A stretch of 64,000 nucleotides of DNA from Candidatus Accumulibacter cognatus (GTDB lineage: Bacteria; Pseudomonadota; Gammaproteobacteria; Burkholderiales; Rhodocyclaceae): contig CP058708.1 in assembly GCA_013414765.1 (NCBI GenBank), positions 2,661,553 to 2,725,552 of the forward strand, given 5' to 3'. Position 1 is the stretch's first letter; every line of letters begins with the position of its first letter. Both the position numbers and the translations under genes were made by a program. Positions 1-64,000 of the stretch are shown piece by piece. A model generated the notes under the pieces. It searched no databases, was not told where the DNA came from, and saw only the letters and a program-made list of their open reading frames with translations.

Positions 1-1
1 C

Positions 2-505
2 TACGCTGGCGGGCGAATCTATACGCTGCCGAGCGTTCACATCTACCAGTGCCGGCCAGCCTCGGGAGTCTGCCCGGCACCCTATGCGCTGGGCGAAGAA
101 AAGATGCGCGCGATTGTGGAACGGCGCTACCAGGCGTGGCGTGACTTCCTCAGCGAAGCGCAGTTGGCACGACTGGCGCTCAGTTCGGGGGGCGACCTGC
201 GTGATTACTTCCGCATGCTGCGCCTGGCAATCACCCGTTCGCCGATGCGCGATGCGCTGGCGCTGTCCGACGCGGTGCTGCGCGATACCGAGGATGCCGT
301 GCGCAGCGACATGCTGCCGATTGCCGCCGACGATCGCGCATGGCTCGCCAGGATCATGGCCAGCCACAAGCCGGAGTTGCCGAGTCTCGACGAGTTGCCC
401 GATTTCGCCCGGCTGCAACAGGGCAAGTACATTCTGCAGTACCGCAACGGTGACGACTGGTTTGACGTGCACCCCCTGTTGCGGCGAGAAGTGGGCGAGG
501 GGTGA
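2..505 (+). CDS. C-terminal part of an unidentified protein, 5' end outside the window
   Basis: The frame is open from base 2 and ends with TGA at 503-505, so only the last 167 residues are visible. The visible part is soluble and helix-rich, with many Arg, Asp and Leu, and has no membrane segment. I recognise no diagnostic motif. Its stop overlaps the GTG start of the following TPR gene by 4 nt (GTGA), so the two are almost certainly co-translated and probably work together. By analogy with bacterial gene pairs of this shape, it may be the tail of a P-loop ATPase, with the Walker motifs upstream of the window. That is inference; no nucleotide-binding motif is present in what can be seen. Confidence 0.6.
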   Translation, partial: YAGGRIYTLPSVHIYQCRPASGVCPAPYALGEEKMRAIVERRYQAWRDFLSEAQLARLALSSGGDLRDYFRMLRLAITRSPMRDALALSDAVLRDTEDAVRSDMLPIAADDRAWLARIMASHKPELPSLDELPDFARLQQGKYILQYRNGDDWFDVHPLLRREVGEG

Positions 506-3162
506 AGTCCGACCGGATCGAGGATCTCTGGAGTCAGTTGCGACTGCACATCGAGTGGGCAAAGGGCTTCAGCCTGATCCTGCTGTTCGCCCAGCACCCG
601 CAACCGGTCAAGCTGCTGCGCGAGCGTCTCGCGGACAGTCTGCGTCTGCGGACGCAGCGCCTGCGCGTGTGGCAGCCGAGTTCGACAGACGAGGTCGGGA
701 CTCTGGCCGAACAAATCTTCAAAGCATCCGGCAATCTGGCTGCCGGCCCGCTGTGGGTCGAACTCTGGCGGCACGCTGCTGAAGGGTCCTGGCAGCAGGC
801 GCGGACGCAGCTTCTGCTGCGCCTCAACGAGCGTCGCTTTCTGCTCGAACGTGATCTGCGAAAGCCCCTGCTGCTGCTGTTGCCGCAGGAAGAGCATGGG
901 ACGGTCTACGTTTACGCTCCAGACCTCTGGGCCATTCGTAGCTTCAGTGCAGACTTACCGAATCCACCGAATCCGCCCCCCAGGGAACTACGTGGTCACG
1001 CGGCCGCCGGGCCGGCGAGAACGGAGCTAGTGAGCGCGTCCAGGCAGGCGAGCGAACTCGAGTGGGAACGTCTGTGGACCGGCACGGCCGATCGCGCCCG
1101 CCTGGATCCGCGCGATGGCTTCGCCGCCTTCGCAGCGGCGCGCGAGCGCGGCGACCTCGATGCAGCGGGCGTCGTGGCGGCGCAAACGCTCGAGCTGGCG
1201 CGTGCCCAGGTCGTGGCGACATCGACAATGATCCGCGAACGGAACCTCGTAATCGCCGTGAGCCAGCTCGGCGATCTCGCCGCCGACCTCGGCGACCTCG
1301 AAGCGGCGCGCGGCGCGTACGGCGAGAGCCTCGAACTGAGCCGGCGGCTGCGTACCAGCCTGGGCGACACGCCGCAGGTGCTGCGCGACCTGTCGGTCTC
1401 GCTCGAAAGGGTTGGGGGCGTCGCCGCCGACCTCGGCGACCTCGAAGCAGCGCGCAGTGCGTACGGCGAGAGCCTCGAACTGAGGCGGCGGCTGCGTACC
1501 AGCCTGGGCGACACGCCGCAGGTGCTGCGCGACCTGTCGGTCTCGCTCGAAAGGGTTGGGGGCGTCGCCGCCGACCTCGGCGACCTCGAAGCAGCGCGCA
1601 GTGCGTACGGCGAGAGCCTCGAACTGAGGCGGCGGCTGCGTACCAGCCTGGGCGACACGCCGCAGGTGCTGCGCGACCTGTCGATCTCGCTCGAAAGGGT
1701 TGGGGGCGTCGCCGCCGACCTCGGCGACCTCGAAGCGGCGCGCAGTGCGTACGGCGAGAGCCTCGAACTGAGCCGGCGGCTGCGTACCAGCCTGGGCGAC
1801 ACGCCGCAGGTGCTGCGCGACCTGTCGGTCTCGCTCAACAAGCTTGGGGGGGTCGCCGCCGACCTCGGCGACCTCGAAGCGGCGCGCAGTGCGTACGGCG
1901 AGAGCCTCGAACTGAGGCGGCGGCTGCGTACCAGCCTGGGCGACACGCCGCAGGTGCTGCGCGACCTGTCGGTCTCGCTCGATAATGTTGGGGGCGTCGC
2001 CGCCGACCTCGGCGACCTCGAAGCAGCGCGCAGTGCGTACGGCGAGAGCCTCGAACTGAGGCGGCGGCTGCGTACGAGCCTGGGCGACACGCCGCAGGTG
2101 CTGCGCGACCTGTCGATCTCGCTCAACAAGGTTGGGGGCGTCGCCGCCGACCTCGGCGACCTCGAAGCAGCGCGCAGTGCGTACGGCGAGAGCCTCGAAC
2201 TGAGGCGGCGGCTGCGTACGAGCCTGGGCGACACGCCGCAGGTGCTGCGCGACCTGTCGGTCTCGCTCGATAATGTTGGGGGCGTCGCCGCCGACCTCGG
2301 CGACCTCGAAGCGGCGCGCAGTGCGTACGGCGAGAGCCTCGAACTGAGCCGGCGGCTGCGTACCAGCCTGGGCGACACGCCGCAGGTGCTGCGCGACCTG
2401 TCGATCTCGCTCAACAAGGTTGGGGGCGTCGCCGCCGACCTCGGCGACCTCGAAGCGGCGCGCAGTGCGTACGGCGAGAGCCTCGAACTGAGGCGGCGGC
2501 TGCGTACGAGCCTGGGCGACACGCCGCAGGTGCTGCGCGACCTGTCGGTCTCGCTCGAAAGGGTTGGGGGCGTCGCCGCCGACCTCGGCGACCTCGAAGC
2601 AGCGCGCAGTGCGTACGGCGAGAGCCTCGAACTGAGGCGGCGGCTGCGTACGAGCCTGGGCGACACGCCGCAGGTGCTGCGCGACCTGTCGATCTCGCTC
2701 GAAAGGGTTGGGGGCGTCGCCGCCGACCTCGGCGACCTCGAAGCGGCGCGCAGTGCGTACGGCGAGAGCCTCGAACTGAGCCGGCGGCTGCGTACCAGCC
2801 TGGGCGACACGCCGCAGGTGCTGCGCGACCTGTCGATCTCGCTCAACAAGCTTGGGGGCGTCGCCGCCGACCTCGGCGACCTCGAAGCGGCGCGCAGTGC
2901 GTACGGCGAGAGCCTCGAACTGAGGCGGCGGCTGCGTACCAGCCTGGGCGACACGCCGCAGGTGCTGCGCGACCTGTCGGTCTCGCTCGATAATGTTGGG
3001 GGCGTCGCCGCCGACCTCGGCGACCTCGAAGCAGCGCGCGGCGCGTACGGCGAGAGCCTGGCGCTTTGTCGGCAATTGCATGCAGCCTTGCCAGAACACC
3101 CGCGATTCGCCAAGGAGCTGACTGACGCAGAAACTCGATGGGCCGCGCTGTCGGAGTGCTGA
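502..3162 (+). CDS. Tetratricopeptide-like repeat protein with 12 near-identical 48-aa repeats
   Basis: An 886-residue protein starting at GTG 502, inside the stop of the preceding gene. Residues 1 to about 150 form a soluble N-terminal domain I do not recognise. A short proline-rich linker follows, then a degenerate repeat around 250-275, then twelve repeats of exactly 48 residues (about 276-851) and a 35-residue cap. Each repeat carries the core DLGDLEAARSAYGESLEL, typical of TPR-like helical hairpins that bind protein partners. Only a few positions vary between repeats: Ser or Arg after SLEL, Val or Ile after DLS, and ERV, NKL, NKV or DNV before GG. No signal peptide or membrane segment is visible, so it is probably cytoplasmic. 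Its partner is presumably the overlapping upstream gene. Function unknown; a role in a conflict or signalling system is possible but unproven. Confidence 0.85.
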   Translation: MKSDRIEDLWSQLRLHIEWAKGFSLILLFAQHPQPVKLLRERLADSLRLRTQRLRVWQPSSTDEVGTLAEQIFKASGNLAAGPLWVELWRHAAEGSWQQARTQLLLRLNERRFLLERDLRKPLLLLLPQEEHGTVYVYAPDLWAIRSFSADLPNPPNPPPRELRGHAAAGPARTELVSASRQASELEWERLWTGTADRARLDPRDGFAAFAAARERGDLDAAGVVAAQTLELARAQVVATSTMIRERNLVIAVSQLGDLAADLGDLEAARGAYGESLELSRRLRTSLGDTPQVLRDLSVSLERVGGVAADLGDLEAARSAYGESLELRRRLRTSLGDTPQVLRDLSVSLERVGGVAADLGDLEAARSAYGESLELRRRLRTSLGDTPQVLRDLSISLERVGGVAADLGDLEAARSAYGESLELSRRLRTSLGDTPQVLRDLSVSLNKLGGVAADLGDLEAARSAYGESLELRRRLRTSLGDTPQVLRDLSVSLDNVGGVAADLGDLEAARSAYGESLELRRRLRTSLGDTPQVLRDLSISLNKVGGVAADLGDLEAARSAYGESLELRRRLRTSLGDTPQVLRDLSVSLDNVGGVAADLGDLEAARSAYGESLELSRRLRTSLGDTPQVLRDLSISLNKVGGVAADLGDLEAARSAYGESLELRRRLRTSLGDTPQVLRDLSVSLERVGGVAADLGDLEAARSAYGESLELRRRLRTSLGDTPQVLRDLSISLERVGGVAADLGDLEAARSAYGESLELSRRLRTSLGDTPQVLRDLSISLNKLGGVAADLGDLEAARSAYGESLELRRRLRTSLGDTPQVLRDLSVSLDNVGGVAADLGDLEAARGAYGESLALCRQLHAALPEHPRFAKELTDAETRWAALSEC
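1327..3054 (+). repeat. Twelve tandem 144-bp repeats coding the TPR array
   Basis: Exactly 1728 bp, that is 12 x 144 bp, in frame with the TPR gene. The units are almost identical at the nucleotide level, including synonymous positions. The few variants (agc cgg versus agg cgg; gtc versus atc; gaaagggtt, aacaagctt, aacaaggtt, gataatgtt; tacc versus tacg; gaagcag versus gaagcgg) are shared between non-adjacent units. That pattern is typical of unequal crossing-over or gene conversion. Repeat number may differ between strains, and assembly collapse or expansion is a risk here. Confidence 0.95.
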
Positions 3163-3268
3163 CAGTCGCGTCTGCGACCCGCCGCGAGTGCCTTCCTGGT
3201 TGCGTATGGCTCAACCGTCCGGGGCAAGATGCTGGATGATCGCGTCGCCACCTGGGAAGCCGGCAACC

Positions 3269-3366
3269 TCAATCGATGCTGTCGGCGCCCCGGAACAGCT
3301 TGCCATTGACCGCCTGCGCCGGTACGCCGAAGATGCCGCGCGCAAGGGCCTTGTCGCCCTGGTGAA
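3269..3366 (-). pseudogene. Remnant of a DsbA-type / 2-hydroxychromene-2-carboxylate isomerase gene (C-terminus)
   Basis: On the minus strand, in frame after the stop of the small gene at 3368-3547, about 30 codons read ALARGIFGVPAQAVNGKLF and end with TGA at 3269-3271. This resembles the C-terminal 'GVFGVPT...F.G' segment of thioredoxin-fold isomerases of the HCCA isomerase/DsbA family. There is no start codon and the rest of the domain is missing, so it is at most a relic. The call rests on one short motif. The stretch 3163-3268 beside it holds nothing I recognise. Confidence 0.35.
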
Positions 3367-3367
3367 T

Positions 3368-3547
3368 TTAATGGCGGGCCATCGGCGACATCAGCAGGAG
3401 ATGCAGGAATTTGTCGATTCCTCTGGCCAGCCAGCCAAGCGATTTGTGGATCATGGCGGCATAGAGGTCACCGGTGGCGATGCTGCGCTGATTGCGTGCG
3501 CGCTCAACAATCATCATCATCTGTTCGCGGTTGAGGTCGGTTGTCAT
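3368..3547 (-). CDS. Small 59-residue protein, divergent from the LysR gene
   Basis: ATG at 3545-3547 on the minus strand, stop TAA at 3368-3370, preceded by a good ribosome binding site (AAGGAAGA, about 6 nt before ATG). The product begins MTTDLNREQMMMIVERAR and contains a central amphipathic stretch (MIHKSLGWLARGIDKFLHLLL) that could lie on a membrane or pair as a helix. It looks like the small helical proteins that sit next to and are controlled by GcvA-type LysR regulators, and the divergent neighbour at 3662 is such a regulator. I cannot name a family with certainty. The 114-bp gap between the two presumably carries both promoters. Confidence 0.65.
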   Translation of the reverse strand: MTTDLNREQMMMIVERARNQRSIATGDLYAAMIHKSLGWLARGIDKFLHLLLMSPMARH

Positions 3548-3661
3548 GGGTGTCTTCCTTGAGTTTTCTCGGTTCCCGAGAGTGCAACGCTACTGTAATT
3601 GTTCGCCGATGCACCGGCAAACGATCAATAATCAGCCGATGCGTGAGAATATCTCTTCCAT

Positions 3662-4618
3662 ATGACTTACCGATTGCCCCCTCTGAACTCGCTGCGTGCC
3701 TTTGAAGCGGCGGCCCGCCATCTCAGTTTCAAGGATGCCAGCGAGGAATTGGTAGTGACGCCGACAGCCATCAGCCACCAGATCAGGGGTCTTGAGGAAT
3801 ACCTCGGCTTTTTGCTCTTTCACCGCCTGACGCGCGCACTGGATCTGACGCGCGAAGGCCGGGCGATGCTGCCGAAGGTGCGTGAAGGCCTGGAATGCTT
3901 TGCCGCCGCGATCGAAAGCACACGGCTGCATGAAGCCGCTGGGCGCTTGCTGATCACGACTCCGCCGGCTTTCGCCAGCCGGTGGCTGATTCGCCATTTG
4001 CCTGCTTTTACTGCCGAGCACCCGGAGATCCAGCTGCACATGGCCGCGTCCGTAGAGACGATCGATGCCCATGATGCTTCGGGTGTTTCAGGACTCGCAG
4101 GAATCGACGTACGCGACGACGAAACCGAATTATTCATCCGCTTTGGGCGGGGTCATTACGACGGTTGCCGCGTTGACCGACTGTTCGTTCCGGCCTATGC
4201 GCTGGTGTGCAGTCCGCGCCTGCTGTTCGGAATGCGGCCACTGAACGTGCCATCCGATCTTCGGCGCCACAATCTTCTGCATGACGAGTCGATCATGGAA
4301 CTGATGGACCGCCCGACCTGGGCCGAATGGCTGCAGGTCGCAGGGGTCAGTGGTGTCGACCCGGATGCCGGCACCCACTTCAGTGACTCGGGATTGGTTC
4401 ACGCGGCGGTGATCGATGGCGTTGGCGTGGCCATTGCCTCTATTCCGTTGGTCGAAGCCGAGGTTGCTGCCGGGCGTCTGGTGATGCCCTTCGACATCAT
4501 CATTCGCCGCACCCAGGCCTATTACCTGGTGGTGCCGGAAGCCGTTGCCGACCGCCCGATCGTCAACGTCTTTCGCACGTGGTTGCTCAGCGAAGCCGCG
4601 CAGGTTGCCCAGAAATAG
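3662..4618 (+). CDS. LysR-family transcriptional regulator, GcvA type
   Basis: A 318-residue protein of normal LysR length. Residues 6-65 are the winged helix-turn-helix: PPLNSLRAFEAAARHLSFK, then TPTAISHQIRGLEE as recognition helix, then LTREGR. The remainder is the periplasmic-binding-protein-like effector domain. The PPLNSLRAFEAAARH start is characteristic of the GcvA subgroup (glycine cleavage activator and many relatives). It is divergent from a 59-residue gene, which is its most likely target together with itself. The effector is unknown. A long perfect hairpin follows the stop. Confidence 0.9.
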   Translation: MTYRLPPLNSLRAFEAAARHLSFKDASEELVVTPTAISHQIRGLEEYLGFLLFHRLTRALDLTREGRAMLPKVREGLECFAAAIESTRLHEAAGRLLITTPPAFASRWLIRHLPAFTAEHPEIQLHMAASVETIDAHDASGVSGLAGIDVRDDETELFIRFGRGHYDGCRVDRLFVPAYALVCSPRLLFGMRPLNVPSDLRRHNLLHDESIMELMDRPTWAEWLQVAGVSGVDPDAGTHFSDSGLVHAAVIDGVGVAIASIPLVEAEVAAGRLVMPFDIIIRRTQAYYLVVPEAVADRPIVNVFRTWLLSEAAQVAQK

Positions 4619-4622
4619 CCTG

Positions 4623-4653
4623 ACGGCCGTTCGAGCGGCACTCGAACGGCCGT
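4623..4653. terminator. Perfect 13-bp inverted repeat between convergent genes
   Basis: ACGGCCGTTCGAG and its exact reverse complement are separated by a 5-nt loop (cggca). It lies 5 bp after the LysR stop and about 55 bp after the phasin stop on the other strand. No T-run follows, so it may be a weak bidirectional terminator or an mRNA-stabilising hairpin. Confidence 0.6.
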
Positions 4654-4708
4654 CTGCAGCTAATGCCGGCGCGACGATCGCCGGCCATCTTACCTGTCGC
4701 CAGTGACC

Positions 4709-5152
4709 TTATGCAGTGCCGGCCATCATCGGCGAATCGCCGTTCTCCGCAGGTTTGGTCGAAGGCACCGCTTTGCTGGTCGCCAATTGGCGTACCTCGG
4801 TGCTCAACTCGATGACCCGTAGCGAGAGCTGCTCGATGTCGCGCCTAGTTGCCAGGAGAACGAAATCGAGAGGCCGGAGAAAGCGTTCCCTGACGACCTG
4901 TTCGCCGCGCTGAATGGCGGTATTGGCGGTGCTCATCAGCTCGGCCGATTTTTCATCGATCTGTTGGCAGGCCTTCGGTGGCATGGCCTTGCTTTCACGA
5001 AGAAGGGTCTCGACGGCTCTGACACTGCTCCTGGCGGCTAGTGAATAAGCGCCCAGGCCGCCAAGCCACAGCTTGCGTGTTGCCTCCAGAGCTTTCAGCA
5101 GAACTTGCTGACCGCCGACCCGATCGACCCATGCGCTAACTGTCTTGCTCAT
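4709..5152 (-). CDS. Phasin, polyhydroxyalkanoate granule-associated protein (PhaI/PhaF-like)
   Basis: A 147-residue protein with a clear ribosome binding site (AAGGAG, 6 nt before ATG 5150-5152). The segment RKLWLGGLGAYSLAARSS (about residues 26-43) matches the amphipathic signature of the PhaI/PhaF phasin family, which coats PHA granules. A long helical stretch with coiled-coil character follows (about 60-125), then a Pro/Ala-rich tail without the Lys-rich PhaF histone-like extension. It would act on the surface of cytoplasmic PHA inclusions, limiting their size and coalescence. Downstream on the opposite strand is a wax-ester/triacylglycerol synthase, so two storage-lipid functions are adjacent. 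Confidence 0.8.
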   Translation of the reverse strand: MSKTVSAWVDRVGGQQVLLKALEATRKLWLGGLGAYSLAARSSVRAVETLLRESKAMPPKACQQIDEKSAELMSTANTAIQRGEQVVRERFLRPLDFVLLATRRDIEQLSLRVIELSTEVRQLATSKAVPSTKPAENGDSPMMAGTA

Positions 5153-5452
5153 TTATTTCTCCTTTGTCTGACTGCAATTGAAAGTTCTTGCAGTTGCCTT
5201 TGCAACCACTATCGGTGAGTCTATCGGGAAGGTCTAGAGGAAACACACTAAAGGTTCGGGCGTGTTTCACTCTGGAACGGCTGTTCCTTGATGATGTATG
5301 CTTGACGCGTCGGGATCAGGGACGCTGACGGTGCTCCAGGGAAAGTTGGTCGGCGTGTACCGGTGGCGGGGGTGTCGTAAGGCTTGCCGTTGTCGCGGCG
5401 ATGGATGGCCGTGAGTGTGCAGGAAAATCAATGAAGGGCGAAGGGAACCTCG
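5153..5452. other. Non-coding gap between phasin and wax-ester synthase genes
   Basis: A 300-bp divergent intergenic region. Apart from the ribosome binding sites at both ends I see no RNA gene, strong hairpin or mobile-element end. It presumably holds the two promoters, but no convincing -35/-10 pair could be picked by eye. Confidence 0.4.
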
Positions 5453-6844
5453 ATGACCAAACTCTCCTTGCTGGATGTGGCTTTCTTCATCGCCGAGTCA
5501 AAGGCAAGCCCGAAGCACGTGGGTGGCCTGATGATCTGCAAACGGCCGCCTCGAGCGAAGACCAGCTTTGCCGCCGATCTGTTCAGGGAGTATCTCACTT
5601 TTACCGATGTCCAGCCGCCGTTCAACCGGATCATTCGTTTTTCGCTGACGGCCATGCCGAGCTGGCAGGAGTGCGAAGCGGTCGAGCTCACCGAGCATCT
5701 GTTCTATCATCAGTTGCCGCGCGGCAAGAATGGCCGGGAGGAATTGTACCGGCTGGTATCGGACCTGCACCAGCCGATGCTCGACCGCTCGCGGCCCTTG
5801 TGGGAGGTGCATGTCATCGATGGTCTGAGCGAAGCCCGCTTTGCCCTCTACGTCAAGATCCATCACGCCAGTGCGGACGGCGTGACCATGATGCGCTGGG
5901 CCGTTAATTCGCTGTCCTCGACCGCCGACGATCTCGAACTCAAGCCGCTCTGGTCCATCCCGCACATCGCAGGGGCGGGATCGCCACTCAGGGAGAAGAT
6001 GGCCAGGTCACTGCTTGTCGATCTTGCGGGTGCCGGCAAGCATGTTCTGGGGATTGGCCGTCTTGCTGCGATGTTGCTCCTGGAAAGTGTCAAGCTCACC
6101 AAAAATGCCATTTCGCTGCCGTTTGTTGCTGATGGTAATACTCCGCTGACCGGGCAAGTGACGGCTGGCCGTCAGTTTGCAACTACCAGCGTGAGTATGG
6201 AACGGGTCAGCCTGATTCGTACCAGAACCCGCTCGACCTTGAACCATGTCGCACTGACCTGTCTGGACGGTGCCTTGCACCGCTATCTGCGTGAAGAGGG
6301 CGTCGACCTGCAAAGGCCGATCACGATTCAGATGCCGGTCAACCTGCGCAAGGAGGGTGATCAGCGCGTCGGCAACAAGATCGGCATCATCCAGGTCGAG
6401 CTGTCACCGCCGACCGACGATCCCTACGTTCGTCTGCGCAACATCGGTTTTTCGCTGCGTAACGTACGCACCATGATCGACAGCGTCGAACCCGAGGCGA
6501 TTGAGTCCTATACGCTGATTACCGGCGTCGTCGGGCAACTCGCGGAAATGCTCAAGCTTAGCAACCATTTGCCGCCGACCGGCAATACGCTGGTCTCGAA
6601 CGTGCCTGGTCCTGCCGAGTATCTGTATCTCAAGGGCGCGCGGCTCGAGGAACTGCATCCGATCAGTACCCTGCCGGCCGGAAACCTGCTGAACATCACC
6701 CTGTTCAGCTATGCCGGGCAGCTTTATTTTGGTTTGATCGCCACCGATGAACTGCCCAACCTCCAACGCTTGAGCCACTACATCGCCGCAGCCTTCACCG
6801 AACTTGAACAGTCCGTACTTGACGCGGGCAAGCCTGTTTCCTAG
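5453..6844 (+). CDS. Wax ester synthase / acyl-CoA:diacylglycerol acyltransferase (WS/DGAT family)
   Basis: A 463-residue protein, the usual length of the bacterial WS/DGAT family. It carries the catalytic motif HHASADG (HHxxxDG) near residue 142, preceded by RPLWEVHVIDGL, and the later family block NVPGPAEYLYLKGARLEELHPIST near residue 385. The enzyme joins fatty acyl-CoA to a long-chain alcohol or diacylglycerol to make wax esters or triacylglycerol on the inner face of the membrane. The start at ATG 5453 follows GAAGGGAACCTCG, a moderate ribosome binding site, and gives MTKLSLLDVAFF as in relatives. Divergent from the phasin gene. Substrate preference cannot be read from sequence. Confidence 0.88.
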   Translation: MTKLSLLDVAFFIAESKASPKHVGGLMICKRPPRAKTSFAADLFREYLTFTDVQPPFNRIIRFSLTAMPSWQECEAVELTEHLFYHQLPRGKNGREELYRLVSDLHQPMLDRSRPLWEVHVIDGLSEARFALYVKIHHASADGVTMMRWAVNSLSSTADDLELKPLWSIPHIAGAGSPLREKMARSLLVDLAGAGKHVLGIGRLAAMLLLESVKLTKNAISLPFVADGNTPLTGQVTAGRQFATTSVSMERVSLIRTRTRSTLNHVALTCLDGALHRYLREEGVDLQRPITIQMPVNLRKEGDQRVGNKIGIIQVELSPPTDDPYVRLRNIGFSLRNVRTMIDSVEPEAIESYTLITGVVGQLAEMLKLSNHLPPTGNTLVSNVPGPAEYLYLKGARLEELHPISTLPAGNLLNITLFSYAGQLYFGLIATDELPNLQRLSHYIAAAFTELEQSVLDAGKPVS

Positions 6845-6909
6845 CTGCACGGCGACTTCGTTGGCGCCAGACCACGCCATTCCGGGTGGAACAACCTGCT
6901 CAAGGTGCT

Positions 6910-7110
6910 TCAAACTTGCGACGAGGTACTGGAAATCGGCTTGCCGGTTTGGGACAGGAGCAACTGAAACTCCTCGAATGTCATGTCGAAGACTTCGCTG
7001 AGTTCCGGGAGGCGACGATCCGGAATGTGGCGCCGGTCGGGGAGATGATCAGTTCGTCCATTGTCGTGTTGGCGCCTGTCAAGTCTGCTTCGAGTCTTCT
7101 CGGTGGGCAT
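6910..7110 (-). CDS. Small Arg/Asp-rich hypothetical protein
   Basis: A 66-residue reading frame on the minus strand containing repeated basic-acidic blocks (LDRRQHDNGRTDH, LPDRRHIPDRRLPELSE) followed by an acidic C-terminus (MTFEEFQLLLSQTG). The 'DRR...PDRRLPE' pattern occurs in short proteobacterial proteins of unknown function. No strong ribosome binding site is seen before ATG 7108-7110, and a GTG-started frame on the other strand (6886-7140) overlaps it, so coding status is uncertain. Nothing else is recognised in 6845-7222. Confidence 0.4.
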   Translation of the reverse strand: MPTEKTRSRLDRRQHDNGRTDHLPDRRHIPDRRLPELSEVFDMTFEEFQLLLSQTGKPISSTSSQV

Positions 7111-7222
7111 TGCGGTTGCTTTCGAGGTATGCTGAAGTAATAGTCAGAAAATAGCGGCGACCAGCCAGCGGCACTGTGTGAAATGTCACAGCGCCATGTA
7201 ATGGTCGTGACGAGGGAAGGGA

Positions 7223-8539
<1,317 letters not shown>

Positions 8540-8611
8540 GTCCGCCCGCGCCGCTGTGCGCAGCCGGGGAAGCGGACAGATTCGCGAGTCGCGGCGCGAC
8601 CGCCCACATGA

Positions 8612-9916
<1,305 letters not shown>

Positions 9917-9952
9917 ACTGCGAATGGCATGACAAAGCCCTGCGGAGGGGGG

Positions 9953-10537
9953 TCATTGGTTCAGATAATGCAGGATCCCCGGAGCATGCGGCCGGCCTGA
10001 CTCTGTCCACTGCAGGCCATCCCTGCTGGCGTCAATCTCTAGCAGAGTAAGGCTGCCGAAGTCGAGCCGCAGTTGGCTCCACTCGTCGATCGGCAGTTGC
10101 AGCCAGTGCCCGAGCATGGCGCGGATGACCCCGGCGTGGGTGACAAGGGCGACATGGTTGCCGCGTAGACTGCGGACGCAGTCAAGCGCGCGCGCCTGCA
10201 GCATTGCCACCGATTCGCCGCCGGGCGTGACGAAGTGCAGCACATCGGCGGCCCAGGCGTCGAGTAGCCGGCGATCGATCTGCTCCCAGGCGACGCCCTC
10301 CCATTCGCCAAAGTCGATTTCCAACAGTCGCTCGTCGAACACCGGTTGTGGATGCAAGGCCTCGGCGAGGGCGCGTGCACGCCGCAAGGGGCTGGCAATG
10401 ACCGGCGTAGCGTCAGGCAACAGCGCGCGCAGACGCCTGGCGGCAGGCTGTGGGTCCTCTGAATCGACATCGAGCTGCCCGTAGCAGACGCCAGCGGCAA
10501 GCCGTGGTGGTGGGTGACGGATCAGGAAAAGCTGCAC
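9953..10537 (-). CDS. cobC: Alpha-ribazole phosphatase / histidine phosphatase family
   Basis: A histidine-phosphatase-superfamily protein of 194 residues if started at GTG 10535-10537 (VQLFLIRHPPP). The phosphorylated His sits in LIRHPPP, the second Arg region in SPLRRARALAE, the acid/base Glu in LLEIDFGEWEG, and the second catalytic His in LVTHAGVIR. The RHPPP variant of the usual RHG is common in CobC enzymes, which remove phosphate from alpha-ribazole 5'-phosphate (or adenosylcobalamin 5'-phosphate) late in cobalamin assembly. The start overlaps the 3' end of cobS by 16 nt, which supports both the function and translational coupling. A longer frame reaching 10639 would run far into cobS and is unlikely. 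Confidence 0.85.
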   Translation of the reverse strand: MQLFLIRHPPPRLAAGVCYGQLDVDSEDPQPAARRLRALLPDATPVIASPLRRARALAEALHPQPVFDERLLEIDFGEWEGVAWEQIDRRLLDAWAADVLHFVTPGGESVAMLQARALDCVRSLRGNHVALVTHAGVIRAMLGHWLQLPIDEWSQLRLDFGSLTLLEIDASRDGLQWTESGRPHAPGILHYLNQ

Positions 10538-11274
10538 AATAGTCCACAATAAAAAGCAAGTTCCGAGCATTGTTGGGTGGCGCCGAGACAATCGCCGGTA
10601 TAGCCACCGATTTGCCGCCGGAACAGGCGTGCCAGCCACAGCGTCGCCAGGGCAGCAAATACCCCGCCGAGCAATGCCTCTAGCGGTGGCAGCAGCAATA
10701 GTGGCAGCAGGGCGGTGAGTCCGGCAATACCGAGCTCGCCCCAGCCGATGCGGGTGGCCAGCGGCTTCGCTTTCCCCTCGTCACGTACATAGTCGAGGCC
10801 GCGCAACAGGGTCGTCGCAGCGAAGCGGGATAGGGTGTGGCCGGCCAGCAGGGCCAGGGGAATCTCCTGCCACTCGAACTCGATCAGTGCGCAGAAGCGG
10901 GCGAGCAGCAGCATCACCAGCGCGATCGCACCGAAGCTGCCGATTCGCGAGTCCTTCATGATCGCCAGGATCTGTGCCTTCTCCCAGCCGCCGCCGAAAC
11001 CGTCGACCATGTCGCTCCAGCCGTCTTCGTGAAACGCTCCCGTCAGGTAGAGAGAACTGGCCATTGCCGCCAGCACCGCCAGCGTCATCGGCAGGACGAA
11101 AGACGTCAGGACAAAAACCAGTGCGGCAATGGCCCCGACGAGCAGGCCCACCGCCGGAAAATATCGCGTTGACCGGTCGAGTGCCTCGCTGCTGTGCCCT
11201 ACCCAGGCCGGGACTGGCAGGCGCGTAAAAAAGCGCAGCGCACCGAAGAAATAGGCAAGCTCTCGCCTGAACAT
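10522..11274 (-). CDS. cobS: Adenosylcobinamide-GDP ribazoletransferase (cobalamin synthase)
   Basis: A 250-residue integral membrane protein with several Leu/Ala-rich transmembrane helices. It has the CobS signature near the N-terminus (FFTRLPVPAW), then GAFHEDGWSDMVDGFGGGWEK with the metal-binding acidic residues, and MKDSRIGSFGAIAL. It joins adenosylcobinamide-GDP with alpha-ribazole (phosphate) at the inner membrane. ATG 11272-11274 is preceded by AAAGGAAAC. It forms an operon with cobC downstream. Confidence 0.93.
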   Translation of the reverse strand: MFRRELAYFFGALRFFTRLPVPAWVGHSSEALDRSTRYFPAVGLLVGAIAALVFVLTSFVLPMTLAVLAAMASSLYLTGAFHEDGWSDMVDGFGGGWEKAQILAIMKDSRIGSFGAIALVMLLLARFCALIEFEWQEIPLALLAGHTLSRFAATTLLRGLDYVRDEGKAKPLATRIGWGELGIAGLTALLPLLLLPPLEALLGGVFAALATLWLARLFRRQIGGYTGDCLGATQQCSELAFYCGLLCSFS

Positions 11275-11449
11275 TGTTTCCTTTCACCAAATACCGGATG
11301 GTATCCCGATCAGTCAATCACCGACCATCGCCTGCCGTTGCAAGTGCAGGTATCATCGTGCCCGGCGACGACAGGCAGGATCGTTCACCGTGTTTGCCAG
11401 ATCCCTTGTGGAGCATTGGCCCATTCCTTCCTATTCACGATTGAAACAG

Positions 11450-12106
11450 ATGACCGACCATTTCCCCGCGGTAGGCTGCGACCTGCTGCAACGTGTTGGT
11501 AACCGGAAGTTCCGCACCGTGCTCGCGGATCCGCCGTGGCAGTTTCAGAACCGCACCGGCAAGATGGCACCGGAGCACAAGCGCCTGAACCGCTACGCCA
11601 CGATGACGCTGGATGACATTCTGGCGCTACCCGTGGCCGAGATCGTCGAAAGTCCCGCACACCTCTACCTGTGGGTGCCGAACGCGCTGTTGCCGGAAGG
11701 CCTGCGCGTTCTCGCCGCCTGGGGCTTCACCTACAAGAGCAACCTTGTATGGCACAAGATTCGCAAGGATGGTGGCCCGGACGGGCGCGGCGTCGGTTTC
11801 TATTTCCGCAATACGACCGAATTGATCCTGTTCGGCGTCAGGGGGAAGGATGCGCGCACGCTGCCCCCCGGCCGCCGCCAGGTCAACATCATCAAGAGCC
11901 GCAAGCGCGAGCATTCCCGCAAACCGGACGAAGCCTACGCGCTGATCGAATCGTGCTCGCCCGGTCCCTTCCTAGAGATGTTCGCCCGCGGCTCACGGGA
12001 GGGCTGGAGCACCTGGGGCAGCCAGGCCGACGAGTACGTTCCCGACTGGCCGACCTATGCCAATCATTCGCAGGCTGATGCCGACAGCCTTCCCGCGAAG
12101 GGCTGA
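11450..12106 (+). CDS. MT-A70 family adenine methyltransferase
   Basis: The protein carries the catalytic DPPW motif (VLADPPWQFQNR, about residue 30), then NRYATMTLDDI, LYLWVPNALLPEGL and a C-terminal FLEMFARGSREGWSTWG block, all typical of the MT-A70 family. Bacterial members methylate N6 of adenine in DNA (phage and orphan enzymes) or, more rarely, other substrates. ATG 11450 gives 218 residues (MTDHFPAVG); an in-frame GTG at 11390 would add 20 residues of poor quality, so the later start is preferred. No restriction endonuclease or phage gene lies nearby, so it is an orphan. It is separated from cobS by a divergent gap. Confidence 0.88.
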   Translation: MTDHFPAVGCDLLQRVGNRKFRTVLADPPWQFQNRTGKMAPEHKRLNRYATMTLDDILALPVAEIVESPAHLYLWVPNALLPEGLRVLAAWGFTYKSNLVWHKIRKDGGPDGRGVGFYFRNTTELILFGVRGKDARTLPPGRRQVNIIKSRKREHSRKPDEAYALIESCSPGPFLEMFARGSREGWSTWGSQADEYVPDWPTYANHSQADADSLPAKG

Positions 12107-12181
12107 TAGCCGCGTGTCGTCTTTCGGGTACATCAGGAACCGATGTTCCGTCGCAAACAGGCCCAAAAAATATGGGCACAA

Positions 12182-12213
12182 AAAAGCGCGAAACCAGAGG
12201 TTCCGCGCTTTTG
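12182..12213 (-). terminator. Rho-independent terminator after the 6S RNA gene
   Basis: On the minus strand AAAAGCGCGGAACC pairs with the complementary arm across a 4-nt loop with one mismatch, ending in a run of T. It sits directly after the 6S RNA. The A-rich and T-rich flanks also let it stop transcription from the methyltransferase side. Confidence 0.8.
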
Positions 12214-12388
12214 TCCCTGCGGATGCCGTCAGGCCGGCATCCTGAACCTGGGTTCAGATAGGTCACTTCCCTTCCGCATCAGGTACGTCCGACTAGGGGC
12301 GCACACAACAGTGGTTTCTATGGTCCGCGACCAATGCCATTTAGCATTGGTTCAAGGAATCTATGACCTGACAACACCGCAGGGAACT
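12214..12388 (-). ncRNA. ssrS: 6S RNA
   Basis: About 175 nt on the minus strand, directly downstream of zapA, the usual place of ssrS in proteobacteria. The closing stem is visible: CCCTGCGGTGTTGTCAGG at the 5' end pairs with CCTGACGGCATCCGCAGGG at the 3' end. Internal features typical of 6S RNA are also present: CCTTGAACC on the 5' side, a central bubble region, and GTGCGCCCCT on the 3' side. 6S RNA mimics an open promoter and sequesters RNA polymerase holding the housekeeping sigma factor in stationary phase. The exact ends are estimated from the stem and the terminator. Confidence 0.88.
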
Positions 12389-12417
12389 CTCTTGGAGAGC
12401 GGAGCAGGAAAACCTTC

Positions 12418-12750
12418 CTACTGCGACTTCAACACCTGATCAAGCTCTGCTTCCATGGAAAAGATTCTACCCCTAAGCGCGTCCATGTCCAGTCCTATTT
12501 CAGATTCAATTTTCTGATGCTGCTCCGGCATTTCCTGATTGAGGCCGAGGTGCTCGTGAGCGATGTTGAGCGCAGCCATGACGGCAATACGCTCGGGAAG
12601 ATTGCTCCTGCTTTTCCCAGCGATATCGCGCATTTTCCCATCAACATAGGCTGCGGCACTGAGTAGCGCAGCATGTTGATCGCTTGGGCAGGCGACCCGG
12701 TATTCCTTGCCCAGCAGGACGATGTCGAGATAATTGGTTTCGTTGGGCAT
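12418..12750 (-). CDS. zapA: Cell division protein ZapA
   Basis: A 110-residue protein starting at ATG 12748-12750 (MPNETNYLDIVLLGKEYRVAC). It has the ZapA fold: an N-terminal beta domain with the conserved GKEYRVACP strand, then AAAYVDGKMRDI, then a C-terminal coiled coil (IGLDMDALRGRIFSMEAELDQVL). It promotes bundling of FtsZ at the division ring. A longer upstream frame to 12957 overlaps the ZapB-like gene and is rejected. It lies 13 nt after the ZapB-like gene and just before 6S RNA. Confidence 0.93.
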   Translation of the reverse strand: MPNETNYLDIVLLGKEYRVACPSDQHAALLSAAAYVDGKMRDIAGKSRSNLPERIAVMAALNIAHEHLGLNQEMPEQHQKIESEIGLDMDALRGRIFSMEAELDQVLKSQ

Positions 12751-12763
12751 CGTATCAGAGTCT

Positions 12764-12964
12764 TCAGGGCTTAGCTTCGGGCAGTTGCTCGGCAAGCTGT
12801 TCAAGCCGCGCACGGGCAGCCGCCATACGTTCGGCAAGGCGTTCCTTGTCGCTTTCAAGCGACGCAAGTTGCTGGCGCAGAACCTCATTCTCGGTTCGTA
12901 ATGTGTGGCACAGTGAAACCACTTGAGCAATCTTGATTTCGAGCGTGTTGAGTTCATTCAGCAT
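12764..12964 (-). CDS. ZapB-like coiled-coil protein (TIGR02449 type)
   Basis: A 66-residue, almost entirely coiled-coil protein (LNTLEIKIAQVVSLCHTLR... through SDKERLAERMAAARARLEQL). Its position immediately before zapA is the usual setting of the small TIGR02449 family, thought to help organise the Z-ring. Start chosen at ATG 12962-12964; an in-frame ATG at 12991 adds nine residues and cannot be excluded, as neither has a strong ribosome binding site. Confidence 0.8.
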   Translation of the reverse strand: MLNELNTLEIKIAQVVSLCHTLRTENEVLRQQLASLESDKERLAERMAAARARLEQLAEQLPEAKP

Positions 12965-13086
12965 GGGACAGACTATAGATTCAAAAAGCATGCTTGGTCA
13001 AGGCATAAGCAGCGTTTCTGCACCTTGTTTGTGATGTGGCAAGCGCTTTCTGGTTCAGTCGTCGATAGGGCACCCTGCGGGCAAGC

Positions 13087-13092
13087 TATAAT
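13087..13092 (+). promoter_or_regulatory. Candidate -10 box for the btuB transcript
   Basis: A perfect TATAAT about 45 bp before the start of the cobalamin riboswitch and about 380 bp before btuB. No good -35 is seen 16-18 bp upstream, so this is a tentative assignment. Confidence 0.35.
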
Positions 13093-13130
13093 CGGCATTT
13101 TCGCTGGCCTCAAATGCGAAAATGGATCGT

Positions 13131-13330
13131 GCAAGGTGCCGCCACGCAGATTCGCTGCAGCGGTTAAACGGGAAACAGGTGCCTGTTTGCGCTGTACCAC
13201 GCGCAACAACATGCCTGTGCTGCCCCCGCAACGGTAAGCGAGTGTGGGACTGTCAATAGGCCACTGGGCAAAAAGCCTGGGAAGGCGACAGATCAAGACT
13301 CGCGAGCCCGGATACCGGCCTTCGCATACC
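13131..13330 (+). promoter_or_regulatory. Cobalamin (AdoCbl) riboswitch upstream of btuB
   Basis: The conserved elements are present in order: AAGGTGCC at about 13133; TTAAACGGGAAACAGGTGC near 13165; CTGCCCCCGCAACGGTAAGC near 13220; the CCACTGG...AAAGCCTGGGAAGG segment near 13261; and a B12-box-like GACTCGCGAGCCCGGATACCGGCC ending at 13320. This class binds adenosylcobalamin and represses the downstream gene, here the TonB-dependent receptor btuB and probably btuCD. The exact 3' limit of the expression platform is not clear by eye. Confidence 0.95.
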
Positions 13331-13464
13331 ACACTGGACGGAAGTGTCGCGGGGATGCGGACACGCAACGCTCGGCTTGCATGCCTGCTTTGACCTCGCG
13401 CCTTCCACATAATTGGCTAGCCGATTTGCGGGGACGCTGGTCGGCAACAGGGGGGAGTTTCATC

Positions 13465-15324
13465 ATGCATCCGAACCAGCTGCGGACAGCCCATGCCGCA
13501 ACTTTCACCGCACTGTTCTCGACGGCGTTACATGCCGCGGACCCGCAACTCGACCCGATTGTCGTCACGGCGACTCGACAGGCTACCCGAGTCAACGAAC
13601 TGACGAGTGATGTGTCGGTTATCACCCGTCAAGAAATCGACCAAGCCGGAGAGACGACACTGGCGCAACTTCTGGCACGGCAACCGGGAATCCAGTACGT
13701 CGCCAACGGCGGTGCGGGGTCCAATAGCGGCGTGTTCGTCCGTGGCGCCAGTACCAATCAATCGATCGTGTTGATCGATGGGCAGCGCATCGGCTCGGCG
13801 ACGAGCGGCAGTGCAGCATTGTCGCGGATTCCGCTGAACCAGATCGAGCGCATCGAGATTCTGCGTGGCCCGGCGTCATCGCTCTACGGGGCAGATGCCA
13901 TCGGCGGCGTCATCCAGATTTTCACCCGCAGGGGCGAGGGGTCAGTACAGGTGAACGCCAGCACCGGCTATGGCTCTTACCACACGACCGACACCAGTGT
14001 TGGCATTGCGGGCGGAACAGAATGGGTGTCCTATAGTGTTCAGGCAGGGTATACGAATACCGACGGGTTCAACGCCATCAACAACAAGAATAACCTGTTC
14101 TACAACCGTGACCGGGATGGCTATTACAACAGGAACCTGAGTGCCAGTATTGCCGTTCGTCCGGCCAAAGGGCAGGAACTCGGGGCCAATCTGCTGGTCA
14201 GCAAGGGCACTAACCAGTACGATGGCAACGACTTTAGCGCGCTTGGCGCAGCTCAGTCCTTCAGCAATGACCAGAACGTCGGTAATTATTCGATCTACTC
14301 GCGCAACCGGCTGCATCAGGCGTGGACCAGTACCTTGCGTCTCGGCCGCAGTACCGACGACAGCAAGGACTATATCGGGAATTTCCGGGACAGTTCTTTC
14401 AAGACCACGATGGATCTTGCGTCCTGGCAGAACGATATCAAGCTGCCAGTCGGCGAAGCGCTGCTGGCTGCCGAATACAACAAGCAACAGGTCAACAGCA
14501 CGACCGATTACACGGTTACCGAGCGCACGATTCGATCGCTGCTGGCCGGCTGGAATGGCCATATCGATCAGCATCGGCTGCAGCTCAACCTGCGACATGA
14601 CGACAACTCGCAGTTTGGCAGAAAGCGTACGGGTTTTGCTGCCTATGGCTATCAATTCTCGCCGCAATGGCGCGCCCATATTTCCTATGGCACGGCGTTC
14701 CGCGCTCCGACCTTCAACGAGCTGTATTTTCCCTCGCTCTTCGGTTTTGCCGGTGGCAACCCTAATCTTAAACCGGAGACGGCAAAAAACACCGAGGTCG
14801 GGGTCAACTGGGAGCAGGGTAGCCATCGTGCTTCGGCGGTCTTCTACTACAATCAGGTGACCGATCTGATCGAATTCCGGCCACCTACCTTCGTGCCGGT
14901 CAATGTCAGCAAGGCGCTGCTGCGCGGCGCCACGCTTACCTATGATGGGCGTTTCTCGGCGTGGGCAGTTGGGATCGCACTTGACTTTCTGAACCCGCGG
15001 AACGAGGAGGACGGGCCAAACAAGGGTAATCGTCTGGCCCGCCGTGCCGAGCAGCAGATGAGCAGCTACCTCAGCCGAAGCCTCGGCAACTGGGAATTTC
15101 GTGGTGAGTGGCAACTGCTGGGCAACCGCTACGATGACCCCGCCAACCGTGTTCGTCTCGGCGGCTATGGTCTGGTAAACCTCTACGCCGATTACCGCTT
15201 GCAGCGAGACTGGGTGTTGTTTGCGCGCGCCAACAATATCTTCGACAAGGATTACGAGACGGTCGACAGCTATACCACCGCCGGGGCGAATGTCTTCGTC
15301 GGTGTTCGCTACGCGCCGAAGTAG
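13465..15324 (+). CDS. btuB: TonB-dependent outer-membrane vitamin B12 receptor
   Basis: A 619-residue outer-membrane receptor. ATG 13465 is preceded by GGGGGGAG at good spacing and gives a signal peptide (about residues 1-25, cleavage near ALHAADP). Next come a TonB box-like segment (DPIVVTATR), the plug domain (PGIQYVANGG, GVFVRGAST, IEILRGPASSLYGADAIGGVI) and a beta-barrel ending in an aromatic-rich strand (NVFVGVRYAPK). It imports corrinoids using TonB energy. The cobalamin riboswitch upstream and btuC/btuD downstream make the substrate assignment firm. Confidence 0.95.
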   Translation: MHPNQLRTAHAATFTALFSTALHAADPQLDPIVVTATRQATRVNELTSDVSVITRQEIDQAGETTLAQLLARQPGIQYVANGGAGSNSGVFVRGASTNQSIVLIDGQRIGSATSGSAALSRIPLNQIERIEILRGPASSLYGADAIGGVIQIFTRRGEGSVQVNASTGYGSYHTTDTSVGIAGGTEWVSYSVQAGYTNTDGFNAINNKNNLFYNRDRDGYYNRNLSASIAVRPAKGQELGANLLVSKGTNQYDGNDFSALGAAQSFSNDQNVGNYSIYSRNRLHQAWTSTLRLGRSTDDSKDYIGNFRDSSFKTTMDLASWQNDIKLPVGEALLAAEYNKQQVNSTTDYTVTERTIRSLLAGWNGHIDQHRLQLNLRHDDNSQFGRKRTGFAAYGYQFSPQWRAHISYGTAFRAPTFNELYFPSLFGFAGGNPNLKPETAKNTEVGVNWEQGSHRASAVFYYNQVTDLIEFRPPTFVPVNVSKALLRGATLTYDGRFSAWAVGIALDFLNPRNEEDGPNKGNRLARRAEQQMSSYLSRSLGNWEFRGEWQLLGNRYDDPANRVRLGGYGLVNLYADYRLQRDWVLFARANNIFDKDYETVDSYTTAGANVFVGVRYAPK

Positions 15325-15329
15325 GCGAG

Positions 15330-16319
15330 ATGCCCACCCGCCGCCGTGCCTTGCTGATCCTCGCAGTGCTGGCCGGGTTGGCGCAGCTCAGCATTGCGCT
15401 GGCCCTGATGGTGGGCAGCATTGCGATTGGCCCGGCCGAGGTGTTGGCAATCCTGTTTGGCAACGGTCATGGCATGGCCAGCGACGTCGTGCGCAGCCTG
15501 CGCCTGCCGCGGGCGTTGACAGGTTTCGCTTGCGGCGGTCTGCTGGCGCTGGCGGGTGCCTTGCTGCAGGTCCTGCTGCGCAACCCGCTTGCTGACCCTT
15601 ACGTGCTCGGCATTTCTGGCGGTGCCGGCATCGGTGCCTTGCTGGCAATCGTTCTTGGCCTGGGTGTCGCGGGGATCAACGGACTGGCCTTCGGGGGCGC
15701 GTTCGGCGCCATGCTGCTGGTGTTCGGCCTCGCGCATGGTGAAGGGGGCTGGACGCAGTCGCGCCTGCTGCTGACGGGTGTAATCGTCGCTGCCGGTTGC
15801 GGTGCGGTGATCACCCTGCTGCTCGCGCTGGCTCCAGAAGACCGGCTGCGAGGCATGCTCTTCTGGCTGATGGGGGATCTGTCGCAGAGCGGTGATCCAC
15901 AACTGGTACTGATCCTGCTCCTGATGGTGCTGCTGGTTGCATTGCCGTTTGCCCGTGAGCTCAATCTGCTGGCACGTGGTGCCGACATGGCCCAGGCGCT
16001 GGGGGTTGCAGTCCGCCCATTACGCCGCGGTGTTTACCTCGTCGCGTCGCTGGCCACGGCTGCCGCGGTCACGCATGCCGGCGCGATCGGCTTCATTGGC
16101 CTGATCGTGCCGCATCTTGTTCGCCTCGCTGCCGGCAATGATCAGCGCTTGCTCCTGCCCGCCTCGGTACTCGCCGGAGGCAGTCTGCTGGTGGTTGCCG
16201 ACACCCTGGCCCGTACCCTACTGGCACCGCAACAACTGCCGGTCGGCGTGCTGACCGCGCTGATTGGCGTGCCTGTTTTTCTGTTTCTGCTTAGCCGCGC
16301 TGCACCTGGACGGTACTGA
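15330..16319 (+). CDS. btuC: Cobalamin ABC transporter permease, FecCD/BtuC family
   Basis: A 329-residue permease with about ten hydrophobic helices. It has the FecCD-family signatures RLPRALTGFACGGLLALAGA and LLRNPLADPYVLGISGGAGI near the N-terminus and HAGAIGFIGLIVPHLVR near residue 255. It begins 5 nt after the btuB stop and is directly followed by the ATPase gene. It forms the inner-membrane channel that receives corrinoid from a periplasmic binding protein; the likely partner, btuF, lies 40 kb away at 56.2 kb. Confidence 0.93.
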   Translation: MPTRRRALLILAVLAGLAQLSIALALMVGSIAIGPAEVLAILFGNGHGMASDVVRSLRLPRALTGFACGGLLALAGALLQVLLRNPLADPYVLGISGGAGIGALLAIVLGLGVAGINGLAFGGAFGAMLLVFGLAHGEGGWTQSRLLLTGVIVAAGCGAVITLLLALAPEDRLRGMLFWLMGDLSQSGDPQLVLILLLMVLLVALPFARELNLLARGADMAQALGVAVRPLRRGVYLVASLATAAAVTHAGAIGFIGLIVPHLVRLAAGNDQRLLLPASVLAGGSLLVVADTLARTLLAPQQLPVGVLTALIGVPVFLFLLSRAAPGRY

Positions 16320-16320
16320 A

Positions 16321-17094
16321 ATGGTCCCAGGTCTGCTATCTGCCCATGCGCTCAGCGTTGGTGTGGCCGACCGCAGTTTCTGCCATGACCTGGCATTGAC
16401 CGTACAGCCGGGCGAATGCCTGGCCATCCTCGGACGCAACGGTGCCGGCAAGTCGACGCTGCTGTCGGTACTGGCCGGTCTGCGAACGCCTGCCGCCGGT
16501 GAAGTGCTGCTCGACGGAACAAGCTACGCGAGGCTTGGCGCGCGCGTCAGCGCACGCATTCGTGGCTGGTTGCCACAAACTCGTAGCGAAGCGTTTTCCT
16601 CGACGGTTCTCGAGACGGTGCTGGTCGGACGCCACCCGCATCTTGGCCGCTGGGATTGGGAATCCAGCCAGGATGTCCAGATCGCCTATGAGGCTCTGGC
16701 CTTGGTCGGCCTTGCGGAACTCGCACAGCGTGACGTGCAGACACTCTCCGGTGGCGAGCAACAAAGGCTGTCGATCGCCACATTGCTCGCGCAGGCGCCG
16801 CGACTTTACCTGCTCGATGAGCCGCTTGCCCACCTTGACCTGAATCATCAGATGGCTATCCTCGAACTTTTCTCGGCACTCGCCCGTAACGAAGGGGTGG
16901 CCTGTGTGATGGTCCTGCACGAACCTGGCCTGGCCGCACGTTTCTGTACGCACGCCCTGCTGTTGTTCGAGGATGGAACGACGCAGCAGGGTACCTGCGA
17001 CGAGGTGATCAGCAGCGATTCGCTAGGCAGGCTCTACGGCTATCCACTGCGTGAAGTGGGCGAGCACCGACGGCGCTGGTTCATGCCTGGCTAG
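16321..17094 (+). CDS. btuD: Cobalamin ABC transporter ATP-binding protein
   Basis: A 257-residue ATPase starting at ATG 16321, one base after the btuC stop. Walker A GRNGAGKST, Q-loop region LPQTRSEAF, signature LSGGEQQR, Walker B LYLLDEPLAHLD and the switch HEP segment (VLHEPGLA) are all present. It powers the BtuC permease. The last 48 codons have a diverged second copy at 24662-24805, and the 33 bp after its stop match the 3' end of the hemerythrin gene; see the repeat entries. Confidence 0.93.
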   Translation: MVPGLLSAHALSVGVADRSFCHDLALTVQPGECLAILGRNGAGKSTLLSVLAGLRTPAAGEVLLDGTSYARLGARVSARIRGWLPQTRSEAFSSTVLETVLVGRHPHLGRWDWESSQDVQIAYEALALVGLAELAQRDVQTLSGGEQQRLSIATLLAQAPRLYLLDEPLAHLDLNHQMAILELFSALARNEGVACVMVLHEPGLAARFCTHALLLFEDGTTQQGTCDEVISSDSLGRLYGYPLREVGEHRRRWFMPG

Positions 17095-17127
17095 CAACCG
17101 CAGCGAGCTCCGCGTCCTCGTCCGGGT
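16949..17127 (+). repeat. Left copy of a direct repeat (btuD 3' end plus hemerythrin 3' tail)
   Basis: About 180 bp that align with 24659-24839 at roughly 85% identity by eye. It covers the last 48 codons of btuD and then about 30 bp which, read on the minus strand, encode DEDAELAAVASQA, a remnant of the C-terminus of the hemerythrin gene that is intact at 24792. The two copies bracket a 7.5-kb block. Confidence 0.85.
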
Positions 17128-17268
17128 GCAGACGATGGCCAGCACGTGTAGCCAGGCGAGGGGTGGCGAACGCCAGAGCAGCGCGCCACCGAAGACGACG
17201 AAGCAGAAGAAGGCGAAATGGGCGGACATGACAAGGTCGCCGAGCAGGCGTCGGTGCGTCTCGCCCAT
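17128..17268 (-). pseudogene. DUF2784-like membrane protein, truncated
   Basis: Starts with ATG 17266-17268, 3 nt after the MocR stop on the same strand. It reads a DUF2784-type N-terminus (LLGDLVMSAHFAFFCFVVFGG, then WLHVLAIVC) and then runs into the hemerythrin-tail remnant without the conserved C-terminal half. The family is normally about 120 residues with two or three membrane helices; here only about 45 residues are left. The truncation coincides with the left boundary of the inserted block. Confidence 0.6.
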
Positions 17269-17270
17269 GT

Positions 17271-18677
17271 TCAAATCGCTTTGAGGAAACGGTCGATGCG
17301 CGGGTCGCCGAGATAGGCCGCGTTGAAACGCAGGTAGGAAGTCGCCTGCAATTGCGGCCGGAACAGGTTGCCCGGCGCGAGGACAATACCGTGTCCGGCC
17401 GCGTCGCGCGCCAGCTCAACCGGATCGAGATCGGGATGCGCGGCCCAGACAAACATGCCGCCGTTCGGTTCAGCGAACGGGCGAAAGCCGGCACGGTCGA
17501 GCAGCTCCAATCCGTCGTCCATCGCCTGTGCGAGGCGGCCGCGCAGACGCTCGATCGTCTTGCGGTAATGTCCCTCGATCAGCAGGTCGTGGATCAGCCG
17601 CTCCGCGAACTCGGAACTGCCGACCGATGTGAACAGCTTGACGTCGGTGAAGGTACGCACGAGCTCAGGCCGCGCCGCGAGGAAGCCGACGCGCAGGTTG
17701 GCGGACAGGGTTTTCGAGAAGCTGCCGACGTAGATCACGCGATCGAGCCCGTCAAGCGCGGCGAGACGGTGCGCGTGGCCCGGATGGTAGTCGCCGTAGG
17801 TGTCGTCCTCGACGATTGGCAGGTCGTGCCGCGCGGCCAGTTGCAGCACGCGGTGCGCGACAGTCGCCGACAGGTTGCCCGAGGTCGGGTTGTGCAGCAC
17901 CGAATGGGTGATGAAGACGCGCGGCTTGTGCTCCTCAAGCAGGGCTTCGAGCGCCGCCACGTCCGGTCCTTCGGGCGTGCGCGGCACGCCGACGAGTTGC
18001 ACGCCGAGCAGGCGTAGCGAGGCGAACAGGTTCCAGTAGCCTGGGTCGTCGACGAAGGCGCAATCGCCGGGGCGCAGCAGCGTGCGGGCGACGATGTCGA
18101 GCGCCTGCGTGGCGCCGTGTGTGAGCACGATCTGCTCGGGCGGCGCATGGAAACCGAACTGGTCGAAGCGCACGCGCAGTTGCTCGCGCAAGGGCCGGTA
18201 GCCCTGCGCCTCGCCGTAGCAGACCAGGCGCTGGCCTTCGCGCCCGGCCAGAACGCGCAGGCGGCGGCGCAGACCTCCTTCGTCGAGCCATCCAGCCGGC
18301 AGCCATCCGGCGCCGACCTTCACCGTCGATGGATCGTCGGCAAGGGCCTCGCGCATCACATCAGCGTTGTCGAAGGCGCGCTCGATGGTGCGCTCGACGA
18401 TCTCCGGCGCTGCCGCCTTGCGCTCGCCGCTCGGTGCGCCCGCCTGGACGTAAAAACCGGAACCGCGGCGCGATACGACGGCGCCGCTGGCAACCAGGCG
18501 GTCGTAGGCTTCGACGACAGTGAAGCGGCTGACGCCCAGCGCCCCGGCCATGCCGCGGATCGGCGGCAGGCGCATGCCGTGGCGCAACACACGGTCGTCG
18601 ATGCGCTGGCAGACGCCGCCGACGATCTGGTCGGCCAGCGACCGCGGGCTCTCGGGGTCGATGGCAATGCCGAACAT
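17271..18677 (-). CDS. MocR-family (GntR HTH plus aminotransferase-like) transcriptional regulator
   Basis: A 468-residue protein. Residues about 10-75 are a GntR winged helix (RLPPIRGMAGALGVSRFTVVEAYDRL, then GSGFYV). Residues about 110-465 are a fold-type I PLP domain with the lysine motif GSFSKTLSANLRVGFLA. MocR regulators bind pyridoxal phosphate and usually control a divergent neighbour, often an aminotransferase or transporter. Here the divergent gene at 18854 is itself a PLP aminotransferase, and the gap has several strong inverted repeats. The start MFGIAIDPESPRS is preceded by GGAGGC on the minus strand. The effector amino acid is unknown. Confidence 0.9.
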   Translation of the reverse strand: MFGIAIDPESPRSLADQIVGGVCQRIDDRVLRHGMRLPPIRGMAGALGVSRFTVVEAYDRLVASGAVVSRRGSGFYVQAGAPSGERKAAAPEIVERTIERAFDNADVMREALADDPSTVKVGAGWLPAGWLDEGGLRRRLRVLAGREGQRLVCYGEAQGYRPLREQLRVRFDQFGFHAPPEQIVLTHGATQALDIVARTLLRPGDCAFVDDPGYWNLFASLRLLGVQLVGVPRTPEGPDVAALEALLEEHKPRVFITHSVLHNPTSGNLSATVAHRVLQLAARHDLPIVEDDTYGDYHPGHAHRLAALDGLDRVIYVGSFSKTLSANLRVGFLAARPELVRTFTDVKLFTSVGSSEFAERLIHDLLIEGHYRKTIERLRGRLAQAMDDGLELLDRAGFRPFAEPNGGMFVWAAHPDLDPVELARDAAGHGIVLAPGNLFRPQLQATSYLRFNAAYLGDPRIDRFLKAI

Positions 18678-18713
18678 GGAGCCTCCTTAGATGCATCTGG
18701 GTTGGGCGAAGGG

Positions 18714-18754
18714 GTCGGACGACCGGAGAAATTCTGGCGTACCGGTCGTCCGAC
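18714..18754. promoter_or_regulatory. 13-bp inverted repeat, candidate MocR operator
   Basis: GTCGGACGACCGG and its exact reverse complement are separated by 15 bp, in the gap between the divergent MocR and aminotransferase genes. Further partial copies (GTCCGAC, GGTCGGAC) overlap or follow. Site sharing with the second palindrome (core CCGGTA/TACCGG) suggests one regulator. Confidence 0.6.
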
Positions 18755-18805
18755 CGGTACAGGCGGGTCGGACAGTACGCAAAGTGTCACTGTCTGGCCT
18801 GTAAA

Positions 18806-18828
18806 GTGTCCGGTATTGTACCGGACAC
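18806..18828. promoter_or_regulatory. 10-bp inverted repeat, candidate operator before the aminotransferase
   Basis: GTGTCCGGTA and TACCGGACAC form a perfect inverted repeat around a 3-nt centre (ttg), 25 bp before the aminotransferase start codon. This places it over the likely core promoter or 5' leader, so it may be a repressor or activator site. Confidence 0.6.
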
Positions 18829-18853
18829 GCCCGATTTTGCAAGGAGCCCCACG

Positions 18854-20146
18854 ATGACTGCCGCCGCGCTTCGCCAAACCGATCTCCACTCGCTTCCGGC
18901 TCCACCGAGCGTTGCCGTCGCTGTCCAGGAGGCTGGCCGTCGAGTCGGGTCATCCGCCGACTGGCATTTCGCGCCGGCCGCTGCGGCGCTGGAAGGTTCG
19001 GCGATCCGCGAGATCCTCAAGGTTACCGAGCAGGCGGCGGTTCTGTCCTTCGCTGGTGGCCTGCCCAACCCCGCCGCCTTTCCGGTCGAAGCGCTGCGTG
19101 CGTCGACAGCGCGCGTGCTTGCCGACGACGCGAGCGGCGCGCTACAGTACGGCCCGACCGAAGGCTATGGCCCGCTGCGCGAGCTGGTCGCGGCGCGCCT
19201 CTCGGCGGCCGGACAGCCGACGACGCCGGCCGAGGTGCTGATCACCACCGGATCGCAGCAGGCGCTCGACCTGATCGGCAAGGCCTTCCTCGTGCCCGGC
19301 GGGGCGCTGCTGGCGCGCAACCCGACCTACCTCGGCGCGCTGCAGGCCTTTGCTTTGCAGACTCCGCGCGTGATCGACCTCGATGCGTGGATCGACACCG
19401 GAATTCGTCGCGCCCCGCAGCTTGGCGGCGGGCTTGCGTTCTGCTACCTGACGCCCAATTTCGCCAATCCCGACGGTGCGACGATGCCGACCGACGTCAG
19501 GCGCGCCCTGCTCGCGCGGCTCGACGACGCTGGTATGCCTCTGGTCGAGGACGATCCCTACGGCGAACTGTGGTCCGACGCGCCACCCCCGCCGGCCTGC
19601 CGTGCGCTCGCGCCGCAGCGCACGCTCTACCTTGGGTCGTTCTCCAAGGTGCTGGCGCCTGGCCTGCGGGTCGGTTACGTTGCCGGGCCGCGGTTGGCGA
19701 TCGAACTCCTGACCCGGCTCAAGCAGGCGGCCGACCTGCACACGCCCAGCCTCAACCAGCGCATCATCGCGGCGCTGATCGAGGACGGCACGCTGGACCG
19801 CCAACTGCCGGTCGTGCGCGCGATCTACCAGAGGCAACGCAATGCGCTGCTGGCGGCGATGGACCGCCACCTTTCCCGGTTCGCAACCTGGGAGGCAACA
19901 AAGGGCGGCATGTTCGTCTGGGTGACACTGCGTCCAGATTCCGGACTCGAAGCAAAGTCCCTGTTCGAGTGCGCCCTCGCTCGCCAGGTCGCCTTCGTTC
20001 CCGGCGCTCCCTTCTACTTCGCGGCACCCGACCCGCGCACGCTGCGCCTCGCCTTTTCGACACTGCCGGCGGCGTGCATGGACGAAGGCATGGCGCGCCT
20101 GTCGGCCGCCTGCGAGGACGCCTTGGCGAGGGGAGTCTGTTCATGA
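18854..20146 (+). CDS. PLP-dependent aminotransferase, class I/II (2-aminoadipate-transaminase type)
   Basis: A 430-residue fold-type I aminotransferase. ATG 18854 follows AAGGAG at 18841. Family blocks are VLSFAGGLPNPAAFPVEAL, LQYGPTEGYGPLRELVA, ITTGSQQALDLIGK, the Asp/Tyr region VEDDPYGELW and the PLP-lysine motif LGSFSKVLAPGLRVGYV. It resembles the LysN / 2-aminoadipate and branched-chain-type transaminases usually controlled by MocR regulators. It would move an amino group from an unknown amino acid to 2-oxoglutarate. Its stop overlaps the start of the LysE gene (ATGA), which suggests that the product or substrate is exported. Confidence 0.88.
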   Translation: MTAAALRQTDLHSLPAPPSVAVAVQEAGRRVGSSADWHFAPAAAALEGSAIREILKVTEQAAVLSFAGGLPNPAAFPVEALRASTARVLADDASGALQYGPTEGYGPLRELVAARLSAAGQPTTPAEVLITTGSQQALDLIGKAFLVPGGALLARNPTYLGALQAFALQTPRVIDLDAWIDTGIRRAPQLGGGLAFCYLTPNFANPDGATMPTDVRRALLARLDDAGMPLVEDDPYGELWSDAPPPPACRALAPQRTLYLGSFSKVLAPGLRVGYVAGPRLAIELLTRLKQAADLHTPSLNQRIIAALIEDGTLDRQLPVVRAIYQRQRNALLAAMDRHLSRFATWEATKGGMFVWVTLRPDSGLEAKSLFECALARQVAFVPGAPFYFAAPDPRTLRLAFSTLPAACMDEGMARLSAACEDALARGVCS

Positions 20147-20820
20147 ACACCGACATCGCTGCTCAGTGGGGCGCACAGCTTACCGCACTGGGGCCGCTGG
20201 CCTTCTTCATGGCCGTTGCCTCGATCACGCCCGGCCCCAACAACGTGATGCTCGCCACCGCCGGCGCGGTCGCCGGACTGCGCGCTTCGGTGCCGCACAT
20301 CCTCGGCATCTCGGTCGGCGTCACCGTGCAGATCGCCCTGATCGGCATCGGCTTGGGTTCCTTGTTCTCGACCCATCCCTGGCTCGCCGAGTCGTTGCGG
20401 ATGGCCTCGGTTGGCTACCTGCTTTGGCTCGCCTGGTCGCTGGTCACGGCCAGCCCGCCGGAGGAGGACGCGACGACCGCGAAGGCACCGGGAGTTTACG
20501 CGCGGCTGGACAACGCAGGCAAGCCACAGCGAGGCCGCCCGCTGAGCTTCCTCGGTGCGGCGCTGTTCCAGTGGGTAAACCCGAAGGCCTGGATGATGGC
20601 GCTCACGGTCTGCGCAGCCTTCCTGCCGGCCGGTGAGGATCGATTGACGGCCCTGGTCTCGGTGGCCGCGGTGTCGATGCTGGTGAACCTGCCCTGCGTC
20701 ACCGTTTGGGCCGGCGCTGGCGTCGCGCTTCGTCGATGGCTGAACGCCCCCGCCCGCTGGCGGGCCTTCAATCTGACGATGGCCGTCGCGCTGGTGGCGA
20801 CGGCGGCCGGGGTCCTTTGA
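20143..20820 (+). CDS. LysE/RhtB-family amino acid exporter
   Basis: A 225-residue membrane protein whose ATG overlaps the aminotransferase stop by 4 nt. The LysE-family signature ASITPGPNNVMLATAGAVAG lies in the first helix pair, and FQWVNPKAWMMAL sits in the second half. About six transmembrane helices. Members export basic, branched or neutral amino acids. Translational coupling with the aminotransferase points to one amino acid pathway. Confidence 0.88.
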   Translation: MNTDIAAQWGAQLTALGPLAFFMAVASITPGPNNVMLATAGAVAGLRASVPHILGISVGVTVQIALIGIGLGSLFSTHPWLAESLRMASVGYLLWLAWSLVTASPPEEDATTAKAPGVYARLDNAGKPQRGRPLSFLGAALFQWVNPKAWMMALTVCAAFLPAGEDRLTALVSVAAVSMLVNLPCVTVWAGAGVALRRWLNAPARWRAFNLTMAVALVATAAGVL

Positions 20821-20848
20821 CCCCGGCGCCCTGATCCTCTCGCCGTGC

Positions 20849-21154
20849 TCAGCCCAGTTGCAGGACGGTGTCGCTCAAGGCCTCGACGACGCTCCATTCG
20901 CCCGACTCGAAGCATGTACCAGCGCGCGGGAAGACGTCGCGCGAGTCGTTGTTGTGGGTCAGCCAGAGATGGCCGGAAACGACCGTCCAGCGCCGCCACG
21001 GCAGCAGGGTCAGCGCCTTGCCGGCCTTGATGGTGCGTATCCAGCCGCCGCAGTCCGATGCACGCGGCGAATCAATCCTGCGTGTCGGAACAGCCGCGTC
21101 CGTACCCTGCTTGAAGGCGATGCGAAAACCGCCTAAAGTTTCTGTTGCGCTCAT
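20849..21154 (-). CDS. DUF2917 domain protein
   Basis: A 101-residue protein; ATG 21152-21154 has an excellent ribosome binding site (AAAGGAG). The region WRRWTVVSGHLWLTHNNDSRDVFPRAG is typical of the DUF2917 family, small beta-rich (cupin-like) proteins of unknown function that are frequent in betaproteobacteria. It is divergent from a LysR gene at 21245, its probable regulator. No catalytic motif is seen. Confidence 0.75.
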   Translation of the reverse strand: MSATETLGGFRIAFKQGTDAAVPTRRIDSPRASDCGGWIRTIKAGKALTLLPWRRWTVVSGHLWLTHNNDSRDVFPRAGTCFESGEWSVVEALSDTVLQLG

Positions 21155-21244
21155 GATGTACTCCTTTCCGAAGTGGGTGTGCTCACTATGACCGATCAAA
21201 GCCCCCCGGACAAACGGTCAATTTTCATGTCATTAATGCATTGA

Positions 21245-22186
21245 ATGAATCAATCGCTGAACAACCTGCACGCCCTGCGCGGTTTCCTTCTGGCGGCTCG
21301 CCACGGCAGCTTCACGCGCGCCGCCGCTGAACTGCACGTCACGCAGTCGGCCCTGTCGCGCCAGATCCAGAGCCTCGAGGAGGAACTGGAGACGCCGCTC
21401 TTCGTGCGTACGACGCGCAAGGTGAGCCTGACGTCGGCCGGGCAGCGCCTGGCCCACGTGGCAGCGCGGGCGCTCGCCGAGATCGACACGGTGGCGCAGG
21501 AACTGCGGCCGCGTTCAGGTCCGCGCCCGATCACGGTGACCACCTTCGCGTCTTTTGCGACGCTCTGGCTGATTCCGCGCCTCGACCGCTTCGCGCGCAT
21601 CCAGCCGTGCATCGACGTGCATTGCATGGCGACCGACCGCGTGGTCGACATCGACGCCGAGGGCGTCGACATCGCCTTCCGGGGCATGACCGGCCGCAAG
21701 GCACTGCCGGGAGCGATCATGCTGTTTGCCGAGCGCACCTCGCCGGTCGCCAGCCCGGCCCTCCTGGCACGCCTGCCGGTGGAAACTCCGGTCGACCTGG
21801 CGAAGCACACCCTGCTCGGCTGGGAACAGCAGTACGAGACACGCTTTCCGAAGTTCGGGTGGGCCTACTGGTTCGAGCAGGCAGGCGTCGAGCCGGTGCG
21901 GCCGAAGAACACGCTACGCTTTTCCAACCACGACCAGATCATCCAGGCCGCGCTGGCTGGCCAGGGCGTCGCGCTCGCCCGCACAGCGCTGGTCGCCGAG
22001 ATGCTGCGCGACAAGCAGCTGATCCCCATTCTTGGAGGCGCGCTCGACGAAGACTTGGTCTACTGCCTCGTGGTCGCCGAACGGGCGCGGGCGCGGCCCG
22101 AGGTGCTTGCCTTCATCGATTGGGCGAAGTCCGAAGCCGCGCTGACCACGCGCATGACGGCATGCACGACTGGCGGTCGGCGATGA
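21245..22186 (+). CDS. LysR-family transcriptional regulator
   Basis: A 313-residue LysR protein with an N-terminal helix-turn-helix (LHALRGFLLAARHGSFTRAA, then TQSALSRQIQSLEE) and a GcvA-like effector domain. Its stop overlaps the EamA gene start (ATGA), so regulator and exporter are co-transcribed. It lies divergent to the DUF2917 gene across a 90-bp gap, and presumably controls one or both. Effector unknown. Confidence 0.9.
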   Translation: MNQSLNNLHALRGFLLAARHGSFTRAAAELHVTQSALSRQIQSLEEELETPLFVRTTRKVSLTSAGQRLAHVAARALAEIDTVAQELRPRSGPRPITVTTFASFATLWLIPRLDRFARIQPCIDVHCMATDRVVDIDAEGVDIAFRGMTGRKALPGAIMLFAERTSPVASPALLARLPVETPVDLAKHTLLGWEQQYETRFPKFGWAYWFEQAGVEPVRPKNTLRFSNHDQIIQAALAGQGVALARTALVAEMLRDKQLIPILGGALDEDLVYCLVVAERARARPEVLAFIDWAKSEAALTTRMTACTTGGRR

Positions 22187-23130
22187 GCGCCGCCGCGACC
22201 GGGTCCGGAACGGCCGTCGAGGATCAACAGGCCACTCGCCACAGCCTTTGGCTGGGCGTGCTCGGCGTCTCGATCTTCGCCTTCTCGATTCCGATGACGC
22301 GGCTCGCCAGCGGCTCCGACGCGGTGCCGCAACTGCACCCGCTCTTCGTCGCCTTCGGCCGCGCGGCGCTGGCAGGCCTGCTGGCCATCGCCTGGCTGGT
22401 CGTCGTGCGTGCGCGCCGGCCGCGGGGCGGCGAGTGGGCGATCCTGCTCTTCACCGCCGCCGGCGTCGTCGTCGGCTGGCCGGTCTTTCTGGGGCTTGCT
22501 GTTCGCCATGTCGAGGCAACGCATGCCTCGGTCATTTCCGGCGTGCTACCGCTCGCCACCGCGGCCATCGCGGCTTGGGTCCACCGGCAGCGCCCCGCGC
22601 GCGGCTTCTGGATCGCCGCGGTCACCGGCACCGCGCTGGTGGTCGCCTTCGCGCTGCTGCGCAGCCTGCAGTCGAACGGCCACCTGGGCATCGGCTGGGC
22701 CGACGGTCTGCTCCTCCTCGCCGTGTTCTCGGCGGCGGCGGGCTACGTGAGCGGCGCCCGGCTGTCTTCGGCGATGCCGCCTGAACACGTGATCTCCTGG
22801 GTGCTCGTGCTATCCCTGCCACTCACCCTGCCGGTCGCAGCGCTGACCTGGCCCGAGACGCCGATCCGCCCAGCCGCCTGGGGCGGTTTCCTCTACGTCT
22901 CGCTGTTCTCGATGTGGCTCGGCTTTTTCGCCTGGTATCGCGCGCTCGCCATCGGCGGCACCGTGCGGGTCAGCCAGGTGCAGCTCCTGCAACCGTTTCT
23001 CTCACTGCTCTTCTGCGCGCCAGTACTCGGCGAACGGATCGACGCCATAACGGTCGGATTCTCCCTGGCGATCATCGCCACCGTGGTGTGGAGCCGACGG
23101 CAGACGGTCGGCGCGCCCCGCGGGCGCTGA
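22183..23130 (+). CDS. EamA/DMT-superfamily transporter
   Basis: A 315-residue protein with ten hydrophobic helices arranged as two EamA repeats. The second carries the usual ending LFSMWLGFFAWYRALAIGGTVRVSQVQLLQPFL. ATG 22183 overlaps the LysR stop. Drug/metabolite transporters of this group often export amino acids or related metabolites. The neighbours (LysE exporter, AzlC/AzlD) support amino acid efflux, but the substrate is unknown. Confidence 0.88.
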   Translation: MSAAATGSGTAVEDQQATRHSLWLGVLGVSIFAFSIPMTRLASGSDAVPQLHPLFVAFGRAALAGLLAIAWLVVVRARRPRGGEWAILLFTAAGVVVGWPVFLGLAVRHVEATHASVISGVLPLATAAIAAWVHRQRPARGFWIAAVTGTALVVAFALLRSLQSNGHLGIGWADGLLLLAVFSAAAGYVSGARLSSAMPPEHVISWVLVLSLPLTLPVAALTWPETPIRPAAWGGFLYVSLFSMWLGFFAWYRALAIGGTVRVSQVQLLQPFLSLLFCAPVLGERIDAITVGFSLAIIATVVWSRRQTVGAPRGR

Positions 23131-23151
23131 ACCCGTCTCGTTGCTGCTACG

Positions 23152-23904
23152 ATGTACCCCTTTCCGGATCAAGCTCCCGTGTCCTTGCTCGAACGTCACT
23201 TCTCCCACGACTTCCGCGCCGGTGCGCGCGAAGGTTTTGTCCTCTTCCTGCCGCTCTCGGTGGGCCTCGTGCCCTGGGCCATCGTCACCGGCGTCGCGAT
23301 GACCAGTACCGGCCTGTCGCCCCTACAGGCGATGGGCATGAACATCATCGTCTTCGCTGGCGCCGCGCAGCTCGGCACGCTGCCGTTGATCGCCGCCGGG
23401 GCATCCGTCTGGCTGATGGTTGCGGTCGCGCTGGCGATCAACCTGCGCTTCGTGATCTTTTCCGCGGCCATTGCGCAGGGATTCCGCGGCGTAGGCATCC
23501 GGGGGCGCTGGGTCTGCGGGCACCTGCTCACCGACGGCGTCTTCGCGGTGACGCTCGACAAGATGCTGCACACCGAGAGTCGCGACTGGCGCCTCGGTTA
23601 CTTCCTCGCGCCTTCGCTGTGGAGCTGGGTGCTGTGGCAGGGCTTCGCGCTGGTCGGCATCGGCTTCGCCGGGCAGATTCCGAAAAGCTGGTCGCTCGAG
23701 TTCATGGCGACGATCGCGCTGATGGTGCTGATGATCCCGATGGCAAAGGCCCGGCCGATGCTCGTCTCGGCGCTGGTCGGCGGCGGCACGGCGGTCGCGC
23801 TGTCGGCACTGCCGCTGCGGCTCGGGCTCTTCGTCGGCATCGTCGCCGGCATCCTGGCCGGCTTCGCGGCCGAACATTGGCACGCGCGGAGGGCCGGACA
23901 ATGA
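23152..23904 (+). CDS. azlC: AzlC-family branched-chain amino acid exporter, large subunit
   Basis: A 250-residue membrane protein. The family signature is GAREGFVLFLPLSVGLVPWA, then NIIVFAGAAQLGTLPL and NLRFVIFSAAIA. AzlC and AzlD together export branched-chain amino acids and analogues. Start at ATG 23152; a GTG at 23179 is an alternative. Overlaps azlD by 4 nt. Confidence 0.9.
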   Translation: MYPFPDQAPVSLLERHFSHDFRAGAREGFVLFLPLSVGLVPWAIVTGVAMTSTGLSPLQAMGMNIIVFAGAAQLGTLPLIAAGASVWLMVAVALAINLRFVIFSAAIAQGFRGVGIRGRWVCGHLLTDGVFAVTLDKMLHTESRDWRLGYFLAPSLWSWVLWQGFALVGIGFAGQIPKSWSLEFMATIALMVLMIPMAKARPMLVSALVGGGTAVALSALPLRLGLFVGIVAGILAGFAAEHWHARRAGQ

Positions 23905-24233
23905 ACGGGCCCTATGACTGGACGCTCTGGCTGATGCTGCTCGCCATCGGCCTCGCGACCACGCTGCCGCGCGCGAGCTTCATCGTCCTGGGGAGCCGTG
24001 TCACGCTGCTACCGGTCTTCCAGCGCGCTCTGCGTTATGCACCGGCCGCAGCGCTGGCTGCCATCGTCGCGCCCGACCTGCTGCTGGTGCAGGGTCAGAT
24101 TGCGCCCCTGAACCCGAAGCTGCTGGCGATGATTGCGGTGATGGCGGTGGCGACGCGCTGGAAGAATCCCTGGCTGCCCTTCATCGTCGGCATGGGGGCA
24201 CTGCACGGCCTCTTCGCATTGCTCGGCAGGTAG
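23901..24233 (+). CDS. azlD: AzlD-family branched-chain amino acid exporter, small subunit
   Basis: A 110-residue membrane protein with about four helices, starting at ATG 23901 inside the azlC stop. The segment LATTLPRASFIVLGSRVTLLPVFQ is typical of AzlD. Last intact gene of the accessory block; what follows is two gene remnants. Confidence 0.88.
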   Translation: MNGPYDWTLWLMLLAIGLATTLPRASFIVLGSRVTLLPVFQRALRYAPAAALAAIVAPDLLLVQGQIAPLNPKLLAMIAVMAVATRWKNPWLPFIVGMGALHGLFALLGR

Positions 24234-24326
24234 ACCGGATTCTTCGAAGCCCGCTACGCTGCGCCCGGTTGCGCGGAATTCGTCCGTTGAGGAGCCTTTC
24301 CTCGCGCTTTGCGTGGCCTGATCAGA

Positions 24327-24658
24327 TCACCACGAGATGATGGCTTTTTGCCTCAGAAACGGTTGCAGCGGGACTGCACGGTCTAGCGTCACCAGGCGGC
24401 CGCCTTGCTGCACCGCCCGTGCCAGCAGATAAACGTCACTCGCCTGGTGGGAGCCGAGTACGGCATTCCAGGCAATCGGCCGCTATCGAGAATGCTCACG
24501 GCGTCTGGCCAGAAAACGTGATGGCTGGTCGCCGTCACCGCGGCGAGACGTTCGGCTATGGCCCCGGCCGGCAGTGCGTTCGGGTAGCCGGGTGGTGACA
24601 TGATTCGGATACCACCGTTCTCGGTCAGCGGACACGACGCCCAGCTCGACTGAATCTC
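24327..24658 (-). pseudogene. VapC-type PIN-domain toxin remnant, frameshifted and 5'-truncated
   Basis: On the minus strand one frame reads SSWASCPLTENGGIRIM, PGYPNAL and HHVFWPDAVSILDSG. A second frame then continues WNAVLGSHQASDVYLLARA, GGRLVTLDRA and ends FLRQKAIISW with TGA at 24327-24329. Together these match the middle and C-terminus of a PIN-domain VapC toxin. A frameshift lies near 24475. The N-terminus with the first catalytic Asp is missing, cut off where the btuD remnant starts. No antitoxin gene is seen. Confidence 0.75.
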
Positions 24659-24839
24659 ACGCGCGCCCTGCTTTTGTCCGGCGATGGAACAACGCATCAG
24701 GGTACCTGCGACGCGGTGATCAGCAGCGACTCGCTGAGCAGGCTCTATGGTTATCCACCTTGTGCTGTCGGCGAGCACCGACAGCGCTGGTTCATGCCCG
24801 GCTAGCAAGCGAAGCCAGCTCCGCGCCTTCGTCGAGGGC
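24659..24839 (+). repeat. Right copy of the direct repeat (btuD 3' end plus hemerythrin 3' end)
   Basis: Matches 16949-17127 at about 85% identity by eye. Together with the left copy it brackets the block 17128-24658. Confidence 0.85.
24662..24805 (+). pseudogene. C-terminal fragment of btuD
   Basis: Forty-eight codons still in frame (GTTHQGTCDAVISSDSL, then GEHRQRWFMPG and TAG at 24803-24805) that match the end of the intact BtuD at 16321-17094. The N-terminal 80% is absent and there is no start codon. Its stop overlaps the 3' end of the hemerythrin gene on the other strand, the arrangement that the intact btuD would have had before the block was inserted. Confidence 0.88.
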
Positions 24840-25271
24840 GGAGGGCGCATTCTCGAGCATCAATTCCGCCTCGCTAGCAGCCGCCTGCACACTCGGCACG
24901 TAGTCGAAGTCGGCCACCAGGATATGGTTGTAGAACCAGCCGTTGATCAGGAACTTCACTTCTTCGGCGATTTCGTCGAGGGTCATCCGCTTGGCGTTCT
25001 CCAGCAGATCAAAAAGCATCCGGCGAAACTCCCGGTGTAACTTCCGGTGTGCCTCAAGGCCTGGGTATTGACAGGCCATCATCAACTGCTCTTCTTCATG
25101 CAGGTGCACCTTGACGTATTCAGTCAGAATTGCCAGTGTTTTCAACACCCTGATCTGGTCACCATCGCCACCGAAGGTGGCGGCCAGATCGAACAGTTGC
25201 CGGTGCTGTGCATCGATCGCCGGTACCCCCACCTCGATCTTCGATGACCACTCTGCCAACTCAAAATTCAT
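24792..25271 (-). CDS. Bacteriohemerythrin
   Basis: A 159-residue protein with the full set of di-iron ligands at correct spacing: H23 (IDAQH), H56 and E60 (HLHEE), H75 and H79 (AHRKLH), H116 and D121 (NHILVAD). It binds O2 reversibly and is used for oxygen storage, delivery or sensing in the cytoplasm. A 30-residue C-terminal tail extends past the domain, and a remnant of that tail follows btuD at 17.1 kb. Monocistronic as far as can be seen. Confidence 0.93.
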   Translation of the reverse strand: MNFELAEWSSKIEVGVPAIDAQHRQLFDLAATFGGDGDQIRVLKTLAILTEYVKVHLHEEEQLMMACQYPGLEAHRKLHREFRRMLFDLLENAKRMTLDEIAEEVKFLINGWFYNHILVADFDYVPSVQAAASEAELMLENAPSALDEGAELASLASRA

Positions 25272-25310
25272 TCTTTACTCCAACGGTTGTGAAGGGTATG
25301 ACCGGCCGTC

Positions 25311-27260
25311 TCACGAAGGTACCGAGGGTGTTGCCCGATCAATCTGTTCGGAAAGGGTCAGCCATTGTTCTTCCAAAGCAGACAACTCCAGCGCGATCTG
25401 GTTCAGTCGGCGGCCGCTGTCGGCCAGTTCCTGTGCCGAGAGCGGAGTCGACAAACGCGCTTCGAGGGTGTGCTGCTCCTGCTGGAGGTCGAGCAGGCGC
25501 TTTTCAATGTGCCCCTGCTCCCGCTGCAGGGTTTTCAGCTTGCCCGGCGTACCGCTATCGCCGCCGGAGCGCGGCAAACGTCTGGGCGGCCTGTTTTCGC
25601 ACTTCAGTGATTCCCGGAGGCTTTCCCGGATGCGTTTCGCCTCGTCGAGCAGATAGCGCTGGTAGTCGTCGAGGTCGCCGGTGAAGTCCTCCATGCCACC
25701 GCGGGTGACCAGCCAGAATTCGTCACACACCGAACGGAGCAGAGAGCGGTCGTGGCTGACCAGCATCACGGTTCCCTCGAACTCGTTGAGCGCCATCGCC
25801 AGGGCCTCGCGCGTGGCGAGGTCGAGGTGATTGGTGGGCTCGTCGAGCAATAACAGGTTGGGGCGTTGCCAGACGATCATGCACAGTACCAGACGGGCCT
25901 TTTCTCCGCCGCTCATCGTGCCAACCGTCTGCTTGACCATCTCGCCACTGAAATTGAAGGTGCCGAGGAAGCTGCGCAGATCCTGTTCCCGGTCGCCTTG
26001 TCCAGTGGGCAAGCATTCCTTGGCCAGGCGCAGCAGGTGTTGCAGGGGGGTTTCGTGCGGGCGCAGGACATCGAGTTCCTGCTGCGCGAAGTAGCCGATG
26101 TTGAGGCCTTTGCCTTCACTGATGGTGCCGCTGCTGCAGGGCAGGGCGCGGGCGATGGTCTTGACCAGCGTCGACTTGCCCTGGCCGTTGGCGCCGAGGA
26201 TGCCGATGCGCTGCCCGGCCATGACCGATCGGTTGACCCGCTGGACGATCACGGTCGGTGGCGTGCCGGCAGGCGCATCGACCGGCGGTGGGTAGCCGAA
26301 GCAGGCATTGTTCATGACCAGCATCGGGTTGGGCAGGTTGGCGGGTTCCTTGAACTCGAAGGTGAAGTCGGCGCTGGTCAGTACCGGCGCTAGACGCTCC
26401 ATTCTTTCCAGCGCCTTGACCCGGCTTTGCGCCTGCCTGGCTTTCGTCGCCTTGGCCTTGAAGCGGGTGATGAAACTCTGCAGATGGGCGATCTTTTCCT
26501 GCTGCTTGAGGTAGGCATTTTGCTGCAGATCGATCTGCTGGGCGCGGGTTTCCTCGAAGGTGCTGTAGTTGCCACCGTAGCGCGTCAGCTTGCCGTTGTC
26601 GAGGTGCAGGGTCACGGTGGTCACCGCGTCGAGAAACTCCCGGTCGTGACTGATCACCACCATGGTTCCTGTGTAGCGTTTGAGCCAGGTCTCCAGCCAG
26701 ACCAGCGCATCCAGGTCGAGGTGGTTGGTCGGTTCGTCGAGCAACAAGAGATCGGAAGGGCACATCAGCGCCCGCGCCAGTTGCAGGCGCATTCGCCACC
26801 CGCCCGAGAAGCTGTCGACCGGATTGTTCAGTTCGATGGTCTTGAAACCCAGGCCGAGGATCAGCGCTTGCGCACGCGCCTGCGCATCGTGTGCGCCCGC
26901 GTCGTGCAGAGCCAGGTAGGCGTTCGCCAGGCGTTCGCCATCGCCCCCTTCGCTTTCGGCCAATTGCACTTGCCGCTGGGCGGCCAGCAGCGCCTGGTCG
27001 CCCTCGATCACGAAGTCGGTGGCGCTCAGGCCGCTTGACGGCATCTCCTGTACGACTTGCGCCAGGCGCCAGGTGGCGGGTCGCGAGAATTCGCCGGCGT
27101 CTTCGTGCAGGCTGCCATCAAACAGCGCGAAGAGGGTGGTTTTGCCCACGCCGTTACGACCGACGAGGCCAACTCGTTCGCCTGGGTTCAAGGTGGCCGT
27201 CGCCTGGTCGAGCAGGATCTTGGCGCCGCGACGCAGGCTGACGCTCTTGAGCGTGATCAC
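25311..27260 (-). CDS. ABC-F family ATPase (YheS-like)
   Basis: A 649-residue soluble protein with two ABC domains and no membrane segments. Domain 1 has Walker A GRNGVGKTT, signature FSGGWRMR and Walker B LLLLDEPTNHLDLD. A charged linker follows (about 235-300), then domain 2 with GANGQGKST, MSGGEKAR and LLLLDEPTNHLD, and a C-terminal coiled coil (about 540-640). ABC-F proteins act on the ribosome E site. The domain order, length and C-terminal coiled coil fit the YheS subgroup. The start is GTG 27258-27260. Lies 70 bp downstream of purU, same strand. Confidence 0.9.
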   Translation of the reverse strand: MITLKSVSLRRGAKILLDQATATLNPGERVGLVGRNGVGKTTLFALFDGSLHEDAGEFSRPATWRLAQVVQEMPSSGLSATDFVIEGDQALLAAQRQVQLAESEGGDGERLANAYLALHDAGAHDAQARAQALILGLGFKTIELNNPVDSFSGGWRMRLQLARALMCPSDLLLLDEPTNHLDLDALVWLETWLKRYTGTMVVISHDREFLDAVTTVTLHLDNGKLTRYGGNYSTFEETRAQQIDLQQNAYLKQQEKIAHLQSFITRFKAKATKARQAQSRVKALERMERLAPVLTSADFTFEFKEPANLPNPMLVMNNACFGYPPPVDAPAGTPPTVIVQRVNRSVMAGQRIGILGANGQGKSTLVKTIARALPCSSGTISEGKGLNIGYFAQQELDVLRPHETPLQHLLRLAKECLPTGQGDREQDLRSFLGTFNFSGEMVKQTVGTMSGGEKARLVLCMIVWQRPNLLLLDEPTNHLDLATREALAMALNEFEGTVMLVSHDRSLLRSVCDEFWLVTRGGMEDFTGDLDDYQRYLLDEAKRIRESLRESLKCENRPPRRLPRSGGDSGTPGKLKTLQREQGHIEKRLLDLQQEQHTLEARLSTPLSAQELADSGRRLNQIALELSALEEQWLTLSEQIDRATPSVPS

Positions 27261-27330
27261 GCCGTCGAAACTCCCGTCGATGCTCCGGTGATGGGTGCGC
27301 AGCCCGGTGCCTGGCCAGCAGCAGCCAGGT

Positions 27331-28203
27331 TCACCGGAAGATCACGGTCTTGTTGGCATGCACCAGCACCCGATCTTCGAGGTGATAGCGCAACCCACGC
27401 GCGAGGACCGCTTTTTCGATGTCCTTGCCATAGCGGACCATGTCTTCGATCGAATCCGAATGGTCGATGCGGATCACGTCCTGCTCGATGATCGGCCCCT
27501 GGTCGAGTTCCCTGGTGACGTAGTGGCAGGTGGCACCGATCAGTTTGACGCCGCGCCGATAGGCCTGGTGGTAAGGCCTGGCGCCGACGAAGCTGGGCAG
27601 GAAGGAATGGTGAATGTTGATCATCTGTCCTGGGTAGCTGTCGCACAGATCTGGCGGCAGAATCTGCATGTAGCGAGCAAGTACCATCGTGTCCCCCTTG
27701 ACTTCCTCGTAAATGCGCCTGATCTCGGCGTGCGCTGCGGCCTTGTTGTCGGGGTCTATGGGTACATGGTGGAAGGGAATGCCATGCCACTCGACCAGTT
27801 CCTTGAAAGTGCCGTGATTCGAGATGACGCAGGGAATCTCGATGTCGAGTTCCTTCGCCTGCCAGCGTGACAGCAGATCGTAGAGGCAGTGTTCCTGTTT
27901 GCTGACCATGATCACGACGCGCCGTTTCACTGCCGAATCACTGATTTTCCAGTCCATCGACAACTCGTCGGCAAGCGGGCGGAAACGCTCTCGAAATTCG
28001 GCCAGATGAAAAGGCAGCGACTCGGCTTTCACCTCCATGCGCATGAAATAGCGCCCGTCCTGTTCACCGCTGCCGTCGTCGGCATGATAGCTCGATTCGA
28101 GAATCCAGCCGCGGTGCTGGGCAATGAAGCCGGAAACGCGCGCGATGATACCGATCTGATCCGGGCAGGATCCGGATAGGGTATAGAAACGCTGCGAATG
28201 CAT
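27331..28203 (-). CDS. purU: Formyltetrahydrofolate deformylase
   Basis: A 290-residue protein with an N-terminal ACT domain (LSGSCPDQIGIIARVSGFIA) and a C-terminal formyl-transferase fold. The catalytic region is INIHHSFLPSFVGARPYHQA, followed by GATCHYVTRELDQGPIIEQD, as in PurU. It hydrolyses 10-formyl-THF to formate plus THF, balancing one-carbon pools. The formate it releases could feed the formate dehydrogenase encoded 2-7 kb downstream, though they are not in one operon. It follows thrH by 14 nt on the same strand. Confidence 0.95.
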   Translation of the reverse strand: MHSQRFYTLSGSCPDQIGIIARVSGFIAQHRGWILESSYHADDGSGEQDGRYFMRMEVKAESLPFHLAEFRERFRPLADELSMDWKISDSAVKRRVVIMVSKQEHCLYDLLSRWQAKELDIEIPCVISNHGTFKELVEWHGIPFHHVPIDPDNKAAAHAEIRRIYEEVKGDTMVLARYMQILPPDLCDSYPGQMINIHHSFLPSFVGARPYHQAYRRGVKLIGATCHYVTRELDQGPIIEQDVIRIDHSDSIEDMVRYGKDIEKAVLARGLRYHLEDRVLVHANKTVIFR

Positions 28204-28217
28204 GTTGCGTAACCTTT

Positions 28218-28835
28218 CTAGGCGGGCGTGACCGCGACGAAGGCCTTGTCAATCTCTGCGCGCAGCTCGGCGTAGGACTGTGTGACCGGGAACTGCGGGA
28301 ATTCGCGGATGACCTGCGCGGGCGGGTGAAAAAGGATGCCGGCGTGCGCTTCGCCGAGCATCGCCGTATCGTTGTAAGAATCGCCGGCAGCCACCACTGT
28401 GAACCGGAGTTCCCTGAGGCGGCGCACCGCTTCGCGCTTCTGGTCGGGCATGCGCAGGCGGTAGCGTACCAGCATCCCGTCGGCGTCGGCTTCGAGGCTG
28501 TGGCAGAATAGCGTCGGCCAGCCAAGTTGCCGCATCAGCGGGTGCGCGAACTCGTAGAAGGTGTCGGAGAGGATGATCAACTGATAGTCCTCGCGCAGTT
28601 CATCGATGAAGGTCCGGGCACCTTCAATCGGTCCCATTTCGGCGATGACCTTCTGGATGTCCATCAGACCAAGCTTGTGTTCGGCCAGGATGGCGAGGCG
28701 GGACTGCATCAGCTTGTCGTAGTCCGGCTCGTCGCGGGTAGTACGGCGAAGCTCCGGAATGCCGGTGCGTGTGGCGAATTCGATCCAGATTTCAGGGACG
28801 AGGACGCCTTCAAGGTCGAGGCAGACGATTTGCAC
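28218..28835 (-). CDS. thrH: Phosphoserine phosphatase / homoserine phosphotransferase
   Basis: A 205-residue HAD-family protein. Motif I is CLDLEGVLVPEIW (the catalytic Asp in DLEGVL), motif II ILSDTFYEFA, and motif IV GDSYNDTAMLGEA. The DLEGVLVPE start is specific to ThrH, which dephosphorylates phosphoserine and can transfer phosphate to homoserine. It precedes purU in an apparent two-gene operon linked by serine and one-carbon metabolism. Confidence 0.93.
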   Translation of the reverse strand: MQIVCLDLEGVLVPEIWIEFATRTGIPELRRTTRDEPDYDKLMQSRLAILAEHKLGLMDIQKVIAEMGPIEGARTFIDELREDYQLIILSDTFYEFAHPLMRQLGWPTLFCHSLEADADGMLVRYRLRMPDQKREAVRRLRELRFTVVAAGDSYNDTAMLGEAHAGILFHPPAQVIREFPQFPVTQSYAELRAEIDKAFVAVTPA

Positions 28836-28968
28836 GGCAAGCTCCCAGAGGATGTGGTTTCAAGTAAGCGCGTGATTCTACCAAATCCCCGGAGTGGCAC
28901 GGCAGCGCTGTAGCGACCGCATCGCGGTATGATGATAAACCTGCGGTCCTTCAGTAAGAAAAGAGGAA

Positions 28969-30216
28969 ATGATGATTACGCCCAATATTCTTGCGTTGGT
29001 CCTGGCAGGCGGCGAAGGCACCCGTCTACATCCGCTGACCCAGCATCGTTCAAAGCCTTCAGTGCCTTTCGGCGGCCGTTTTCGCATCGTCGACTTCGTT
29101 CTCTCGAACCTGGTCAATTCGAAGATATTTTCCATTTACCTGTTGGTTCAATACAAGTCGCAGTCGCTGATCGAGCACATCCGCCGTTCCTGGTTGCTGG
29201 CTCCGATCTTTCCCGAGCAGTTCATCGCCGTCGTTCCGCCGCAGATGCGCGAAGGGCCGGAATGGTTCCAGGGCACTGCCGACGCCGTTTATCAGAACCT
29301 TGGACTGATCGAAAAGCGTGCACCGGACCTCGTTGTGGTGTTTGGTGCGGACCACGTCTATCGGATGGATGTCCGTCAGATGGTCCACTTTCACCTGCTC
29401 AGCCAAGCCGACGTCACCATCGCCGCGTTGCCGGTTCCCATTGGAGAAGCCTCGGCATTCGGCATCATTGATGCTGCTGACGACGGTCGCGTGCGCAGCT
29501 TCCGAGAGAAGCCGATCCAGCCGTCGCCGATGGCCGGTGACCCGACGCGCGCCTTCGCCTCGATGGGAAACTACATATTTACAACCGAGGTCCTGATCAA
29601 GGCGCTACGGGAAGGGCATCGCCTGGGAGAAAAGGATTTTGGCAAGGATCTGCTGCCGCGCTTGATCCAGACACAAAGGGTGTTTGCCTACGATTTCTGT
29701 GGGAATCGCATCCCCGGCATACACGCCTCCGAGGAGCCTGGCTACTGGCGCGACGTGGGCACGATCGATGCCTATTTTGCTGCCCACCAGGACCTCCTGG
29801 GTAGCGAACCGAGGTTGGATCTGTTCAATCCCAAGTGGCGGATCGGCTCCAGTAATTATCAGGGGCCGTCCCCGAAATTCTTCCACGCCGAGCTGGACAA
29901 CAGCATCATCAGTGCCGGCGGGCTGATCAAGGGGGCCCGCATCCGCAATTCGATCGTTCGCCGCGAGGTGTTCATGGAGGAGGATGTGGAACTCGATGAA
30001 TGCATCATCATGGACTACGCGGTGCTGCGCAAGGGAGTGAGGCTCAGGCGCGTGATCGTCGACCGTTACAACATCATCGAGGCCGGTGATCGTATCGGTT
30101 TCGATGCGGACGCCGACCGTCACCGATTTACCGTGACCGAATCAGGAATCGTGGTCATTCCCCGAGGCCAAGGCACGGATACCTATGCGGATGCGCGGAT
30201 GTTCCACTACCTCTAA
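28969..30216 (+). CDS. glgC: Glucose-1-phosphate adenylyltransferase
   Basis: A 415-residue ADP-glucose pyrophosphorylase. The nucleotide loop LAGGEGTRLHPLTQHRSKPS is at the N-terminus, then the catalytic region FGADHVYRMD and FREKP, then a C-terminal left-handed beta-helix. It makes ADP-glucose, the committed step of glycogen synthesis. Two adjacent ATGs (28969 and 28972) lie very close to the AAGAGGA ribosome binding site; the second has better spacing. It is divergent from thrH. Together with the GlgX fusion at 39.1 kb it indicates glycogen cycling. Confidence 0.95.
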   Translation: MMITPNILALVLAGGEGTRLHPLTQHRSKPSVPFGGRFRIVDFVLSNLVNSKIFSIYLLVQYKSQSLIEHIRRSWLLAPIFPEQFIAVVPPQMREGPEWFQGTADAVYQNLGLIEKRAPDLVVVFGADHVYRMDVRQMVHFHLLSQADVTIAALPVPIGEASAFGIIDAADDGRVRSFREKPIQPSPMAGDPTRAFASMGNYIFTTEVLIKALREGHRLGEKDFGKDLLPRLIQTQRVFAYDFCGNRIPGIHASEEPGYWRDVGTIDAYFAAHQDLLGSEPRLDLFNPKWRIGSSNYQGPSPKFFHAELDNSIISAGGLIKGARIRNSIVRREVFMEEDVELDECIIMDYAVLRKGVRLRRVIVDRYNIIEAGDRIGFDADADRHRFTVTESGIVVIPRGQGTDTYADARMFHYL

Positions 30217-30287
30217 TTGCGCTCATCCACTCCCTGCACCACAAAGATGTTCTTGGCGACATCGATTCCGACAGTCATAATGCTCAT
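30213..30287 (-). mobile_element. N-terminal remnant of an IS110-family transposase
   Basis: Minus-strand ATG 30285-30287 reads MSIMTVGIDVAKNIFVVQGV and stops after 24 codons, overlapping the glgC stop. The MTVGIDVAKN start is the DEDD-type RuvC-like beginning of IS110 transposases. Only the start plus its leader survives, so it is dead. It sits between glgC and the formate dehydrogenase operon. Confidence 0.75.
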
Positions 30288-30332
30288 GGACTTTCCCTTT
30301 CAGGTTCCAAATTCAAATCAGGAAACCGGTGC

Positions 30333-32033
30333 ATGAGCAGTCACGAAGAGCCCGTTGCAGGGCAGCGCAAGGGATACGGGCAGCGCCAGGGCCGACGGGT
30401 CGATGCCGACCGGCGTGACGCCGTGGCGAAGCTGCTGGCTGACTTGCCCCTGCGCCGCGACCTGTTGCTGGAACATCTGCATCGATTGCAGGACGAGCAC
30501 AACTGTCTGCGCGCGGGAGACCTCGTGGCGCTGGCCGACTTGCTGCGGATTGGCGTCGCTGAAGTCTATGAGACGGCCAGCTTCTACGCCCATTTCGATC
30601 TTTGTGACGATGGCGATCCGGCGCCAGTGCTCGCGGTCCGGGTCTGTGACGGCCTCGCTTGCCGATTGCAGGGTGCCCTGCCACTGATGGCGTCGCTGCG
30701 CGAATGGCTACCGCCGGTGCGCGCCAGAGTTCTCCGGGCACCCTGCATGGGTCGCTGCGACCTTGCGCCCGTGGTCCAGGTCGGAAAGCGCCATGCCGAT
30801 CGGGCGAGCACCACAGGGGTGCTCGCCCTGATCGAGGCAAGGGTCCTGACACCATTCCCGGTTGCCAGCGAGAGTTTCGACGCCTACCGAGCACGCGGCG
30901 GCTACCAGCCGCTGCAGGCGCTGCGCGACGGCGCGTTGTCGACCCAGACGGTACTTGACGAAATCGAAGCAGCGGGGCTGCGCGGGATGGGCGGCGCCGG
31001 CTTTCCGAGTGCCCGAAAATGGCGGCTGGTCAGCAATGCGCCGGCACCGCGCTTCCTGGTCTGCAACGCCGACGAGGGCGAACCGGGTACTTTCAAGGAC
31101 CGACTGATCCTGGAACAGCAGCCACACCAGTTCCTCGAAGGCCTGCTGCTGGCGGCCAGTTGCATTGGCGCTACCCGTTGCTGGATCTATCTGCGTGACG
31201 AATACCCTGCCGCGCACGCCATACTGACTCGCGAGATCGTCTTGCTCGAACGCCTGAAACTGGTCGAAGCGGGCTTCATCGAGTTGCGTCGTGGCGCCGG
31301 TGCCTATATCTGCGGCGAGGAATCGGCGCTGATCGAGTCGATCGAGGGCAAGCGCGGTTACCCGAGGCAGCGCCCCCCTTACGTCGCCGAGGCCGGACTT
31401 TTCGGGCGGCCGACACTGGTCAACAACGTCGAGACACTGGCGCTGGTACCGGGAATTCTCTCTGGCGGAGGTGCACGCTTCGCCGCACTGGGTAGCAAGG
31501 GTTTTGCCGGTCTGCGCAGTTACTCGGTCTCTGGACGGGTGCGCGAGCCAGGAGTAAAGCAGGCACCGGCAGGAATCAGCGCGCGCCGCCTGATCGACGA
31601 CTACTGCGGCGGCATGGCCGAGGGTCATCAACTGCTGGCTTACCTGCCTGGCGGTGCCTCGGGAGGGATTCTGCCGGCGAGCATGGCCGATCTGCCGCTG
31701 CAGTTCGGCGAACTCGAGAAGGTCGGCTGCCTGATCGGTTCGGCGGCAGTGATCGTCCTCTCCGATCATGATGACCTGCGCGCTGCGGTGCAGGCGCTGC
31801 TCGAGTTCTTCGCCGACGAGAGTTGCGGCCAATGTACCCCCTGCCGGGTCGGCACCGAGAAGATGCTGGCCATGTTCCGCGCACCCGAACCGGACTTGGA
31901 TCTGCTCAATGAACTGGCCACGGTGATGCGCGATGCGTCGATCTGCGGCCTCGGCCAGGCGGCGCCGAATCCGCTGATGACGGCCTTGCGCTATCTGCCA
32001 CAGCATCTGTTAACAGGCCACGGCGATGGCTGA
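30333..32033 (+). CDS. NAD-dependent formate dehydrogenase, fused gamma-beta (NuoE-NuoF-like) subunit
   Basis: A 566-residue protein. Residues about 20-165 are a thioredoxin-like 2Fe-2S domain of NuoE type (ASFYAHFD, then CDGLAC and APCMGRC with four Cys). Residues about 185-566 are the NuoF-type NADH/FMN domain: GMGGAGFPSARKW, NADEGEPGTFKDR, and the 4Fe-4S site ESCGQCTPCRVGTEKM. It passes electrons from formate to NAD+. In Cupriavidus-type enzymes these are two genes (fdsG, fdsB); here they are fused, as in Methylobacterium FDH1. AGGAAA lies before ATG 30333. Its stop overlaps the alpha-subunit gene by 8 nt. Confidence 0.92.
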   Translation: MSSHEEPVAGQRKGYGQRQGRRVDADRRDAVAKLLADLPLRRDLLLEHLHRLQDEHNCLRAGDLVALADLLRIGVAEVYETASFYAHFDLCDDGDPAPVLAVRVCDGLACRLQGALPLMASLREWLPPVRARVLRAPCMGRCDLAPVVQVGKRHADRASTTGVLALIEARVLTPFPVASESFDAYRARGGYQPLQALRDGALSTQTVLDEIEAAGLRGMGGAGFPSARKWRLVSNAPAPRFLVCNADEGEPGTFKDRLILEQQPHQFLEGLLLAASCIGATRCWIYLRDEYPAAHAILTREIVLLERLKLVEAGFIELRRGAGAYICGEESALIESIEGKRGYPRQRPPYVAEAGLFGRPTLVNNVETLALVPGILSGGGARFAALGSKGFAGLRSYSVSGRVREPGVKQAPAGISARRLIDDYCGGMAEGHQLLAYLPGGASGGILPASMADLPLQFGELEKVGCLIGSAAVIVLSDHDDLRAAVQALLEFFADESCGQCTPCRVGTEKMLAMFRAPEPDLDLLNELATVMRDASICGLGQAAPNPLMTALRYLPQHLLTGHGDG

Positions 32034-34803
32034 GACCGGATCAGCAGAGCTTCGCTTCGTTCTCGATGGCCGCCCGTTGACGGCGCTGCCCGGCGAAACC
32101 ATCTGGCAGGCAGCCCGGCGCGCCGGTACGACGATTCCTCATCTGTGTACGCGCACAGCGCCAGACTATCAGCCGGGCAGCAACTGCCGCGCCTGCATGG
32201 TCGAGATCGACGGCGAGCGAAATCTCGCCCCCAGTTGCAGCCGCCAAGTCAGCGAGGGGATGCAGGTGCGCAGCGACACTTCCGAACGTGCCCGGCAAAG
32301 CCGACGGATGGTGATCGAACTGCTGCTCACCGAACAGCCGCCACGCGCGCAGGCGTACGACCGCAACTCGGCGTTCTGGTACTGGGCCGGGCAGGCGGGT
32401 GTGCACGCCAGCCGCTTTCCGCAACGCACCAGGGCGGCCTGTGCCGACCGCAGCCACCCGGCGATGAGCGTGCAGCTCGATGCCTGCATCCACTGCCAGC
32501 TCTGTCTGCAGGCTTGCCGCGACATCCAGGCAAACGACGTGATCGGCATGGCTGGTCGCGGCGCAGCGGCGAGGATCGTTTTCGATCTCGACGACCCGAT
32601 GGGCCGATCGAGCTGTGTCGGCTGCGGCGAATGCGTGCAGGCTTGCCCGACCGGCGCACTGCTGCCGACCGCGATGCTTGCCGATGACGGCAGCGGCCTG
32701 CTCGGGGCAGGCGAGACCGTCGACCGCGTCGTTCCCAGCGTCTGTCCTTACTGTGGCGTCGGCTGCCAGGTCGACTATCAGATCCGCAATGATCGGATCC
32801 TCGCCGTCAGCGGCCGCAACGGGCCGGCCAATCGCGAGCGCCTGTGCGTCAAGGGGCGCTTCGGTTTCGACTATGTGCACTCGCCAGAGCGCTTGCTGAA
32901 ACCCCTGATTCGCCGCGATGACGCGCCCAAGGTCGCCGACGCGGCCTTCGACCCGGCCAGGCCCGGCACGCATTTTCGGGAAGCGAGCTGGGAAGAGGCA
33001 CTGCAGCGGGCGGCGTCCGGGCTGCGGTCGATTCGCCAGCAACACGGTGGCGGCGCACTTGCCGGTTTTGGTTCGGCCAAGTGCAGCAACGAGGAAGCCT
33101 ACCTGTTCCAGAAACTGGTACGCACTGGTTTCGGCACCAACAATGTCGACCACTGCACCCGCCTCTGCCACGCCTCGTCGGTCGCGGCCTTGATCGAGGG
33201 GGTCGGTTCCGGCGCGGTATCGGCTTCATTCATGCAGATCGACCAGGCCGAGGTGGCGATCCTGATCGGCTGCAATCCGGAATCCAATCATCCGGTCGCC
33301 TCGACCTTCTTCAAACGCGCCGCACGCCAGGGCACCCGCCTGATCGTCATCGATCCGCGCCGCCATGGTCTGGCGCGCTTTGCCGACAAGACGCTGCAAT
33401 TCCGGCCAGGGACCGATGTCGCGCTGCTCAACGCGCTGCTGCACACGATCATCGACGAGGGCTTGTTCGATCCGGCGTATATCGCCCGCCATACCAGCGG
33501 CTTTGCCGAGATGCGCGCGCACCTTGACGCTTTCAGCCCGGAAGCGATGGCCGCAGTCTGCGGCATCATGGCCAGCGAAATCCGCGAAGTGGCGCGACTC
33601 TACGCCCGATCGAAAGCGTCGATGATCTTCTGGGGAATGGGAATTTCGCAACACGCGCATGGCACCGACAACGCGCGTTGCCTGATTGCTCTGGCGCTGA
33701 TGACCGGACACATCGGCCGTCCCGGTACCGGTCTGCATCCGCTGCGCGGGCAGAACAACGTCCAGGGCGCATCGGACGCCGGTCTGATCCCGATGGTCCT
33801 GCCTGACTACCTGCCGATCTCGGTGGCCGCCAATCGCCGACGTTTCGAACAACTCTGGAACACGACTCTCGATCCGCGGCCGGGGCTGACCGTGGTCGAG
33901 ATCATCAACGCCGCAGCCGCTGGCGACATCCGCGGCATGTACATCCTTGGAGAAAATCCGGCGATGTCCGACCCGGACCTCGGGCATGCGCGGCAAGCGC
34001 TGGCGTCTCTCGAACATCTGGTGGTGCAGGACCTGTTTCTCACCGAAACCGCAATCTACGCCGACGTCGTCCTGCCGGCTTCGGCCTGGCCGGAGAAAGA
34101 GGGCAGCGTAACCAATACCAATCGCCAGGTGCAGCTCGGTCGGCAGGCGCTACCCTTGCCCGGCGATACCCGGCCTGATTGGTGGATCATCCAGGAACTG
34201 GCGCGCCGGGTCGACCTCGACTGGCGCTACGACAGCCCACAAGCGATCTATTCCGAGATGCGCATGGCGATGCCCTCGCTGGCCAACATCAGCCACGAAC
34301 GCCTCTTGCGCGAGGGTTCGGTGAGCTACCCCTGCGCCGGCGCCGACGTGCCGGGTGCCGACGTCGTTTTCGAGAATGGTTTCCCGACGCCCAGTGGTCG
34401 TGCCGGCTTCGTTCCAGCCGCTCTGCTGCCACCCGACGAACAGCCGTCCGAGGAGTATCCGCTGATCCTGTCAACCGGGCGCTTGCTGGAGCATTGGCAT
34501 ACCGGCGCGATGAGCAGACGAAGCGTTACGCTTGACGCACTCGAACCCGAAGCGGTGGTGACCGTCAGTGACCAAGACCTGCGTCGGCTGGGACTGGCTG
34601 ACGGCGAGCGTGTCCGCCTGAGCACCCGGCGCGGTGCAGTCGAAGCCACGGCCCGCGCCGATCCGGCCGTCGCGCCCGGATCGTTGTGGCTGCCATTCTG
34701 CTACCACGAAGCCGCCGCCAACCGCCTGACCAACCCGATACTCGATCCCTTCGGCAAGATTCCCGAATTCAAGTACTGCGCGGTACGCCTGGAGCGTGCC
34801 TGA
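32026..34803 (+). CDS. fdsA: NAD-dependent formate dehydrogenase alpha (molybdopterin) subunit
   Basis: A 925-residue protein. Domains in order: N-terminal 2Fe-2S ferredoxin (CTRTAPDYQPGSNCRACMVEID); a His-containing NuoG-type iron-sulfur segment; a two-cluster ferredoxin (CIHCQLCLQACRD and CVGCGECVQACPTG); MopB Fe4S4 site (VCPYCGVGCQV); and bis-MGD catalytic domain with the active-site Cys in RLCHASSVAAL (Cys, not selenocysteine); then the molybdopterin-dinucleotide domain (ILSTGRLLEHWHTGAMSRRS). It oxidises formate to CO2 in the cytoplasm. It overlaps the preceding gene by 8 nt and directly abuts fdhD. Confidence 0.95.
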   Translation: MAETGSAELRFVLDGRPLTALPGETIWQAARRAGTTIPHLCTRTAPDYQPGSNCRACMVEIDGERNLAPSCSRQVSEGMQVRSDTSERARQSRRMVIELLLTEQPPRAQAYDRNSAFWYWAGQAGVHASRFPQRTRAACADRSHPAMSVQLDACIHCQLCLQACRDIQANDVIGMAGRGAAARIVFDLDDPMGRSSCVGCGECVQACPTGALLPTAMLADDGSGLLGAGETVDRVVPSVCPYCGVGCQVDYQIRNDRILAVSGRNGPANRERLCVKGRFGFDYVHSPERLLKPLIRRDDAPKVADAAFDPARPGTHFREASWEEALQRAASGLRSIRQQHGGGALAGFGSAKCSNEEAYLFQKLVRTGFGTNNVDHCTRLCHASSVAALIEGVGSGAVSASFMQIDQAEVAILIGCNPESNHPVASTFFKRAARQGTRLIVIDPRRHGLARFADKTLQFRPGTDVALLNALLHTIIDEGLFDPAYIARHTSGFAEMRAHLDAFSPEAMAAVCGIMASEIREVARLYARSKASMIFWGMGISQHAHGTDNARCLIALALMTGHIGRPGTGLHPLRGQNNVQGASDAGLIPMVLPDYLPISVAANRRRFEQLWNTTLDPRPGLTVVEIINAAAAGDIRGMYILGENPAMSDPDLGHARQALASLEHLVVQDLFLTETAIYADVVLPASAWPEKEGSVTNTNRQVQLGRQALPLPGDTRPDWWIIQELARRVDLDWRYDSPQAIYSEMRMAMPSLANISHERLLREGSVSYPCAGADVPGADVVFENGFPTPSGRAGFVPAALLPPDEQPSEEYPLILSTGRLLEHWHTGAMSRRSVTLDALEPEAVVTVSDQDLRRLGLADGERVRLSTRRGAVEATARADPAVAPGSLWLPFCYHEAAANRLTNPILDPFGKIPEFKYCAVRLERA

Positions 34804-35706
34804 ATGAGTACCTTCGCGCTGGCGCCCGACCCCGACGATCCGGAGCTCACACGCCACGTTGAAGGCTGCGACCACCGCGGCCAGGCGGTGGCGCTGAGTG
34901 TCGTCGTCGAGCGACCGCTGACCCTGTATCTGAACGGCACCGAGGTGGTCACGCTGATGACCATCGGCGACCACCCCGAGCTGCTGGCCCTGGGCTTTCT
35001 GCTCAACCAGAACATGCTTGCCGGCGACGATGCGGTCACCGCCGTGGATTATGACGGCGACCTTGACGTGGTGGTCGTTCGCACGCGCAGCGAGTCGAGC
35101 TACGAACGGAAGCTGCAGCGCAAGATTCGCACCTCGGGCTGCGCGCAGGGGACGATCTTTGGCGACATCATGGAGCGCTTCGACGACATCCGTCTCGACA
35201 CTGCCGCCGAGGTACGTTGCTCATGGCTGCAGAGTCTGTTCCTTCAGATTGGCCGGCAACCGAGCCTGTACCAGAAGGCCGGCGCGATTCACGGTTGCAT
35301 CCTCTGCGAGCGTGACCGCCCACTCGTCTATATGGAGGATGTCGGACGGCACAACGCCGTCGACAAGATCGCTGGCTACATGCACCGCTACGGTCTCTGC
35401 GGCCGCGACAAGATCTTCTACACCACCGGACGCCTGACCAGCGAAATGGTGATCAAGACGGTCCAGATGGAGATCCCGATCCTGGTGTCGCGCTCGGGTT
35501 TCACGGCCTGGGGCGTGGACCTTGCCCGGCGCGCTGGACTGACGCTGATCGGGCGCGCCAGGGGGCAGCGCTTCATCGTCCTGTCCGGCGGAGAAAGGCT
35601 GGTCTACGACCTCGATTTCGCCAAGGCAGCGGGCGACGATGGCGGTGAGCTGTCTGCGGCGCACAAGATTCGGCCTGACTGCGGTGCAAGCAACGACCCT
35701 GGCTGA
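34804..35706 (+). CDS. fdhD: Formate dehydrogenase accessory sulfurtransferase FdhD
   Basis: A 300-residue protein starting one codon after the fdsA stop. Family blocks: PLTLYLNGTEVVTLMTIGDHPELLALGFLL; SGCAQGTIFG, where the usual second catalytic Cys of CxxC is not seen; GAIHGCIL; and YMEDVGRHNAVDKIAGYM. FdhD transfers sulfur from IscS to the molybdenum cofactor of formate dehydrogenase, which fits its place in this operon. The betaproteobacterial Fds-type version commonly has a single Cys in this loop. Confidence 0.95.
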   Translation: MSTFALAPDPDDPELTRHVEGCDHRGQAVALSVVVERPLTLYLNGTEVVTLMTIGDHPELLALGFLLNQNMLAGDDAVTAVDYDGDLDVVVVRTRSESSYERKLQRKIRTSGCAQGTIFGDIMERFDDIRLDTAAEVRCSWLQSLFLQIGRQPSLYQKAGAIHGCILCERDRPLVYMEDVGRHNAVDKIAGYMHRYGLCGRDKIFYTTGRLTSEMVIKTVQMEIPILVSRSGFTAWGVDLARRAGLTLIGRARGQRFIVLSGGERLVYDLDFAKAAGDDGGELSAAHKIRPDCGASNDPG

Positions 35707-35750
35707 GATCGGGAGTCGTGGGCTGTTTCGATGCCCGAGGCTCGCCAGGG

Positions 35751-36833
35751 TCAGCGGCGTACGGCACCCGCCGTACCGGTCCAGACCCGCATGATGCGGT
35801 AAGGCGGCGTTCCCTGATCGCTTGCCCCCGTGAAGGCTCGGGTCGTATGCAACTGGTTGACCGAGATATAGAGCCAGCTGTCGTCGCCGAATTGCACGCT
35901 ATCCGGCCAGTTCAGGAGGGGGTTGCGAACGAATGGCTGCAATTCGCCCAGGGTATCCAGCCGATCGATGCCATTCTCGTTCAAATTGGTGAAGAAGTGG
36001 TTCCCCGCTGCATCGGTCGTGGCACCATCGGAAACCGGTTTGCGTCCGGCGACACGAATGGCCGCCGCGATGTCGGCATCGCTCCCTTCGCGCAATAACC
36101 GCGTTGGTACAGAGTACCAGCGGGTTCCGGTCATCGCGCCAAAGAAGAGGGTTTCGCCGTCAACAGACAAGCCCAAGGGATTGACTCCGCCTTTCGCCGG
36201 TTTTCCGCCGAAGAAAGTGGGTTGTCCGCCAACCCGCATCTCGGCCCCTTCCTCGGCTTGCAGGCTGGCGTGTCCCTGGAAGCGCCGGACCTTGCCGTCC
36301 TCGATGCGTACGGCCAGCAGGGCCGGATGATTGATGTCCGCCAGATAGATCCAGCCGCGCTCGGCATCCACCACCAGATCCTGGATGAAGCTGTCCTTGG
36401 GGGCGACATCGCCCGGCAGGTCGATGCGCCTGGCCAGTTTTCCAGTCGCGATATCAAACCCCCACAGCCGGGTCTTGCCGATGTTCAGGCCCATGTCGGT
36501 AATCCACAGGCGGCCCCGGCCGTCCTGCGTGATACCCAGCGGCGCATCGATGCGGCTATCCCCGCGTGTGTTCGCATCGCTTTGCAGATCGGCCGACGGC
36601 CATGGACGGTAGGATGCTGGCCCGGTAATCTCGATCAGTTGCAGACCGGACGGTACGTCCAGTGGGTGGACCGTGGCAAAGACACGGGCATTGGCAGTGG
36701 CGCTGACATTGCCCGGCCGAATCGGCAATTCGGCCACGGTTTCGAGCGTGCCGATGGCTGGCGCAGCCGTAATCAGATGGCTGCCTACCATCAGTGCAGC
36801 GGCTAGGAGATGGCGAAACAGATGGTGGGGCAT
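35751..36833 (-). CDS. Secreted beta-propeller of the major royal jelly / yellow family
   Basis: A 360-residue protein with a signal peptide (about 1-23, ending AAALMVGSHLITAAPA). The propeller repeats include DAPLGITQDGRGRLWITDMG, DLVVDAERGWIYLAD, and the late block FFTNLNENGIDRLD. Bacterial members of this L-dopachrome-tautomerase-related family are periplasmic or secreted; their reaction is usually unknown. The end is near that of fdhD on the opposite strand. No linked gene suggests a function. Confidence 0.82.
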   Translation of the reverse strand: MPHHLFRHLLAAALMVGSHLITAAPAIGTLETVAELPIRPGNVSATANARVFATVHPLDVPSGLQLIEITGPASYRPWPSADLQSDANTRGDSRIDAPLGITQDGRGRLWITDMGLNIGKTRLWGFDIATGKLARRIDLPGDVAPKDSFIQDLVVDAERGWIYLADINHPALLAVRIEDGKVRRFQGHASLQAEEGAEMRVGGQPTFFGGKPAKGGVNPLGLSVDGETLFFGAMTGTRWYSVPTRLLREGSDADIAAAIRVAGRKPVSDGATTDAAGNHFFTNLNENGIDRLDTLGELQPFVRNPLLNWPDSVQFGDDSWLYISVNQLHTTRAFTGASDQGTPPYRIMRVWTGTAGAVRR

Positions 36834-36879
36834 GATTCAATCCTCGGGTTTGGCATGGTTGTGGGCAAACGAGACAGGA

Positions 36880-37212
36880 TCAGTCGGACTTGACCGCCAT
36901 TTGCACGCGCGTACGCGTCTCCAAGGCGTTGGGGTTCTCTGCCGTCATCGGATTCTCCAGGGTCAGAGGCGACGCTGGCATTATAGAGCGATATAGCGAG
37001 CGTCGGCCTGCGCGCTGGTAGCCGTGTGTTGCCCGCCGTGTCGCCATCATGGCCATCAGCTTTTCTCCGTCCGCGGGACCGACCGCAACGATTCGGGCCC
37101 TCGATCGGCGATAAGTACCGTTATAAACGACGACTGCGAGGCCGAACAGGTCATCGGCAGGAACAAGGCAGAAACAAGCGACCCGGGGAAAAACCGATAG
37201 AGTCGGCGCCAT
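36880..37212 (-). pseudogene. Diverged copy of the WGR-like gene found at 38731
   Basis: The segment DDLFGLAVVVYNGTYRRSR, then VAVGPADGEKLMAMM and HGYQRAG, matches the product of 38731-38979 closely, and the DNA (about 37015-37165) is about 87% identical to 38752-38905. The upstream part has only a poor match and lacks a good start site. The C-terminus runs on into 40 unrelated residues. It may be a decayed copy or a gene with a new N-terminus. The rest of the 36834-37365 gap shows nothing else. Confidence 0.5.
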
Positions 37213-37365
37213 GAAGCCATGCATTTCCAGGCTTGTGCTCGTGCCGCCAGCAGTGCTGCCAGTCCAAGTTTTACGCTGGATCAATATCCGGACGCACAAT
37301 CCAGTGTGAAATCGCGACACTGACGATACCAACCGCCGAAGCACCGACATTTTGAGGACAGACAC

Positions 37366-37942
37366 ATGGCCGAAATCCAGTTCGCTAACAACTTCAATGA
37401 CCTTTCGCACGCTCAGGGGGTCGATGCAGGCTTCCAGTTCGAGTTCTATTGCGAGCGCTGCTCTGATACCTGGCGTTCGGAGTCCGCTCCCTATCGCAGC
37501 GGTCAGGCTTCAGGCTGGGTTGGCAAAGCCGCCAGCATTCTCGGCGGAGTCCTCGGCAGTGTCGGTTCGGCGATCGATGGACTCGCGCAACATGGCTTTG
37601 GCGAGGCACGCGATAATGAATTTCGGCATGCGATCGAGCAGGCCAAGGCGCACTTTGCACTTTCACCGCTGCGGCAAATGTCACGCCTACGTTTGCGACC
37701 GTTGCTTCAATTCCGGTAGCGGGCTCTGCTACAACTGCGCGCCGGACGTCGAGGTAGAGATCAAGGCCGCGTGCAATCAGGGAGAGGTCCAGGGTGCGAC
37801 GGAGAACGCGGTCGCAGAGGGTGTTCGCCGCGGCAGCCGGCGCGAAGTCGGGCGAGGTCGGCAACTCGTCTGTCCGGCCTGCGGAGCAGAAACGCACGGT
37901 GCGAAGTTCTGCCCCGAATGCGGCGCCAGGACGAGCGGCTGA
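37366..37942 (+). pseudogene. Zinc-ribbon protein gene broken by a 7-bp tandem duplication
   Basis: ATG 37366 follows GAGGA at good spacing. The first 97 codons read MAEIQFANNFNDLSHAQG, FEFYCERCSDTW, a Gly-rich helix (SILGGVLGSVGSAIDGLA) and EFRHAIEQAKAHF. There GCACTTT is repeated twice in a row (37650-37663), which shifts the frame. The other frame then continues HRCGKCHAYVCDRCF, GLCYNCAPD and ends CPACGAETHGAKFCPECGA. Removing one 7-bp copy restores a single 190-residue protein with several Zn-binding Cys pairs. As read, translation stops after 117 residues. This could be recent inactivation, a slippage-prone phase switch or a sequencing error. Confidence 0.85.
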
Positions 37943-37992
37943 GTCTGTTGCATCTGACCCGCATCGTCATGACCGTTTCCCTCTCCTCCGAT

Positions 37993-38016
37993 CCCTCCCC
38001 CACAAGTAGGGGAGGG
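37993..38016. terminator. G/C hairpin after the zinc-ribbon gene
   Basis: CCCTCCCC and GGGGAGGG form a perfect 8-bp stem with an 8-nt loop. No T-run follows, so terminator function is uncertain; it may be a dispersed hairpin element. Confidence 0.35.
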
Positions 38017-38166
38017 AGAGATTCGTGAGTCGCTAACGCGACTTTCACATTATAAGAAGAGCACTGGCTGGCGAAACGGCACCAGGGGAGCTGTTGCCGT
38101 TGCCGGACTTCCCCCGGGTATTCACCCCAAATCTCGGCACCCAGGCCGCGAATCGGGAGCCCGCAG

Positions 38167-38721
38167 CTACCCCCCTGCCGATTGGCAAGCATCCGTCCGA
38201 TCCTGCCCAACCCAGATCAGGCGGCTGAGATCGAAACCGAGTTGGCGCGCTTTTACCAGTAACTGCTCGCGAACGTCGGCGGGCAGTCGCCGCTCGCGCG
38301 ACAGGATCCACAGGTAGTCACGGCTCGGGCCAACGACCAGTGACCAGAGGTAAGCATGCTCATCCAGTGCGGCGATATGGTAGCCGCCGTAGAAAGGGCC
38401 AATGAACGACACCTTCAGTGAAGCGAGCGTCGGTTCGCCAATGAACCGTGCCTGGCCGATGGCTTCCTTCCAGGCAGCCTTTTCTGCGCTGTAGCCGCAA
38501 TTGATCACTTTGACGCTGCCGTCTGGCTGCAGGCTGTACTGCGCCGAAACATCGCTGAGTCCGCGTTCGAAAGAGTGGTCGAGGCGGGCGATCTCGTACC
38601 ACTTCCCGAGGTAGCGATCGAGCTGGAACGGGCTGACCGGGGTGATTCCTTGAGGAACACTGGTGCAGGCCACGAGGAACAGAAGCGAATCTAAAAACAG
38701 AAGGATACGAAGAGGGCGCAT
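38167..38721 (-). CDS. blc: Outer-membrane lipocalin lipoprotein (Blc-like)
   Basis: A 184-residue protein with a lipoprotein signal peptide and lipobox (LLFLVAC, Cys19). The lipocalin motifs LDRYLGKWYEIARLDHSFE and, near the end, DYLWILSRERRLP are present. Bacterial lipocalins bind lysophospholipids or other hydrophobic ligands at the outer membrane and are often stress-induced. It lies 9 nt downstream of the WGR-like gene on the same strand. Confidence 0.92.
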   Translation of the reverse strand: MRPLRILLFLDSLLFLVACTSVPQGITPVSPFQLDRYLGKWYEIARLDHSFERGLSDVSAQYSLQPDGSVKVINCGYSAEKAAWKEAIGQARFIGEPTLASLKVSFIGPFYGGYHIAALDEHAYLWSLVVGPSRDYLWILSRERRLPADVREQLLVKARQLGFDLSRLIWVGQDRTDACQSAGG

Positions 38722-38730
38722 GCTCGTTAC

Positions 38731-38979
38731 CTACGCAGGGGGTGACTCGTCGACGCGCTGGTAGCCGTGTTTCGCCCGTCGTGCCGCCATCATGGCCATC
38801 AGCTTTTCACCGTCCGCAGGGCTGTCGACCGCAACGATTCGGACCCTCGATCGGCGATAACCGCCGTAATAGACGACGACTGCGAGGCCGAACAGGTCAT
38901 GGCCCAGCTCAAAGCAATAGAAGCGGCCATCGGGGCGTGTCCAGATTTCCATTGCACTATCGTACCGGTTTTCACGCAT
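38731..38979 (-). CDS. Small WGR-like domain protein
   Basis: About 82 residues from ATG 38977-38979 (MRENRYDSAMEIWTR). Other in-frame ATGs exist at 39012, 39003 and 38952, and none has a clear ribosome binding site. The core (EIWTRPDGRFYCFELG, LFGLAVVVYYGGYRRSR, EKLMAMMAARRAKHGYQ) has the shape of a WGR domain, often associated with nucleic-acid-binding proteins. It precedes the lipocalin gene and has a diverged copy at 36880-37212. Confidence 0.65.
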   Translation of the reverse strand: MRENRYDSAMEIWTRPDGRFYCFELGHDLFGLAVVVYYGGYRRSRVRIVAVDSPADGEKLMAMMAARRAKHGYQRVDESPPA

Positions 38980-39111
38980 CGTTGAATGGTCGAATACCCT
39001 CATTGACGGCATGCAGGCGCGGCTCGCAGCAGGTCTCAGGTGCGATACAATGCGCAGAACAAAAAACCATTTCTACGAAATGGCTTATCATGTGAAACTG
39101 GAAGAGATCCC

Positions 39112-42100
39112 ATGTCTGAACCGATAACGGCCGTCTGGCCCGGAAAATCCTATCCTTTGGGCTCCACCTGGGACGGCGCAGGAGTCAATTTCGCCTTGTT
39201 CTCCGAGCACGCGGAGAAAGTCGAATTATGCTTGTTCGACGCCAGTGGGCGGCTGGAACTACAGCGCATCGAGATCCTCGAGCAGACCGATCAAATCTGG
39301 CATGTCTATCTGCCCGAAGTCCGTCCCGGACAGTTGTACGGATACCGGGTGCATGGGCCTTACCGACCCGAGCAGGGGCACCGTTTCAACCCGCACAAGC
39401 TGTTGCTCGACCCTTACGCCAGAGCCATCGTCGGCGGGATCGAGTGGAGCGATGCCCAATTCGCTTACCGCATCGGCAGTCCACAGGAAGATCTGAGCTT
39501 CAGCCGTCGCGACAGTGCGCCCGGAATGCTCAGGTGCCAAGTCATCGATCCGGATTTTGACTGGGAAGGCGACCAGCGCCCCAACATCCCCTGGCACCAA
39601 ACCGTGATTTATGAACTGCATGTCAAGGGTTTCACCCAACTGCATCCGCATGTTCCACCCGAATTGCGCGGTACCTATGCCGGACTGAGTGCCGGGCCGG
39701 TCATCGACCACCTCAAGCACCTGGGTGTGACGGCAGTGGAGTTCCTGCCGATACAGACCTTTGTGGATGATCGCCATCTGCTGGAGAAGGGGCTGAAGAA
39801 TTACTGGGGATACAATTCGATCGGCTATTTTGCTCCCGAGCCACGCTATTCCGCCAGCGGCCAGATCAACGAGTTCAAGCATCTGGTCAAGACGCTGCAC
39901 GCAGCCGGTATCGAGGTCATCATGGATGTGGTCTACAACCACACCGCCGAAGGCAACCATCTGGGACCAACACTATGCTTCCGAGGTATCGACAATGCTG
40001 CCTATTATCGCCTGGTGGCAGGCAACCTTCGTTACTACATGGATTACACCGGTTGTGGCAATACCTTGAACATGATGCATCCGCGGGTATTGCAGCTGAT
40101 CATGGACAGCCTGCGCTACTGGGTGATCGAGATGCACGTCGATGGTTTTCGCTTCGACCTGGCGGCGGCATTGGCGAGGGAACTGCACGAGGTCGATCAA
40201 CTCGGCGCATTCATGGACATCATTCACCAGGACCCGGTCCTGTCACAGGTGAAACTGATTGCGGAACCCTGGGACCTCGGCGAAGGCGGCTATCAGGTGG
40301 GCAACTTTCCGGTCGGCTGGACCGAGTGGAACGGCCGATACCGCGATGTGGTGCGCGACTACTGGCGGGGCGAGGGTGGCCTGATGGGACAGTTGGCTCA
40401 CCGGCTGACCGGTTCGAGCGATCTGTATCAGCACAGCGGTCGTCGGCCCTATGCCAGTATCAACTTCATTACCGCCCATGACGGCTTTACGCTCTACGAT
40501 CTGGTCAGCCATAACGAAAAGCACAACGCTGCCAATGGCGAAGACAACCGTGATGGCGACTCGCACAACCGCAGCTGGAACTGCGGCGCCGAGGGCGACA
40601 CCACCGACCCGGAGGTGCTGCAGCTGCGGGAGCGGCAGCGACGCAATCTGCTGGCGACACTGCTGCTTTCGCAAGGCGTGCCGATGCTGCTCGCCGGTGA
40701 TGAAATGGGCCGGACGCAATGTGGCAACAACAACGCCTATTGTCAGGACAATGAACTGAGCTGGCTCGATTGGCAACTGGCCTGGATGCCCGCAAACCGT
40801 GAACTGTTCGAATTCACCCGCCGCCTGATCGATCTGCGCAAAGCCCATCCAGCGCTACGTCGGCGACATTTCTTCCAGGGGCAGCGCATCCGCGGCGCGG
40901 GCGTCCGGGACATCATCTGGCTGCATCCGACGGGAAGCGAAATCAGTGATGAGGACTGGGACCATCATTATGCCCGTTGCTTCGGTGTGTACCTGATCGG
41001 CGAGGCCCTGGAAGAACAGGACGAGCGTGGCCGATGGGTCAAGGACGATGATTTTCTGCTGTTGCTCAATAGCCATTACGAGGCGATCCGGTTTACGCTC
41101 CCGTGGAAGGGAAACAGCGAGCTGGTTCTGGATAGCGCTCTATCGGAGGAGGGTGGTAATGGCCGGCCGTGCATGGGACCGACCTATCTCTTGCAGGGCC
41201 GTTCGCTGGCGCTGTTGACGCAGCGGCGGCAAGCCGGCCAGGTGGCGGTGCCATTGTTGCGGCGGCGTTATTTCATGCCCGTTGGCGCACAGCTACTGGA
41301 AGGTGGCCGGATTCGGTTCCGTCTGTGGGCGCCGCTGGCGGAGCGGGTGGAGGTGTCGCTGGAAGAGCCGGGTGGCACCGTTCATCTGCCGATGGAGGCG
41401 AGGGAAGCGGGCTGGTACGAATTGAGCACCGATCGGGCCAGGGTGGGCGATCTCTACCGGTACCGGATCGACGGCGTCGGAGAATTCCCGGATCCGGCTT
41501 CGCGTTACAACCCCCTGGGCGTACACGGTCCCAGCCAGTTATTGGACCCCGGTCAGTTCGTCTGGAACGACCGCAACTGGCGGGGCCGGCCCTGGGAAGA
41601 GGCGGTCCTCTATGAACTGCACGTCGGCGCCTTTACCCCGCAGGGCACCTTTGCAGCGGTTCGGGGACGGCTTGATTACCTGCGTGAACTGGGGGTGACC
41701 GCCATCCAGTTGCTGCCGGTCGCCGCTTTTGCCGGGGCACACAACTGGGGTTACGACGGCGTGCTGCCGTTTGCGCCCGCAGCCAGCTACGGCCATCCGG
41801 ACGAACTGAAAGATCTGATTCAGACGGCTCACCACAAGGGGCTGATGGTATTGCTGGACCTTGCCTGTCACTACTTCGGTCCCGAAGGCAATTATCTGCA
41901 TCTTTACGCGCCAGCGTTCTTCGCGACCGATGCGACCGGTCTGGCCGGCCGCAGTATCGATGCAGCGAACCCGGTGGTGCGCGAGTTCATCATCCACAAT
42001 GCGCTGTACTGGCTGGCAGAGTTCCACTTCGACGGCCTGCGCCTGAATGCCGCGCTGCTGCAGGAGCAGGCGGGGCAGCCGGATCTGTTGGAGGCGCTGG

Positions 42101-43035
42101 CTCACGCCGTCCGCGAAGGACCTGGCAGAGAGCGTCATTGCCACCTGCTGCTCGGCCATGATCGGCGTGCCGCGCGCTATATCCATTGGCATGATCACAG
42201 CGTGCCACGCCGCTACGAAGCAGTCTGGAATGACACGGCCCAGCAGGCCGTGCAGGAGGTGCTGATCGGTGCTGGCGTGGCCGCTGTCGATCGGCCGCTC
42301 GAGCGGTTGGGCGCGTGTTTGAGCCGGGGGATCACCGCTGGCGGGCCAGATTCCCTGTTACCCAGCGCTTTCGTGACCTTCCTGCAGGATCATGCCTGCA
42401 TTGGTAATCGCGCTCTGGGCGAGCGTCTTCACCAATTGGTGTCGCCGCGACCGCTGGGGGCCATGGTGGCGACCACGCTCCTGGCACCGATGCCGCCGGC
42501 GCTGTTCATGGGCGAGGAGTTCGCCGCCACCCAGCCGTTCCTGTATTTTTGCGATTTCAACCCGGATCTGATCAAGAAGATCGCCATCAACCGGCGCAAG
42601 TCCTTTGCCCATCTGCCGGGATTTCGCACGCCCAAAGCGCGGGCCCGCATTCCCGACCCCACCCATCCGGCCACCTTTGCGCGCTGCCAACTGGATTGGA
42701 ACAGCGTGAATCACTCACCGCACGCGGACTGGCTGGATTTCTATCGCCGCCTGCTGGCGGTTCGCCATCGGCAAATCACTACCCGCCTGGCGGGAATGCA
42801 TGAGGAAGCGGTGCAGTTTACCCTGCCAGGCGAACACGGGTTATCTATCCGCTGGACGCTCGGAGATGACTCGGTGCTGACCCTGCTGGGCAATTACGGC
42901 GACCTTCCGCTGGCGGGACTGCAACGGCCCGAAGGCGTGGTTCTGTGGGCCGAACCCGGTGAAGCCGAGCATGCGCTCAACCAGGGCCAATTGCCGCCAT
43001 GGTCGGTGGTGTGGTTGTTGCGGGCCGCCGGCTGA
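39112..43035 (+). CDS. glgX: Glycogen debranching enzyme (GlgX) fused to a catalytically degenerate TreZ-like half
   Basis: A 1307-residue protein; ATG 39112 follows GAAGAGATCCC. Residues about 1-730 are a complete isoamylase-type GlgX: CBM48 ([20 protein letters not shown]), then GH13 with D349 (DGFRFDLA), E385 (AEPWD) and D457 (TAHDGF), all intact. Residues about 735-1307 match maltooligosyl-trehalose trehalohydrolase (TreZ): [42 protein letters not shown] and FGPEGNYL. In this half the nucleophile Asp is N979 (FDGLRLNA), the acid Glu is G1015 (HLLLGHDRR), and the third Asp is A1095 ([13 protein letters not shown]). The second half is therefore probably not a hydrolase but could bind glucans or give structure. 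GlgX trims short branches from glycogen left by phosphorylase. Confidence 0.9.
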
Positions 43036-43179
43036 GAGCTTGTCAAGAAATATTTCGCTCGCCCTTAGCCCTCGTGGGCAACAAGCGGCGGCGCGCGGTG
43101 CATGCTCTTCGTCACCTGCCTCGGCGTGCATCTGGCGATGCACCGGCAGCAGCCGCTACGCTGAAGGCGTTATGGATGG

Positions 43180-43217
43180 AAAAAGGCCCTTCGCCGCACT
43201 TCACTGTGGCGAGGGGC
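43180..43217 (-). terminator. Rho-independent terminator of katG
   Basis: On the minus strand a GC-rich stem (CCCTCGCCAC pairing with GCGGCGAAGGG, slightly imperfect) is followed by CCTTTTT. It lies about 17 bp after the katG stop. Confidence 0.7.
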
Positions 43218-43233
43218 GATTGCATCGGTCCGC

Positions 43234-45423
<2,190 letters not shown>

Positions 45424-45677
45424 CTATCTCCTGAGAGAGATCGTTGATAAAAGCTGCGTGGGCGCACTTGCCCGGATCGCTGCTGCCCGGCCAAGCATTG
45501 TTCCACGGGTCAATGCTTGGTGAATGCGTCTCGGCGATGAGTGCGGGTGGTTTCACCCACATTCCGCTAGCTGCCTGCATGGCGACCTCGCTTGCTCCCG
45601 TCCGTTTTCTGTCGGGGCATGCAAATAGTCTAGGTGGCTGCATTCGATTTTCAAAGTCAATTTTATAGATTGCTTCG

Positions 45678-45692
45678 ATAGTCATAGACTAT
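45678..45692. promoter_or_regulatory. Possible OxyR half-operator (ATAG-N7-CTAT)
   Basis: ATAGTCATAGACTAT fits the ATAG-N7-CTAT consensus and is a near-perfect inverted repeat; another ATAG lies at 45665. It is about 260 bp before katG, rather far, and only one dimer half is clear. Suggestive, not established. Confidence 0.35.
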
Positions 45693-45711
45693 TGAAAAGA
45701 CTGCGACGGTG

Positions 45712-46245
45712 TTGCATCTGCACGACATGCAGGACGAGGATCTCTGGAATCCCGGCTCGACCAAGCCGTTCCGCCATCCCAACGTAGGCACCGCTGCTGC
45801 CGTCGGCACCACCACAGTGTTGCCAAGACGTTCTCCGCAGCCAGCCTGATCGTGCAGTGGGTCGCCTTTGCCTTCCTGAGAAATGGCCTGCCCTTGCCCC
45901 TGGTGGCCGGCGCTCCCTTCGTCTGGCACACGCACGAACTGCTCTTCGGCTTCACGCTCGCTGCAGTCGCCGGCTTCGCACGCACGGCCATCCTCGAATT
46001 TACCGGCCCCGCCTTTGTACCGGCAAGGCCGGTGCGCGCACTGTTTGCACTGTGGCTCGCCAGCCGCGCCGGCTTCTGGTCAGGCGCCTGGCTCGGGTTA
46101 CCGATCCTCGTTGTCGCCGGCTTCGCGCATCTCGGCCTCATCGCTGGACTCGTCGCGCTGCTCGCGCCACTCCTTTTCAGCGACCCGGAGCGCAAGCATC
46201 TCTCCTTCCTCTGGGCGCTCGCCGCCTTCACCGTCCTGAGGTGTT
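45712..46245 (+). pseudogene. NnrS-family membrane protein remnant
   Basis: A first frame reads HDMQDEDLWNPGSTKPFRHP and VGTAAAVGTTTV. After a shift near 45820 another frame reads AKTFSAASLIVQWVAFAFL, PFVWHTHELLFGFTLAAVAG, FVPARPVRALFALWLASRAG and several more hydrophobic segments, as in NnrS haem/copper membrane proteins of denitrifiers. The domain stops at about 46245 where unrelated sequence begins. A full NnrS is about 400 residues; fewer than 180 remain. The rest of the 45421-46484 gap holds nothing I recognise. Confidence 0.6.
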
Positions 46246-46484
46246 CGAGAAGCCTGAGGCACTCGCGTGTTGTATCAGGCAAGCCACTCCTGAAAATACG
46301 CCAATCTTGGCAAGCAAGACCGAAGCATCCACCAGAAACTGCCTCGCAGGGGTGATCAATTGATTATAATCAGACTGTTACCGAAGAGTGACAGTGAGCC
46401 GCCCAAGTTCTGCAGGCATGTGCGATGTGACCAGGGAGGCGGCACTGCTTGTTGGTTTCCCCATCACTGACAACAGGGGGCATC

Positions 46485-49400
46485 ATGACCATTGCAAACT
46501 TGACCTTGGCCCAGGTACTGGACCAGCTCAACTCGGGTCGGAGCTGGAGCGGTGCCAGTATCAGCTATTCGTTTCCGAACACGGCCCCGGGTCTGTACTC
46601 GCAAGGCGAGGCTGCGGCGTTCCGTGCATTCGATGCCGATCAGCGGTCGATGATGACCCTGGCGATGGTCACCTGGGACGATCTGATCTCTCCGAACTTT
46701 GTGCAGGGCACGGCGGGCACCACCCACATCGAGTTTGGCTACACCACCTCCAATATCGGCTTCGCCCACGCCTACTACCCGGAAATCGGCAGCGCCTGGT
46801 TCAACAACACCGAACCGGACCTGATCACGCCGCTGATCGGCGGCTACGGTTTTGATACTTTCATCCATGAACTCGGGCATGCGCTGGGCCTCAACCACAT
46901 GGGCGACTACAACGGCAATGGCAACTGGGCACCTTCGTCGTACCAGGATAGCGTGGTGCTGTCGGTGATGTCCTACTTCGGCCCGCGCTACGCGGCGCCC
47001 TATTACTCGTCCGAGGTAATGCAGGCCGACTGGACTGGCAGCGATGGCCGGACCTACTCGGCGCAGACACCGATGCTCAACGACGTCATGGCGATCCAGG
47101 CAATTTATGGTGCCTCCACCAGTACGCGGCTGGACAACACGGTCTACGGCTTTGGGAGCAACATCGTCGACAGCACCCGTGCGATCTATGACTTCTCCCT
47201 CAATGCGCATCCGATCCTGACTCTCTACGACGCGGGCGGTCTGGATACCCTGAACCTGAGCGGCTGGTCGACGCCCAGCCGCATCGACCTGCACGCCGGC
47301 GCGTTCTCGTCAGGTAATGACATGAGCAATAACATCGCGATCGCCTACAATGCGACGATCGAGAACGCCGAGGGCGGCGGTGGCAATGATGTGATCACCG
47401 GCAACGACACGGCCAACCTGTTGCGCGGCGCCGCCGGCAATGACGAGCTCTACGGCAGTGCCGGTGACGATACGCTGATCGGCGGCACCGGCAACGACGA
47501 CCTTCGTGGCGGCGCCGGTACCGACACAGCGGTGTTCGAGGGCAGTTTCGCCAGCTATACCATCAGCAGTAGCGGCGGTGTGCTGACCATCAGCAGCTCG
47601 GCCAGCGGCAGCGACCGGATCAGCGAGGTAGAACGTTTTCAGTTCGCCGACAGCACGCGCACGCTCGACCAGTTGTCTGCCGATAGCGACACCACTGCAC
47701 CGCAACTGGTGAGCCTGAACCCGTTGGACGACGGCAGCAACGTCGCCGTCGGTGCAAATCTGGTACTCAGCTTCGACGAGGCCATCAAGGCCGGCAACGG
47801 TACGATCAGCATCTACAACAGCGACGGCAGCCTGGCGCGCAGCATCAACGCTGTTGATGCGACACAGGTGCGCATCAATGGCAGCACCGTGATCGTCGAC
47901 CCTGCCACCGATCTGCTGGCCAGCCGTGGTTACTACATCACCCTGTCGGCCGGCGCATTGACCGACCTCGCCGACAATCCCTTCGCTGGCATCAGCGGCG
48001 CGACCCGCTGGAACTTCAACACCGGCAGCACCGACAGCAGTGCTCCACAGATCGTGGCGCTGACGCCGGCTGACGACAGCGGTAACGTCGCGCGCAATGC
48101 CAACCTGGTGATCGTCTTCAACGAGAGTGTTCGCACCGGCAGTGGCAACCTCAATATCCGCGATGCACTTGGAGAGCTTCGCACGATTGCGGTGACCGAT
48201 GCCAGCCAGGTCACGATTGACGGCAGTACGGTGACGATCAATCCAACGGCAGATCTGGCAGCTGGCGCCAGCTACACCATTACCGTCGATGCAGGTGCTT
48301 TCCACGACCTGGCCGGCAATCCCCATGGCGGCATAATGACGACCAGTGCCTGGAACTTCAGTACCAGCGCCACTACGGTGACCGACGACTATCCTTACAG
48401 CACCGACACCCCTGGGCTGGTCGTCGTCAATGGCGCAAGCGCATCGGGGACGATCGAAGTGCCTAACGACCAGGACCTGTTACGGGTCGAGTTGCTGGCT
48501 GGCGTCAACTACACCTTCGACCTCCAGCGCAAGGCTGGTGGCCTAGCCGATCCCTTCCTCGTGCTGTTCAGTCCGACCATCACGCAGGTGGCCTTCGATG
48601 ACGACAGCGGCGGTTCCGGCAACGCACGCATCAGCTATACGGCATTGACGACCGGCTCGTACTACCTGGCCGTTGTCGACTACGGCATCGGCACCGGCGG
48701 CTACACCTTGCGGGCCACGACCGCCGATTCGGTGGCGCCCACCCTGGTCAACCGGACGCCAGCCGACGATACGCAGGCCGTCAGCGTCAGTGCCGATCTC
48801 GTGCTGGACTTCAGCGAAACGGTGCTGGCCGGTAGCGGCAGCCTCCGGATCTACAACAGCAACGGCAGTCTGGTGCGCGAGATCCATGCCAGCGACAGCG
48901 CGGGGGTGCGTATCGCGGGCAACCGTGTCACCCTCAATCCGGGCGAGAACCTGCCTGCAGGCACCAGCTTCTACGTCAATATCGACGCCAATGCCTTCCG
49001 CGATGCCTCGGGCAACACCTATGCGGGCCTTTTCGACACGAGTTCGTGGAACTTCAGCACCGCTGCCGTGACGTCGACCGACGACTATCCATTGAGCTTG
49101 AACACTACGGGGATGGTCACCGTCAATGGTCCGGCACTCAACGCCCGTATCGACAGCAGCAACGACGGTGACCTGTTCAAGGTGGACCTGAGCACTGGTG
49201 TCACCTACCTCTTCGACATGATCAGCCCGCTCAGCAGTGCGGTGGACCCTTTCCTGGTGCTCTACGGAATGCAGCCCGAGGTGAACCTGATCACCTACGA
49301 CGATGACGGTGGTCCGCTGCCGCTGGATTCGCGGATCTACTACACCCCCTCCACCTCGGGGACCTACTATCTGGCGGCCTACGACTATGCCGAGGCGACC

Positions 49401-50432
49401 GGCACTTACAGTATTTCCGCCACGGTCCCGGTCGACGACTACCTGGGATCGACGGCCACCAGCGGTCGCCTGGTGAGCGGTGGCGCCGTGCTCACCGGCA
49501 GTATTGGTGTTCCCAGCGACATCGACATGTTCGCGCTGTCCACGATGGCGGGCGTGCAGTATTCGGTAGACCTGCGGAGTACCGGTCTGACCGACCCCTA
49601 CCTGGTGCTGCTCGACGCGGACGGCACCGCCATCGCCTACGACGACGACAGTCTGGGCTCCCTCAATGCCGAAATCACGTTTACCGCGCAGACCAGCGGC
49701 ACGATGTTCCTCGCCGTTTCCGATTTCGATGTCGGCACGGGCGCCTACAGTATCAACGCTTTCCCGCGTGTCGCGAACATCACCGGCACCTCCGGCGGCG
49801 ACAAGCTGATCGGTGGTGCGGACAGCGACCTGATCTATGGTCTTGGCGGCAACGACACGCTGACCGGCGGTGCGGGCAACGACACACTGGGAGGCGGTGA
49901 CGGCATCGACACCATCAACTATGGTGGCCCTGCCAGCCGTTATGTCCTGGGTGTGCCGGGCACTGGGTGGTCGGTACAGGACACTTCCAGCAGCGAGGGT
50001 CGTGACCTTCTGTACGATTTCGAACGCATTCATTTTTCCGACTACAATCTGGCGGTTGACATTGACGGCCATGCCGGCACGACCGCCAAGATTCTGGGCG
50101 CGGTCTTTGGTGCGACTGCGGTCCACAATCGCACCTATGTCGGCATTGCGCTAGGTCTACTCGACGGCGGCATGTCCGACCAAAGCCTGATGCAGCTGGC
50201 GCTCGACGTCAGGCTAGGTACCGCTGCCAGCCACCAGGCGGTGGCCAGCCTCCTTTACACCAATGTCATTGGCAGTGCGCCCCCGCCGGATGCCTTGGCG
50301 TACTTCACCAGCCTGCTCGATAACGGCGTGCTCACCCCGTCCGGCCTGGGTGTATTGGCGGCCGAAACCACGCAGAACGCAGTCAACATCAATCTCGTGG
50401 GGCTGTACGAGTCCGGTATCGAGTTTGTCTGA
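46485..50432 (+). CDS. Serralysin-like RTX zinc metalloprotease with Ig-like and PPC domains
   Basis: A 1315-residue protein starting at ATG 46485 after a G-run ribosome binding site. Residues about 1-235 are a metzincin protease with HELGHALGLNH (zinc ligands H128, H132, H138; catalytic E129) and the Met-turn SVMSYF. An RTX nonapeptide array follows (about 300-345: GGTGND, GGAGTD). Then come Big_5-like Ig domains (from about 402, 517 and 747, each starting APQLV/APTLV) alternating with PPC domains (from about 632, 863 and 982, each starting DDYP or DDY). A second RTX array lies near 1101-1130, then a DUF4214-like C-terminus (about 1190-1315). No signal peptide, so type I secretion is expected; no type I exporter genes are in this window. 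Calcium-dependent folding outside the cell is likely. Confidence 0.9.
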   Translation: MTIANLTLAQVLDQLNSGRSWSGASISYSFPNTAPGLYSQGEAAAFRAFDADQRSMMTLAMVTWDDLISPNFVQGTAGTTHIEFGYTTSNIGFAHAYYPEIGSAWFNNTEPDLITPLIGGYGFDTFIHELGHALGLNHMGDYNGNGNWAPSSYQDSVVLSVMSYFGPRYAAPYYSSEVMQADWTGSDGRTYSAQTPMLNDVMAIQAIYGASTSTRLDNTVYGFGSNIVDSTRAIYDFSLNAHPILTLYDAGGLDTLNLSGWSTPSRIDLHAGAFSSGNDMSNNIAIAYNATIENAEGGGGNDVITGNDTANLLRGAAGNDELYGSAGDDTLIGGTGNDDLRGGAGTDTAVFEGSFASYTISSSGGVLTISSSASGSDRISEVERFQFADSTRTLDQLSADSDTTAPQLVSLNPLDDGSNVAVGANLVLSFDEAIKAGNGTISIYNSDGSLARSINAVDATQVRINGSTVIVDPATDLLASRGYYITLSAGALTDLADNPFAGISGATRWNFNTGSTDSSAPQIVALTPADDSGNVARNANLVIVFNESVRTGSGNLNIRDALGELRTIAVTDASQVTIDGSTVTINPTADLAAGASYTITVDAGAFHDLAGNPHGGIMTTSAWNFSTSATTVTDDYPYSTDTPGLVVVNGASASGTIEVPNDQDLLRVELLAGVNYTFDLQRKAGGLADPFLVLFSPTITQVAFDDDSGGSGNARISYTALTTGSYYLAVVDYGIGTGGYTLRATTADSVAPTLVNRTPADDTQAVSVSADLVLDFSETVLAGSGSLRIYNSNGSLVREIHASDSAGVRIAGNRVTLNPGENLPAGTSFYVNIDANAFRDASGNTYAGLFDTSSWNFSTAAVTSTDDYPLSLNTTGMVTVNGPALNARIDSSNDGDLFKVDLSTGVTYLFDMISPLSSAVDPFLVLYGMQPEVNLITYDDDGGPLPLDSRIYYTPSTSGTYYLAAYDYAEATGTYSISATVPVDDYLGSTATSGRLVSGGAVLTGSIGVPSDIDMFALSTMAGVQYSVDLRSTGLTDPYLVLLDADGTAIAYDDDSLGSLNAEITFTAQTSGTMFLAVSDFDVGTGAYSINAFPRVANITGTSGGDKLIGGADSDLIYGLGGNDTLTGGAGNDTLGGGDGIDTINYGGPASRYVLGVPGTGWSVQDTSSSEGRDLLYDFERIHFSDYNLAVDIDGHAGTTAKILGAVFGATAVHNRTYVGIALGLLDGGMSDQSLMQLALDVRLGTAASHQAVASLLYTNVIGSAPPPDALAYFTSLLDNGVLTPSGLGVLAAETTQNAVNINLVGLYESGIEFV

Positions 50433-50491
50433 ATCCCGCAGAAGACCCCGTCGAGTGGCTGCTCAGGTCCTGGCCTGCTGCTCGGATCTGC

Positions 50492-51520
50492 TCACTGACT
50501 GACGCCGGCGGCCTCGAAACTGGCCATTTCGTTGAGGAAGGCGGCGGCAGCGCGCACCAGCGGCCAGGCCAGTGCAGCGCCAGTGCCCTCGCCGAGGCGC
50601 AGGCCGAGGTCGAGCAGCGGTTCGGCATTCAGGGCGCGCAGTTGTGCAAGATGGCCGGGCTCTGCCGAGCGGTGGCAATAGACACAATAGTCACGAATAT
50701 TCGGTGCGATGGCGGTGGCAACCAGCAGCGCTGACGTGACGATGAATCCGTCGATCAGCAGCAGCAGACCGCGCTCGGCAGCGGCGAGCATCGCGCCGCT
50801 CATCATCGCGATTTCAAAACCTCCGAATTCGGCGAGTACGCACAGCGCGTCGGCGCCAGGGGACAGCGCGGCACGCTTTACCGCCTGCGCCAGCAGCGCC
50901 TGTTTGCGGGCGAGCCCAGAATCGTCGAGGCCGGTACCCCGCCCGACGCAATCGGCCAGCGGCGTGCCGGTCAGAGAATGCGTCAGCAGCGAAGCAGCGG
51001 CGGTATTGCCGATCCCCATCTCGCCGAAACCGACCACACGGCAGCCCCGATCGGCCAGCGCACCGACGATGGCCGCGCCGCGAGCCAGCGCGGTATCGCG
51101 CTGGCTCGCGCTCATCGCCGGCTGTTCGAGATAGTTGCCTGTTCCGAAAGCGATCTTGGCGTCGACCAGAGTGTCGCGTGGGCCAAAGTCATGCGCGACG
51201 CCGGCGTCGATGACCTGCAGTTGCAGGCCGTTGTGACGGGCGAAGACATTGATCGCTGCACCGCCGGCGAGGAAGTTTTCGACCATCTGCCAGGTCACTT
51301 CCTGCGGGAATGCCGAAATACCGGCGCCTGCCGCGCCGTGGTCGCCGGCGAAGACCAGCAGGTGAGGATGATCGAGACTCGGTGTCAAGGACTGCTGTAT
51401 CTGCCCGATCTGCAGCGCCAGACGTTCGAGCCGGCCCAGCGAGCCGGGCGGTTTGGTCTTGCCGTCGATGCGGGCCTGTAGCTCAGGGACGACGGCGGTG
51501 GGTGGGATGGAGAAATGCAT
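50492..51520 (-). CDS. cobT: Nicotinate-nucleotide-dimethylbenzimidazole phosphoribosyltransferase
   Basis: A 342-residue protein from ATG 51518-51520. CobT signatures: [20 protein letters not shown] near the start, [34 protein letters not shown], and [11 protein letters not shown] near the C-terminus. It activates the lower-ligand base to alpha-ribazole phosphate. A longer frame to 51676 runs back over the divergent cobU start and is rejected. Divergent from cobU across 70 bp, so the two probably share a control region. Confidence 0.95.
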
Positions 51521-51590
51521 TTTCTGGCCAGACGGGAAGAAAGGCAAGGCGCCGATTATACGCGTCCCCGGTCGTGCTAAGCTTCGCCGC

Positions 51591-52136
51591 ATGAGAGAAC
51601 TGATCATCGGTGGTGCCCGTTCGGGCAAGAGCGTTCTGGCCGAACGCCGGGCCAGTGAAAGCGGATTGCGTGTCATCTACGTGGCGACGGCGTTGGCACT
51701 CGACGCCGAAATGTCACGGCGTATCGAACAGCATCGGGTGCGGCGCTGTCCCGAATGGGGTCTGGTCGTCGAACCGCTCGAACTGGCCGCTACCCTGCAT
51801 CGACACGCGGCGCCAGAGGTCTGCCTGCTCGTCGATTGCCTGACCCTGTGGTTGTCGAATCTACTGTTTGCCGGCGAAGCGGCAAACCAGGCAGAAGCCG
51901 GCGAGGCGGTGCATTGCCAGCGCCTCGCCGGTGCGACGCAAGCACTGGTCGACCGGCTTCCGAAACTGCCGGGGCGTGTCATCCTGGTTTCCAACGAGGT
52001 CGGTTGCGGCATCGTGCCGACAACGCCAATGTCGCGGCTGTTTGCCGACGAGCATGGACGGTTGAACCAGCGAGTGGCGGCAGTGTGCGAACGGGTGACG
52101 CTGGTGGCAGCGGGGTTGCCGCTGACCCTCAAGTAG
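51591..52136 (+). CDS. cobU: Adenosylcobinamide kinase / guanylyltransferase
   Basis: A 181-residue protein from ATG 51591. Its P-loop GGARSGKS lies at residues 7-14, followed by [24 protein letters not shown] and [11 protein letters not shown], all CobU blocks. It phosphorylates adenosylcobinamide and transfers GMP to give AdoCbi-GDP, the substrate of CobS at 10.5 kb. Also named cobP. Confidence 0.95.
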
Positions 52137-52217
52137 CCGGCGCTTGCTCTGCTGGAAGCAGATCAGTGTTAATGTGTTGATCCTGTCTGATAATTTTGCC
52201 GAACGAGGAGCCAAGAG

Positions 52218-52682
52218 ATGTACAAGCGAATCATGGTCGCCGTTGATGAGAGTTTCATGACCAGCCAGGTCATGCAGGCAGCGATTGAACTTGCCAAGGC
52301 CGGCGGCGCACGATTGGCGATCTGCCACGCGATCGACGAAACGATTCTCGCGCAACGGGAAATGGCGATGATGCTGCCAAACAGCGTTGGTAAGACCGAG
52401 GCGCGCATGCGCCTGGGTGCGCAGGGGTTTCTCGGCCGGCTTGCCAACGAGGCGCAGGCGGCCGGGATCGAGGCTGAAATCAGACTCGTCGAGTCTGAAC
52501 AGAAGCATGTTTCGGACATGCTCATCGACGCGGCGAGCGAATGGCAGGCCGATCTGGTGGTCGTCGGTACGCATGGGCGGCGCGGCATCGAGCGCTTCTT
52601 CGTCGGCAGTGTCGCTGACCGCCTGGTACGCAAGGGGCATACCTCGCTGCTGCTGGTGCGCGGCGAAGAGGGCGACGAGTAG
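52218..52682 (+). CDS. Universal stress protein UspA family
   Basis: A 154-residue single UspA domain. Begins YKRIMVAVDESFMT, and ends with the ATP-binding type motif VVVGTHGRRGIERFFVGSVADRL. ATG 52218 follows ACGAGGAGCC. It sits between cobU and cobQ and has no obvious link to cobalamin. Confidence 0.93.
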   Translation: MYKRIMVAVDESFMTSQVMQAAIELAKAGGARLAICHAIDETILAQREMAMMLPNSVGKTEARMRLGAQGFLGRLANEAQAAGIEAEIRLVESEQKHVSDMLIDAASEWQADLVVVGTHGRRGIERFFVGSVADRLVRKGHTSLLLVRGEEGDE

Positions 52683-52734
52683 CGGCGGACGAATGGCGTC
52701 TCCTGCGACCCGACGTGGCGGTTGCCCGTGCGGG

Positions 52735-54213
52735 TCAGCCCTGCGTGGGCAGCCACTCGCTCAGGCGCTGCAGATCCAGATGTTGCTCGACGGCGTCTGC
52801 GAGGCGGTCGATGTCCTGTTCGCGGCGCTGACGCGGGTCAAAATTCTGGGTTGGCCGGTATCCGGCCCAGGTCAGCAACGCCGATAAAGCTGGCGGAGAA
52901 TCGAACAAGCCGTGACAGTAGGTCGCGAGAATCTGTCCATCGTTCGATAGTGCGCCATCGGGCTGACCGGCGAGAAGGGCTGCAGGTCGGGCCAGTGCAG
53001 CGCCGCTGGTGACACCCATGTGGATGCGGTAACCGGCGACCGCAGCGGCTCCGGCTCCGGGAAGCAGCAGTTCACCACGGACATTCTCCAGGGTCTTCTC
53101 GGAGGCCAGGCGCGTTTCATAGTCCAGCCACCCGAGTCCCGGCAAGCTGCCGGCCGGGCCTTCAAGCCCCTGTGGATCGTGCAGTTCGCGGCCGAGCATC
53201 TGCAGGCCGCCGCAGATACCGATCAGTTTGCCGCCGTAGCGCAGGTGGCGACGAATGAACCCATCCCAGCCATGCGCACGCAGCCAGGTGAGATCGGCCT
53301 GTACCGCCTTTGAACCGGGCAGCACGATCAGATCACAGGGCGGCGGTGCCGCATTGGGCCCTACGAAGCGAAAATCCACTTCCGGGTGAAAACGCAGCGG
53401 GTCGAGATCGTTATGGTTCGAGATGCGCGGATACACCGGGGCGACGACCCGCAGGCCGCTCGCCGCTTTTTCCCCCACGGTGCGCGGCACGGCATCCTCG
53501 GCATCGAGATAGAGGCCGTGCAGATACGGCAGAACGCCGAGAACCGGCTTGCCGGTACGTTCTTCGAGCCAGCGCAGGCCGCTCTCGAGCAAGCCGATGT
53601 CGCCACGAAAGCGATTGATCACGAAGCCCTTGACGCGCGACTGCTCGGACGGTGAAAGCAGATCGAGGGTACCGCAAAGATGCGCGAAAACGCCACCGCG
53701 ATCGATGTCGGCAATCAGGATCACCGGGCAATCGACGGCTTCGGCAAAACCCATGTTGGCGATGTCCCGGTCGCGCAGATTGATCTCGGCCGGGCTGCCG
53801 GCACCTTCGACGAGCAGGCACTGGTACTGAGCACAGAGGCGCTGCCACGATTCAAGTACCGCCTGCATGGCGCGTGGCTTATAGGCGTGGTAGTCGCGCG
53901 CATCGAGGTCAAGCAGTGCCTTGCCGTGGATGATCACCTGCGCGCGCTTGTCGGTCGCAGGTTTGAGCAGCACCGGATTGAAGTCGGAGTGCGCCGGCAG
54001 GCCGGCAGCGAGTGCCTGTAGCGCCTGCGCGCGGCCAATCTCGCCGGCATCGACGGTGACCGCGGAGTTGAGCGCCATATTCTGCGGTTTGAAGGGCGCG
54101 ACGCGAACGCCACGGCGATGCAGGATGCGGCACAGCGCGGTCACCAGCACGCTCTTGCCGGCATCGGAAGTGCAGCCCTGGACCATCAGGCTGGGGGTAG
54201 GGGGCTCGTTCAT
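52735..54213 (-). CDS. cobQ: Cobyric acid synthase
   Basis: A 492-residue protein from ATG 54211-54213. N-terminal BioD-like ATPase: [20 protein letters not shown] and [16 protein letters not shown]-terminal glutamine amidotransferase ([24 protein letters not shown] with the catalytic Cys, and the His in YCHGLFDSP). It amidates four carboxyl groups of adenosylcobyrinic a,c-diamide. It is divergent from cbiB/cobD across 34 bp. A longer upstream frame to 54492 covers that neighbour and is rejected. Ends 52 nt after the usp stop. Confidence 0.95.
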
Positions 54214-54247
54214 CGTAGAATCCGGGTTTCGTCGCCGCGATTGTCGC

Positions 54248-55213
54248 ATGCCAACCGTCATTTCCCTATCCCTGCTTGCTACCGAAATGCCAACGTCGCT
54301 ATTGCTGCCCCTGGCGGCGATCGTCGGCGCTGGACTCGACCGGCTGCTCGGCGAGCCGGGGCGCTGGCATCCACTGGTCGGCTTCGGGGTGCTGGCGAGT
54401 GCCTGCGAGCGTGCCCTGAATACCGGCGAACGGCGCCGCCTGCGCGGTTTGCTGGCCTGGGGGCTGCTGGTTCTGCCAGGCGTCGTGATCACCCTGCTGT
54501 TCCTTCTGGCGATGCCGCCCGGTCTGCCACGCTCGCTGATCGACGCCGTTCTGCTCTATCTGGCGCTCGGTGGATGCAGCCTTGGCGAGCATGCCCGGCG
54601 TGTCGCCGATGACCTGGCGAAGGGGGATCTTGGCGCGGCACGCCGGCACGTCGGCTGGATGGTTTCGCGCCAGACCGAAGAGCTCGACAGCACCGGTGTC
54701 GCGTCGGCCTGCATCGAATCGACGCTGGAGAACGGCAACGACGCCGTTTTCGGTGCGCTGTTCTGGTTCGCGCTGCTGGGCGGAGCGGGTGCCGTTCTCT
54801 TCCGTCTGGCGAACACGCTCGACGCGATGTGGGGATATCGCAATCAGCGCTTCAACGAATTCGGCTGCGCTGCCGCGCGCATCGACGACCTGCTGAACCT
54901 CGTACCCGCGCGTCTGACCGCTTTGTCCTACGCCATGTGCGGGCGCACGCGCGTGGCTTTGCGTTGTTGGCGAGAACAGGCGCCGCGCTGGAAAAGCCCG
55001 AACGCCGGCCCGGTGATGGCCGCCGGAGCCGGCAGTCTGGGTCTCGCGCTCGGTGGTCCGGCGGTCTACCACGGTCGGCTGGAAGAGCGGCCACGCCTCG
55101 GCGAAGGGCGGCCAGCCTGTGGTGAGGACATTGCCCGCGCGCTGACCCTCGTTCGTCGCAGCCTGCTGTTGTGGCTGGCGGTACTGCTCGCCTGGGGGCT
55201 GCTGCGTGCTTGA
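54248..55213 (+). CDS. cobD: Adenosylcobinamide-phosphate synthase (CbiB; CobD in Pseudomonas naming)
   Basis: A 321-residue membrane protein from ATG 54248 (a second ATG at 54287 is possible). Blocks: [21 protein letters not shown] near the N-terminus, [38 protein letters not shown], and [16 protein letters not shown]. It attaches aminopropanol phosphate to cobyric acid, which forms the nucleotide loop side chain. The next gene, overlapping by 8 nt, makes the aminopropanol phosphate. Confidence 0.93.
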
Positions 55214-56207
55214 GCACGGTGGTCGCCTGCGTGCCGCCGCCCGGCAGTACGCGCCTTTCTGCAAAGGTGGGCTGGCCGACTGGCTGGATCTGTCGACCGG
55301 TATCAACCCCGGTGTGTATCCGCTGCCGGCGATCGACCCGGCCTGCTGGCATCGCCTGCCCGAGGACGACGATGGCCTCGCGGTAGCGGCAGCGACCTAC
55401 TACGGCAATGATCGCTTGCTGGCGCTGCCGGGATCGCAAGCGGCGATCCAGTGGCTGCCGGCGCTGTTTCAACCGGTCGCCGTCGCGTGTCTGACACCGA
55501 TCTACGAAGAGCACCCGCACGCCTGGGAACGTGCTGGCCACAAGCTGCGCCGCCTGCAGAACGCCTCTTTGGCGCGCGCACTGGCTGCCGCAACGCCGAT
55601 CATCGTGCTCTGCAATCCCAACAATCCGACTGGCCGAACGCTGCCCGCCGCAGAAGTGCTCGCAGCCGCCGTGCAACTGCAGCGGCGCGGTGGCTGGCTG
55701 ATCGTCGACGAGGCGTTTGGCGACCCCGACCCTGAGAATTGTGTGACCGCTTTCGCCGGCGGCCCGGCAGCACCGAATCTGATCGTCCTGCGCTCGCTGG
55801 GCAAATTCTTTGGTCTCGCCGGTGCACGGGTCGGTTTTGTCTTCGGCGCGCCTGAAAAACTTGCAAGACTACGCGAGGTATTGGGGCCCTGGCCCTTGTC
55901 GGGGCCAGCGCGTGACGTCGCCCGGCAGGCGCTCGCCGACGGTGCCTGGCAGGCGCAGGCGCGGCGCGATCTGGCCCTGGCCTCGGTACGGCTGGCGACC
56001 TTGCTGGCGCCGATTGGCGAGGTGAGCCACTGCGCGCTGTTCGCTACCGTTGCGACAGCGCACGCCGCGGCACTCTTCGAGTACCTGGCTCGGCAGGCAA
56101 TCCTGACCCGGCATTTTCCGGCACACGGTCTGCTCCGCCTGGGCTTGCCCGGCAGCGAGGCTGAATGGCAGCGGCTCTGCAGCGCCCTCGCCAACTGGAG
56201 CCCCTGA
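55206..56207 (+). CDS. L-threonine-O-3-phosphate decarboxylase (Salmonella CobD; Pseudomonas CobC)
   Basis: A 333-residue fold-type I PLP protein from GTG 55206 ([18 protein letters not shown]), overlapping the preceding gene by 8 nt. Blocks: [42 protein letters not shown], the Asp in IVDEAFGD, and the PLP-lysine region [18 protein letters not shown]. It decarboxylates threonine phosphate to aminopropanol phosphate for the nucleotide loop. To avoid confusion with the phosphatase cobC at 10 kb, no symbol is given. Confidence 0.93.
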
Positions 56208-56208
56208 C

Positions 56209-57105
56209 ATGCCCTGCGCACGCTGGCCGCAGCTTCTTGCCGTCTGGCTGCTGACGTTCTGCCCGCTCGTTCAGGCCGGGATCAGCGTCGTCGATGACAG
56301 TGGGGGCACGGTGCGTCTGGCGCAGCCGGCGAAACGCATCGTCAGCCTGGCGCCACACCTGACCGAGACGCTGTTTGCCGCCGGGGCCGGCGAGCGCATC
56401 GTCGGCACCGTCGACTACAGTGAGTATCCAGTGGCGGCGAGCAAGATCGCGAGGATCGGCGGCTATTCGCGGATCGACCTCGAACGTGTGGCCGCGCTGC
56501 GGCCGGACCTGATCATCGCCTGGCAGAGCGGCAATGCCGCGGCGCACCTCGATCGACTGCGCGCGCTCGCGATTCCGATCTATCTGTCGCAGCCCAATCG
56601 CCTCACCGATGTCGCCGGCGAGATCGAGCGCCTCGGTGTGCTGGCCGGTAGCAGCGCGGTCGCCGACCGCGCTGCCGAGAGTTTTCGCCAGCGCCTTGCC
56701 GGTTTGCAGAAGCGCTACGGCAGCCTGCCGCCGGTACGCACTTTCTACCAGATCTGGAAACAGCCGCTGATGACCGTCGGCCGTCGGCAGATCATCTCCG
56801 ATGTCATAAAGCTTTGCGGCGGCGACAACGTTTTCGGCAAGCTGGAAACGATGGCGGCGTCGGTGACGGTGGAAGCGGTCATCGCCGCCAACCCCGAGGT
56901 GATCGTCGCCAGCGGCATGGACGAAGCACGGCCCGAGTGGCTGGACGACTGGAACCGCTGGACCTCGATCCTCGCCGTGGCTCGCGGCAACCTCTTTTTT
57001 ATCCCGCCCGACCTGATCCAGCGCCACACGCCACGCCTGCTCGAAGGCGCCGAGCGTCTCTGCCAGCATCTTGAATCCGCACGCGGCCGCCGGCCCGCGA
57101 AGTGA
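56209..57105 (+). CDS. btuF: Periplasmic cobalamin-binding protein
   Basis: A 298-residue protein with a signal peptide (about 1-23, ending FCPLVQA). A periplasmic-binding fold follows: RIVSLAPHLTETLFAAGAG, DYSEYP and ARIGGYSRIDLERVAALRPD, typical of BtuF. It starts one base after the preceding stop. It delivers corrinoids to BtuCD, whose genes are at 15.3-17.1 kb, so the transporter is split. Confidence 0.92.
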   Translation: MPCARWPQLLAVWLLTFCPLVQAGISVVDDSGGTVRLAQPAKRIVSLAPHLTETLFAAGAGERIVGTVDYSEYPVAASKIARIGGYSRIDLERVAALRPDLIIAWQSGNAAAHLDRLRALAIPIYLSQPNRLTDVAGEIERLGVLAGSSAVADRAAESFRQRLAGLQKRYGSLPPVRTFYQIWKQPLMTVGRRQIISDVIKLCGGDNVFGKLETMAASVTVEAVIAANPEVIVASGMDEARPEWLDDWNRWTSILAVARGNLFFIPPDLIQRHTPRLLEGAERLCQHLESARGRRPAK

Positions 57106-57345
57106 GCCGGGCAGCATGGCGCTGCTTGCATCGCTGGCAGGTCCACGAAATATCGGCGTCCATCGGCCTCATCGGCGGATTTCAGGACCATGTTCGCGAC
57201 CCTGTCGCTCACTGCAATCGGCAGCTGATTCTTCCCGGTATTACGGATTTCCACAATATTCATTCCGGCTGTTTCTTGCGATATTGGCACCTGCAGGACG
57301 TGTAGTACCCAATTTCACATCATTTATCCATGGAGGAGACAAAAA
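57106..57345. other. Gap between btuF and dctP
   Basis: 240 bp. A minus-strand frame beginning MNIVEIRNTGKNQLPIAV at 57263 looks protein-like for about 40 codons, then runs on antisense to btuF with no sensible end. It may be the 5' stub of a lost gene. No RNA gene or terminator was recognised. Confidence 0.35.
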
Positions 57346-58359
57346 ATGAAATTTTCCAAACTGCTTTTCGGTCTGGCTGCCTGTGCGCTGTCTGCGACGC
57401 CCTTCAGCGTCCTCGCGCAACAGCCGATCGTTATCAAGTTCAGCCATGTCGTGGCGCATGACACGCCCAAGGGCCTTGCCGCCGAGTTCTTCGCCAAACG
57501 CGCCGGCGAACTCACCAAAGGCAAGGTCAAGGTCGAGGTATACGCCAACTCGACGCTGTACAAGGACAAGGAGGAGATGGAAGCACTGCAGCTCGGCGCC
57601 GTGCAGATGCTCGCCCCGTCCCTGGCCAAGTTTGGTCCGCTGGGGGTCAAGGAATTCGAACTCTTCGACCTGCCCTACATCTTCGACAACTATGCCGAAC
57701 TGCACAAGGTTACCCAGGGGCCGATCGGTCAGGGTCTGCTCAAGAAACTGGAGCCCAAGGGGGTAACCGGTCTGGCCTTCTGGGATAACGGTTTCAAGTC
57801 GTTTTCGGCCAATACGCCGATCAAGATGCCGGCCGATCTGAAGGGCAAGAAGATGCGCATCCAGTCTTCGAAGGTGCTCGAAGAGGAAATCCGCGCCTTG
57901 AGCGCCTTGCCGCAGGTGATGGCTTTCTCCGAAGTCTATCAGGCGCTGCAGACCGGCGTGGTCGATGGTACCGAGAACCCGATTTCCAACCTGTACACGC
58001 AGAAAATGTTTGAAGTCCAGAAGCATCTGGCACTGACCGAACACGGCTACCTCGGTTATGCCGTGATCGCCAACAAGAAATTCTGGGAAGGACTGCCGGC
58101 CGACGTGCGTGGCCAGCTCGAAGCAGCGATGAAGGAATCGACCGCTTACGCCAACAAGATCGCCAAGGAGCAGAATGACAAGGATCTGGAAGCAGTCAAG
58201 AAGACCGGCAAGACGCAGGTCTATTCGCTGACCCCGGAAGAGCGGCAGGCTTTCAAGAAAGTGCTGGCGCCCGTGCATCTGAAGATGGAGTCGCGCATCG
58301 GCAAGGATCTCCTGCAGGCGGTCTACAAGGAAACCGGTTTCGATCCGACCAAACCCTGA
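57346..58359 (+). CDS. dctP: TRAP transporter substrate-binding protein (DctP family)
   Basis: A 337-residue periplasmic protein with a very strong ribosome binding site (GGAGGAG). Signal peptide about 1-25 (ending FSVLAQQ). DctP blocks: IKFSHVVAHDTPKGLAAEFF, ALQTGVVDGTENPISNLY and the late HGYLGYAVIANK. The family binds C4-dicarboxylates and related acids with an Arg in MRIQSSKV and similar. It is the first gene of a dctPQM operon. Confidence 0.95.
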   Translation: MKFSKLLFGLAACALSATPFSVLAQQPIVIKFSHVVAHDTPKGLAAEFFAKRAGELTKGKVKVEVYANSTLYKDKEEMEALQLGAVQMLAPSLAKFGPLGVKEFELFDLPYIFDNYAELHKVTQGPIGQGLLKKLEPKGVTGLAFWDNGFKSFSANTPIKMPADLKGKKMRIQSSKVLEEEIRALSALPQVMAFSEVYQALQTGVVDGTENPISNLYTQKMFEVQKHLALTEHGYLGYAVIANKKFWEGLPADVRGQLEAAMKESTAYANKIAKEQNDKDLEAVKKTGKTQVYSLTPEERQAFKKVLAPVHLKMESRIGKDLLQAVYKETGFDPTKP

Positions 58360-58380
58360 TCATTGGATAAGACAAAAGAC

Positions 58381-58417
58381 AGCCCGTTGGGATGCCACGC
58401 CTGACGGGCTTTTTTTC
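58381..58417 (+). terminator. Hairpin with T-run between dctP and dctQ
   Basis: AGCCCGT and ACGGGCT form a 7-bp stem with a 16-nt loop, followed by seven T. It lies about 20 bp after dctP and 22 bp before dctQ, so it probably terminates part of the transcripts and gives more binding protein than membrane subunits. Confidence 0.8.
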
Positions 58418-58439
58418 AGGCAGATGGGGAGTTTTCCAC

Positions 58440-59144
58440 ATGAAGCTACTGGATCATCTCGAGGAATGGCTGATCACCTTCCTCATGGCGGCGGCGACGA
58501 CGATCATCTTCGCGTCCGTCGTGCATCGCTACCTGTCGGGCATGTCGATTCCCGGCTTGCAGGACTGGTTGTTGTCTCTCAACTTTGGCTGGGCGCAGGA
58601 ACTGTGCATCATCATGTTCGTCTGGATGGCGAAGTTTGGTGCGGCCTATGGTGTGCGCACCGGCATTCACGTCGGTGTCGACGTGCTGATCAACCGCATG
58701 ACCGGTCGGACGCGCGCCAAGTTTGTTGTTTTCGGCCTGCTCGCCGGCGCACTGTTCACCGGCATCGTCGGCACGCTCGGCGCACACTTCGTTTGGGAAA
58801 ACGGCTTCCACTATGCCCTGTATACGGCTCTCGGAAAGGACCTGGTGGATATTCCCGAGGGACCGACCACACCGGATCTCGAGTGGCCGACGTGGATCGT
58901 TTACAGCGCCATTCCACTGGGGTCGAGCCTGATGTGTTTCCGCTTCCTGCAAGTCACGGTGAGTTTCATCCGGACCGGTGAGCTGCCGCATCATGACCAC
59001 GGGCACGTGGATGGTATCGACGAGACGACGATCGCCGAAGAAATCAATGCGTTCCAGATGGAGGACAACCTGCATCCGCACGACCTGACCTACAAGAAGC
59101 GTCACCCGGAAGACTCGTCGGACAAGGGAGGTAAGCAATCATGA
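58440..59144 (+). CDS. dctQ: TRAP transporter small permease (DctQ)
   Basis: A 234-residue protein with four membrane helices; ATG 58440 follows GGGGA. Core blocks WAQELCIIMFVWMAKFGAAYG and RTGIHVGVDVL are typical of DctQ. The C-terminus has a long His/Asp-rich soluble tail (HHDHGHVDG), longer than in most family members. Overlaps dctM by 4 nt. Confidence 0.93.
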   Translation: MKLLDHLEEWLITFLMAAATTIIFASVVHRYLSGMSIPGLQDWLLSLNFGWAQELCIIMFVWMAKFGAAYGVRTGIHVGVDVLINRMTGRTRAKFVVFGLLAGALFTGIVGTLGAHFVWENGFHYALYTALGKDLVDIPEGPTTPDLEWPTWIVYSAIPLGSSLMCFRFLQVTVSFIRTGELPHHDHGHVDGIDETTIAEEINAFQMEDNLHPHDLTYKKRHPEDSSDKGGKQS

Positions 59145-60424
59145 ATGCTTCGATCATTTTCATCATCCTGCTGGTCCTGATGCTGACCGGCATGCCGATC
59201 TCGATCTCGCTCGGCCTGACGGTTCTCAGTTTCCTGTTCATGTTTACGCAGGTGCCGCTCGAATCGGTCGCCCTGAAGCTTTTCACGGGTATCGAGAAGT
59301 TCGAGATCATGGCCATTCCGTTCTTCATCCTGGCCGGCAACTTCCTGACGCACGGCGGGGTGGCGCGACGAATGATCAAGTTCGCGACCAGTATGGTCGG
59401 GCACTGGTACGGTGGTCTTGGCCTGGCCGGAGTGCTGGCCTGTGCCCTGTTCGCCGCGGTCTCCGGCTCGTCGCCGGCGACCGTCGTGGCGATCGGGTCG
59501 ATCCTGATGCCGGCGATGGTCAAGGCGGGTTTCCCGAACAAGTTCGGGGCGGGCGTGATCACCACCTCCGGTGCGCTCGGCATCCTGATCCCGCCGTCGA
59601 TCGTCATGGTCATGTATTCGGTGGCGACCAATACCTCGGTCGGCGCGCTGTTCATGGCCGGCGTGATTCCGGGGATCGGTCTGGCGATGGTTCTCGGTGG
59701 CGTCACCTGGTATCGGGCGAGGAAGTTCGACTACCCGCGCATGAAGAAGGCAACGTTCGGCGAGCGCTGGAAGGCTTTCCGCGAATCGGTCTGGGGGCTC
59801 TTGCTGATCGTGGTGGTCATGGGCGGCATCTACAGCGGCATGTTCACACCGACCGAAGCAGCCGCGATGAGCGCGGTCTATGCCTTCTTCGTCGCGGTCT
59901 TCGTTTACAAGGATCTGTCGATGAAGGATGTGGCGCGGGTGCTGCTGAACTCGGCGAACATGTCCGCGATGCTCCTGTACATCATCACCAACGCCGTGCT
60001 CTTCTCGTTCATCATGACCAACGAGAACATCCCGCAGGCGCTGGCGGACTGGATGCTCGGTCACGGTCTCGGGATGATCGCCTTCCTGCTGGCGGTCAAT
60101 ATCATTCTCCTGCTGGCCGGCAATTTCATGGAGCCTTCGTCGATCGTGCTGATCTTCGCGCCGATTCTCTTTCCGGTGGCGATGAAACTGGGAATTGACC
60201 CGGTGCATTTCGGCATCCTGATGGTGGTGAACATGGAAGTCGGTATGTGCCATCCGCCGGTCGGGCTCAACCTCTATGTCGCATCGGGGATTACCAAGAT
60301 GGGGATTACCGAACTGACCGTGGCGGTCTGGCCGTGGCTGTTGTCGATGCTCGCCTTCCTGGTGGTGGTGACCTATGTACCGATCCTGTCGACCTGGTTG
60401 CCGAAGACTCTCGGGATGATGTAG
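59141..60424 (+). CDS. dctM: TRAP transporter large permease (DctM)
   Basis: A 427-residue protein with about twelve hydrophobic helices. Blocks LTGMPISISLGL, MAIPFFILAGNFLTHGG, FAAVSGSSPATVVAIGSIL and LIPPSIVMVMY are characteristic. ATG overlaps the dctQ stop (ATGA). It couples Na+ or H+ entry to uptake of organic acids. Confidence 0.95.
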   Translation: MNASIIFIILLVLMLTGMPISISLGLTVLSFLFMFTQVPLESVALKLFTGIEKFEIMAIPFFILAGNFLTHGGVARRMIKFATSMVGHWYGGLGLAGVLACALFAAVSGSSPATVVAIGSILMPAMVKAGFPNKFGAGVITTSGALGILIPPSIVMVMYSVATNTSVGALFMAGVIPGIGLAMVLGGVTWYRARKFDYPRMKKATFGERWKAFRESVWGLLLIVVVMGGIYSGMFTPTEAAAMSAVYAFFVAVFVYKDLSMKDVARVLLNSANMSAMLLYIITNAVLFSFIMTNENIPQALADWMLGHGLGMIAFLLAVNIILLLAGNFMEPSSIVLIFAPILFPVAMKLGIDPVHFGILMVVNMEVGMCHPPVGLNLYVASGITKMGITELTVAVWPWLLSMLAFLVVVTYVPILSTWLPKTLGMM

Positions 60425-60450
60425 CCGAAGCCACCTTGCAGCGCTGATCC

Positions 60451-60484
60451 GGACGCGCGTACGGGGCAACCCGTACGCGCGTCC
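60451..60484 (+). terminator. Perfect 15-bp hairpin after the TRAP operon
   Basis: GGACGCGCGTACGGG pairs exactly with its reverse complement around a GCAA loop (GNRA type). It lies 26 bp after the dctM stop. There is no T-run, but stability suggests termination or 3'-end protection. Confidence 0.65.
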
Positions 60485-60634
60485 GGCATTTCGGTCAACC
60501 TCAGTGCCGAGTTCAGAATACAGAATATCCCCGCCACTGCCCAAGATATCCGGTGAACGTCGCTGCCACCACAAGCACGGTGTCGGCTGCGGGCCATCCC
60601 ACGAGCAACACCGATGAACGTTGCCAGGGTGAAC

Positions 60635-61600
60635 TCAATATCTCACGACCACCAGCCGATCCGCACCCGATTCTGCGCCCCAGGCCTCGCCGCTGCGGCC
60701 CGCCATCTGGCGCACGCTCGCGCTGCGTGCGCTACTCGGGAAACTCTCGAAGGTTTCGGTCTTAGGATCGAAGCGCACGATGGCATTGGCCGTGAAGTCG
60801 GTCAGCCAGACCTTGTCGCGCTCGTCCACCCACACCGAATAGGCGCGCGGAGAAGTACCAGGCAGTTTCCAGGCTTTCCAGGTTCTGGTGGCGGGGTCAA
60901 ACACGCTGACGTTGCCGCTCTGCCATTCGCTGACCCAGATACGTCCGGTCGAGTCGCTCCATACGCGCCGCGCTCCCTGATTCGGCGTCGGTGGGTCGAT
61001 CGGAGTCGCCTCGCCGCTCGTCAGGTCGATGCGCGCGATATGGCTGCCGGCGAGCGAAGCGTAGTAAACCTCGCCCGACGGTGTGGTCGCGATGCCGTAG
61101 GGCCCGCGGCCGCGCGGCGATTTCCATACGTCCACCTTGCCCGTCGTCGGGTCCAGTCGCCCATGGAACCCTGCCTGGCCGGTGAACCACAGGCGGCCGG
61201 ACCGGTCGAAAGTCGCGGTGTTGAGGTTGACGTAGGCGGTGCCAGGCAGCGGCCAGCGCCTGACTTCATGGGTCGCCGGGTCGACGCGCACAATGGCGTT
61301 CAGCCCACTGTCAGTGACCCAGGGTGCGCCGTCAGGACCAACGATCACGCCGTGCGGGGATGAGCCTTCACCCAGCCCGATCTGTTCGACCTGGCCGTTG
61401 ATTGGGTCGAGCCGCCCGAGCGCGCCCTGTCCCTGCGCCGTGTACCAGACCGCGCCGCCGGGTTTCGGGTCGGGCGCCACGTCGTGCGGCCGTGCCCCGC
61501 GCGGCAGTTCGTAATAGCGCACCGCTGCGGCTTCCGCAACGGCGGCAAAGGCAAGGCAGGACAGCCAGAGCCCCAGGCGATTGATCAAGGTCATCATCAT
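60635..61600 (-). CDS. Virginiamycin B lyase-like (Vgb) secreted beta-propeller
   Basis: A 321-residue protein with a signal peptide (about 1-25, ending AAVAEAAA). Seven-bladed repeats include ARPHDVAPDPKPGGAVWYT, LDPINGQVEQIGLGEGSSPH, VTDSGLNAIVRVDPAT and ISVEW-like blades (VSEWQSGNVSVFDPATR). Vgb inactivates streptogramin B, but secreted propellers of this type in environmental bacteria usually have other, unknown roles. No resistance gene is nearby. The 210 bp between dctM and this stop hold only the hairpin. Confidence 0.8.
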   Translation of the reverse strand: MMMTLINRLGLWLSCLAFAAVAEAAAVRYYELPRGARPHDVAPDPKPGGAVWYTAQGQGALGRLDPINGQVEQIGLGEGSSPHGVIVGPDGAPWVTDSGLNAIVRVDPATHEVRRWPLPGTAYVNLNTATFDRSGRLWFTGQAGFHGRLDPTTGKVDVWKSPRGRGPYGIATTPSGEVYYASLAGSHIARIDLTSGEATPIDPPTPNQGARRVWSDSTGRIWVSEWQSGNVSVFDPATRTWKAWKLPGTSPRAYSVWVDERDKVWLTDFTANAIVRFDPKTETFESFPSSARSASVRQMAGRSGEAWGAESGADRLVVVRY

Positions 61601-61899
61601 CGTCTCCGCAGAGCAGGCAAGTCAGGAGCAGGCACGCTGCAGACATGACTTGCCCAGCAAAGATGGAAAATTCAGTGCTACGCCAGGGAGTATCACTGAC
61701 CACGGCAGGCGCGGTCAATCGACTGCGCGCTCCCGAGATCCCGATGCGGCGTTTCGGGTGTATGCTGAGGTCTGGAAAGTAGCCGGGACGTTTCCCCGAT
61801 TCCGCTACTGAAACCGGTCTCGATCAGGATCTCCGAATGCCTCGAAGCATCAGGCATGCAGAGCCAAACCTGCGGTGCCGAACCCTTGGAGAGCGATAC

Positions 61900-62379
61900 A
61901 TGTCGGAATACACTGCAGAAGTTCTTTGGCTCCGTGGAGAGCAGGATTTTCTTGGCAACAGATACAGCCGGCGGCATCTTCTGCGCTTCGATGGCGGCGT
62001 CGAGATCCCGGGGTCGTCATCTCCGCATGTCGTGCCGGTGCCAATGTCCGACATCTTCGCAGTCGACCCCGAGGAGGCTTTTGTCTCGTCCCTGGCAAGC
62101 TGTCACATGCTTTGGTTCCTGTCAATCGCAGCGAAGCGAAGGTATTGCGTCGATCGCTACTGCGACGCTGCCACTGGCATCATGGAGAGGAACGAAGCCG
62201 GCAAACTGGTCATCTCGGTGGTCACCTTGCGTCCGGAGGTGCAATTTTCCGGTGCAAGCATGCCAACACACGCGCAATTGGATCAGATGCACCACCAGGC
62301 CCATGACGAGTGTTTCATCGCCAATTCCGTCAGGACCGAGGTTCGTTGCATTCCGATCTACACGGCTCCTGAAGGGTAG
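61900..62379 (+). CDS. OsmC-family protein
   Basis: A 159-residue protein from ATG 61900, with GGAGAG 6 nt upstream. The two peroxidatic Cys sit in SSLASCHMLWFL and in DECFIANS, the OsmC/Ohr pattern, and VDPEEAFVSSL supports it. The family reduces organic hydroperoxides using thiols. Upstream gap 61601-61899 has no gene that I can support. Confidence 0.9.
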   Translation: MSEYTAEVLWLRGEQDFLGNRYSRRHLLRFDGGVEIPGSSSPHVVPVPMSDIFAVDPEEAFVSSLASCHMLWFLSIAAKRRYCVDRYCDAATGIMERNEAGKLVISVVTLRPEVQFSGASMPTHAQLDQMHHQAHDECFIANSVRTEVRCIPIYTAPEG

Positions 62380-62410
62380 TGAATCCACGGAAGCTGCCAG
62401 CTTGCACTGC

Positions 62411-62482
62411 GGAATCTCGGAATCCCGGAATCCCGGAATCCCGGAATCCCGGAATCCCGGAATCCCGGAATCCCGGAATCCC
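62411..62482. repeat. 8-bp microsatellite, nine copies of GGAATCCC
   Basis: One variant unit (GGAATCTC) followed by eight perfect units, then a diverged one. It lies in the 184-bp gap between the OsmC gene and the HEAGH membrane gene. Copy number is probably variable through replication slippage. Confidence 0.95.
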
Positions 62483-62563
62483 GGCATGCCGGCGCCCACG
62501 CCGACTCTTGTCGTACGGAACCGTTCAAGCAATGATGGGCGACTGTATCAACTGGTGTGAACC

Positions 62564-63169
62564 ATGAAACTTCCCGTTGAGAGGGAGAATTTCCAGATTA
62601 CTCCCGGCGCAGCTCCGGTCTCCCTGGGTGGACTGCTTGCCGTGCTGGTTTTTGGCGCGGTCTGCCTGGGTTTTCACTGGTTTGGCAGGGACGGCTGGGT
62701 GCCTTTGCTCGACAGCGCCAACCTGGCCCTGCACGAAGCCGGTCACCCGCTGGTCGGCATTTTCAGCGCGCGGGCGACCGTCTATGGCGGGACGCTGTTT
62801 CAGCTCGTTTTCCCGCTTGCGGCGGCCTGGCATTTTCGTCGCACCGGCAATCCGGTCGGTCTGGCGGCAGCCCTGGTCTGGCTGGGAGAAAATCTCTTCA
62901 ATATTGCCCGCTACATGGCGGATGCACGCGTTCAGGAACTCCCCTTGGTCGGTAGCGGAGATCATGACTGGACCGAGATCTTCAGTCGCTGGGGCATACT
63001 GCATCTGGATGGCCGGATCGCGTCGCTGACGCGCGGCTGCGGCCTCCTGCTGACGGCCGGAGCCGTGCTATGGCTTTATCGACGTTGGCGGGCCGACAGC
63101 CAGGGAGGCCTCGCTCAGCCGACGAAAAAAATCTCGCCGCGCGACCGAAACGCCAGGAGCCGCCCCTGA
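62564..63169 (+). CDS. Membrane protein with HEAGH motif, possible M50-like metalloprotease
   Basis: A 201-residue protein. A first hydrophobic helix lies near 25-45, then SANLALHEAGHPLVGIFSAR with an HExxH zinc motif (about 60-64), then two more hydrophobic segments (about 72-90 and 95-115), a soluble loop and a last helix near 158-172. HExxH inside or beside a membrane helix suggests a site-2-protease-like fold, but the NPDG-type second motif of M50 is not seen; ENLFNIARYMAD might give further ligands. Possibly a zinc-binding membrane protein of unknown function. Starts after GTGTGAACC without a strong ribosome binding site. Confidence 0.65.
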   Translation: MKLPVERENFQITPGAAPVSLGGLLAVLVFGAVCLGFHWFGRDGWVPLLDSANLALHEAGHPLVGIFSARATVYGGTLFQLVFPLAAAWHFRRTGNPVGLAAALVWLGENLFNIARYMADARVQELPLVGSGDHDWTEIFSRWGILHLDGRIASLTRGCGLLLTAGAVLWLYRRWRADSQGGLAQPTKKISPRDRNARSRP

Positions 63170-63292
63170 GGCCACCAATAGGCAGGATCCATCGCTATCT
63201 CGATAGCGCCTCATTGGATATTTCCGGCAAGTGCGATGCGCGATGAGCCGGAATGCAGGGAGCCGAGCTGTCGGCAGCCCATGTGCCGGGGG

Positions 63293-63733
63293 CTACCGGT
63301 GTACGGCTTTCGGCCAGAGGATCATCTGCGTGCAGCGAAACAGGGCCAGCTTGCGCCCGCTCGCCTCGTCGCTTACCACCGCATCCCAGACCTGCGTGTT
63401 GCGTCCGAGGTGTTGGGCGGTCGCCGTGCAGGCGACGCTTCCCTCTTTGACGGTGCCGAGATGGTTGCTCTTCAGCTCGATGGTCGTGAAGGACTGTGCG
63501 CCTTCCGGCAAATGCGCGATGGTCGCGTAACCGCAGCTCGTGTCGGCCAGCGCGACGACGCTGGCCGCATGCAGGAAATCGTTGGGTGCGACGTGCAGCT
63601 TGTGGATCGGCATCCGGCTGCTGAGCGTGTTCGGTGCCAGCGACAGGATCACGATGCCCAGGTAGCCCGGTAAGTACTCGCTGCCTTGCTGGTTGAGGAG
63701 TTCGATGGTGATGTCGCTGCGTAGTAAGCTCAT
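63293..63733 (-). CDS. Hotdog-fold thioesterase (PaaI/YbdB-like)
   Basis: A 146-residue protein from ATG 63731-63733. Hotdog-family blocks are present: HVAPNDFLHAASVVALADTS (Asn/Asp/Ala region at the helix start) and the strand FTTIELKSNHLGTVKEG. It would hydrolyse an acyl-CoA or acyl-carrier thioester. It lies 47 bp downstream of the MFS gene on the same strand. Confidence 0.83.
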   Translation of the reverse strand: MSLLRSDITIELLNQQGSEYLPGYLGIVILSLAPNTLSSRMPIHKLHVAPNDFLHAASVVALADTSCGYATIAHLPEGAQSFTTIELKSNHLGTVKEGSVACTATAQHLGRNTQVWDAVVSDEASGRKLALFRCTQMILWPKAVHR

Positions 63734-63780
63734 GGTCGGCGATCCAGGATGAAAGAGGAAGACGTTTTTCGAAGCCGCAC

Positions 63781-64000
63781 TCAGGCCGGAGCAAGCGCCC
63801 TGGTCATGGGCGCTTCGCGGATCGGCAGGTTGATCAGCGCAGCGGCGGTGGCCAGTGCCATGTCGGCGTACCACATCCAGCCGAAGTCGCCGAAACGGAC
63901 AATGACCAGGCCACCCAGCCAGGCGCCAAGGAAGCCGCCGATCTGGTGCGACAGCAGGGTCATGCCGAACAGCGTGGCCAGATAGCGAACGCCGAACAGC
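63781..64000 (-). CDS. MFS transporter, C-terminal part (5' end outside the window)
   Basis: The frame is open to the window edge and stops with TGA at 63781-63783. Visible: GVRYLATLFGMTLLSHQIGG, FLGAWLGGLVIVRFGDFGWMW and a last helix (YADMALATAAALINLPI), the usual end of a major facilitator superfamily protein. Substrate unknown. Confidence 0.8.
   Translation of the reverse strand, partial: LFGVRYLATLFGMTLLSHQIGGFLGAWLGGLVIVRFGDFGWMWYADMALATAAALINLPIREAPMTRALAPA

Follow-up and report, generated by a model that had tools for sequence, protein, structure and literature searches.

Gene Content of the Locus

The window, that is, the whole stretch of 64,000 nucleotides of the Candidatus Accumulibacter cognatus genome analyzed here (contig CP058708.1, positions 2,661,553 to 2,725,552), carries at 39112–43035, on the forward strand like all parts of this gene given below, one open frame of 1307 amino acids in which the glycogen debranching enzyme GlgX is joined to a domain with the fold of maltooligosyl-trehalose trehalohydrolase (TreZ). 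An earlier note, made from the letters of this DNA alone, had described such a fusion with a dead TreZ-like half, and the translated frame together with the two profile matches within it confirms that observation. The frame begins with an ATG which follows, 5 bases on, a Shine-Dalgarno-like ggaagag (39100–39106; read directly, a consensus match only), and this start is backed both by that sequence and by the conservation of the N-terminus among the fusions. The GlgX half comprises residues 1–703 (39112–41220), with a CBM48 match and a GH13 debranching domain; the NCBIfam GlgX profile TIGR02100 matches residues 11–703 with 1158.2 bits, well over its curated cut-off of 640.9. A linker of residues 704–721 (41221–41274), with LRRRYF at its end, leads to M722 (41275–41277) in the motif FMP[FVA]GAQ, which aligns with the MPFGAE start of standalone TreZ and appears to be a fossil TreZ start codon. 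The junction sequence LRRRYFMP is invariant in all 12 aligned fusions. Inspection of the DNA by eye revealed no Shine-Dalgarno-like sequence or ribosome-binding site upstream of M722, so that a separate TreZ product from this codon looks unlikely. A DNA motif scan found nothing.

The TreZ-fold half occupies residues 735–1307 (41314–43032), as indicated by profile and structure alignments and by fold prediction. The NCBIfam TreZ profile TIGR02402, whose cut-off is 538.8 bits, matches residues 735–1254, scoring 626.6 bits on the whole protein and 506.3 bits on the stretch found in a second search; the half also matches the solved TreZ structure 2bhu at E 2.9e-88, and a TreZ fold is predicted for it with a pLDDT of 85.9 and a pTM of 0.90. 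The profile of the bifunctional GlgX/MalQ protein (NF011082) gives 730.1 bits against a cut-off of 2511, its best stretch being residues 7–703, the GlgX half. The model of the joined halves (residues 109–1307) has a pLDDT of 48.3, which renders its interdomain arrangement unusable.

Several other genes of the window were recorded. A glucose-1-phosphate adenylyltransferase (GlgC) gene lies about 9 kb upstream of the fusion (28969–30213), and 32026–35706 encodes the 925-aa alpha subunit of formate dehydrogenase and, next to it, FdhD. On the reverse strand, 35751–36833 encodes a bacterial member of the major royal jelly protein family (PF03022, E 3.1e-20). Downstream, a 1327-aa frame (46449–50432) combines a serralysin-like M10 region, three Big_5 (bacterial Ig-like) stretches and RTX repeats.

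An Intact GlgX Joined to a Dismantled TreZ

The catalytic triad of the GlgX half, D349, E385 and D457, is present in all 12 fusions that cover these positions, the partial L074 among them, as the earlier note had read it in this one gene; the half is thus an intact debranching enzyme with predicted activity. In the second half, profile alignments place N979 (42046–42048), G1015 (42154–42156) and A1095 (42394–42396) in the columns of the nucleophile D252, the acid/base E283 and the transition-state D377 of Sulfolobus TreZ, in agreement with the positions named in the earlier note; D252 and E283 were taken from PDB titles, and D377 was counted in the alignment. The deposited E283Q mutant 3vgg places its Gln in the acid/base column of the alignment. 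Pairwise alignments set the Glu of 2bhu and 3m07 opposite H1016, one residue past G1015, and since neither residue is a carboxylate the acid/base is absent in either register; the alignment with the genus's own, closer TreZ has no gap in this region.

Across the 13 carriers of the fusion described below, the acid/base and the third carboxylate are lost in every one, and the nucleophile in 12. The nucleophile position holds Asn in 11, Ser in one (L069) and Asp in one (L066); the acid/base position holds Gly in 12 and Ser in one; and the third position holds Ala in 11 and Ser in two. The claim that all three carboxylates have gone accordingly stands for 12 of the carriers and fails for L066, which has kept its nucleophile Asp. 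All 69 non-fused relatives among the best 80 of 377 keep Asp, Glu and Asp. The exception, a fusion in a Propionivibrio MAG (L066:7817–11752), is a possible stepwise intermediate, and its retention of the nucleophile alone suggests that this residue went last.

The surroundings of the former active site were held in the earlier note to be kept, which is true of the scaffold: of 161 columns conserved at 97% or more in the 69 intact TreZ, 110 stay unchanged in all 11 fusions compared, R977 included. More has been lost around the site than was claimed: GH13 region I is degenerate (residues 916–921, 41857–41874, DLACHY for DVVYNH), all 11 fusions compared lack its Asn, and 8 of them, the window's among these, also lack its His. 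The fusions are further missing a loop of some 14 residues ahead of region IV, deleted between residues 1078 and 1079 (42345–42346); its extent was read from an alignment showing three fusions, and all 11 have gaps at three of its columns. The W945 position is changed in 11 of 11 fusions, and H1016 stands in place of Asn in 10 of 11.

Distribution of the Fusion

A search of 28 genomes of the genus found the fusion in 10, a separate TreZ in 9 and neither in 9; one fusion (G026) is cut by a contig end, and two of the genomes with neither gene are less than 90% complete. The gene is thus dispensable at genus level. A scan of 84,980 species genomes with two short peptide patterns yielded 377 relatives; the analysis went on with the best 80 of them, 11 fusions and 69 non-fused proteins. 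Merging both sets gives 13 genomes or contigs, all with the same fusion and a dismantled site: the 10 genus genomes, the Propionivibrio MAG, an uncultured proteobacterium (L069) and a short contig labelled Methylococcaceae, possibly misbinned (L074). No fusion with an intact TreZ triad, which the earlier note had named as evidence against itself, was found among the relatives examined. Within the 69 non-fused proteins of the best 80 of 377, 53 have at least 30 residues of their own frame ahead of TreZ, in no case GlgX-like, and some of the 69 bear other extensions, e.g., frames of about 1600 aa.

In a survey of 297 genomes of the family, 36 gave a match at E <= 1e-100, and four of these are fusions, all of the same genus; the catalytic residues were read in part of the 36. 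Four other frames exceed 1000 aa, two of which (G137, G168) come from genomes with a separate glgX in another frame, while G208 and G258 were judged by eye from the frame start. In a survey of 399 genomes of the order, matches past 1e-180 came from just two, the window's own and that of a relative whose frame is 666 aa long, and hence that draw holds no further fusion carrier.

Origin and Evolutionary History

In the trees of both halves the fusions fall together in a single clade, consistent with a single origin; in the TreZ tree this clade stands on a long stem (0.76). The TreZ tree was built without the partial L074, and G015 is absent from the 80-row set; the GlgX trees held 70 and then 57 rows, after removal of duplicates and some distant rows. 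Among the non-fused relatives in the best 80 of 377 that have at least 1.5 kb of DNA before treZ (63), glgX lies on the same strand no more than 2.6 kb upstream in 49. Given this operon adjacency, an in-frame merger of two neighbors would be a simple origin.

The operon now found in the genus does not appear to be the simple source of the fusions. In Accumulibacter with a separate TreZ the gene order is glgB, treS-mak, glgC, glgX, treZ and malQ-treY (families named from one genome, G022). The GlgX halves of the fusions do not group with this operon GlgX (AU p 1.4e-94, for a group chosen after the first tree), and, by tree topology only, the TreZ half does not join the genus's own TreZ. With the fusion placed apart from the genus's own genes in both trees, simple local, vertical decay of the Accumulibacter glgX-treZ operon is not supported. 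On the ppk1 tree the fusion label needs five changes, which implies that losses or transfers occurred.

The neighborhood of the fusion varies among carriers. A second glgB lies directly downstream in six fusion genomes; in the carriers G000, G026 and G012, the last two of them drafts, no match to this second glgB exceeds 56% identity. In G019, a truncated glgX remnant (L046:8922–9614; fusion residues 1–149 and 217–241) sits directly before the second glgB; this genome has its intact fusion on a different contig, where it adjoins the lipocalin gene blc, an arrangement shared with the window.

The Trehalose Pathway in the Carriers

TreY passes its cut-off in 9 of the 28 genus genomes, exactly those nine with a separate TreZ, which is intact in all of them, and in none of the 10 fusion genomes, where only weak profile matches were seen. 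TreS passes in 10 of the 28, one of which is a fusion genome (G023). A GT20 (OtsA-type) synthase was found in none of the 28 at E <= 1e-30, the control scoring in 5 of 14 known genomes. Nine of the 10 fusion genomes therefore lack all three routes surveyed (TreY, TreS, GT20) at the thresholds used, and the tenth has TreS only; several of the genomes are drafts.

Selection on the Dead Half

One-ratio codon models gave an omega of 0.149 for the dead TreZ half and 0.085 for the GlgX half over 11 fusions each, and 0.071 for nine standalone Accumulibacter TreZ; G026, which ends at a contig end, was set aside. Under neutral drift omega would approach 1. The dead TreZ half is thus under purifying selection, and a high dN/dS on the second half, which the earlier note had named as grounds for abandoning its claim, did not come out. 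This selection is about twice as loose as that on working TreZ, and its pattern has changed: the ratio of mean site rates in active-site windows to those in the terminal domains is 0.93 in the fusions (10 rows), whereas two intact clades of 12 rows each give 0.37 and 0.46, and none of 5000 site bootstraps reversed either comparison, although the windows were picked after a first profile had been seen and the test is not a blind one. These rate tests, and the one on lost columns that follows, were run without L074 and L064, a near-copy of L065, among the fusion rows.

Columns that are invariant in TreZ and lost in all fusions evolve within the fusions at rates like those of other columns (p 0.29), which counts against any strong claim of neofunctionalization; 10 of these 22 columns are invariant within the fusions. 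In the column counts, which here and for the active-site columns above leave out the partial L074, 33 residues are shared by all 11 fusions but seldom occur among the 69 non-fused proteins of the best 80 of 377; the same count gives 0 and 2 in two intact clades, though the long stem of the fusion clade by itself favors many such residues. They include W1026, H1029, S1030 and V1038 in one short, fusion-specific motif (residues 1026–1040, 42187–42231), as well as Q1044, Q1045, Q1048 and C919.

A Proposed Accessory Domain in Cis and Its Alternatives

We consider it clearly more probable than any single competing account, and slightly better than an even bet, that a former TreZ, now dead, serves here as a permanent accessory domain of an intact glycogen debranching enzyme. 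In this proposal glgX and treZ, operon neighbors in most relatives, would have merged through loss of the glgX stop codon, and the start Met of TreZ would have been retained in the merged gene as M722. With TreY gone there would have been no substrate left for a trehalohydrolase, and catalysis would have been lost for that reason, TreY presumably having disappeared beforehand; the folded body would have been retained because it had become part of GlgX. The dead half may then act in cis, either by holding GlgX in a particular assembly or as a surface that positions the branched glucan or a partner enzyme, and it would work in the manner of the non-catalytic ISA2 beside the catalytic ISA1 of plants, but within one chain. 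Telling against this proposal are the looser selection on the dead half, the ordinary rates of the lost columns, the nucleophile kept in L066, the nine genus genomes that have neither gene, and the trees, which set the fusion apart from the genus's own TreZ and GlgX. Tuning of debranching by the dead half is plausible. A more specific claim, for which we would put the chances at rather below even, is that the protein is a bacterial cis-acting pseudoenzyme, in which a former glycoside hydrolase of about 570 residues serves as a built-in regulator or architectural subunit that shapes glycogen mobilization in a model phosphorus-removing bacterium, as an independent counterpart of ISA1/ISA2.

The most serious competitor, though we judge it unlikely, is that the TreZ half is a decaying relic without function, selected only to stay foldable and so spare the attached GlgX. 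The doubled omega relative to working TreZ, the vanished constraint on the active site, the ordinary rates of columns lost from the TreZ pattern and the absence of TreY from the carriers would all be expected of such a relic. Against these stand an omega which is still far below neutrality, the 33 new clade-fixed residues, and sites of the N- and C-terminal domains that evolve relatively more slowly than in working TreZ. The 10 fusion matches of the genus are also free of internal stops, although for the codon analyses the frames were picked as open ones, which makes their lack of stops a matter of construction. Finally, the half could be removed by a simple truncation, yet it is present.

It is more doubtful still that the old cleft continues to hold a maltooligosaccharide without cutting it, as a glucan-binding pocket. 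The many conserved TreZ columns that persist unchanged, with R977 among them, speak for this, as does the second rank of the maltose-bound structure 2bhz in a Foldseek search, a rank that indicates fold and not binding. However, the extra constraint around the old cleft has vanished, and in all 11 fusions W945, the Asn of region I and the loop (about 14 residues) are altered or missing. Because that constraint has gone from the old pocket and not from the domain, surfaces and packing are favored over ligand binding in the cleft. The earlier interpretation is thus supported in part: its conserved scaffold with a lost active site stands, while its proposal of glucan binding, insofar as it concerns the old pocket, has lost ground. 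A new chemistry at the altered site is very improbable: the newly fixed Q1044, Q1045, Q1048 and C919 and the His that replaces Asn at 1016 could be read in its favor, but the GH13 catalytic carboxylates are all gone in 12 of 13 carriers, with two of three gone in the other, and sites close to the old pocket evolve at unremarkable rates. An error of sequencing or assembly as the source of the fusion or its substitutions is rejected as next to impossible: nothing was found in its favor, and the same fusion recurs across separate genomes or contigs, 13 in all, of which 11 share an Asn in place of the nucleophile.

Relation to Known Systems and Significance

The closest parallel to the accessory-domain reading is the ISA1/ISA2 pair of plants, in which, according to the consulted portions of PMC12510319, an active isoamylase-type debranching enzyme is accompanied by a dead GH13 homologue under selection. 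The fusion likewise joins a debranching domain with an intact triad to a dead GH13 homologue under selection. ISA2, by contrast, forms a subunit of its own and is paralogous to ISA1 (PMC12510319, same portions), whereas here, in a bacterium, the dead partner is a former TreZ in the same chain. ISA2 is described there as a non-catalytic partner proposed to shape the way the complex meets its glucan, and such explanations are presented as proposals still (PMC12510319, in part). A second parallel, in the portions of PMC7935935 consulted, is the GlgA-GlgB fusion of Waddliaceae and Criblamydiaceae, also a fusion of glycogen genes whose second enzyme is reported as non-functional. In that case assays are reported to show that branching activity is lost, and the fused extension is given as the cause (PMC7935935, in part), whereas the second half of the GlgX-TreZ fusion lacks the very residues of catalysis and is under purifying selection. 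Working TreZ (TIGR02402; solved as 2bhu and 3vgb) shares the fold and many scaffold residues with the fused half, which differs in its lost triad, altered region I, deleted loop and absent TreY partner. Bifunctional GlgX/MalQ (NF011082) resembles the fusion in extending GlgX with a C-terminal glucan enzyme, but the extension in that case is a 4-alpha-glucanotransferase.

Searches of open-licence PMC papers are in line with the suggestion that such a fusion may be undescribed: neither a GlgX-TreZ fusion nor a TreZ pseudoenzyme is mentioned in the excerpts returned, including those of PMC7778627, PMC11046441, PMC7935935, PMC12604563 and PMC12016536, and nothing useful at residue level on TreZ was found in that literature. 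In the part of PMC7778627 consulted, treX, treY and treZ are inferred in Accumulibacter by BLASTp with a threshold of 1E-40 in 59 metagenomes. Since nine of the 10 fusion genomes are without TreY, TreS and GT20, this inference, so far as that part gives it, needs a species-by-species check. The strength with which the fused half matches 2bhu implies, more generally, that homology searches will credit fusion-bearing species with a TreZ step that is presumably beyond them, and annotation should be read with this in mind.

Candidatus Accumulibacter serves as the model organism of biological phosphorus removal, and its anaerobic uptake of substrate is supported by glycogen turnover. A dead enzyme carried in cis on a debranching enzyme would offer a clean bacterial system for the roles of non-catalytic GH13 partners.
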